Below are positions 1 through 33,503 of a DNA stretch of 33,503 nucleotides, piece after piece. The notes beneath the pieces were generated by a model. It saw nothing but the letters and a program-made list of their open reading frames with translations. It was not told where the DNA came from and did not search any database. The stretch lies in the NCBI GenBank assembly GCA_937127375.1, contig CAKZMA010000789.1, positions 1 to 33,503 on the forward strand. The letters are read 5' to 3'. The stretch comes from an uncultured Coleofasciculus sp. Its GTDB lineage: Bacteria > Cyanobacteriota > Cyanobacteriia > Cyanobacteriales > Coleofasciculaceae. Positions within the stretch are counted from its first letter, which is position 1; the number at the start of each line of letters is the position of its first letter. The position numbers and the translations under genes were made by a program.

Positions 1-6
1 CCAAAA

Positions 7-31
7 TAGGGGTTTGGAAACCAAACCCCTA
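7..31 (-). terminator. Perfect hairpin overlapping a stop codon
   Basis: An 11-bp perfect inverted repeat (TAGGGGTTTGG at 7-17, CCAAACCCCTA at 21-31) has a 3-base loop. On the minus strand it is followed by ATTTTGG, so it could end transcription of the small gene at 29-190, whose TAG stop is the first three bases of the stem. The run of T is short, and it may instead be a small palindromic repeat that interrupted a longer gene. Its TAGGGG ends resemble those of the GGGGCGGGTTT palindromes elsewhere in the window. Confidence 0.5.
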
Positions 32-190
32 CTGACGACAAACGAAACGAAAATCGATTTTGGTATCCTCATCAAACAAGATACCGTTATTGCCAAACTC
101 GACTGTCGCGGCTTCAGCTGGCATTGCAGACAGAGCTAAGGCACTGCCAACGGCTAATCCGAGAACTGTTGATGTTTTTTTGAGATGCAT
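29..190 (-). CDS. Short exported protein, probably truncated (53 aa)
   Basis: ATG at 190 gives a 53-residue product with a clear Sec signal peptide: MHLKK, a hydrophobic stretch around residues 8-23, then a likely cleavage site after AEA (residues 25-27). The mature part would be only about 26 residues and ends FRFVCRQ. The segment after the signal reads like the start of a longer cyanobacterial secreted protein of the PEP-CTERM kind, which is inference from the style of the sequence. The stop lies exactly in the stem of the hairpin at 7-31, suggesting either a real short gene with a terminator or a 5' remnant cut by a palindrome. The window ends 28 bases further on, so the fate of any downstream part cannot be seen. 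Confidence 0.5.
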   Translation of the reverse strand: MHLKKTSTVLGLAVGSALALSAMPAEAATVEFGNNGILFDEDTKIDFRFVCRQ

Positions 191-293
191 AGTCTAGTGT
201 TCGTGGTTGTTCTGTAAAAGCTTACTATGCCACCCAGTATAATATAGATTTCCTGATATACATCTCTCTTCCTGTAAAGTTTGAAGTCTCTCG

Positions 294-2042
294 TTAGATA
301 GATTTTTTCGCCGCCACCCAACGACTGGCGATGGGCATCCGCCAACCCGTACCAAATGCCCGATCCGTAATTTTTAACCCTGGTGGTGCTTGGCGGCGCT
401 TGAATTCTGCCCGCGCTACCATTCGCATCACTTTATGGACAATTTCTGGATCATGTCCGGCGTCGATAATTTGTTGGGCAGATTGATGGTCATGAATCAG
501 GCGTTGTAAGATATCATCCAAGATGTCATAAGACGGTAACGAGTCTTGGTCAGTTTGATCCGGTTTGAGTTCAGCGCTGGGAGGTTTGGCTAAGACATTC
601 GCAGGAATAATTTCTGGTTGAGTATCGGGTAATTGCTCTTTTAATTGCGCTGAGGTGGCTTGGCTGGCTTTTGTGGAATTTAGCCATTGACACAGGGAAT
701 ACACACGGGTTTTGGGAACATCTGCGATCGCGGCTAATCCACCATTCATATCTCCATAGAGAGTACAGTATCCTACTGCCATCTCTGACTTATTCCCCGT
801 CGAGATCAGCAGATAGTCAAACTTATTCGCGATCGCCATTAACAAGTTTCCCCGAATCCGGGCTTGAATATTCTCCTCGGCGGTGCCAAATTCGGTTCCA
901 GCAAATAGGGGGTCTAAGGTTTGATCATACCCCTGCATTAAGTCACCAATGGGCAACGTATGGGTTTTAATCCCTAAATTTTTGGCTAACGCCAGGGCAT
1001 CATTAATCGAGTGTTCAGAGGTATGGGGAGATGGCATAAGCACACCGAGTACATTTTCCCTACCCAACGCTTCCGTGGCAAGGGCAGCAACCAGGGATGA
1101 ATCAATTCCCCCACTCAAACCAATCACTACCCGTTTAAAGCCACATTTACGGGCATAGTCTTGGATTCCTAGAACTAAAGCAGACCAAATTTGAGCATTG
1201 GTACTTTCGGGGGCGGGTGCGATCGCACTCTTGAGTAAATCTCCTTGGACTGGATCAAAGTCTACCAGTAAAACATCGGTTTCAAACGCTGGGGCGCGAC
1301 AAACCATTTCCCCGGTGCGGTTAAATCCCACACTACTTCCATCAAAGATTAAATCGTCGTTTCCCCCCACCTGATTGGCGTAGAGAATCGGTTGCTGGTA
1401 ACGCTTGGCACTATGTTGCAGCATGGCTTCCCGCAGTTGCTGCTTGCCTACACTATAGGGCGAGGCGGAAAGATTCACAATTAAGTCAACCTGCTGCTGG
1501 ATTAAGTCGGTAATCGGATTGAACTGATACGTGCGCTTTCCCCAAAACTCCTCATCGTTCCAGAGATCCTCGCAAATCGTCACACCAATTTTAATCGGGG
1601 TAGCTGACTTTGCCTTTAAGGTAAAGGAATTACTCTGGACTCCAGCTTCAAAATAACGGTTCTCATCAAAGACATCATAGGTGGGCAACAGGCGCTTATG
1701 AAACACCTGCTGCACCTTACCGCCCTCCAACAGGGCAATACTATTAAATAACGGTTTACCTCCCGAACTCTCCGCTTTAGGATTCGCTGTCACCGTTCCC
1801 ACTAAAACTGCTAGGGTTGAGGGTAACTGTTCGGCTAAGTTGTCCAGACAGTCTGTCATGGACTCCATAAAACTGGGATTTAATAGTAAGTCTCGCGGCG
1901 GATATCCACAGAGGGAGAGTTCTGGCGTCAATAAGAGGCGGACACCCTGACGGGCTGCTTGATTTGCCGCATCAAGGATTTTTTGGGCATTGCTGGTTGA
2001 GTCGCCAATCGTGGGATTGAGTTGTGCGATCGCAAGTTTCAT
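294..2042 (-). CDS. nadE: Glutamine-dependent NAD+ synthetase
   Basis: This enzyme makes NAD+ from deamido-NAD+, ATP and glutamine, the last step of NAD synthesis in the cytosol. The N-terminal half (about residues 1-270) is a nitrilase-type glutaminase: LTPELSLCGYPP carries the catalytic Glu, FHKRLLPTYDVFDE the Lys and GVTICEDLW the Cys. The C-terminal half is the ATP-pyrophosphatase synthetase domain with the P-loop GLSGGIDSSLVAALA and STGNKSEMAVGYCTLYGDMNGG. The whole protein is 582 residues, normal for the two-domain form. I place the start at ATG 2042 (MKLAIAQLNP), which matches how the family begins. An in-frame ATG three codons upstream (2051) is possible. No strong ribosome binding site is visible at either. 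It is monocistronic by appearance. Confidence 0.95.
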   Translation of the reverse strand: MKLAIAQLNPTIGDSTSNAQKILDAANQAARQGVRLLLTPELSLCGYPPRDLLLNPSFMESMTDCLDNLAEQLPSTLAVLVGTVTANPKAESSGGKPLFNSIALLEGGKVQQVFHKRLLPTYDVFDENRYFEAGVQSNSFTLKAKSATPIKIGVTICEDLWNDEEFWGKRTYQFNPITDLIQQQVDLIVNLSASPYSVGKQQLREAMLQHSAKRYQQPILYANQVGGNDDLIFDGSSVGFNRTGEMVCRAPAFETDVLLVDFDPVQGDLLKSAIAPAPESTNAQIWSALVLGIQDYARKCGFKRVVIGLSGGIDSSLVAALATEALGRENVLGVLMPSPHTSEHSINDALALAKNLGIKTHTLPIGDLMQGYDQTLDPLFAGTEFGTAEENIQARIRGNLLMAIANKFDYLLISTGNKSEMAVGYCTLYGDMNGGLAAIADVPKTRVYSLCQWLNSTKASQATSAQLKEQLPDTQPEIIPANVLAKPPSAELKPDQTDQDSLPSYDILDDILQRLIHDHQSAQQIIDAGHDPEIVHKVMRMVARAEFKRRQAPPGLKITDRAFGTGWRMPIASRWVAAKKSI

Positions 2043-2406
2043 GGAAAACACACAATAGGCTAGCTAGGTTCAAGCTAACATGGGATTCGTCGTTAGTCAT
2101 TCCGTCTTTGGTCTAATCTGGTGTCAATCTGGCTTTTTTGATTTCCCTCAAACTTCCGCCACAAAATAAAATATAGACAAGCAGGTACATTGAAACAGTC
2201 TTGCCCGGGGTGGGTAAAACTCAAGTTGAATCACAGACTTTTGCTAACCTGTCAAACCTGATGACAGGAACTGGCGGTGGCGGTAGCTGTCAGCTTCCAA
2301 CGTAAGCACTGTCTACCCGATTGAGTCTAACGCTGGACTCCCGCGAATCATGTTGAAAGTGACTGTGGCAATAGATCTCAGGATTATATTAGGAGAACAT
2401 TAAAGC
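2043..2406. other. Intergenic region between nadE and the DUF928 gene
   Basis: About 360 bases between divergent genes must hold the promoters of both. No clear -35/-10 pair was found. A short hairpin lies at about 2248-2266 (CTGTCA ... TGACAG), and a 48-bp motif at 2289-2336 recurs downstream of glgC (listed separately). A purine-rich AGGAGA at about 2391-2396 is the likely ribosome binding site of the next gene. Confidence 0.5.
2289..2336 (+). repeat. Noncoding 48-bp motif, copy A
   Basis: This segment aligns without gaps to 20532-20579 at 39 of 48 positions. The best conserved blocks are TCCAACGTAAGCA, TGTCTACC and CGCTGG. Both copies have GCGG(T/C)AGCT just upstream, with a gap of about 7 bases between that block and the motif. 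Here a possible TGACAG/CTGTCA stem lies immediately before the conserved core. It could be part of a structured RNA, a 5' leader of the DUF928 gene, or a dispersed repeat. No known RNA family was recognised. Confidence 0.45.
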
Positions 2407-3270
2407 ATGGGTGGTCTCAAACATTTTACCTACCTCGGTGGGATGACGCTAACGATCGGGTTAACGTTGGCTTTCGCCGCACCTCAACTCAAAGCACAGT
2501 CGTTCGATATTAGTTTAGAGTTTCCTGAAGGAGAAGATATTGGTGCCCCTGAGAGGACTGGCGGGGGAGGACAAAGAGGTATACCGAATATACCTTGTGT
2601 TCCCGGAAATAGAAGATTAACGGCGCTAACGCCAACGAATAATCTAATTACCACCATATCCCCCAACCCTAAATTATTTTGGTATGTTCCCCCCACGACA
2701 GCCCAGGCAGCCGATTTTCTACTTTTGGACGAGCAAAACCAGGAAATTTATTATACGAGGATACCCCTAACCCATAGAGCCGGTATCGTAGAACTCAAGC
2801 TTCCTGATTACATATCTCTGACAACGGAAAAACGGTATCTTTGGACATTTGCCTTAGTGTGTAATACTGATGATCGCAGTCAGGATCATTTTGCTCGAGG
2901 GTGGATTCAGCGTCAACCCCTGCAGACGGGAATTGCCCCACCCGAAGAACTGAACACTCTTCTTGATCAACTCGTTTATGAACCCGAAGGGATCAAAAAA
3001 CGTCTCCAAGAGGAAGGATCTAACTATGCTCAAGAAAGGATTTGGGCAGAAACGCTGATGATTTTAGCTCGACTCTATCAGCAATTTCCCAATGACTCCG
3101 CGATCGCAGATGAGATGCAAGAATTGTTAACGTCGGTTGAGTTGGATAATATTCCAATTAACTGTTGGGTTCACTCCTGTTCGGTTGAGACTCAAGATGC
3201 TGAGGAGACTCAAGATGCTGAGGAGACTCAAGATGCTGAGGCGATGAGAGAACTGAATAAACCCCTGTAA
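2407..3270 (+). CDS. DUF928 domain-containing exported protein
   Basis: A 287-residue protein with an N-terminal signal sequence (hydrophobic segment residues about 9-26, ending AAPQLKAQS). The central part (about 65-180) has the features of the cyanobacterial DUF928 family: RRLTALTPTNN, PKLFWYVPPT, LTHRAGIVELKLPD and YLWTFALVCN, followed by RGWIQR. Its biochemical function is unknown. The C-terminal tail holds three exact copies of a six-residue unit (ETQDAE), encoded by an 18-bp tandem repeat at 3187-3240. The gene precedes a CHASE2-cyclase gene on the same strand about 100 bases away. DUF928 and CHASE2 genes are, to my knowledge, often neighbours in cyanobacteria, so the two products may work together at the membrane/periplasm. 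The start is supported by AGGAGA upstream of ATG 2407. Confidence 0.85.
   Translation: MGGLKHFTYLGGMTLTIGLTLAFAAPQLKAQSFDISLEFPEGEDIGAPERTGGGGQRGIPNIPCVPGNRRLTALTPTNNLITTISPNPKLFWYVPPTTAQAADFLLLDEQNQEIYYTRIPLTHRAGIVELKLPDYISLTTEKRYLWTFALVCNTDDRSQDHFARGWIQRQPLQTGIAPPEELNTLLDQLVYEPEGIKKRLQEEGSNYAQERIWAETLMILARLYQQFPNDSAIADEMQELLTSVELDNIPINCWVHSCSVETQDAEETQDAEETQDAEAMRELNKPL
3187..3240 (+). repeat. Three 18-bp tandem repeats in the DUF928 gene
   Basis: Three consecutive identical 18-base units (GAGACTCAAGATGCTGAG) encode ETQDAE each, close to the C-terminus. Perfect identity suggests recent slippage, and copy number may vary between strains. Confidence 0.9.
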
Positions 3271-3277
3271 CTTAGTC

Positions 3278-3333
3278 GGGGCGGGTTTAGTAAAATCCGG
3301 GTGGCAAGAAACAATCATAGTGAAACCCGCCCC
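3278..3333. repeat. GGGGCGGGTTT palindromic element, copy 1
   Basis: An 11-bp perfect inverted repeat (GGGGCGGGTTT 3278-3288, AAACCCGCCCC 3323-3333) encloses about 34 bases. It lies between the DUF928 and CHASE2 genes. Related elements with the same ends occur at 13105-13163 (degenerate), 31339-31396 and 32722-32782. It may also work as a terminator or RNA-processing hairpin between the two genes. The longest open frame of the next gene would start inside its right arm (ATG 3320), which argues against that start. Confidence 0.75.
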
Positions 3334-3373
3334 TACACACTCATGCACCATGCCCAACGAAGCGAACGGTCAA

Positions 3374-5653
3374 ATGTATAAATTCTGTAAGCGGTGGCTT
3401 TGGCAATGGCGCGGCGTTTGGATAGTTACCCCAACAGTTACGGGTTTGATCATTCTCCTGCGGTGGACTGGGATGCTGCAAACTTGGGAATGGACAGCTT
3501 ATGATCAATATATGCGTTGGCGTCCCTCTGAACCCTTGGATCAGCGAATTGGGATCGTGGGGATTGATGAGGCGGATGTGAAAAAAATTGGGCAACTTTC
3601 TCGATCTATTCTTCCGGATCAGATTTATGCCCAAGCTATTGCTAAACTCAAAACCCATAACCCTAAAGCCATTGGTTTGGATGTTTATCGGGATTTACCC
3701 GTACAACCGGGTCATCAGGAATTAGTCCAAGTCTTTGAAACAACCCCCAATCTGGTGGGGATTGAGAAAGTGGTTGGCGATAAGCGCCAGGATGCTGTCG
3801 CCGCCCCCCCAGCGTTAAAAGCCAAGGGGCAAGTGGGCGCTAATGATGTCATCTTTGATGCCGATACTAAAGTCCGACGGGCACTCTTACAAGTTGAAGA
3901 TATCAATGGAGATGTTATTCCCAGTTTCGGATTTTATCTAGCACTTCTCTATCTTGATGCTCAAGGAATTAGCCCAAAACCAATACCTGGCGAACCCAAT
4001 ACCTGGCGGTTGGGAAAAAGCACGTTTTCTCGCTTCCAAAAAAATGATGGGGGTTATGTCCGCACGGATGCTGGTGGCTACCAAATCTTATTAAATTATC
4101 GAGGGAGCAAGAAACACTTTGAAACGATCTCATTGCATGATCTTCTAGAGGATCGTATCCCTCCCGATTGGGGACGCGATCGCATTATTCTGATCGGCTT
4201 TGTCGGGGAGAGTTTCCAAGACTGGATTTTTACCCCCTATAGTAGCAGTTGGTTCGCTTTGCCCGAACGCATGTCTGGGGTAGAATTACATGCTAATATT
4301 ACCAGTCAAATCCTGAGTGCGGCTTTAGAAGGACGCCCCCTCATTCAAACTTGGTCCCCACTGCAAGAAAACCTATGGATTTTTTTCTGGTCTACTGTAG
4401 GCGCTATTATAACCTGGCAGGGACGCTATCAGAAGAAAAGGCGACGGGTCTCTGTACAACGATTTTTGAGGCTGATCCTGGCAGGGGGTGTCCTGTTGGG
4501 TAGTACTTATGGGGCGTTTTTAATCGGGTGGTGGATTCCTGTCGTTCCGCCTCTTTTGGCTTTATCAGGTTCAGTGGTGGCGATTACCAGTTATCTTGCC
4601 CATCAAGGGGGTAAAATCCGCGAAACCTTTGGACGTTATCTCACCAATGAAGTTGTGGCGAATGTCTTAGAAAATCCTGAAGGGGCTAAATTAGGTGGTG
4701 AACGGCGCACGATTACTATCTTAACGTCTGATTTAAGAGGGTTTACTGCCCTGACTGAACGTTTAATGCCAGAAGAAGTGGTGAATATTCTCAACTTTTA
4801 CTTTGCCACGATGACGGATGTGATTACTCATTACCAAGGAACAATTGATGAATTTCTTGGGGATGGAATTTTGGTTTTGTTTGGTGCGCCGACGCTGCGT
4901 GACGATGACGCCCAACGCGCGATCGCTTGCGCCGTGGCGATGCAGTTGGCGATGACATCGGTCAATGAACGAATGAAACATCTGGGTTTACCTCCGTTGA
5001 CTATGGGCATTGGGATTAATACGGGGGATGTTGTAGTGGGCAATATTGGGTCATCGAAGCGAACAAAATATGGAGTAGTGGGTTCTCAGGTTAATTTAGC
5101 CTATCGCATCGAATCCTATACGACAGACAGTCAAATTTTTATCTCTCAGTCTACTCTAAATGCTGCGGGAACTTGGGTGAGAATTGATAGCAAGATACGG
5201 GTTCAACCTAAAGGATTACCCGAACCTATTCCCATTTATGAAGTGGGGGGAATTGGCAAACCTTACTACTTGTTTTTAGCTAAACCTGATGAGCAATTTC
5301 TGCCCTTGGTCGATCCGATTCCTTTACACTACACGTTTTTGGAAGGCAAGCATGTCAGCGATATATTTTTTCGAGGAACTTTAGTCAAACTTTCTGCCAA
5401 AGGTGGCGAGATTAAATCAGAACAATTTATTAAACCTTTGACGAATATAAAGATCAATTTATTTATGGGTGATAAATTAATCTCAGTGAGTGAGGATATC
5501 TATGCCAAAGTGTTAGATAAACTCAGTGATGATCATTCGTTTTATATTCACTTTACGTTTTTACCGCCCCCTGTAGAAACGATGTTATCCAATCGTTATA
5601 AGTTACTGCGTCAACGTCAGGGCGAAAGTCAAGAACAGGCAATAAAACCTTAG
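3374..5653 (+). CDS. CHASE2-domain class III nucleotide cyclase with C-terminal PilZ-like region
   Basis: A membrane sensor predicted to make a cyclic nucleotide. From ATG 3374 (MYKFCKRW, 759 aa) the order is: first membrane segment (about 12-32), an extracytoplasmic CHASE2 domain (about 35-325, with IGIVGIDEADV and DRIILIGFVGES), further hydrophobic segments (about 335-425) and a class III cyclase domain. That domain has metal-binding Asp453 in TSDLRGFT and Asp497 in FLGDGI, and transition-state Asn574 and Arg578 in VNLAYR. A C-terminal 110 residues contain LSAKGGEI and look like a divergent PilZ fold without an RxxxR motif. The residue that usually reads Lys in adenylyl cyclases is Glu493 (IDEFLGD), so substrate choice is uncertain. 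ATGs at 3320 and 3350 are in frame; 3320 falls inside a palindromic repeat and is unlikely. The gene probably pairs with the upstream DUF928 gene. Confidence 0.9.
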   Translation: MYKFCKRWLWQWRGVWIVTPTVTGLIILLRWTGMLQTWEWTAYDQYMRWRPSEPLDQRIGIVGIDEADVKKIGQLSRSILPDQIYAQAIAKLKTHNPKAIGLDVYRDLPVQPGHQELVQVFETTPNLVGIEKVVGDKRQDAVAAPPALKAKGQVGANDVIFDADTKVRRALLQVEDINGDVIPSFGFYLALLYLDAQGISPKPIPGEPNTWRLGKSTFSRFQKNDGGYVRTDAGGYQILLNYRGSKKHFETISLHDLLEDRIPPDWGRDRIILIGFVGESFQDWIFTPYSSSWFALPERMSGVELHANITSQILSAALEGRPLIQTWSPLQENLWIFFWSTVGAIITWQGRYQKKRRRVSVQRFLRLILAGGVLLGSTYGAFLIGWWIPVVPPLLALSGSVVAITSYLAHQGGKIRETFGRYLTNEVVANVLENPEGAKLGGERRTITILTSDLRGFTALTERLMPEEVVNILNFYFATMTDVITHYQGTIDEFLGDGILVLFGAPTLRDDDAQRAIACAVAMQLAMTSVNERMKHLGLPPLTMGIGINTGDVVVGNIGSSKRTKYGVVGSQVNLAYRIESYTTDSQIFISQSTLNAAGTWVRIDSKIRVQPKGLPEPIPIYEVGGIGKPYYLFLAKPDEQFLPLVDPIPLHYTFLEGKHVSDIFFRGTLVKLSAKGGEIKSEQFIKPLTNIKINLFMGDKLISVSEDIYAKVLDKLSDDHSFYIHFTFLPPPVETMLSNRYKLLRQRQGESQEQAIKP

Positions 5654-5756
5654 AACACCAGTCCAGTAATCGGATGATCTACTTGAATTGTGCCAAAATG
5701 GGAACAAGACGAGGACATGATATGATGCTGCCGATAGTGTGGTTGAGGTGTTTTAA

Positions 5757-5810
5757 AACTGGAGTTTAGACTAATTCTGAAAATCCCAAATTTTAGTCTA
5801 AAGTCCAGTT
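5757..5810. terminator. Long inverted repeat between convergent genes
   Basis: Arms of 18 bases (5757-5774 and 5793-5810) pair with a single mismatch around an 18-base loop. The structure separates the convergent cyclase and esterase genes, and its right arm includes part of the esterase stop codon. It is best read as a bidirectional terminator. T-rich runs flank it modestly (TTTTAAAA on the left). Confidence 0.6.
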
Positions 5811-7590
5811 AAAATTGATAGCGGAGTTGAGCTTTAACCCCATGGTCGGTGTAGTCTTCGCGCCCGACGACCGTTTCGTAATCGATCGCGCCGGAAAAAT
5901 TCGGGGAAAACTGCACGTCCATTCCAGCGCCTAATCTCACGTAATCGCGATCGGGGTCGTCTGTAGTCGCCCGGATCGGAATGCCCGGTTGGGTGAGGAG
6001 TTCCGTCTCGATTTCGCGGCTGTCGTTGGCGAACTGGTGTTCGTAACGTGCCCGGAAATTGGGTGTCACTATAGTGTTGCCAACGTTGAACCCATAAGCC
6101 GCCTGAACACCCGCACTGAGAACCAGCGATTCTGCTTCTTGGTCTTGGACTTTCATGTTGAGGCTACCCGCACCTTCCTCTGTGTAGTCATCAATTTCCA
6201 CGCGATCGTAGCGAACTCCTACCGTTGGTCCATAAGACAAGTTGCCCGATCTGACATTGTAACCACCGTTCACATCAACCGAGAGTTGATTCCCGTCCGG
6301 GTCAGCAGTAGCCCTGCGGTTGTCGAATTCGATTTGGCGGGTTATCTCATAGTCATTCCAACCATAACTGACAAGGGTATCCGTATAAAAGTTACCCCGA
6401 TTATAGTTGCCATAGATAGAAACGGCATAACCATCAACTTCAACCTCGCCAAGGTCATGATCAAATTCGGTGTCATTGCTGAGGCGACTGACAGCAACTC
6501 CCAGCGCGAGGTCGCCCGTGACGCGGTAATCAACGCCAGCAGTAACCCCTGTCGTCGTGAAATCATAGCCCGGTTCGCTATTGCTGGTATCTTTATCGCC
6601 GAAGTTGATGTCACCGTTGACAAAGGCACCAAATCGTTGTTCGGGGGGAGTTTCGCGGACACCTCGCAGGGACTGGAGCCGAGCGTCAATCGTTTGAGTC
6701 TGCCTGCGAGCAACGCTTAAGGCAATGTCGGCTTGGGGGATAACGGTTTGAGGACTAATCAGCACTGCCAAAGCCGCTTCTCCAAACAGCTCATGAACGG
6801 CAGCAGTAGGATGAATATCATCCCAAAAAAAATACTCGTCGGGGTTGGAACAAACCGTATTGGTTGCCTCATTTAAGCATGGTTCGGTCACGTTAGTTAT
6901 GCCGTATCTGGCTGGCTCGGCGAGAACTTCATTAACCAGAGGATTGACATCGAGCGGTACGATCTGAACTTCACGGTTTTGAGCTAATGTTTGCAAAGCG
7001 GCGTTTAAGTTGCGGTTATATTGATTAACGGCGGCGGTGAAGGCGTCGGCAGCAAGGGGAGAGGCTAATCCTAGAGGCGTCCTTCCCAAATCTGGCAGGT
7101 TGACTACGATAATCGTTTCAGCGCCTTTTGCAATCAGCGTTTTCACCGCATTGGATATGTTGTTGACCGTGGTTGTCGTGTCTATATCTGCTGGGTTTGT
7201 GCCTGGAACTACATCGATGTAGTCGTTGGCACCGCCCCAAACGGTATAAAGCCCATTAGCATCGAGTGGTTGGGTTGTGGTGGTAAACTCAATAACCTGT
7301 TCTAGCACGTCCTCTGAGGTTGCCCCACCAAGGGCAAAGTTATTAGCTGGATTGTGATCAAGTCCTAACTCCAATCCCAGAACTTCCACCCAGACTAAAC
7401 CGTTAGTAAAACGTCCCTCAAAATAGGGAGGGCTAGGAGGGAAGAGACCTTCAGAGCGTTCAAATGAGTTGCCAACATCTGACAGACTATCGCCAAAGAT
7501 GTAAAATTCCTCAAAGTTCTGTGCCGAAGCATCGAGCGGCAACAGGGTAGATAATAAAATAGATGCGATCGCTAGAGCTTGTTTTTGCAT
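5809..7590 (-). CDS. GDSL esterase/lipase autotransporter
   Basis: A 593-residue type Va secreted protein that should display an esterase on the cell surface. Residues 1-23 are a signal peptide (cleavage after ASA). The passenger (about 24-280) is a GDSL/SGNH hydrolase: IFGDSLSDVGNS with nucleophile Ser35, WGGANDY with the block III Asn, and FFWDDIHPT with the Asp and His of block V. Residues about 315-593 form an autotransporter beta-barrel (alternating GVTAGVDYRVTGDLALGVAV-type strands) that ends in LRYQF with a terminal Phe, as outer-membrane barrels do. The layout resembles Pseudomonas EstA, from general family knowledge. It is transcribed alone and converges on the cyclase gene. The upstream ribosome binding site is weak. 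Substrate is not predictable. Confidence 0.9.
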   Translation of the reverse strand: MQKQALAIASILLSTLLPLDASAQNFEEFYIFGDSLSDVGNSFERSEGLFPPSPPYFEGRFTNGLVWVEVLGLELGLDHNPANNFALGGATSEDVLEQVIEFTTTTQPLDANGLYTVWGGANDYIDVVPGTNPADIDTTTTVNNISNAVKTLIAKGAETIIVVNLPDLGRTPLGLASPLAADAFTAAVNQYNRNLNAALQTLAQNREVQIVPLDVNPLVNEVLAEPARYGITNVTEPCLNEATNTVCSNPDEYFFWDDIHPTAAVHELFGEAALAVLISPQTVIPQADIALSVARRQTQTIDARLQSLRGVRETPPEQRFGAFVNGDINFGDKDTSNSEPGYDFTTTGVTAGVDYRVTGDLALGVAVSRLSNDTEFDHDLGEVEVDGYAVSIYGNYNRGNFYTDTLVSYGWNDYEITRQIEFDNRRATADPDGNQLSVDVNGGYNVRSGNLSYGPTVGVRYDRVEIDDYTEEGAGSLNMKVQDQEAESLVLSAGVQAAYGFNVGNTIVTPNFRARYEHQFANDSREIETELLTQPGIPIRATTDDPDRDYVRLGAGMDVQFSPNFSGAIDYETVVGREDYTDHGVKAQLRYQF

Positions 7591-7749
7591 GACTATTACC
7601 CTAAGCTGAATAGCACTGACTTAAGCACCAATCTGCTCCGTAAACGTTAATAATATTATATCTGCCAAATGACCCCTAATAAAAAAGCCTGAAACTACCC
7701 ACATTTCGCACTTCAAAATGCAGTATATAAGCTGCCCTTCTCCCTTCAT

Positions 7750-8553
7750 CTAGAAAATAGGCGTTCGCTTGAGAATCGGGGTAGGCTTACCTAAGTAAAA
7801 CCCTTGGGCATAATCTACACCTAACGCCTGCAATCGTTCCAGAATTGCCACATTTTCCACGTATTCGGCAATAGTCTTAATTTGCTTCGCCTTAGCCATT
7901 TGTACAATAGCAGAGACAATCGCTTCAGAGATAGGATTCTGCACCACATCCCGCACAAACATACCATCAATTTTGACAAAATCTAAGGGTAATTCCTTAA
8001 GATACGCTAAACTGGACATGCCTGTACCAAAATCATCCAAAGCAAACTGACAACCTAGGTTTTGTAAACGCTGGATAAATTGCCGGGTTCTGTCTATGTT
8101 GATTAAGGCTACCGTTTCAGTAATCTCAAAGACTAAACTACTGGGGGGAACCGGATGATTCATCACGGCATTTTCCAGAAAGTCGAGGAAGCTGTCATCA
8201 TTGACACTGGAACCGGAAAGGTTAAAGGCAATAATACACCCACAATAATAATCCCTTGCCCAACAGCCCATACATTTACTCGGGTGGTAAATGCCATTGA
8301 AAAAGGATTCTAGAACCCAACGATCAATAGATGGCATTAATCCGGATTCTTCAGCACAGGGAAGAAAGTAGTTGGGTGGGATAATTCTACCATCTTGTCC
8401 CACCATTCGGATTAAAATTTCCTTGTGAACATGACCCTTTTCTCTGTTAACGAGAGGGAAAATCGGTTGAAAGTATAAGCAAAAACGATCTTCTATAAGA
8501 GCATTTCGTAATGCTTGACTACTCGTTGGTTCTTGATAGATATGTTCTTGCAC
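7750..8553 (-). CDS. EAL-domain protein with CxxC-x6-CxC insertion
   Basis: A stand-alone EAL domain, the fold that hydrolyses cyclic di-GMP. The GTG at 8553 is chosen as start because GGAGGT (8561-8566) sits 7 bases upstream; a TTG at 8568 would overlap that site. This gives 267 residues. Motifs seen are KEILIRM in place of the signature EAL (E45 kept), AFNLSGSS with the metal Asn, FEITETVA, DDFGTGMSSLAYL, LPLDFVKIDG and GVDYAQGFYLGKP. The usual AEGVE reads AEYVE. Most catalytic residues are present, so it may be active. Unusual is a cysteine-rich insertion at residues 94-106 (Cys94, 97, 104, 106) just before the Asn strand, which could bind a metal or be redox-active. No sensor or GGDEF domain is attached. 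Confidence 0.88.
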   Translation of the reverse strand: MQEHIYQEPTSSQALRNALIEDRFCLYFQPIFPLVNREKGHVHKEILIRMVGQDGRIIPPNYFLPCAEESGLMPSIDRWVLESFFNGIYHPSKCMGCWARDYYCGCIIAFNLSGSSVNDDSFLDFLENAVMNHPVPPSSLVFEITETVALINIDRTRQFIQRLQNLGCQFALDDFGTGMSSLAYLKELPLDFVKIDGMFVRDVVQNPISEAIVSAIVQMAKAKQIKTIAEYVENVAILERLQALGVDYAQGFYLGKPTPILKRTPIF

Positions 8554-8767
8554 ATTTTTCACCTCCAATTTGCCACCTGCTGCTCTTTACCCAAATGTTA
8601 CCAGAAAGGGGTTATAGAACAGGTAATAGGGATAACAATTAAGCCTGAATGAGGGAAGAAACAAAGTGATGTAGCAATTCTCAATGAGTTAGAGAATCGT
8701 CTGTTTCCAGTTAAGCGCTCCTTTGACTCACCAAAATCTTTACGACTCAAGTCGAATCGCTATCGGT

Positions 8768-9952
8768 TTATTGTTGGGATAAGCGTTTAACGGTTGCACC
8801 CCCTAAGCGCTGATCCGCATCTTCCAGTAAAGTAGGAATTGTATCAGCATGGGGACTCTGGTGTAAACATGCCTGAAGGTTGATTTTTCTGACTTGATTA
8901 GCTTTAGCACCCGGAAACCAGTGTCCCGCATTGGTTAAGAGGTTGTAACGCATTTTAGCATATTCAACCATATCATAGGCGATCGCTAAATTTCTTAGCC
9001 ACAAAATCACCGGGATATTCACACCACCGGGGGTTTCCTCGTGGCTGGGTAAACCGATGTGCCAGGTTTTGAACCAATCTTCACCGAGTCGTGCGATCGC
9101 GGCGGCTTCTAATCGTGCCACAATTGGGGGTAATATTTCATCAACCTGATCCAATAACTCAACCGCCTTCAGGTGTTCATCAAAATCACTGGGGCGAGAT
9201 GCACCTAAACTCAAGGTATGCACCTGGGGATGAGACAGGCAAAACAAGTCATTAAATACCATTGGACTCAAGGGTTTACAAAGTTCAACTAATCGCTGTG
9301 GCGGTTTATACAGCATTCCCCCTTTATCCGACGGACTAATAATAAAAACGCCCATATCATGACGAGTTGCGGCTTCAATTGCTGCCCAATTAAATTGATT
9401 GATATAGTACCAGTGCAGATTTACATAATCAAACTGATCCGTCTCAATAGTTTTGATAATTACGTCGGTAGCACCGTGGGTAGAAAAGCCAATAAACCGC
9501 ACTTTGCCTTGGGCTTGTAACTGACGCGCCACATCCATACAGCCTCCAGGACGAATGCTATCCTGGAGCAATTGCGGCGTGTTTATGCCATGAACTCCCA
9601 GCAAATCAACATAGTCAAGGTTGAGGAATTTCAACGACTGCTCAAACTGACGTCGAAATTCTTTGGGATCTGGTTTAGGACTAACTTTTGTCTGGACAAT
9701 TAATTGATCACGGGAAAATTTGGGCAAAATTTTGCCTAACTGCATTTCTGATGTACCATAACCCCGCGCTGTTTCAATATGATTAATACCGACTTCAATC
9801 GAGCGACGAATGGTTGCTTCTAAGTTGTGTTGATTATCTTTCGGAATTAACCAGGCGGGCATATCTTTCCATTTGAATTGATACCGCATCCCGCCGCAGG
9901 AAAATACTGGTATTTGTAGTTCGGTGCGTCCAAATCGTCTGTACTGCATCAT
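8768..9952 (-). CDS. Aldo/keto reductase with degenerate ferredoxin-like C-terminus
   Basis: A 394-residue NAD(P)H-dependent oxidoreductase of the AKR superfamily. The N-terminal 290 residues form the TIM barrel: MQYRRFGRTELQIPV, a catalytic-Tyr region IETARGYGTSE, IVQTKVSPKPDP with the Lys, and VDLLGVHG with the His. The C-terminal part (about 290-394) corresponds to the 4Fe-4S ferredoxin-like tail that many AKRs of this subgroup carry (NIPVILWLRNLAIAYDM, NAGHWFPGAKA). Here the cysteine ligands are missing: LPSHEETPGGVNIP has none and the final block keeps only the Cys of CLHQSP. It is therefore unlikely to hold a cluster. Substrate is unknown. Start is at tandem ATGs (9952 or 9949) without a clear ribosome binding site. 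Confidence 0.9.
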   Translation of the reverse strand: MMQYRRFGRTELQIPVFSCGGMRYQFKWKDMPAWLIPKDNQHNLEATIRRSIEVGINHIETARGYGTSEMQLGKILPKFSRDQLIVQTKVSPKPDPKEFRRQFEQSLKFLNLDYVDLLGVHGINTPQLLQDSIRPGGCMDVARQLQAQGKVRFIGFSTHGATDVIIKTIETDQFDYVNLHWYYINQFNWAAIEAATRHDMGVFIISPSDKGGMLYKPPQRLVELCKPLSPMVFNDLFCLSHPQVHTLSLGASRPSDFDEHLKAVELLDQVDEILPPIVARLEAAAIARLGEDWFKTWHIGLPSHEETPGGVNIPVILWLRNLAIAYDMVEYAKMRYNLLTNAGHWFPGAKANQVRKINLQACLHQSPHADTIPTLLEDADQRLGGATVKRLSQQ

Positions 9953-10228
9953 AAAAATCTTTAGAAGTCAAGTCCTTAACGGGTGAATCTTAAAAATTTG
10001 TATTCAACCTATCTTCACTTTAAGCCAAAGCCAAAATATCTGGCGATGGGAACGGTGGAAAAAAGGTAAAGTCTTCGCAACGCCGTCCAATGACATGATT
10101 AGAAGGCAACTGGGTATCAGGACGTAATCACAATTTCACCAAAGATGAACAAATAGGCTTGACTGACAGATAAGCTGTCATGCATTTAAATTGGGTATTA
10201 GTAAGTCGTAGACTATCCCCATCCCTCA

Positions 10229-11389
10229 ATGACTCGATTTCCCCATGACCAATTTGCCAAGGATTATCTTGACCAACTCTTGTCCCCAATCGGAAAAGTG
10301 GAAACCAGTCGCGACATTGCTGGGGAAGTGCGAGAGGTTGACGTTTTATTTATCCCCACCTCTATCTCAGATGACTACCTCCTCTCTCTGGGACTTTTAG
10401 GGCGCTTTGTCACAACTCCTGCTGTCTTTGAACCTTTTCGCAACGCCGTCACCGCCGATCAAATTTGTGATTGTCTGGCGAAACTGTTTGACCTACATCG
10501 GGAATTGAGACGACGCGCCAGACGGGAATCCACTTCCATTAATTTGAGTGAACTCTCCCAATTATGGATACTCACCCCCACCGCCTCAACACCCTTACTC
10601 GATAGCTTTGCAGCCTTCAGTGACGAGCAAAACTGGTTAAGTGGACTCTACTTTCTCCCCCAGGCTTTCCGAACAACCATCGTCGTCATCCACCAACTCC
10701 CCCGTACCCCCCAAACCCTATGGCTGAGACTTCTGGGAAAGGGCAGAGTCCAACAGCAAGCCATCGAGGAGATTACCGCATTACCCGAAGACAGCCAACG
10801 GCGGGAGTCTACGCTAGAGTTATTGTATAACTTGCAAGCCAACTTACAAGCCAATCAAGAACAACCCTTAGACACAGAGGAGAGGGAGTTAATTATGGCA
10901 TTAGCACCCCTTTATCGGCAACAACTGGATGCGGCTCGGCAACAAGCCAGGGAAGAAGCTATGCAACAGGGATTACAACAGGGATTACAACAGGGATTAC
11001 AACAGGGATTACAACAGGGATTACAACAGGGATTACAACAAGGACATCGGCTGATGCTCGAAAACGTTCTCCAGACTCGCTTGGGACAGTTAACCTCTAC
11101 CCTCGCTGCTTTAATCACTCCCTTATCGGCATTGCCCTCTCAGCAGTTAACTCCCTTTCTACTGCAACTGTCTCAACTCGAAAATAGTGAATCAGGAATT
11201 CAACAGGCACAGCGTTTCATTGTCGAAAATTTACTCATAATTCGTTTTGGAGAATTGGACGCTCAACTCACCGCACTGGTCACTCCTTTATTAGGATTAC
11301 CCCCCCAAGACTTAAGCCAATACCTCTCACAATTGTCTCAGCTATCCCGTGAGCAACTCCTGGCTCGATTTCCCCAAGCCAGTTCTTAA
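10229..11389 (+). CDS. Rpn family PD-(D/E)XK nuclease/putative transposase
   Basis: A 386-residue protein of the Rpn/PD-(D/E)XK 'putative transposase' kind that is abundant in cyanobacteria. The N-terminal part (HDQFAKDYLDQLLSPIG, GEVREVDVLFIPTS) matches the nuclease-like fold and REVDVLF probably carries the catalytic Asp. After a charged helix (residues 215-245), seven QQG-containing units follow. The C-terminus consists of two similar copies of a module of about 50 residues (LGQLTSTLAALITPLSALPS and FGELDAQLTALVTPLLGLPP), which looks like a duplicated DUF4351-type helical domain. Known relatives are described as recombination-promoting nucleases; a specific role here is not shown. A related gene starts at 32971. 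It is convergent with the kinase gene at 11409, with a gap of only 19 bases. Confidence 0.8.
   Translation: MTRFPHDQFAKDYLDQLLSPIGKVETSRDIAGEVREVDVLFIPTSISDDYLLSLGLLGRFVTTPAVFEPFRNAVTADQICDCLAKLFDLHRELRRRARRESTSINLSELSQLWILTPTASTPLLDSFAAFSDEQNWLSGLYFLPQAFRTTIVVIHQLPRTPQTLWLRLLGKGRVQQQAIEEITALPEDSQRRESTLELLYNLQANLQANQEQPLDTEERELIMALAPLYRQQLDAARQQAREEAMQQGLQQGLQQGLQQGLQQGLQQGLQQGHRLMLENVLQTRLGQLTSTLAALITPLSALPSQQLTPFLLQLSQLENSESGIQQAQRFIVENLLIIRFGELDAQLTALVTPLLGLPPQDLSQYLSQLSQLSREQLLARFPQASS
10964..11035 (+). repeat. Six perfect 12-bp repeats in the Rpn gene
   Basis: Six exact copies of CAACAGGGATTA, followed by a seventh degenerate unit, encode (QQGL)n. Perfect identity indicates recent slippage. 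Any change in number keeps the frame. Confidence 0.95.
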
Positions 11390-11408
11390 ACGTTCCGTTG
11401 TCGTTTCC

Positions 11409-12953
11409 TCAGAGGAGCGAGCTGGGGGAAGTTTGACCATAAACTGGCAACGTAAAATAAAAGGTACTTCCAGAACCTAGGGTACTTTCCGCCCAAATTC
11501 CCCCCCCATGTTGCTGGATAATGCTGCGGCAAATCGCTAATCCTAAACCGGTACCTCCTTTTTGGCGGGAATCGGAAACATCGACTTGCTGAAATCGCCC
11601 AAAGATGCGTTCAAGGTGTTCCGTGGGAATTCCTCGTCCTTGGTCGGTAACGTGAAATAAAATACAATCTGACTGATGTTGCACACCCACGGTGATCGTG
11701 GTATTTCTCTCAGAAAACTTGATCGCATTACTCAACAGATTCGTCAGGGTTTGAATAATAGTATCAGGGGCAACATAGACTTGAGCTGATAGGGGAGTCA
11801 CCTGGATAGCAATTCCCGCCGCCTCTGCGATCGCATCTATCGCTTCTACCGAATGTTTGATTAAATCTGCCACATCGCAGACTTCCTTAACTAGCGTCAC
11901 TTGACCAAAATCCAAGCGTTCTAAACTGAGGATGTCATTCACCAACCGTCCTAAGCGATCGCAGTCTGTTACCGCAATATCTAACATCCGTTTGGCTTTG
12001 TCGGGTTGATTATCATAGACTCCCATCTTAAGCAAACCCAGAGAACCGCGCATTGAGGTGAGTGGGGTGCGAAGTTCATGACTAACCAGGGAGATAAATT
12101 CATTTTTCATCCGTTCCACAGCCTGACGTTGGGTAATATCTTCGCCAATACTCATGATTCCTGCGATCGCGCCAGTAATATCTCTTAGCACGGTATTATT
12201 CCACGCAATCAGTCGTTCTTCACCGGATTTGGTCAGAATGGAGTTCTGGTAGTAGGCGTAGCTGTTGTGGTATAAAAGTTCATGGAAAGTTTGTTTAAGC
12301 TGCGGCTGATCGGAGGATGGGATAAATGTATTGAACCAGTTTTTCCCGAAAACTTCGGCTGAAGTATAGCCAGTTAAGCCTAAGCCAAAGGGGTTCATAT
12401 ACTCCACATCCCCCTGCCAATCTAAGCCAACAACCAGTAGTTGCACATTCTCTAACAGCGATCGCCATCGACGTTCCGTTTCTTGCAGGATCTGTTGGGT
12501 TTGATGACGCACGCGAATCTCTTGCTGTAAGCAGGCATTTTGTTCGGTGAGTTGCTGGGTTAACGCCCGCAGTTGCAGGTGAGTCTGGACGCGAAGTAAC
12601 ACCTCTTCAAGCTGAATTGGCTTGCTGATATAGTCTACAGCACCCAGCTTTAGCCCCTTAATCTTGTAACTAGGATTCGCGCGATCGGTAACGGCTGTCA
12701 TAAAAATAACTGGAATATCTTGGGTTTCCTCCTGCGCTTTTAAACGACGACAGACTTCAAACCCGTCCATTTCTGGCATCACCACATCCAACAAAATTAG
12801 ATCCGGTAAGGTTATTGCCACAATTTTTAACGCTTGGACGCCACTTTTAACCGCAAGGACGTTAAATCCTGCTTTCATTAAAAAATCTGAGACTAATTGC
12901 AGATTAGCCACAGTATCATCAACCAATAAGATTTGGGGCAAGGAAGAGGACAT
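11409..12953 (-). CDS. Receiver-PAS histidine kinase (hybrid)
   Basis: A 514-residue cytosolic kinase starting at ATG 12953 (MSSSLPQILLVDD). A GTG 13 codons upstream (12992) is in frame, but the family begins at the receiver. Order: receiver domain (about 8-125; ILLVDDT, phospho-acceptor Asp in LILLDVVMPEMDG, Lys in DYISKP), coiled-coil linker (about 127-165), PAS domain (about 170-280; WQGDVEYMNPFGLGLTGYT), HisKA (FISLVSHELRTPL with the phosphorylated His) and HATPase (N box NLLSNAIKF, G boxes DQGRGIP and GGTGLGLAI). All catalytic motifs are intact. The receiver-first layout suggests it is an acceptor in a phosphorelay from another kinase. It has no membrane segment, and the signal is unknown. 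Confidence 0.92.
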   Translation of the reverse strand: MSSSLPQILLVDDTVANLQLVSDFLMKAGFNVLAVKSGVQALKIVAITLPDLILLDVVMPEMDGFEVCRRLKAQEETQDIPVIFMTAVTDRANPSYKIKGLKLGAVDYISKPIQLEEVLLRVQTHLQLRALTQQLTEQNACLQQEIRVRHQTQQILQETERRWRSLLENVQLLVVGLDWQGDVEYMNPFGLGLTGYTSAEVFGKNWFNTFIPSSDQPQLKQTFHELLYHNSYAYYQNSILTKSGEERLIAWNNTVLRDITGAIAGIMSIGEDITQRQAVERMKNEFISLVSHELRTPLTSMRGSLGLLKMGVYDNQPDKAKRMLDIAVTDCDRLGRLVNDILSLERLDFGQVTLVKEVCDVADLIKHSVEAIDAIAEAAGIAIQVTPLSAQVYVAPDTIIQTLTNLLSNAIKFSERNTTITVGVQHQSDCILFHVTDQGRGIPTEHLERIFGRFQQVDVSDSRQKGGTGLGLAICRSIIQQHGGGIWAESTLGSGSTFYFTLPVYGQTSPSSLL

Positions 12954-13104
12954 GAACGGACTGGCATGACTGAATTTTGCAAAAAGCGGCACGTTGCCAT
13001 TTTTATTGTTGCATAAGTGGGTGACTTTGAACTCAGACCTTGCGCCATTTTCAGTTCGCCTATTTTTTATCGTTCAATTGTCCTTTTCCTGTAATTTTTC
13101 CTAA

Positions 13105-13163
13105 GGGCGGGTTTAGTCCAGTTACAAGTTTTATCAATAACCTTGTCGGTACAACCCGCGCCG
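13105..13163. repeat. GGGCGGGTTT palindromic element, copy 2 (degenerate)
   Basis: GGGCGGGTTTAG at 13105-13116 faces ACAACCCGCGCC at 13151-13162. The pairing is imperfect compared with copies 1, 3 and 4. It lies in the 260-base gap between the kinase and fmdB, downstream of the fmdB stop, and may act as a terminator. An internal ACAAG/CTTGT pair could form an inner stem. Confidence 0.55.
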
Positions 13164-13217
13164 ACAAATTGTCTTATTCTGCCTCTTATCTTTTGCTCAA
13201 TTGACTCCTAATTAATG

Positions 13218-13475
13218 TTAATGACTCACCATCCAAGGGCGTCCATTTTTCTGCTGACTATACTTTGGTGTTGTCGATTCTGTAGAACCCTTCACCAGTC
13301 GCGGTTCCTTTGGTTTGGGTAAACTCCCCGAATTTAAATTCACCATGGGCGCAGAAAATACCCGTTTCGCTATCACCTGACAAGTTGGACAAAGCAGGGG
13401 TGTTCCTGCTTCTGCTAATGTGCGCCATTTCTCAAAATCCCCACAAGTATTACAGCGAAATTCGTACAACGGCAT
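13218..13475 (-). CDS. fmdB: FmdB family zinc-ribbon protein
   Basis: An 85-residue protein beginning MPLYEFRCNTCGDFEKW with the CxxC ... CxxC pair (CNTC and CPTC) of the FmdB/CxxC_CxxC_SSSS regulatory-protein family. The cysteines should bind zinc. The tail (about 50-85) is low-complexity and polar. It starts 43 bases after the stop of the formamidase gene on the same strand, and AGGAG precedes the ATG by 8-9 bases, so the two are probably one operon. FmdB was described as a regulator of formamidase in Methylophilus; whether it regulates here is an inference. Confidence 0.9.
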   Translation of the reverse strand: MPLYEFRCNTCGDFEKWRTLAEAGTPLLCPTCQVIAKRVFSAPMVNLNSGSLPKPKEPRLVKGSTESTTPKYSQQKNGRPWMVSH

Positions 13476-13518
13476 ATCTTTTTTCTCCTGATAACCTTCT
13501 ACTCTCTACTTTCTTATA

Positions 13519-14694
13519 CTAAGTTGGCAGAATTGGCTGATTAAAAATTTCCGTGGGCAAGGCTAATGTACAACAGGCATTAGGAATATCCACAATTCCA
13601 CTGATCCGCCCTTCAATTGGCGCACAACTTAACAGTAAATAGGCTTGTTCTCCCGTAAACCCAAACTTTTTCAGGTATTCAATCGCATTTAAACACGCCC
13701 GCCGATAAGCGACATGAGCATCTAAATAATATTGCTGCCCAGTCACTTCATCAACTGAAATCCCTTCAAAAACTAAATACTCAGAATAGCGCGGTTCAAC
13801 GGGTCCCGGTTTAAAAATTGGATTAGTCATCCCATATTTTTCTACACCCCCTTTAATAATATCGACATGCAGATCAATATAACCCGACATTTCAATCGCA
13901 CCGCAGAAGGAAATCTCACCATCTCCCTGGGAAAAATGAATATCTCCCATAGACAGTTTTGCACCATCTACATAGACTGGGAAATAAATCCGTGACCCTC
14001 TCGATAGATTCTTAATATCACAATTTCCCCCATGTTCACGCGGCGGAACCGTGCGGGCGGCTTCAGCGGCAACTCGGTCAAATTCTGCCCCTTTTAACGA
14101 CCCTAAAATTGCATTTTGCGGGTTGGGTAATGCGGCTAAGGGTGGCACACGATTAGGATTTGTTGCCACCAATTCCGCTTCTCGTTTATTCCATTGTGCC
14201 AATAATTCTGCTGACGGCGCACACCCAATTAAACCGGGATGAGTAATTCCGGCAAATCGCACGCCGGGAATATGACGAGAATGAGTATAAATCCCCTGTA
14301 AATCCCATATCGCTTTAGCCGCATTGGGAAAATGATCTGTGAGAAATCCACCACCATTTTCTCTAGCGAAAATACCCGTAAAGCCCCATTCATCCCCTGG
14401 TAATGCACCAATATCTAATAAATCAACAACCAGAATATCCCCCGGTTGCGCCCCATTCACATGAATAGGTCCACTCAACACATGCACCACCGTTAAGTCT
14501 ACATCCCGCACATCATCGGGGTTATCATTATTTTTAATTTGCCCATCTGTCCAATCTTTACATTCAATGCGAAAGACATCGCCAGGATTGACAGAAACCA
14601 CTGCAGGAATATCAGGATGCCAGCGATTATGACCGACTAACTCCTGTTCTGACATGGGTTTAGTTAGGTCTACTTTAAATAGAACGTCGGGCAT
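13519..14694 (-). CDS. fmdA: Formamidase (acetamidase/formamidase family)
   Basis: A 391-residue enzyme that hydrolyses formamide (or short amides) to ammonia and the acid, providing nitrogen. Recognisable segments are HNRWHPDIPAVVSVNPGD, GPIHVNGAQPGDILVVDLLD, HIPGVRFAGITHPGLIGCAPS, PREHGGNCDIKNLSRGSRIY, GDIHFSQGDGEISFCGAIEM and ISGIVDIPNACCTLALPTEIF. Length is usual for FmdA. AGAGGT lies 5 bases before ATG 14694. It is the first gene of a likely fmdA-fmdB operon, and the AT-rich gap to 14862 should hold the promoter. Which amide is used in the cell cannot be told from sequence. Confidence 0.93.
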   Translation of the reverse strand: MPDVLFKVDLTKPMSEQELVGHNRWHPDIPAVVSVNPGDVFRIECKDWTDGQIKNNDNPDDVRDVDLTVVHVLSGPIHVNGAQPGDILVVDLLDIGALPGDEWGFTGIFARENGGGFLTDHFPNAAKAIWDLQGIYTHSRHIPGVRFAGITHPGLIGCAPSAELLAQWNKREAELVATNPNRVPPLAALPNPQNAILGSLKGAEFDRVAAEAARTVPPREHGGNCDIKNLSRGSRIYFPVYVDGAKLSMGDIHFSQGDGEISFCGAIEMSGYIDLHVDIIKGGVEKYGMTNPIFKPGPVEPRYSEYLVFEGISVDEVTGQQYYLDAHVAYRRACLNAIEYLKKFGFTGEQAYLLLSCAPIEGRISGIVDIPNACCTLALPTEIFNQPILPT

Positions 14695-14862
14695 AGAATA
14701 CCTCTGATGAATAGATTGTTTTGCTGTAACTATTCAACGAGGAAATGAAAAACAATTACTGTATAATTAAATACAAAAAACAGCTTATATTTAATAGAGA
14801 AGCTTTTTAATATTAAATAGTGTAAATAAACCTATCCATTAAAGGAGAGTTTTTGCCTAAAG

Positions 14863-15385
14863 CTAATTCATTAAAAGCTTAACTAATTCTTGAGTGATGG
14901 GAAAACCCGTTTGAGACTCGACATGTAAAAACATCGGGCTAGGATTTGCTTCTAAAAATACATACTCACCCTTGGAACTCAGACGCCAATCAATGGCTGT
15001 CCACTCCAGCATTAAGGCTTTGGTAATGGCTAAACACTGCTGTTGAACCCTATCTGGTAATTCGACTGGACGTAATTCCGCCTGTAAATCTTGCCGAAAA
15101 TCCAAAGCCGGAGAGCGAATTTCCACAGAATAGACAGATCCATTAATTACATAACTGCGAATATTTGTTCCGGGAATATACTCCTGTATTGTAACTGGCG
15201 AAAGACCGAGAACTAATTTCAGTCGTTCCGGTTCTAAGTGAGATTCTTTAAGCAACTGAGTATGTGTCCCGCCATAGACGGGCTTAAAAACTAGCGTGTG
15301 CTGCGATTGAGCGAATTTAAGGACTTGCTCTGAATCATTACTAATTAAGGACATCTTCAGAGTTGCCGAGGATTAAAATATTCAT
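14863..15385 (-). pseudogene. ATP-grasp ligase gene with internal deletion
   Basis: The 163-residue frame from ATG 15354 to 14863 is the C-terminal part of an ATP-grasp ligase: VFKPVYGGTHTQ (ATP-binding Lys), TIQEYIPGTNIRSYVI, WTAIDWR and YVFLEANPSPMF (metal-binding Glu/Asn). Full-length relatives are about 290-320 residues. Immediately upstream, in another frame, ATG 15385 encodes MNILILGNSEDV, which is how such proteins begin; that frame ends at a TAG at 15341-15343. The simplest reading is a deletion of roughly 100-130 codons that joined start and ATP-grasp core out of frame. The product, if any is made from the internal ATG, lacks the N-terminal lobe. The gene belongs to the peptide-modifying/RimK-like group by appearance; its substrate is unknown. 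Confidence 0.75.
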
Positions 15386-15565
15386 CAATCAAATCGGAAT
15401 TCTCGATCAGGTGAGTTAGGGCAGATACCAATCAAGCCAATCAGTGTTGAATTTAAGATAAACCAAACTCTATTAGGTTCTGTAAATAGTCTTCCAAGCC
15501 TTACAACTAACAAATGATAATCTCCGCCGTTAACTTAAATTTTCCCTAACTCCTTAACAGCTTAG

Positions 15566-17716
15566 TCAAGCGCCGATAGCTTGGCGTAACCATTGAATTT
15601 GACCCAACTTTTCCGTTTTCTTGCTCAGTGTGATCGGGATTTCAATCACAAACTCTGTGCCGATACCCACTTGAGAATTACAGGTAATTTTTCCTTTGTG
15701 TTTCTCAATAATTTGATAACTTACGGCTAATCCCAATCCTGTCCCTTGTCCTACAGGTTTTGTGGTGAAAAACGGTTCAAACAAATGCTCTTGCAAATGA
15801 GCAGGAATACCTAAACCATTATCGGAAATCCGAATAATCACAGTTGAGTTTAACTCAGCTATTTCCGTACTAATCCTAATCTGGGGTATAAAGGAATCAT
15901 TCTGCTGGCTTTTTTCGTCTAACGCCTCAATCGCATTACCGAGAATATTGATAAACACTTGATTCAGTTGCCCCGGATAACACTCTACTTTAGGTAACGT
16001 ACTCAATTGTTTATTCACTTCAATAGCGGGTCTTTTAGGCTTTTTATTGAGGCGATTCTGTAAGAGGATCAAGGTACTCTCCAACCCTTGATGTAAATCA
16101 GTTGTCTTCATCTGGGCTTCATTCAGGTGCGAAAAATGCTGGAGCGATCGCACAATGTCTTGAACCCGAACAACGCCTTCTCGAATCGAGTTGAGGGCTT
16201 TGGGAAAATCTGTCCTGAGAAAGTCAAGCTCAACCGCTTCCATTTGCTCTTGAATCGGGGCAACAGGGTGAGGATAATACTGTTGATAGAGATCGATCAA
16301 TTTGAGCAGATCACACCCATATTGATGGGCAAAGCCAACATTTCCGGAAATAAAACCAATGGGATTATTAATCTCATGGGCAATTCCCGCTACCAATTGT
16401 CCCAAGGATGCCATTTTTTTTGTTTGGACTAACTGCGCTTGGGCATTTTTGAGTTCACACAATGTAAGTTCTAACTGATACGCTTTTTTCCGTTCCCGCG
16501 CTTCTGACTCTCGCAAAGCCTCCTCCGCTTGTCTGCGATCGCTAATATCCCGATGAGTCCCTGTCATCCTTACTGGGTTCCCTGCTTCATCCCACTCAAA
16601 GACTTTACCGCGAGACAAAATCCACTTCCATTTCCCCGTTTTACATCGCATCCTAAATTCGACTTCATAGATAGGAATCAATCTATCTATATAAGCCTTT
16701 AATACGGCTTTCACTCTTGATAAATCCTCAGGATGCACCAATTGTTCAAACGCCTGAAAATTATCGTCGATTTCGTATTCTGCATACCCCAGCATCGCTT
16801 TCCACTGCGGATTAAAATAAATATCTCCAGTGATTAATTGCCAATCCCATAATCCCAAATCACTCCCAGATAACGCCATTTGCAGTCGTTCTTCGGAAAT
16901 GCGTAAGGCGGATTGGGTTAACACCTGTTCTGTAATATCATTTAGGGTTCCTGTGGTTCCCGAAACCGTACCATCGGCGGCAAAATTTATCCGCGCATGT
17001 ACCTCCAACCAACGAATTTCACCCGATTTCGTCAGGTAGCGTACCGTAGGGCGACAGGATTGTTGGACTCCAGTAATCAGCGCATCAAAGTTGTTTCGTC
17101 CCTTTTGCCAGTCATCCGGATGAATACCGTTTAAAAAGGATGTTCCGATACTTTCAGCAATTGAAAAGCCAGTAATTTCTGTCCAAGCCCGATTCAGGAA
17201 TGTCCAATGTCCATGGGTATCAGTTTGGAAAATGACTTCTTTGACATTATCGATAACCGACTGATATTTTTCCTGATTCAGACGTTGGCATTCTTGGCGT
17301 TTCTGACTGTCAATCGCATGACGAAATGCCCGAATTAAGCGGTAACTTTTGAGATTTTCCGTTACCTGATCATCCGGTGTCCCCGCTTGGATAACTTGCA
17401 GGGTTAAGGGTTCATCCTGGTTAGCCCTTAATCCGAGAATTGGCAGGGTTAAGCCCAACTGTTTTATCTGAGTAACCGTATCGAAAACGTGAGGATCAGC
17501 GTGGGACAAATGAACGACGATAAGATCAAACGCTTCCTGACTTAATCGGGTTAGGGCTTGACAACTCTGCCTAACTTGTTGAATAATAAACGAATATCTA
17601 ATTTCAGAACATAATCCTTCTCCCAATAGTTTTATCGTTTGGTAACCATCTTCGACGATGAGAATCTTCAGCGATATAGTGTTGGGGTTTTGGGTAGGGT
17701 CTAGCACCGATAACAT
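15566..17716 (-). CDS. PAS-PAS histidine kinase with pseudo-receiver
   Basis: A 716-residue soluble sensor kinase. The N-terminal 125 residues look like a receiver domain (ILIVEDGYQTIKLLGEGL), but the place of the phospho-acceptor reads LIVVHLSHADP, with His where Asp is expected, so it is likely a pseudo-receiver. Two PAS domains follow (about 150-270 with FLNRAWTEITGF, and about 275-400 with GDIYFNPQWKAMLGY) with PAC motifs ending in ITEQ and ISDRR. The kinase core starts after a coiled coil: MASLGQLVAGIAHEINNP with the phosphorylated His, then N box NILGNAIEAL and G boxes DNGLGIP and GTGLGLAVS. This core type is shared with the 24019-28359 kinase (HEINNP, YQQYYP). The partner regulator is unknown. 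Confidence 0.92.
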   Translation of the reverse strand: MLSVLDPTQNPNTISLKILIVEDGYQTIKLLGEGLCSEIRYSFIIQQVRQSCQALTRLSQEAFDLIVVHLSHADPHVFDTVTQIKQLGLTLPILGLRANQDEPLTLQVIQAGTPDDQVTENLKSYRLIRAFRHAIDSQKRQECQRLNQEKYQSVIDNVKEVIFQTDTHGHWTFLNRAWTEITGFSIAESIGTSFLNGIHPDDWQKGRNNFDALITGVQQSCRPTVRYLTKSGEIRWLEVHARINFAADGTVSGTTGTLNDITEQVLTQSALRISEERLQMALSGSDLGLWDWQLITGDIYFNPQWKAMLGYAEYEIDDNFQAFEQLVHPEDLSRVKAVLKAYIDRLIPIYEVEFRMRCKTGKWKWILSRGKVFEWDEAGNPVRMTGTHRDISDRRQAEEALRESEARERKKAYQLELTLCELKNAQAQLVQTKKMASLGQLVAGIAHEINNPIGFISGNVGFAHQYGCDLLKLIDLYQQYYPHPVAPIQEQMEAVELDFLRTDFPKALNSIREGVVRVQDIVRSLQHFSHLNEAQMKTTDLHQGLESTLILLQNRLNKKPKRPAIEVNKQLSTLPKVECYPGQLNQVFINILGNAIEALDEKSQQNDSFIPQIRISTEIAELNSTVIIRISDNGLGIPAHLQEHLFEPFFTTKPVGQGTGLGLAVSYQIIEKHKGKITCNSQVGIGTEFVIEIPITLSKKTEKLGQIQWLRQAIGA

Positions 17717-18196
17717 AAGATTTGCCTAAGAACCTGTTTCTACTCAGTTTGACTGTTATTTAAAATGGAAGATCAGGCTGTAGTAAATTCAACTGTGACA
17801 GTTTATAAACTGAACTACAGTTGTACACGCCTACTCTCGGTCTAATTTCTATTCAGAATGTTTTCAAAGCTCTGCAAATTTATTCAAATCCAGATAAAAT
17901 TTCTAATTGACTCTCTCTAGATAGAACGTCAGTTCCGTAATCGAAGTTGTGACTTCATGATAGTTAGGGATTCGGTCATCAATTCATATTTTTAATATTA
18001 ATTTAATTTATACTTAATATAAGTTAAAGCTATAAAATTCCTATTCGTTGTTCGTTGTCATTTATCGGGGGTAGTTGACTCCACAAACCGAGAGCGGTGG
18101 GAATCATCATATTACTTCTAGAACCACCTATGCTCCTCCTGCTGGCGCAGAGGTGGTCAGAAACGTTTGCCTTCATGCCCTCTTAGGGAACAGGTT
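17717..18196. other. 480-base intergenic region
   Basis: An AT-rich stretch (especially 17985-18040, a run of ATTAAT/TTTAT) upstream of the 716-aa kinase and downstream of the response regulator, both on the minus strand. It should contain the kinase promoter. A stem of ACCACCT/AGGTGGT extended by TGC/GCA lies at about 18123-18157, without a T run. No gene is convincing. Confidence 0.4.
18123..18157 (-). terminator. Possible terminator hairpin after the response regulator
   Basis: ACCACCT at 18123-18129 pairs with AGGTGGT at 18151-18157, and the stem can be extended inward by three pairs after one mismatch. It lies about 40 bases after the regulator stop. There is no U tract, so function is uncertain. 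Confidence 0.35.
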
Positions 18197-18886
18197 TTAC
18201 TGGGTCAAGCCATGTTCAAGAGCATAACGGACTAACTCGGTGCGGCTATTGGTTCCAGTTTTGCTAAACAAGCGACTGACATATTTCTCCACATTGCGGA
18301 CACTGGTTTCCAGGCGGCGGGCAATTTCTTTATTCATCAGCCCTTGGGCAACCAAATCCAGAACACTTTGCTCTCGCGGCGTAAAGTCAATGCGGATGGG
18401 TGGGGGAGTTTGGGAAATATTACCCCGTTGAGCCAACATTTCACGAATCGCAGTTAGCTCTTTTTCGATATTCCCTAAATCCGCCGTACCCGCCGTTTCC
18501 TGTGCAGTAGCAGCACGACGTTCCAGTAAATTCTCGACAATGGCGACCAATTCATCCGTATCAAATGGTTTGGACAGATAAGCATCACAACCTGCCTGAT
18601 ACCCTTGAATCCGGTCTGTAGTCATACCTCTAGCCGTGAGAAAAACCACTGGCAGTGATTTGAAACGCGGGTCTTCTCGCAGCTTCTGAAGAAACTGATA
18701 CCCATCTACTTGAGGCATCATAATATCGGTGATTACAAGATCAGGTGTTTTTTGTTGCAGCATTTGCCATGCATCATTCGCATTACTGGCAACATCGACG
18801 GTAAAACCACCCACCTCTTCTAAATAGTCTTTGACCGCCTCCCGAACGCCCGGTTCGTCATCGACCAGTAACAGTTGTGCTGACAT
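18197..18886 (-). CDS. NarL/LuxR-type response regulator, Rre1/Ycf29-like
   Basis: A 229-residue two-domain transcription factor. The receiver (1-120) has LLLVDDEP, phospho-acceptor Asp in LVITDIMMPQVDG, Thr in VFLTARG and Lys in YLSKPF. A variable linker (about 125-160) precedes a LuxR-type helix-turn-helix (about 165-229: FTPREQSVLDLVAQGLMNKE, then VEKYVSRLF). Overall it resembles the conserved cyanobacterial Rre1 and chloroplast Ycf29 regulators, partners of the Hik2/Hik34-type stress kinases; this assignment is from memory of the family, not an alignment. The gene is divergent from glgC with about 270 bases between. A purine-rich AAGGAAGTGAGAG precedes the ATG. Confidence 0.85.
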   Translation of the reverse strand: MSAQLLLVDDEPGVREAVKDYLEEVGGFTVDVASNANDAWQMLQQKTPDLVITDIMMPQVDGYQFLQKLREDPRFKSLPVVFLTARGMTTDRIQGYQAGCDAYLSKPFDTDELVAIVENLLERRAATAQETAGTADLGNIEKELTAIREMLAQRGNISQTPPPIRIDFTPREQSVLDLVAQGLMNKEIARRLETSVRNVEKYVSRLFSKTGTNSRTELVRYALEHGLTQ

Positions 18887-19158
18887 CTCTCACTTCCTTT
18901 GCCATTACTTCTCTTAATTTAATGGAAATTTGGCACAACGGAGTAGAACTGACAAGCTTAACCCAACAGTTGAGGGAACAACTCCCTCGAATCATTACTC
19001 CAGTAGGGCTAGAAGTCTCTTGACGCCTCCTAAGCATGCCGTTTTTTGGATTTTTCTTTCCATAGAGAGAGTCAACTTTCTCCCTTACCCTCTTGAAAAG
19101 AGTTCCACACAAGCGGACACTAGGACTTGAGAGTCTATCGGCATTCCAGAGGTGTTTC
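18887..19158. promoter_or_regulatory. Divergent control region of the regulator and glgC
   Basis: This 272-base gap must hold both promoters. A GAGGGA/TCCCTC inverted repeat with a 5-base spacer occurs at 18972-18988. No clear -35/-10 pair is recognised. AGAGGT at 19148-19153 is the glgC ribosome binding site. Confidence 0.4.
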
Positions 19159-20448
19159 GTGAAAAGAGTATTAGGTATCATTCTCGGAGGTGGCGCGGGC
19201 ACCCGCCTTTATCCATTAACCAAGTTGCGGGCTAAACCGGCTGTTCCTTTGGCGGGTAAGTACCGCCTTATTGACATTCCGGTCAGTAATTGCATCAACT
19301 CCGAGATCTATCAAATTTACGTTCTTACCCAATTTAACTCAGCGTCCTTGAATCGGCACATAACCCGTGCCTATAACTTTGCTGGCTTTACCGACGGATT
19401 TGTTGAAGTTCTAGCTGCCCAGCAAACTGCTGAAAATCCTAGCTGGTTTCAGGGTACAGCAGACGCGGTTCGTCAATATTTGTGGCTCCTAGAGGAGTGT
19501 GATGTTGATGAATATATCATTCTGTCCGGCGACCATCTCTATCGGATGGACTATCGCCATTTCGTGGAACACCACCGTGAAACGAAAGCTGATATCACCC
19601 TTTCTGTGGTGCCTATCGGTGAAAAACTGGCAACCAGTTTTGGTTTGATGAAAATTGATCACACCGGCAGGGTAATTGATTTCAGTGAAAAGCCCAAAGG
19701 GGATGCGCTGAAGCAAATGCAGGTGGATACAACGGTTTTAGGGTTGAATCCGGATGAGGCAAAGGAAAAACCCTATATTGCCTCGATGGGAATTTACGTC
19801 TTTAGTAAAGAAGCGTTGATTAAGTTGTTGCAAGCCAACCCCGAACAAACCGATTTCGGTAAAGAAATCATCCCAGGGGCATCAGGAGATCATAACGTTC
19901 AAGCCTACTTGTTCAACGACTACTGGGAAGACATTGGTACCATTGAAGCGTTCTATGAGGCTAATCTAGCGTTAACTCGCCAACCCCAGCCACCGTTTAG
20001 TTTCTACGACAAAGAGGCACCGATTTATACTCGCGCCCGTTATTTGCCTCCGACTAAACTTTTGGATAGTCATGTGACGCAATCGATTGTGGGAGAAGGT
20101 TGTATTCTTAAAGATTGTCGTATCCATCACTCGGTATTAGGAGTTCGCTCTCGCATTGAAGCCGATTGTGTGATTGAAGACACTCTGATTATGGGATGTG
20201 ACTTCTATGAACCCTTTGCCGAACGTCAATCTAATGTAGAAACCGGACGTGTACCCTTAGGGATTGGTGCAGGAACCACAGTTCGCCGTGCCATCATTGA
20301 CAAAAATGCTCGCATTGGCCACGATGTTCAAATTGTCAACAAAGATCACGTCGAGGAAGCTGAACGGGAAAAACAAGGCTTTTTGATCCGCAATGGCATT
20401 GTCGTTGTCCTTAAAAATGCCGTAATTCCCGATGGAACGGTCATTTAG
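19159..20448 (+). CDS. glgC: Glucose-1-phosphate adenylyltransferase (ADP-glucose pyrophosphorylase)
   Basis: This enzyme makes ADP-glucose from glucose-1-phosphate and ATP, the committed step of glycogen synthesis. The start is GTG 19159 ([19 protein letters not shown]), 5 bases after AGAGGT; this gives 429 residues, the normal cyanobacterial length. A longer in-frame ATG at 19093 adds 22 residues unlike the family. Motifs are [20 protein letters not shown] (nucleotide binding), [25 protein letters not shown] (metal Asp), and a C-terminal left-handed beta-helix (about 290-429) ending [16 protein letters not shown], which carries a Lys of the 3-phosphoglycerate activator site. Regulation by 3-phosphoglycerate and phosphate is family knowledge. 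A debranching-type enzyme gene lies in the same window at 30334. Confidence 0.97.
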
Positions 20449-20531
20449 GTCTTGATTAATGACTAGGGAGATGAGGAAAAGAAAGTGGTCAATGACTGCC
20501 GCTTACTGCGTTGAAGCGGCAGCTTGGAAGA

Positions 20532-20579
20532 ATCAGTCTCCAACGTAAGCATTGTCTACCACATCGAGCCTAGCGCTGG
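20532..20579 (+). repeat. Noncoding 48-bp motif, copy B
   Basis: This aligns without gaps to 2289-2336 at 39 of 48 positions. It lies 84 bases after the glgC stop, just after a strong 9-bp hairpin (20496-20522) that shares GCGGCAGCT with the sequence preceding copy A. Possible roles are a 3' UTR structure, a small RNA or a dispersed repeat. Confidence 0.45.
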
Positions 20580-20685
20580 TACACACGGCTGGATATTCTC
20601 CTAGTTCAGCCCTCTGTAAGACCCCTGATTGGGTCGCTTTAAGACAGGACATCTTGCGTTAGGTGGTGGTAAGGAGCTTGTACTT

Positions 20686-20713
20686 GTACAGACGCGCCAT
20701 GGCGCGTCTGTAC
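20686..20713. repeat. 28-bp perfect palindrome
   Basis: GTACAGACGCGCCA is followed directly by its exact reverse complement. Palindromes of the form GTA(C/G)AGACGCG...CGCGTCT are, to my knowledge, dispersed in large numbers in filamentous cyanobacterial genomes. It lies just outside the IS200/IS605 remnant. Confidence 0.85.
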
Positions 20714-20803
20714 TCAAGGATTATCTCATCCTTCGTCGCAGGAAACTCCGTGTCTTTAGACCGGAGAGGAATGCGCGACAGCGGCTTTAGCCGCCTGTTG
20801 TCC

Positions 20804-21127
20804 TTACGTGTGATGTGGGTCATTAATGTATTTTTGAATGGTTGCCGCACGCTCCGTTACCTGCGGTCGAAAAAAAGTAGCTGTTTGTCCATAAAGAGGG
20901 AAGTTTTTTCAGTTCTGGGAACTCTTTCCTGAGATAGTTGGAACTTCTTCCTTTAAAAGCTCTTACCACTTGATAAATTGCATCAGTTGGGTGAATCTCA
21001 ACAAATAAGTGTATATGGTCAGGAGCTACCTCGATCGCTCTGATGTGCCAACCTTTTTCTAGAGCTAACTCACCAAATATCTCGAATATTCTATCCCGAA
21101 TTTTAAGGAAAGAAGGAAAGCCACAGG
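20804..21127 (-). pseudogene. tnpA: IS200/IS605 transposase TnpA remnant
   Basis: Readable residues match the Y1 transposase: RDRIFEIFGELALEKGWHIR, IEVAPDHIHLFVE with the HUH-type His-x-His, FKGRSSNYLRKEFPELKKL and SLWTNSYFF. The N-terminal part that normally precedes this is missing. After SYFF the frame breaks at a run of seven A (20870-20876 on the plus strand). The C-terminal end continues in another frame as ATIQKYIND, which holds the catalytic Tyr, and stops at 20804. The longest uninterrupted frame on this strand (20823-21164) includes unrelated residues at both ends. It is not expected to be active. Confidence 0.8.
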
Positions 21128-21975
21128 GATACTGGGATGGCTGGCTTGACCGAGTGACCCGCAAGCGTAATCATCGGATCAAAGATGGTATCAACAAAGC
21201 GGCAAGGTTAATTAGGGGTTGCTGAATAAGTCTTGTGGTGGGGAGAGGCAATAGGGAATAGGCAATGGGCAATGGTTTCAAGCCTCTGTCGAGGGAAAAT
21301 TTGGCGCTGGCGGAGGCACAAATTCCAGGGTTTTGACGGTTATGATGTAAAAACCTTGCACTTGTTGGGTAGGAAAATGGCTTAAAACCCTTATCTGGTC
21401 TAGCTTCCACACTCATGCAGCAAGCCCTAATTATCAATCACTGCCTTAAATACGGCATAAGTACGATTGTTTTAGGCTGGAATGAAGGATTTAAGAACAA
21501 CGCCAATATAGGTAGATTGAATAATCAGAAATTTGTTCAAATACCCCTAGGCAAACTTAAAGACCGATTGCAGCAACTGTGTGAAATTCATGGTATTCAC
21601 TTAGAAGTAACAGAAGAAGCCTACACCAGCAAAGCTAGCTATCTTGATGGAGACTCCCTGCCTAAGTTTGGCGAAAAGCCAGACGGGTGGAAAGCATCAG
21701 GAAGACGGGTAAAACGTGGTTTATATCGCAGCAGTGATGGCTCGATTGTCAATGCTGATTTAAACGGTAGTGCCAATATTTTAAGAAAAGTAGCCAGCAA
21801 GTTAGGCATTGACCTAAACCGACTGAGTAGACGGTGTTTGACGACCGTAGCGAGAGTTAGATTGTGGGAATTGCCACAGTCTACTCTGTCAGCAGAATCC
21901 CCGTGTATGCGAGACCGGGGAGTGTCAACTCTCTTGTCTCCCGGAACAGAATACCGGGAAATCCACACTGGTTAG
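21127..21975 (+). pseudogene. tnpB: TnpB (OrfB) gene remnant split by a MITE
   Basis: The first piece (about 21127-21214) encodes GYWDGWLDRVTRKRNHRIKD and INKAARLI. The second (from 21434) continues INHCLKYGISTIVLGWNEGF, then NNANIGRLNNQKFVQIPLGK, VTEEAYTSKASYLDGD and NADLNGSANILRK. If the 213-bp insertion and one 6-bp duplicate are removed, the reading frame continues exactly through LIINHCL. VTEEAY should hold the RuvC Glu and NADLNG the last catalytic Asp. The zinc-finger cysteines of many TnpBs are absent, as in a known subgroup. The N-terminal half is missing, so no functional RNA-guided nuclease is expected. The frame ends at 21975. Confidence 0.85.
21215..21427. mobile_element. 213-bp MITE inserted in tnpB
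   Basis: The insertion begins GGGGTTGCTGAATAAG and ends with the near reverse complement (CATGCAGCAAGCCC), so it has imperfect terminal inverted repeats of about 20 bases. It is flanked by the direct repeat TAATTA (21209-21214 and 21428-21433). No transposase is encoded in it. Removing the element with one repeat copy restores the tnpB frame, which proves the boundaries. The helper family was not identified. Confidence 0.85.
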
Positions 21976-22233
21976 TTAACAGAAGCTAAGCTAATCTAAC
22001 CATTATTAGCCATCCACACTGAGTTAGGGTTATGCTTTATAGGTTGAGATAAGGCATGATGGGAAAAATGCCGCTGCTTCTCTATTTGAAGCTTCAGGTG
22101 TGGAAATTGCGATCGCGTGAGTGAGAAAGATCCGAACTTAAACCCATGCTGGGGTTTGTTACTCTAGCTTTGAGGTAGAGACCTATTAGCCCAGTTTATA
22201 AATTAAATCCTTGGAGTAGAGGAGAAACCCTTC
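21976..22233. promoter_or_regulatory. Leader region of the DnaJ-type gene
   Basis: This stretch contains a HIP1 octamer near 22111 and a purine-rich ribosome binding site (GGAGTAGAGGAGAAA) upstream of ATG 22234. No CIRCE-like inverted repeat was seen. Nothing else was recognised. Confidence 0.4.
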
Positions 22234-23283
22234 ATGGCTGCAACTGACTTTAAAGACTACTATGCCGTCCTAGGAGTGAGCAAGACGGCTAGTGCGGATG
22301 AAATTAAAAAGAGTTTTCGACGTCTGGCGCGGAAATACCATCCAGACATGAACCCGGGTGACAAACAAGCCGAGGCTCGATTTAAAGAAGTTAACGAAGC
22401 CTACGAAGTCTTGTCTGACCCCGAAAAACGCAAGAAATACGATCAGTTTGGTCAGTACTGGAAGCAAGCCGGAGTTGGTGGATACCCTGGAGCTGGGGGG
22501 GCTAATGTTGATTTCGGTAATTTTGATTTTGGTCAATACGGTAGTTTCGACGAGTTTATTAACGAACTTCTAGGGCGCTTTAATACAGCCGCTACAGGAA
22601 CCTCAGGAGGGACGGGAAGTCGTCGAACCTACACCTATCGCTCTACTCCAGGCGGCGCAACGGGGGCTGGCTTTAATGACTTTACCAGTGGCTTTGGTGG
22701 CTTTAATGATTTCGCTGGCTATGAAAGTGGCAAAGCAGCAGGAGCAGGAGCTGATCGGGAAGCTACAATTACATTGAGCTGGTCTGACGCCTTCCGGGGT
22801 ACGCAAAAACGGATTAATTTGGGTAGTGAAGTCATCGAAGTGCGGATTCCGCCCGGTGCTAAACCAGGAAGTCGGATTCGGGTTCGAGGTAAGGGTCAAG
22901 TGAGCCAATACAACCAGCAACGGGGTGATTTGTACTTAATTGTAGACCTGAAACCTCATGCCTTTTTCCAGTTCGAGGGTGATAACCTCTTGTGTGAAGT
23001 GCCAGTGATGCCCGATGAGGCAGTCTTGGGTGCCACGATTGAGGTGCCGACTCCGGATGGTAAAGTGAGTGTCAATGTGCCAGCCGGGATACGCTCAGGT
23101 CAATCATTACGGTTGCGCGGTAAAGGCTGGACTCAACCGAAAGGTGGACGCGGTGATCAACTGGTGCGGATTGTCATTGCTACACCAAAAGATATCACGC
23201 CAGTTGAGCGGGAGTACTATGAAAAAATCCGGGCAAGCCGTCATTTCGATCCCCGCAGCTATTTGTCTCAGGTACGTCTTTAG
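22234..23283 (+). CDS. DnaJ/CbpA-type J-domain co-chaperone
   Basis: A 349-residue class B J-protein that should stimulate a DnaK ATPase and deliver unfolded substrates. The J domain (about 7-72) has DYYAVLGVSKTASADEIKK, the HPD tripeptide in YHPDMNP and YEVLSDPEKRKKYDQFG. A Gly/Phe-rich region follows (about 75-170, with GFNDFTSGFGGFNDFAGYE). The C-terminal substrate-binding domains (about 175-335) contain VRIPPGAKPGSRIRVRGKG, LYLIVDLKPH and VNVPAGIRSGQSLRLRGKG. There is no CxxCxGxG zinc finger, so it is CbpA/DnaJ2-like rather than canonical DnaJ. It sits just downstream of an IS remnant and is transcribed alone. Confidence 0.95.
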   Translation: MAATDFKDYYAVLGVSKTASADEIKKSFRRLARKYHPDMNPGDKQAEARFKEVNEAYEVLSDPEKRKKYDQFGQYWKQAGVGGYPGAGGANVDFGNFDFGQYGSFDEFINELLGRFNTAATGTSGGTGSRRTYTYRSTPGGATGAGFNDFTSGFGGFNDFAGYESGKAAGAGADREATITLSWSDAFRGTQKRINLGSEVIEVRIPPGAKPGSRIRVRGKGQVSQYNQQRGDLYLIVDLKPHAFFQFEGDNLLCEVPVMPDEAVLGATIEVPTPDGKVSVNVPAGIRSGQSLRLRGKGWTQPKGGRGDQLVRIVIATPKDITPVEREYYEKIRASRHFDPRSYLSQVRL

Positions 23284-23433
23284 AGCGATGTGGGGGAGTT
23301 GTAAGGTTTAACCCCTCGCTTCTTCGCTTGTCGGGCATAGCGCGTGAGTTTTCTTCCTGGACTTCGCCTCTAACGTGAACATCTCCCCCATCTCCGGATT
23401 TTTCCCAGACAAGGGTAACTGTTTAGACAGATA

Positions 23434-23442
23434 TGATATAAT
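23434..23442 (+). promoter_or_regulatory. Extended -10 promoter element (upstream copy)
   Basis: TGATATAAT matches the extended -10 consensus TGnTATAAT exactly; no good -35 is present. It would read toward the kinase at 24019, leaving a leader of about 570 bases. A similar element with a similar downstream context (AGTTnnnAGTG) occurs at 23731. Confidence 0.35.
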
Positions 23443-23730
23443 TAAAGTTTTTAGTGTACAGGACTGTCGGGTGCATCCCTTTGGGGCTTAGTAAAGATAA
23501 ATAAACTTAACCGGATAGTAAATCAAAATACGTAACGGCTTTATAACGTTTTTTAAACTTATTCATGGATTCCGTCACAGTAATGGGAATTTGTATTAGC
23601 TTATGATTAGATAGCCCAAAAACTGTATGCATTGTCATATCATGTCTAATTGAACCTGTGAATGAGAAACGGACGCAGGGATCTGGAGAGACGGAAACAA
23701 GCCGTGTTTTTTTATTGGCAAAGTTTGACA

Positions 23731-23739
23731 TGATATAAT
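23731..23739 (+). promoter_or_regulatory. Extended -10 promoter element (downstream copy)
   Basis: This is a second exact TGATATAAT, about 280 bases before the kinase ATG. The -35 region is poor (TTTATT at 17-base spacing), which extended -10 promoters tolerate. Confidence 0.4.
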
Positions 23740-24018
23740 CACCAAGTTCAGTGCGTCTGGGAAAAAGAAAAAGTAGAGATGAACGGCGAGCGATAAGCAG
23801 GTAAGAGCAATCGCTGCGCTTTAGCTTCTCTGAAGACAGGGGAAAAGGGTTTCGGAGCTAGTCTAGAATTTGACATGGGTGAAGGAGGCTAACTCTTGTC
23901 TAAATCTCCCGTCAAAGTTAAATATTTTTTACAGCCATTCCTCTAAAGGTGAAAAAATAAATAATAATTTGAGGGTTATGATCGAGAAAATGCCTCAATT
24001 GATGATCATCGAATTGGC

Positions 24019-27000
24019 ATGAGTCAACTTATGAAAAGATTTGATTTAAAAAAGTCCCAATGGATGAACATTGCGAAAAAGAATGATCAGCCTGGAAAAT
24101 TATCATGGACAGGCAATAGTCCGGAGCAACTAAAATGGATGCGGATATTGTATGAAACACTTCCCTGCATTTATTTCACCCTGAATTTTGATGGGGTGAT
24201 TTTGGATGTAAGTCAGTTCGGTGCAGCCTATTTTGGGTATGATTTTTGGGAGTTAGTTCAAAAGCCAATTCATCGGCTTTTTGATCCAGAAAGCCAATAC
24301 CGATATCAAGCCCTATTGACTCATCTAAGCCAGCATCCGACTGAAATTCATCACTGGGAAACTCGGTTCATTGGTAAAGATGGTAGGATAGTCTGGCTTA
24401 AGGCAAGAATTCGTTTGATTCCGATAACTGCCTCAAATTCGGTGATCAGCTTAGTTTGTGAACAGATGAGGACAGCTAAATCACAAGCGTCGCCCCCAAC
24501 TCCTGATCGCAATAATAATGAAGCTGTTTTAATCACCAATGACAGCGGTGATTTTACCTATATTTGTCCTAATATAACCTCTATTTTTGGTTATTCTTTG
24601 TCGGAAGTCCGCGCTCTGGGTAATATTACTCACCTGCTGGGCAACTTACCCTGGAATTGGCAAGCTTTAGCTGTCGCGGGAAATGTTCGTAATGTTGAAG
24701 TAGAAATTACCGATAAGACAGGCAAACCCCGTACTGTATTGGTTAATGTTAAGCCAGTTTCGATCCAGGGAGGAACAATACTTTATCGCTTGCGTGATAG
24801 CACGAATCGCCAGTTCGTTGCAGACAAATGGCAACCCGATGCTGATCGGTTAGCACCTAGCCTAGCCGATCCAACAACGAACCAACTAAGTAAGACTAAC
24901 TACACCCAAGACATTCTGCAAGAGAGTGAAGACCGATTCCGCACGATGGCAGATAATGCCCCTGTGCTGTTATGGATGTCCGGTACAGATGGGTTATGTA
25001 CGTTTTTTAATCAGGGCTGGTTGCGGTTTACTGGACGCACTCTGGAACAAGAACTGGGTAATGGTTGGGCTGAGGGGGTGCATTCTGACGACTTATCATC
25101 TTGTTTAGAGACGTATCAGCAGGCGTTTAATGCTCGTCAAGCTTTTTGTATGGAATATCGCTTGCGACGAGCCGATCAAGAATATCGCTGGATTTTAGAT
25201 ACAGGAACGCCTCGATTTACTCCTAGTGGTCAGTTTTTAGGGTATATCGGATCGTGCATCGATATTACCGATCGCAAGCAAACCGAAACAGCCGTGCAAC
25301 AGCAATATCTGCGGGAACGGTTAATTGGGGCGATCGCGCAACGGATTCACTATTCCTTAGACTTAGACGAGATTCTGAATACCACCGTCGCCGAAGTGCG
25401 GCAAATTTTGATGTGCGATCGCGTGCTAGTCTTTCGCCTCTATGGAGATGGGAGTGGTGTCGTGGAAGTCGAATCCGTTGACGTGAACTCGAAGCCGATT
25501 TCCGGAACCGTGATCAACGATCGCTACTTTGCCGAAGACTATATCCACCTTTACCAAAAAGGGCGTGTCCAATGCGTCGAAGATATTTATAACGCTGGGT
25601 TAACTGACTGTCATATTGAATTATTAGCTCAATTCCAAGTGAGAGCCAACCTAGTTATCCCCATCGTCCATGAGGAGCGCTTATGGGGATTGCTGGTAGC
25701 TCAACAGTGCCAAACCCCCCGAAAATGGCAACCTGGGGAAATCGAGTTGCTGCAAACGCTCTCCACCCATACCGCCATTGCCATTCAACAATCGGAACTC
25801 TATCAGCAAGCCCAAACCGAAATCCACCAACGCCAACAAGCCGAAGCAACCCTGCGACAACAAGTTCAGCGAGAGCAGTTAGTCGGGGCGATTACTCAAC
25901 ACATCCGTCAATCGCTGAATTTAGAGGACATTCTCGAACGCACCGTGGCGCAAGTGCGACAGGTTCTGCAAACCGATCGGGTGATTATTTTGCGCTTCAA
26001 TCCCGACTGGAGTGGTGAGGTGGTGGTTGAATCCGTAGACTCGCGCTGGTGTTCGATTTTAGGCAACCATATATACGACGCCTGTTTTGAGAAAACCTAC
26101 CTCTCGCTCTACCAACAAGGTCGAGTCAGAACCCTAGATGATATCTATGCCGGTAATCTGAGCCAATGTTATATTGACTTACTCGCCAAGTTCCAGGTAC
26201 GGGCTAACCTAGTTGTGCCAATTGTCCACAGTAACAAACCCCTACCTACCCCACAGTCCCAAGCTGATGTCGAAACACCCAGCCAAAGCCCAACCCGCTT
26301 GTGGGGACTACTGATTGCCCATCACTGTAGCCAACCCCGGAACTGGCAGTCATTTGAGATTGACTTACTCGACGGGTTAGCCTCTCAGGTGGCTATTGCC
26401 ATTCAACAAAGCCAACTCTACGAACAGGCAACATCTCTGTTCTGGCGAGAGCGAGTCCTCAATCAAGTGACTCAAGCCATCCGCCGTTCGTTGGACGTAA
26501 CCACGGTTTTTGAGACAGCCGTCCAAGAGATTGGCGAACTCTTACCCGTGGATCGGGCGGAAATTGTCCAATATTTGCCGGAACGCCAGTCTTGGTTATC
26601 GGTGGCAGACTATCGCCGCTCTCTAGAGGATAGGAGTACACTGGGACAAGAAATTCCGGATCAAAATCATCCTTGGGCTGAACGACTCAAGCAATTAGAA
26701 ATTATTCGCATCGAGGATACGAGTACATTTAACCAAGGTTTAGCGCAAGACTTTCCAGGAGCTTGGTTATGGGTTCCCTTGCACTTTAATTCTCAGATAT
26801 TAGGGAGTTTAACTTTAGGCAAAACCAATCATCCCTACTTCTGGCAAGACTCAGAGGTGGAATTAATCGTCGCCATTGCCGACCAAGTCGCGATCGCGAT
26901 CGGTCAAAGTCAACTGTACCATCAGGCTCAGTATCACCTCAAACGAGAACAAGCGATCAATCATCTAACTCATGGGATTCGTTGTTCGCTCGACTTACAA

Positions 27001-28359
27001 ACGATTTTTTCTACCGCCACCCAGGAAATTGAGAGCCTTTTGCAAGTGGATCGCGCTCAAATTATCCAACATAAGCCCGAACGCCAACTCTGGGTGAATG
27101 TAGCCGAGTCCTGTCGGGGTGACTGTTTGCCCAAAGCCTTGGGTGTAGAAATTCCTGATGCTAATAATCCCCTGGCTGAACGAATCAAACGCTTAGAAGT
27201 GGTGCGGATTCAAGATACCCGGTGTTTGGCAGACGCCACCAATACAGGCGTCGCGCAACAGTTTCCGGGGGCGTGGTTGTTGGTTCCCCTGCACTGTGGT
27301 AACTCGGTTTGGGGCGCTCTAGGGCTGATGATGGATAATCGAGCCTACAATTGGCAAGACGCCGAGGTCGAGTTGATTTGTACCATCGCCGATCAATTAG
27401 CGATCGCACTCCAACAAGCGGAACTCTACAAGCAAAGTCGCAAGGCGGAAGCCAAAGCCTTAACCCACGCCCAACAGCTTGAGCAAACTGTTGCCAAACT
27501 CCAGAAAACCCAAGCCCAGTTGGTGCAAAGTGAAAAAATGTCCAGTTTAGGGCAGTTAGTCGCCGGAGTTGCCCATGAAATCAATAATCCAGTTAACTTT
27601 ATTTATGGTAATTTAGTCCATGCCAGTGACTATGCTACTGATCTTTTAGGGTTAATCGAACTCTATCAACAGCAATATCCCCAGAACACACCCGAAATCC
27701 AGTCTGAAATGGACGCGATCGATCTGGAATTTTTGATAGAAGACTTGCCTAAACTGCTGGATTCGATGAAAGTCGGAGCAGAACGGATCTGTGAAATTGT
27801 CTACTCCCTGCGGAATTTTTCCCGTATCGCTGAAGCGGAAATGAAAGCCGTAGATATTCATGAGGGGATTAATAGTACCCTGATGATTCTGCGAAATCGA
27901 CTCAAAGCACGAGGCGAGAATCCGGGTATTCAAGTGATTCAAGCCTACAGTGAACTGCCCAAGGTTGAATGTTACGCCGGACAGATTAACCAAGTGTTTA
28001 TGAATTTGTTAGTCAATGCCATTGATGCCATTGATGAGCAAAACACAAAGCGGTCATTGGACGAACTTAAAGCCAACCCTAGCACAATTCGAGTGCAAAC
28101 TGAAATTGTAGATAACCAAGAGGTAGCGATCCGAATTATTGATAATGGTCCCGGAATGACACAGGACGTTCAGCAACAACTGTTCCATCCCTTCTTTACC
28201 ACTAAACCGGTGGGGACGGGGACAGGTTTAGGATTATCAATTAGCTATCAAATCGTTGTTGAAAAACATGGAGGTCAGCTTTTCTGCCACAGTAATTTAG
28301 GACAGGGAACCGAGTTTGTTCTCCAAATTCCAGTGCGTCAACATCTGGGGAAAGGATAG
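24019..28359 (+). CDS. Multi-PAS/GAF histidine kinase with probable cyanobacteriochrome GAF domains
   Basis: A 1446-residue soluble sensor kinase. Order: three PAS domains (about 40-150, 165-270 and 300-420, the last ending in DITDRKQ), four GAF domains (about 435-590, 615-795, 810-960 and 975-1125), a coiled coil (1125-1165) and a kinase core. The core has His1186 in GVAHEINNPVNF, N box NLLVNAIDAI, and G boxes DNGPGM and GTGTGLGLSIS. GAF1 contains the CBCR/phytochrome-like segment DCHIELLAQFQVRANLV with Cys531-His532. GAF2 has a DXCF motif (Asp687, Ala688, Cys689, Phe690) and a second cysteine, Cys717, in QCYIDLLAKFQVRANLV, 28 residues later. That spacing equals the two chromophore-linked cysteines of TePixJ (494 and 522). 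GAF3 and GAF4 lack these cysteines. It is therefore a candidate bilin photoreceptor kinase; chromophore binding is an inference. Confidence 0.88.
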   Translation: MSQLMKRFDLKKSQWMNIAKKNDQPGKLSWTGNSPEQLKWMRILYETLPCIYFTLNFDGVILDVSQFGAAYFGYDFWELVQKPIHRLFDPESQYRYQALLTHLSQHPTEIHHWETRFIGKDGRIVWLKARIRLIPITASNSVISLVCEQMRTAKSQASPPTPDRNNNEAVLITNDSGDFTYICPNITSIFGYSLSEVRALGNITHLLGNLPWNWQALAVAGNVRNVEVEITDKTGKPRTVLVNVKPVSIQGGTILYRLRDSTNRQFVADKWQPDADRLAPSLADPTTNQLSKTNYTQDILQESEDRFRTMADNAPVLLWMSGTDGLCTFFNQGWLRFTGRTLEQELGNGWAEGVHSDDLSSCLETYQQAFNARQAFCMEYRLRRADQEYRWILDTGTPRFTPSGQFLGYIGSCIDITDRKQTETAVQQQYLRERLIGAIAQRIHYSLDLDEILNTTVAEVRQILMCDRVLVFRLYGDGSGVVEVESVDVNSKPISGTVINDRYFAEDYIHLYQKGRVQCVEDIYNAGLTDCHIELLAQFQVRANLVIPIVHEERLWGLLVAQQCQTPRKWQPGEIELLQTLSTHTAIAIQQSELYQQAQTEIHQRQQAEATLRQQVQREQLVGAITQHIRQSLNLEDILERTVAQVRQVLQTDRVIILRFNPDWSGEVVVESVDSRWCSILGNHIYDACFEKTYLSLYQQGRVRTLDDIYAGNLSQCYIDLLAKFQVRANLVVPIVHSNKPLPTPQSQADVETPSQSPTRLWGLLIAHHCSQPRNWQSFEIDLLDGLASQVAIAIQQSQLYEQATSLFWRERVLNQVTQAIRRSLDVTTVFETAVQEIGELLPVDRAEIVQYLPERQSWLSVADYRRSLEDRSTLGQEIPDQNHPWAERLKQLEIIRIEDTSTFNQGLAQDFPGAWLWVPLHFNSQILGSLTLGKTNHPYFWQDSEVELIVAIADQVAIAIGQSQLYHQAQYHLKREQAINHLTHGIRCSLDLQTIFSTATQEIESLLQVDRAQIIQHKPERQLWVNVAESCRGDCLPKALGVEIPDANNPLAERIKRLEVVRIQDTRCLADATNTGVAQQFPGAWLLVPLHCGNSVWGALGLMMDNRAYNWQDAEVELICTIADQLAIALQQAELYKQSRKAEAKALTHAQQLEQTVAKLQKTQAQLVQSEKMSSLGQLVAGVAHEINNPVNFIYGNLVHASDYATDLLGLIELYQQQYPQNTPEIQSEMDAIDLEFLIEDLPKLLDSMKVGAERICEIVYSLRNFSRIAEAEMKAVDIHEGINSTLMILRNRLKARGENPGIQVIQAYSELPKVECYAGQINQVFMNLLVNAIDAIDEQNTKRSLDELKANPSTIRVQTEIVDNQEVAIRIIDNGPGMTQDVQQQLFHPFFTTKPVGTGTGLGLSISYQIVVEKHGGQLFCHSNLGQGTEFVLQIPVRQHLGKG

Positions 28360-28365
28360 AAGGGA

Positions 28366-28476
28366 AGATGGGGGAGATGGGGGAGATGGGGGAGATGGGG
28401 GAGATGGGGAAGCAAGGGAAGCTGGGGAAGCAGGGGAAGCAGGGGAAGCAGGGGAAGCGGGGGAAGCAGGGGAAGA
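28366..28476. repeat. Purine-rich 9-bp tandem repeat array
   Basis: About five units of GATGGGGGA are followed by about eight or nine units related to AGCAGGGGA. The array starts right after the kinase stop codon (28357-28359). Open frames across it on either strand are low-complexity and not genes. Confidence 0.9.
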
Positions 28477-28499
28477 TAGAGGAGTTCACTCAAAACGTT

Positions 28500-28547
28500 C
28501 CCTGTTAACTGTTAACTGTTCCCTGTTCCCTATTCCCTGTTCCCTGA
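28500..28547. repeat. Heptanucleotide STRR-like array
   Basis: Repeats of CTGTTAA and CTGTTCC/CTATTCC run in tandem. This is the cyanobacterial short tandemly repeated repetitive type; the same CTGTTCC unit recurs at 32900-32927. Confidence 0.85.
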
Positions 28548-28558
28548 CATAAGATCAA

Positions 28559-29095
28559 CTACTCCACGTTTAAGAGTAGCTTCTCCATCTCAGCATTTGG
28601 CGATAAGAATGAAAACAAATGTTTAAAGCGGAGTTTGCCTTGTTTATCGATCAAAAACTGAGCAGGTAAAGGCGCTCCCAGTGCCTGACCAACTTGATAG
28701 GCTTGAAAGGTGCGACAACTTGAATCACTCAACAGGGGCATTTTTAACCCTAAATCATTGACCACAGTTTTGCTTTGCAGAGGATCGGTACTTGTGATCA
28801 TTAACACTTCTACCCCCTTCTGGGTAAATTGCTCATATTGCTCATTCATCGCCTGAATATGGGGATAGCAAAGGGGGCAATATTGCTTTTCGGTAAAAAT
28901 GCGGGTAAACGCCAGCAGAATCGGTTGCTGGTCTCGGTAACTGGATAATCTCACCTGACGATTATTCGTAATATCCGGTAGTTCAAAATCCGGAGTCAGT
29001 TGTCCTAATCTCAAAGGATTGGTAGCGGGGATGGGAAAAAAATTACGCAGAAAACGCTCGTTGAATAAACCCCTAAAGTCAGTTGATGTTAGCAT
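28559..29095 (-). CDS. AhpC/TSA-family redoxin with CPLC motif
   Basis: A 178-residue thioredoxin-fold protein of the peroxiredoxin/redoxin family. The conserved entry is LGQLTPDFELPDITNNRQVR followed by LSSYRDQQPILLAFTRIF. The active-site segment is KQYCPLCYPHIQAMNEQYEQ with a CxxC pair, then VLMITSTDP and LLSDSSCRTFQAYQV. The pattern differs from typical PxxxTxxC peroxiredoxins, so it could be a thiol peroxidase or a thiol-disulfide reductase. The start is ATG 29095 (MLTSTDFRG); a TTG seven codons upstream (29116) is a weaker choice. It is followed upstream in the genome by a typical 2-Cys peroxiredoxin gene on the same strand about 480 bases away, so they are not tightly coupled. Confidence 0.85.
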   Translation of the reverse strand: MLTSTDFRGLFNERFLRNFFPIPATNPLRLGQLTPDFELPDITNNRQVRLSSYRDQQPILLAFTRIFTEKQYCPLCYPHIQAMNEQYEQFTQKGVEVLMITSTDPLQSKTVVNDLGLKMPLLSDSSCRTFQAYQVGQALGAPLPAQFLIDKQGKLRFKHLFSFLSPNAEMEKLLLNVE

Positions 29096-29269
29096 TAGCT
29101 GAATCTGATCCAACAACTTATTTTATAGTAAAAGGCAGATGGCAAATAGTTTTTTAATCTGTCCTAGCCCTGACGACGACAGCTATAACGGCAAAGGGCA
29201 CACGTCGGTCATCCGTGTCAACTTAAGGTGAAAACCAATACTGGCAAGCATTTCACCCTCATCCCCTAA

Positions 29270-29296
29270 CCCCTTCTCCCTTCAAGGGAGAAGGGG
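29270..29296. repeat. 13-bp-stem palindrome CCCCTTCTCCCTT
   Basis: The arms CCCCTTCTCCCTT and AAGGGAGAAGGGG are perfectly complementary with a single unpaired base between them. This sequence type (ACCCTCATCCCC...CTTCTCCC) is a common dispersed repeat in cyanobacteria, from general knowledge. Confidence 0.8.
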
Positions 29297-29399
29297 AACC
29301 GGAATTATTAATTAAACAATGTAGCTGGCTATGTCTGGAATATAACATCTTTCTTGCTCCCCTCCTCCCGTGCAACAAAAGCGAAGCATCATAAGGCTT

Positions 29400-29416
29400 C
29401 CCCCTTTTGAAGGGGG
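29400..29416. repeat. 7-bp-stem palindrome CCCCCTT/AAGGGGG
   Basis: The arms CCCCCTT (29400-29406) and AAGGGGG (29410-29416) are perfectly complementary around a 3-base loop. It is part of a cluster of C/G-rich repeats. Confidence 0.7.
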
Positions 29417-29455
29417 ATCTAAAAGGGGAGAACGAGGGGGGTAGGGGGAAATGTT

Positions 29456-29478
29456 CCCTCCCCTTGATAAGGGGAGGG
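29456..29478. repeat. 10-bp-stem palindrome CCCTCCCCTT/AAGGGGAGGG
   Basis: A perfect 10-bp stem with a 3-base loop. It encodes the NPPLIKG-like repeats seen in translated frames and is widespread in cyanobacterial intergenic DNA, from general knowledge. Confidence 0.8.
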
Positions 29479-29576
29479 TTAGGGGGGGGTTGTGTCAAAG
29501 TATTGCGTTCTGGCAAGAGCTTAAATTGATACCAATGCACATCGGTGCGCCCCTTCCAGCTATTTGTTAGTAAACC

Positions 29577-30170
29577 TTAAACGGCTGAGAAGTAAACTTT
29601 CGACTTAACGGGATCGGGAACCATGGTTTTGTCACCGGGTTGCCAACCTTGAGGGCAAACTTCGTCTGGATGCGCTTGAACGTATTGAATCGCTTTCAGA
29701 GTCCGCAACACTTCATCTACATTCCGACCAAAAGAGAGGTTATTGATCGTTGAATGCTGAATAATACCATCTTTGTCGATAATAAACAATCCTCGGAGGG
29801 CTACACCTGCATCGGGGTCAAGAACGTTATAAGCGGTACTGATTTCTTTCTTGATGTCAGAAACTAGAGGATAATTGAGATCACCCACACCACCACTCTT
29901 GCGATCCGTTTGAATCCAAGCTAGGTGAGAGAATTCACTGTCCACGGAGATGCCGAGAACTTGAGTCCCAACTTCTTTAAATTCACTAAAGCGATCGCTA
30001 AATGCTGTAATCTCTGTGGGACAGACAAAGGTGAAGTCTAGTGGATAGAAGAATATGACTACATATTGACCCCGGTAGTCGGACAGTTTAATCGTCTTAA
30101 ATTCTTGATCGATGACCACCGTCGCGCTGAAGTCAGGAGCAGGTTGACCAACTCGCAGACATCCTTCCAT
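29577..30170 (-). CDS. Typical 2-Cys peroxiredoxin
   Basis: A 197-residue enzyme that reduces H2O2 and organic peroxides with electrons from thioredoxins, in the cytosol. The peroxidatic Cys lies in [16 protein letters not shown] and the resolving Cys in [14 protein letters not shown] and the C-terminal YF (KVYFSAV) are the motifs that make eukaryotic-type 2-Cys enzymes sensitive to over-oxidation. It resembles plant chloroplast BAS1 and cyanobacterial 2-Cys Prx. A strong AAGGAGG lies 7-8 bases before ATG 30170. Its promoter region is shared with the divergent debranching gene and holds a 25-bp inverted repeat. Confidence 0.96.
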
Positions 30171-30245
30171 GAAATTATCCTCCTTGAGTGTTTTGGTGTA
30201 TGCGTTCGCTGTATATTATCAGTCTTAGTCAATTATTTACGAACT

Positions 30246-30270
30246 GTTACGACTATATCATAGTCATAAC
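30246..30270. promoter_or_regulatory. Operator-like inverted repeat between peroxiredoxin and debranching genes
   Basis: Two 11-base arms (GTTACGACTAT 30246-30256 and ATAGTCATAAC 30260-30270) pair with one mismatch around ATC. The site is 76 bases upstream of the peroxiredoxin ATG and 64 upstream of the divergent gene, a typical place for a dimeric repressor. It does not match a Fur or PerR consensus I can state with confidence. Confidence 0.5.
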
Positions 30271-30333
30271 GATTGTGAGAAAGCATGACGGCTAAAGTAC
30301 AAATGATGAAGTCGGGGTATTTTATTGACGCCA

Positions 30334-32574
30334 ATGCAATCTCGGAAGACGCCAATATCCGCTAAACTAGACTATTTTAAGCAACATTTTTGGGTTTTTT
30401 GGCTGGATAAGCCGTGTATAAGCGACGCGGAAAGTTCTGCGACAACTGGTTGGGTGTTCTGTTGGGAGAAAAACGTTGTGGTGCATTATTTAGATCGACG
30501 GGAATGGCTGCTCACGAATGGATTAGGCAGTTTTGCTAGTGGTACGGTATGTGATGCTCGTACTCGCACCTATCACGGCTGGTTGATTGCTGCACTCGAT
30601 CCGCCCCGACAACGGACGTTATTATTCTCTCATTTGGATACCAGTCTGGAGATCGGGGGCAAGATTTGGGCGCTTTCGACCAATTTCTGGAATGGGGGTA
30701 AGACGATTGATCCGGTAGGCTATCAATTTTTGCGCTCTTTTGACACTGATCCTGTGCCTCAGTGGGTTTGGGGATACCAGCAGTGGCAATTGACACGTCA
30801 ACTGGTTATGCCTTACGGGTTAGTTGAGGATGAGGAAGGGTTTCGGGAAACGCGCCAGTTTTGCCACCGGATTCTGATTCAGTATCGCTATCAAGGCAGT
30901 GAAGTGGCAACATTAAGGTTACGTCCTTTGATTGCCGATCGCAACTTTCATCACCAGCAATTCGATGAAGAAAATTTAGAATTCTCTCAAATAGTTGGAC
31001 ATCAATGTCTTTATCTGCAAGCCATGCGCCCGGATCAAGTGGGTACGCCTTGGCAGTTGGGTTGGAGTGTAGGGGAGTATCAACCGGATGCATTGTGGTA
31101 TTGGAATTATTACTATCCTGAAGAAAACCAGCGCGGGTTAGGCGATCGCGAAGATCTCTATAGTCCTGGCTATCTTACTATTTCTCTGGAACCGGGCGCA
31201 ACAGTTACGTTAGAAGCGCGAGTGGGATGTCCTCAAGATACAGCAGCGCTCCAGTTAAATGCTCAACTGTTTGAGGCGGCGGTGCAAGGGGAAAAAGAGC
31301 GACAAAATCAGTTAGTGGCTATAGCAGCAGGGGGTGTAGGGGCGGGTTTGACAGACAACTTATGGCGCCAAACCGATAACTTAACTAAACCCGCCCTTCT
31401 AGGGGGAGCTGAGTGGGAGACGACTTGGCGTCAGTTACTCAAAGCGGGTGATCAATTTATTGCTTGGTGTGCTTCCATTAATAGCCCAACGGTGATGGCG
31501 GGTTATCCTTGGTTTAATGATTGGGGGCGGGATACACTGATTGCTTTGCCCGGATTGGCATTAACCACAGGACATTTTACTTTAGCCAGGGGACTCCTCA
31601 AAACCTTTGGTAATTATTGTCGCGATGGTTTAATTCCCAATACCTTTCCCGATGCAGAGAGTGATCCGATTTATAACAGTATTGATGCGTCTTTGTGGTG
31701 GCTGGAAACCCTGGGACTGTATTTGGAAATCACCCAAGATTGGGATTTTTTGATTGAGCAATATCCAACCGTCCGAAAAATCTACAAAGCTTATACGGCA
31801 GGTACTCGTTACAATATTCAAGTTGATGCTGTAGATGGATTGCTAACCTGGGACGCGCCGGATGTGGCGATTACCTGGATGGATGTAGTGCTGGATGGTC
31901 AACCGATTACACCACGTCTGGGAAAAGTTATTGAAATTAATGCGCTTTGGTATTCAGCATTGTGTTGGATTGGTAAATGGACGGAAAAAATGGCAACGGG
32001 GGCGGTTAAGGATCGGGTGCGTTTGTTGCACCATGCTCAACATTATATCCAGCAAGCACAACAGGTAAAAACGTCATTACAGCGGTTTTGGAATCCCGAT
32101 AAAAAATACTTTTATGACACCATAGAACCCGATGATCACCGCAATGCTCAAATTCGCCCCAATGCGGTAGTGGCGCTGTCTCTGTATCATTGTGGTTTTG
32201 CAGAGAATCAAGCGCGACAGGCTTTGCAAGTCGCACGCGATCGCTTGTTAACTCCCTACGGTTTGCGAAGCCTTGATCCGGCTGATCCTGAGTACATTGG
32301 TTATTATAATGGCGATCGCTGGCATCGGGATAGTGCTTATCACCAAGGAACGGTATGGAGTTGGCTAATTGGACCCTTTTGTCGGGCGTGGAAACGTTTC
32401 TACCCCACAGAACCGCTTCCCTTTGACTGGAAACCTTTGCTAGATCACCTTCAGCATCAAGCCTGTATTGGGTCTATTTCCGAGATTTTCGATGGAGACG
32501 AACCCCATCTCCCCCAAGGCGCGATCGCCCAAGCTTGGTCTGTTGCAGAATTAATTCGTTGCTTTAGGGAATAG
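30334..32574 (+). CDS. Glycogen debranching-type enzyme (amylo-alpha-1,6-glucosidase, GH133-like)
   Basis: A 746-residue protein starting at ATG 30334 (MQSRKTPIS); a TTG three codons upstream is in frame but less likely. The N-terminal beta-domain has REWLLTNGLGSFASGTVCDA and TRTYHGWLIAAL. The catalytic (alpha/alpha)6 barrel has INSPTVMAGYPWFNDWGRDT, GLIPNTFPDAESDPIYNSID, DGLLTWDAPDVAITWMD and ISEIFDGD. These are the landmarks of the GDE_C / amylo-alpha-1,6-glucosidase family, so it probably removes alpha-1,6 branches from glycogen. Residues about 334-357 (GVGAGLTDNLW through NLTKPALL) are encoded by a palindromic repeat and appear to be an extra segment between the two domains. The gene is divergent from the peroxiredoxin gene. 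Confidence 0.9.
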   Translation: MQSRKTPISAKLDYFKQHFWVFWLDKPCISDAESSATTGWVFCWEKNVVVHYLDRREWLLTNGLGSFASGTVCDARTRTYHGWLIAALDPPRQRTLLFSHLDTSLEIGGKIWALSTNFWNGGKTIDPVGYQFLRSFDTDPVPQWVWGYQQWQLTRQLVMPYGLVEDEEGFRETRQFCHRILIQYRYQGSEVATLRLRPLIADRNFHHQQFDEENLEFSQIVGHQCLYLQAMRPDQVGTPWQLGWSVGEYQPDALWYWNYYYPEENQRGLGDREDLYSPGYLTISLEPGATVTLEARVGCPQDTAALQLNAQLFEAAVQGEKERQNQLVAIAAGGVGAGLTDNLWRQTDNLTKPALLGGAEWETTWRQLLKAGDQFIAWCASINSPTVMAGYPWFNDWGRDTLIALPGLALTTGHFTLARGLLKTFGNYCRDGLIPNTFPDAESDPIYNSIDASLWWLETLGLYLEITQDWDFLIEQYPTVRKIYKAYTAGTRYNIQVDAVDGLLTWDAPDVAITWMDVVLDGQPITPRLGKVIEINALWYSALCWIGKWTEKMATGAVKDRVRLLHHAQHYIQQAQQVKTSLQRFWNPDKKYFYDTIEPDDHRNAQIRPNAVVALSLYHCGFAENQARQALQVARDRLLTPYGLRSLDPADPEYIGYYNGDRWHRDSAYHQGTVWSWLIGPFCRAWKRFYPTEPLPFDWKPLLDHLQHQACIGSISEIFDGDEPHLPQGAIAQAWSVAELIRCFRE
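31339..31396. repeat. GGGGCGGGTTT palindromic element inside a coding region, copy 4
   Basis: GGGGCGGGTTT (31339-31349) and AAACCCGCCC (31387-31396) form a 10-bp perfect stem. They enclose a segment with a TGGCGCCA palindrome near its centre. The ends are the same as in copies 1 and 3, including TGTAGGGGCGGG on the left. It is read in frame as residues about 336-355 of the debranching-type enzyme. Confidence 0.8.
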
Positions 32575-32584
32575 GAAAATAAGT

Positions 32585-32714
32585 AGTCATTGGTCATTGG
32601 TCATTCGTCATTTGTCATTCGTCATTCGTCATTTGTCATTTGTCATTCGTCATTCGTCATTTGTCATTTGTCATTCGTGATTTGTCATTCGTCATTCGTC
32701 ATTCGTGATTCGTC
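32585..32714. repeat. Long heptanucleotide STRR array
   Basis: About 18 tandem copies of GTCATTN (C, T or G in the last position) lie just after the debranching gene. The open frame through it is a repeat artefact. Confidence 0.9.
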
Positions 32715-32721
32715 TTATGTA

Positions 32722-32782
32722 GGGGCGGGTTTAGGGACTTCATTCACTTTGTTCCCATTAACTGAACAACAAAACCCGCCCT
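32722..32782. repeat. GGGGCGGGTTT palindromic element, copy 3
   Basis: GGGGCGGGTTT (32722-32732) and AAACCCGCCC (32772-32781) form a 10-bp perfect stem, with TGTA directly before the left arm. It lies between the STRR array and the next gene. Confidence 0.75.
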
Positions 32783-32899
32783 AACCCCACCATTAACTAG
32801 GCATGGATCAACACAATACATGGCATTGATATTAATGTCCTAATGACCCTGGCGACTGCTATAACTTGAAAACTGCTGTAAGTAAACCTCAAACCCTTA

Positions 32900-32927
32900 C
32901 TGTTCCCTGTTCCCTGTTCCCTGTTCC
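32900..32927. repeat. Four copies of CTGTTCC
   Basis: Four exact tandem heptamers form the same STRR-like unit as at 28500-28547. Confidence 0.85.
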
Positions 32928-32970
32928 CTAATCTCCACCGCTAACTTTAATTGTGTCCACCTAATTACTT

Positions 32971-33503
32971 ATGACGCCAACTCCAACCGATTACGATAGC
33001 CCCTGGAAAGATGCCATAGAAAACTACTTTGAAGACTTCATCGCCTTCTTTTTACCTGAAGCGCAGCCGGAAATTGATTGGAGTCGAGGCTACGAATTTT
33101 TAGATAAAGAACTGCAACAAGTGGTGCGCGATGCTGAAGTTGGGCGGCGTTTAGCGGATAAGCTAGCAAAGGTTTACTTACTTACAGGTGAAGAAGCGTG
33201 GGTTTTAATCCACATCGAAGTTCAAAGCCAGGAAGAAACGAACTTTGCTGAACGGATGTTCGTTTACCATTACCGCATTTTTGACCGTTATAAGCGAAAC
33301 GTTGCCAGTTTAGCAATCTTGGGAGATGAACGATCTACCTGGAGACCTAATCAGTATGGTTATCAGCTATGGTCAAGTGAGATTCAGTTTAACTTTCCCG
33401 TGGTGAAGTTGCTAGACTATTCCCAGAGGGGGTCAATCCTTGAGACTTCCCGCAATCCCTTTGCTACCGTCGTCATGGCTCATTTACAAGCCCAAGAAAC
33501 CAG
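32971..33503 (+). CDS. Rpn family PD-(D/E)XK nuclease/putative transposase, 3' end outside window
   Basis: ATG 32971 opens a frame that runs 177 codons to the window edge without a stop. Landmarks of the Rpn/transposase_31-like PD-(D/E)XK family are present: YFEDFIAFFLPEAQPEIDW, YEFLDKELQQVV, RLADKLAKVYLL with a catalytic Asp, and HIEVQSQEE with the E-x-Q pair, then ERMFVYHYRIFDRY and SLAILGDE. Relatives are recombination-promoting nucleases or domesticated transposases, which is family knowledge. It differs from the other family member at 10229 and is not a recent copy of it. No clear ribosome binding site is seen. Confidence 0.85.
   Translation, partial: MTPTPTDYDSPWKDAIENYFEDFIAFFLPEAQPEIDWSRGYEFLDKELQQVVRDAEVGRRLADKLAKVYLLTGEEAWVLIHIEVQSQEETNFAERMFVYHYRIFDRYKRNVASLAILGDERSTWRPNQYGYQLWSSEIQFNFPVVKLLDYSQRGSILETSRNPFATVVMAHLQAQET

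Follow-up and report, generated by a model that had tools for sequence, protein, structure and literature searches.

The second GAF domain (GAF2) of a 1446-residue histidine kinase from an uncultured Coleofasciculus sp. is very probably a cyanobacteriochrome (CBCR) photosensor of the DXCF type, in which Cys717 would carry phycocyanobilin (PCB) or phycoviolobilin (PVB), Cys689 would form a reversible adduct and the photocycle would be blue/green. Judged from its sequence and a structural model, GAF2 appears to be a clear but ordinary addition to a large known family. What is new beyond a further DXCF sensor is the RcaE-type GAF domain present at the same slot of an orthologous kinase, L120, from a related genus. 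The kinase gene lies in a 33,503-nucleotide stretch of DNA (the window), and its features and those of its surroundings are listed in Table 1.

Table 1. Features of the kinase gene and of neighbouring regulator genes (window positions).
Feature	Position	Strand	Basis
Hybrid sensor ORF, 1446 aa, intact	24019..28359	+	ORF list; Pfam
Kinase domain order: PAS x3 - GAF x4 - HisKA - HATPase_c	24019..28359	+	Pfam
GAF1, single-Cys CBCR-type GAF	25360..25785	+	PF01590 match; motif positions; trees
GAF2, DXCF-type CBCR GAF (predicted)	25918..26403	+	PF01590 79.5 bits; phmmer; model; tree
DACF motif, residues 687-690, with Asp687 and second Cys689	26077..26088	+	Motif positions
Canonical Cys717, then Tyr718 (codon TAT)	26167..26172	+	Motif positions; codon reading
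Proline-rich loop insertion, 20 residues, Cys-free	approx. 26233..26292	+	Alignment; model
GAF3, without bilin cysteines	26494..26901	+	PF01590 match; motif positions
GAF4, without bilin cysteines	26992..27411	+	PF01590 match; motif positions
Histidine kinase core: HisKA 1177-1270, HATPase_c 1322-1440	27547..28338	+	Pfam
Response-regulator/kinase protein	11409-12992	-	Name read from sequence
Response-regulator/kinase protein	15566-17716	-	Name read from sequence
LuxR-type regulator	18197-18886	-	Name read from sequence

Motif, fold and phylogeny of GAF2

A DXCF CBCR is recognised by a GAF domain of the CBCR/phytochrome fold, a canonical Cys that forms the stable thioether at C3-1 and a second Cys within an Asp-Xaa-Cys-Phe motif; the GAF domain alone suffices and a PHY domain is not needed. 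The Pfam scan found no PHY or PAS_2 match in the 1446-residue kinase. The codons of Cys689 and Cys717 are at nucleotides 26083-26085 and 26167-26169, and the two residues are 28 apart, a spacing identical to that in the TePixJ chain DPCFREHWVEAYRQGRIQATTDIFKAGLTECH. The preliminary description had read DACF (Asp687-Phe690) and Cys717 at the TePixJ spacing, and the motif positions in the ORF and the TePixJ chain both agree with it; the interval that it gave, 25300-26430, spans GAF1 as well as GAF2. The cysteines of GAF2 are at residues 678, 689, 717 and 770. Cys678 is located 11 residues ahead of Cys689, in a stretch of normal length with no insertion.

In a phmmer search against PDB chains, GAF2 did not fall outside the CBCRs, and the top matches were CBCR GAF domains: PPHK (E 1.3e-40), miRFP670nano from NpR3784 (E 1.9e-37), RcaE (E about 1e-29 to 1e-30) and the TePixJ chains (E about 1e-27 to 1e-28). 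The E-values to PPHK and TePixJ therefore indicate homology and not a chance match. An AlphaFold model of GAF2 built from 29 homologues had a mean pLDDT of 90.7 and the fold of a CBCR. CBCR GAF domains came first when the model was searched with Foldseek, and in the VIA comparison it matched TePixJ (4glq) with a Z of 24.4 (1.9 Å over 149 residues) and miRFP670nano with a Z of 25.6.

Two trees were built, one of 142 rows and a careful one of 52 rows, with TePixJ represented by a partial chain of 89 residues. In both trees GAF2 was found among DXCF domains including TePixJ. The GAF2 orthologues formed a clade of 7 rows with a support of 100/100, and every member has the DXCF motif and the canonical Cys. 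Deep branches in the DXCF/PPHK/RcaE part of the tree were weakly supported. Sequence search, fold model, tree and conservation of the orthologue cysteines all agree with the earlier proposal of a DXCF domain in a histidine kinase.

The blue/green DXCF GAF domain of TePixJ (PDB 4glq, 3vv4, 2m7u) shares with GAF2 the DxCF motif, the canonical Cys and its spacing, the fold and a Leu at the C+5 tuning site, with 39% identity over aligned residues. GAF2 has Cys-Tyr where TePixJ has Cys-His, its C+8 residue is Phe and not Leu, its loop is 20 residues longer, and it belongs to a histidine kinase whereas TePixJ is a chemotaxis transducer. By sequence, the closest solved structures to GAF2 are the PPHK GAF (PDB 6oap, the green-absorbing Pg structure) and NpR3784, the parent of miRFP670nano; both are without the second Cys that GAF2 has.

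The HisKA domain of the kinase scored 24.8 bits with Pfam, slightly below the 26.9-bit cut-off, but the H-box VAGVAHEINNP is there from residue 1174. No response regulator adjoins the kinase gene; the closest lie on the opposite strand, at a distance of about 5 kb or more. By eye, the protein encoded at 15566-17716 is a PAS histidine kinase with a core like that of the main kinase (VAGIAHEINNP...), and the two sequences suggest a related kinase subfamily nearby. The ORF at 21415-21975 on the plus strand looks, again by eye only, like the C-terminal portion of a TnpB-like protein of transposons, in comparison with a 431-aa ORF at 4090-5385 of L184. The whole assembly (G000, 9.5 Mb) contains 121 PF01590 GAF matches, many of them in multi-GAF proteins.

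Predicted photocycle and chromophore supply

We infer the chromophore, the covalent bonds, the colours and the signal direction of GAF2 as follows. Cys717 would hold PCB, likely isomerised to PVB, at C3-1. The blue absorption of the 15Z dark state would come from a reversible bond between Cys689 and C10. Light would isomerise the 15,16 bond, upon which the second thioether would break and the green-absorbing form would arise. The role of the second Cys and of PVB in DXCF CBCRs has been described (PMC11284453).

A Phe on beta2 and another on the helix have been linked to teal-DXCF and red/green tuning (PMC5240096); at the D-ring site, the choice between Leu and Tyr brings blue or red shifts (PMC7504144). 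The corresponding residues of GAF2 are Val668 (beta2), Phe725 (helix) and Leu722 (the Tyr/Leu tuning site, with the common Leu). A blue/green photocycle is favoured over blue/teal because the beta2 Phe, which belongs to the trapped-twist pocket of teal and red/green domains, is Val668 in GAF2, though the helix Phe725 is kept; few rules stand behind this sequence-based prediction.

A domain that is DXCF by descent could have another photocycle, such as blue/teal or blue/orange, and we consider this somewhat unlikely. In the blue/orange variant PCB would be kept unisomerised, and a pocket with Tyr718, Phe725 and Val668 would set another geometry. The helix Phe725, which is Leu in TePixJ, is consistent with such a change, and so is Tyr718, since all orthologues seen have His after the canonical Cys and the Tyr is private to this species within the clade. 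An engineered His-to-Tyr replacement at the same site of NpR3784 stacks on the bilin (PMC6336887), so that a modest tuning effect of Tyr718 is possible by analogy. Against another photocycle, the teal-linked beta2 Phe is missing and Cys-Tyr is common: 52 of 139 DXCF domains have Tyr after the canonical Cys, 85 have His and 2 have Gln. These 139 domains all have a canonical Cys and were gathered by similarity to GAF2, so that the fractions are no census. The Tyr that the preliminary description placed after Cys717 is indeed there (codon TAT); Cys-Tyr as an oddity of the whole family was rejected, and Tyr718 reads as a His-to-Tyr change private to this lineage.

A proline-rich insertion of about 30 residues had also been described, and proved to be shorter. 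The Pro-to-Trp stretch before LWGLLIAHHC has 27 residues versus the usual 7, that is, 20 extra. In the AlphaFold model the loop connects a beta strand at model residues 102-110 with another at 133-142, and its 10-residue blocks have a mean pLDDT of about 68-70 versus 94-97 in neighbouring blocks. Loops of 16-37 residues and unrelated sequence were found in 15 other DXCF domains of the sample. Three orthologue loci (L090, L091 and L092) are among the loop-bearing domains; other orthologues are without the loop. The simplest reading of the model is a flexible, tolerated hairpin. The unusual tuning suggested from Cys-Tyr and the insertion was not borne out, given the frequency of Cys-Tyr and a low-confidence loop of which many DXCF domains have a counterpart of unrelated sequence.

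It is very improbable that GAF2 has lost bilin binding and now has a purely structural or redox role. The two cysteines could make a redox pair, and neither heme oxygenase nor ferredoxin-dependent bilin reductase was detected in the 90%-complete G000 assembly; the same searches found both enzymes in 34 of 34 relatives (completeness at least 90%, contamination at most 5%). The orthologue clade has, however, conserved the Asp motif together with both cysteines, and the host presumably makes PCB, since its genome encodes 8 full-length phycobiliprotein subunit genes. The heme oxygenase gene comes after a VWA-like gene in two relatives. Here the VWA-like gene occupies C253:2494-3732, 122 bases short of the contig end at 3854, so that a gap in the assembly is the most likely reason for the missing heme oxygenase. 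Unlike that of heme oxygenase, the absence of bilin reductase is not accounted for by a contig end: the gene beside it in one relative has hits here of only about 50% identity, with no clear orthologue.

GAF1 and the probable exchange at the GAF2 slot

GAF1 has the Asp motif DRYF (501-504) and the canonical pair Cys531-His532, and the motif region covers window positions 25519-25611. PPHK was its nearest match (phmmer, E 9e-57), and it was placed closest to PPHK and NpR3784, with which it shares the DxYF/CH single-Cys motif. The GAF1 orthologues formed their own clade (support 100/99) and are single-Cys throughout, with DxYF, DxHF or DxYL and CH. The relatives examined have kept the combination of single-Cys GAF1 and dual-Cys GAF2, with one exception, L120. 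GAF1 probably senses longer wavelengths, and both domains would pass their signal to the kinase core through helical linkers, GAF3 and GAF4. The 1446-residue protein is best read as a histidine kinase regulated by light through two inputs, with a GAF2 of the blue/green type.

Extended red/green (XRG) CBCRs have a WxDxxL motif and no second Cys. GAF2 has IYDACF where WxDxxL is expected, and the red/green clade (AnPixJg2, NpR6012g4, Slr1393g3) was apart from it with a support of 100/99. Insert-Cys CBCRs (UG1, UG2, VO1, UB1) resemble GAF2 in being CBCR GAFs that have a variable loop and two cysteines. In them the second Cys is carried by an inserted loop that precedes the Asp motif, whereas the GAF2 insertion (about 739-758) is Cys-free and downstream of the canonical Cys. 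The green/red RcaE GAF (PDB 8k9o, 7ckv) has the same fold as GAF2, but is without the DXCF motif and has a Leu after the canonical Cys; GAF2 was outside the RcaE-type clade (support 100/100), and an RcaE/CcaS-type assignment was rejected.

A kinase tree built on GAF4 and the kinase core grouped the window with L121 (G011) and L120 (G004), with a support of 96/96. The window and L120 share about 65-80% identity in PAS3 and GAF1, in the linker that leads to GAF2, and in GAF3, GAF4 and the kinase, but only about 28-40% at residues 660 to 779. The L120 domain in the GAF2 slot (G004:C257) is without the Asp and the second Cys, has Cys-Leu and was located in the RcaE clade. Forcing it together with GAF2 of the window and its L121 counterpart was 58 log-likelihood units worse, with a p-AU of 0.0003 that is indicative, the grouping having been picked after viewing the tree. 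That GAF2 itself is of the insert-Cys, red/green or RcaE green/red type, as its loop insertion and the L120 domain might suggest, is hardly credible in view of its Cys-free insertion after the canonical Cys, the absent WxDxxL, the separate clades and this rejected grouping.

The comparison of sequences suggests that, in the lineage of L120, an RcaE-type domain likely took the place of the GAF2 sensing core. Further upstream, the PAS region of the L120 frame contains a single TGA, and this copy may be split or carry a sequencing error. Because an RcaE-type GAF stands in L120 between flanks that are so similar, GAF2 behaves as a sensor module that can be exchanged; the slot is probably a naturally exchangeable colour module, of DXCF type in the window and L121 and of RcaE type in L120, the swap being known from this one case. 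The literature searched, by titles and abstracts, contained no directly matching paper on natural CBCR domain shuffling.

If the slot is exchangeable, related cyanobacteria would have given one signalling pathway a new tuning through the exchange of one domain on a conserved chassis. The orthologue set is of more use than the single domain: it is a natural experiment on how CBCR colour inputs are coupled to kinase output, and on what makes a swap work, since its kinases share one chassis but differ in the type of the domain (DXCF or RcaE) and in whether they have the loop.

Follow-up and report, generated by a model that had tools for sequence, protein, structure and literature searches.

The gene of a GDE-type debranching enzyme in the draft genome of an uncultured Coleofasciculus sp. 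carries, in frame, a 61-bp palindromic element between the two domains of the encoded protein. The element belongs to a large family of dispersed, GTAG-tagged repeats, some copies of which lie inside unrelated genes and are read there in one constant frame. We estimate at roughly 85% the probability that it is a single-hairpin REP-type element spread by a RAYT, which landed in the linker of the enzyme and survived as an in-frame, hydrophilic and flexible segment. The window, that is, the whole stretch of 33,503 nucleotides analysed, holds the following features:

31336..31396, + strand: family-A element, with a GTAG tag, arms of about 11 bp and a core between them, translated VGAGLTDNLWRQTDNLTKPA(L)
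30475..32574, + strand: gene of the GDE-type debranching enzyme; the GTG at 30475 is a guessed start, and the reading frame is open from before 30325
30499..31209, + strand: GDE_N domain (PF12439), a Pfam match
31444..32559, + strand: GDE_C domain (PF06202), a Pfam match
32719..32781, + strand: intergenic family-B copy lying downstream of the enzyme gene
13103..13165, - strand: decayed family-A copy, intergenic
3279..3336, - strand: family-C copy; it overlaps the initial codons of the open frame 3257-5650 and probably lies upstream of the real start of that frame

An exact copy of the arm sequence GGGGCGGGTTT stands at 31339-31349, and 31387-31397 matches its complement at all but one position; once the GTAG tag is included, the full element spans 31336-31396. 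A palindrome at 31339-31396 had been noticed in a sequence-only reading of this DNA, and it is present there far above chance, as a scan of the window gave seven arm matches against 0.66 expected and none of 100 shuffles reached seven. The element folds into a hairpin at -20.6 kcal/mol, and Rfam returned no match (E up to 1) for 30300-33000. The enzyme of 699 aa scores above the cut-off of TIGR01561 (putative archaeal-type glycogen debranching enzyme), with GDE_N at residues 9-245 and GDE_C at residues 324-695. The open reading frame runs stop-free and uninterrupted across the element, which forms residues 288-308, in agreement with the earlier view that it is translated between the two enzyme domains. 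The segment is presumably translated in the cell as well, and the debranching enzyme would then be working with it. The copies listed in the same reading at 3278-3333 and 32722-32782 are both real; the three window copies indeed have common ends, but by their cores they belong to different subfamilies, the one at 31336 to A, the one at 32719 to B and the one at 3279 to C. The family-B copy is flanked by heptamer tandem arrays (GTCATTC, CTGTTCC) at 32586-32714 and 32900-32929. The window also contains a tandem array of GGGGAAGCA at 28362-28475 and, at 20856-21104 on the minus strand, a 115-aa frame that matches Y1_Tnp with 80.8 bits and seems to be a truncated transposase of the IS200 type.

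To compare the linker of the enzyme, the window protein was aligned with 57 distinct homologs; these came from loci L017-L085, and the remoter loci L086-L125 did not enter the alignment. The element residues are absent from all 57 GDE homologs; the same residues in other genera without the palindrome, which would have refuted the sequence-only reading, were thus not seen there. Between two anchors, the linker has 37 residues in the window protein against a median of 16 in the 56 homologs without N. The expectation of a shorter link in homologs is therefore correct on average, but the linker is hypervariable, with a range of 6-52. On a reading of the letters, some of the long homolog linkers resemble translated purine-rich or heptamer-type repeat DNA, so that insertions may land in this linker generally. 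The GDE linker takes other repeat-like inserts in homologs, and the site therefore says little about function. In the L083 homolog (UBA11370), a run of N lies exactly in the same linker, between repeated LPTPHS residues. An AlphaFold2 model of the enzyme (24 sequences, mean pLDDT 73.6, pTM 0.80) has pLDDT under 50 at 287-309, the place of the element, between helices 263-286 and 311-326. The model is of low confidence in several other loops too, with a shallow alignment there, so that its support is weak.

The element is one of many in its genome, for which a draft of 9.52 Mb in 1596 contigs, 90% complete, is available; the draft is fragmented and may contain misassemblies. A count of all elements and of in-frame cases had been suggested together with the sequence-only reading. 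A per-strand search with GGGCGGGTTTN{20,50}AAACCCGCCC gave 518 exact-end matches against none for the reversed control, and the family-A sense peptide lies in a long stop-free frame at 27 of its 87 matches. At least one exact match was found in 35 of 97 genomes (own included), the highest numbers besides the own genome being 316, 146, 117, and 104. On 103 loci, partly picked by family-A peptide matches and hence a biased sample, 195 tagged elements were collected, 71 of them family A. Family A is 61 bp by definition, and without a fixed length 40 of 44 copies still fell in that class; B and C copies are mostly 58 to 64 bp. Most oriented copies have GTAG at one end, some have GTCG, and the other end is usually not CTAC. 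In the flanks, GGGGAGCAG-like 9-base motifs stand beside family A in 25 of 71 cases, B in 2 of 53, and C in 7 of 63. Most copies are intergenic: on unselected contigs, a single one of 51 exact elements lies inside an ORF of 200 aa or more and 50 do not.

The copies of subfamily A within genes use a single sense frame, VGAGLTDN....TDNLTKPAL. The 27 cases, spread over 24 ORFs (hand count), have a frame of 200 aa or more without a stop, the search threshold being E up to 10, so that the weakest matches, e.g. C938, may be chance; judged by hand, 21 are internal and six near an end. The antisense peptide gave 85 matches with only three in frames of at least 200 aa (Fisher p 1.3e-6 vs sense), and these three lie within about the first 30 codons and hence were not counted as intragenic. 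B' behaves in the opposite manner: its antisense peptide is in long frames in 15 of 150 scored out of 191 candidates, against 1 of 148 for its hydrophobic sense frame, where the search scored 150 of 163 (p 3.8e-4). The opposite orientation of A and B' in genes has a Fisher p of 2.3e-8. Among 71 family-A copies, one sense frame is open in 54 and two antisense frames in 38 and 56; since antisense frames are also often open, the availability of open frames does not explain the orientation skew. Mean hydropathy is -0.34 for A sense vs 0.19 for antisense, and -0.64 for B' antisense vs 1.38 for sense, and the keeping of the more hydrophilic peptide fits both families. Because A and B' share ends and yet face opposite ways in genes, a bias of the insertion strand is an unlikely cause, and the contrast, as far as it can be judged from sequence, argues for selection on the peptide, which would then have produced the skew. 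Constraint on the peptide itself appears weak at best. Diversity at the three codon positions is 0.297, 0.256, and 0.394 in 15 internal coding copies vs 0.316, 0.297, and 0.307 in 48 non-coding ones, and the third-position excess has p 0.01 against all 48 non-coding copies and 0.06 against the 33 open ones.

The host proteins are diverse. Matches in Pfam and NCBIfam include cobaltochelatase CobN, MenD, threonine-phosphate decarboxylase CobD, LD-carboxypeptidase (LdcA), an NFACT protein, a heavy-metal ATPase and an oxidoreductase in which two copies stand in tandem. They further include histidine kinases, two of which have the element within HATPase_c, and a protein of nitrogenase type that scores under the cut-offs of NifN and NifK. 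The CobN gene (L194:1830-5837, minus strand) contains three separate in-frame elements, two B' antisense and one family A. When five ORFs were compared with solved homologs, the elements lay in stretches skipped by the best alignment in all five. The skipped stretches, query vs chain, are 45 vs 18, 35 vs 7, and 90 vs 86 in CobN, 41 vs 6 in the nitrogenase-type protein, 69 vs 38 in MenD, 53 vs 5 in LD-carboxypeptidase, and 49 vs 24 in CobD; at six of the seven sites the excess in the query equals or surpasses the element length, at the third CobN site not. A CHASE2 ORF of the own genome (L196, G000:C1136) keeps a decayed family-A copy in frame, and the CHASE2 ORF of Coleofasciculus LEGE 07092 (L273/L319, G011:C253) has an intact family-A copy at the same place with similar flanks, while nine other aligned CHASE2 proteins are without one. 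The two copies appear orthologous, the insertion being common to two genera. A further B copy lies near the decayed copy in the own-genome ORF. Outside the own genome, the family-A peptide has any match (E up to 1) in four of 36 other genomes, and only the CHASE2 match sits in a long frame.

The GTAG tag suggested RAYTs as the mobiliser. From 74 loci, among them 14 of 20 stretches taken around lower-scoring RAYTs of element-rich genomes, 66 distinct RAYT proteins were obtained, and a RAYT was called paired if, within 450 bp of its gene, GGGGCGGGTT or its complement occurred twice or more with one mismatch allowed. Twelve of the 66 are paired, all in relatives; the other 54 have no such copy. 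Among full-length RAYTs, these 12 are the nearest to the one of G017 (51-100% identity), and the flank label changes twice on the RAYT tree vs 11.2 times in shuffles. They form a grade rather than one clade, enclosing a clade with other flanks, and other RAYT groups are flanked by their own GTAG repeats. RAYT mobilisation thus seems the best-supported origin of the element family. In the own draft, no member of the paired group was found; the closest matches are pieces at C826 with 57 and 42% identity, flanked by another GTAG repeat, and the cognate RAYT may have been lost or may fall in an assembly gap. G013 (146 copies) and G009 (88) are also without a cognate RAYT, and some genomes with a paired RAYT have only 1-3 exact copies. 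The own-genome RAYTs at C516 and C1119 (182 and 96 bits, cut-off 80) were rejected as mobiliser, as neither has element ends nearby; C516 is flanked by GTAGGGTGCGTTA repeats. When the top-scoring RAYT locus was taken from each of 30 genomes, none of the 30 had element ends; these were seen only at lower-scoring RAYTs of element-rich genomes.

Small dispersed repeats exist in cyanobacteria, and GTAG REPs and REPtrons were reportedly treated by Di Nocera and colleagues in 2013. The closest known kinds are Rickettsia RPEs and intragenic GTAG REPs. Cyanobacterial MITEs such as Nezha resemble it in being small and dispersed. The parallel with Rickettsia drawn by the sequence-only reading holds for the in-frame insertion of a dispersed palindromic element but not for its kind, which is a GTAG-tagged, RAYT-linked REP-type and not an RPE. 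According to the passages of PMC10969869 on RPEs, unrelated genes carry these palindromic repeats of about 150 bp as in-frame insertions, the peptide being constant within each family, and a similar mechanism in other prokaryotes is conceivable. The likeness is one of behaviour, and the present element differs in its 61 bp, its tag, its RAYT link and its cyanobacterial host; RPE-4 and RPE-6 are placed by PMC3733652, where it treats them, under CGTC repeats not associated with transposase genes. The relevant passages of the same source give GTAG REPs as 20-40 bp in all, with loops of 9-15 bp in one family, and describe them in cyanobacteria, with REP-specific RAYTs and with intragenic REPs in several bacteria. 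The element resembles GTAG REPs as characterised there in the 5' GTAG tag, the palindromic stem, the hundreds of copies, the family-specific RAYTs, and some copies inside ORFs, but it measures about 61 bp, of which some 37 bases form the core that separates the arms, and one frame and one peptide recurring in 24 ORFs are its own feature. The tag stands at one end in most oriented copies, a palindromic stem lies beside it in four of four folded copies, and the RAYT is flanked by the same repeat in relatives, though not in the own draft. Most copies, at 58-64 bp, exceed the REP range, and the four folds have one terminal stem rather than the two hairpin units of a REPIN. The element is thus REP-type by tag, stem, and transposase pairing, and because the usual REP size fails, a variant rather than a plain member. 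The view that such insertions are little described in cyanobacteria was fair for the literature found, as PMC3733652 has cyanobacterial REPs but its intragenic section names no cyanobacterium. A literature search with the arm sequence gave four papers, all of them, by their titles, on other organisms.

The preferred course of events would begin with a RAYT, an HUH tyrosine transposase, spreading the single-hairpin, GTAG-tagged element by transposition. One copy would have landed in the linker of the debranching enzyme and survived there, as the 61-bp length class keeps the frame, family A offers one usable sense frame without stops, and the encoded segment is hydrophilic and probably flexible at a site tolerating a change in length. 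That the residues are an ordinary native linker merely resembling the repeat deserves practically no credence and was rejected. The hypervariability of the linker speaks for it, but no homolog among the 57 has the residues, the linker is 37 long vs a median of 16, and the element differs at only three positions in 61 bp from a copy at L126, which sits in an unrelated gene of the Wzy_C family. If the elements were MITEs derived from an insertion sequence of the DDE type, with terminal inverted repeats, their inverted ends, small size, and high copy number would be accounted for; such an origin is very unlikely in view of the unequal ends, one with GTAG and the other usually without CTAC, and of element ends flanking RAYTs.

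HUH transposases act on single strands, which makes a strand bias plausible, and the special flank context of family A (GGGGAGCAG-like motifs in 25 of 71) would also suit an orientation skew arising from single-strand or transcription-linked insertion mechanics rather than from peptide selection. This is nevertheless quite improbable, given that A and B' have the same GTAG ends and yet opposite orientations in genes and that both retain the less hydrophobic frame. It is unlikely, too, that the elements are kept for a function, either as an mRNA hairpin or as a peptide for binding or regulation: the hairpin energy of -20.6 kcal/mol and the decayed CHASE2 copy, in frame and common to Coleofasciculus LEGE 07092, favour such a role, but the host proteins are unrelated, the sites are variable linkers, the palindrome is lost in some in-frame copies, and peptide constraint is weak. 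We raise only tentatively that family A may be a REP lineage adapted to life within proteins, with a frame-compatible length, a clean sense frame for a soluble, flexible peptide and a preference for GGGGAGCAG-type repeat sites, which would spread loops through the proteome and whose old copies would outlast the palindrome across genera.

A hairpin element thus appears to have been inserted in many genes without breaking them, as a soft loop of about 20 residues. The finding would carry the phenomenon known from Rickettsia into a large cyanobacterial genome and tie it to a testable transposase group. Moreover, two families whose ends agree but whose coding strands are opposite offer a natural experiment, in which peptide selection is separable from insertion bias. 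The finding also warns against taking segments of this kind in predicted proteins of cyanobacteria for domains, since they are mobile DNA.
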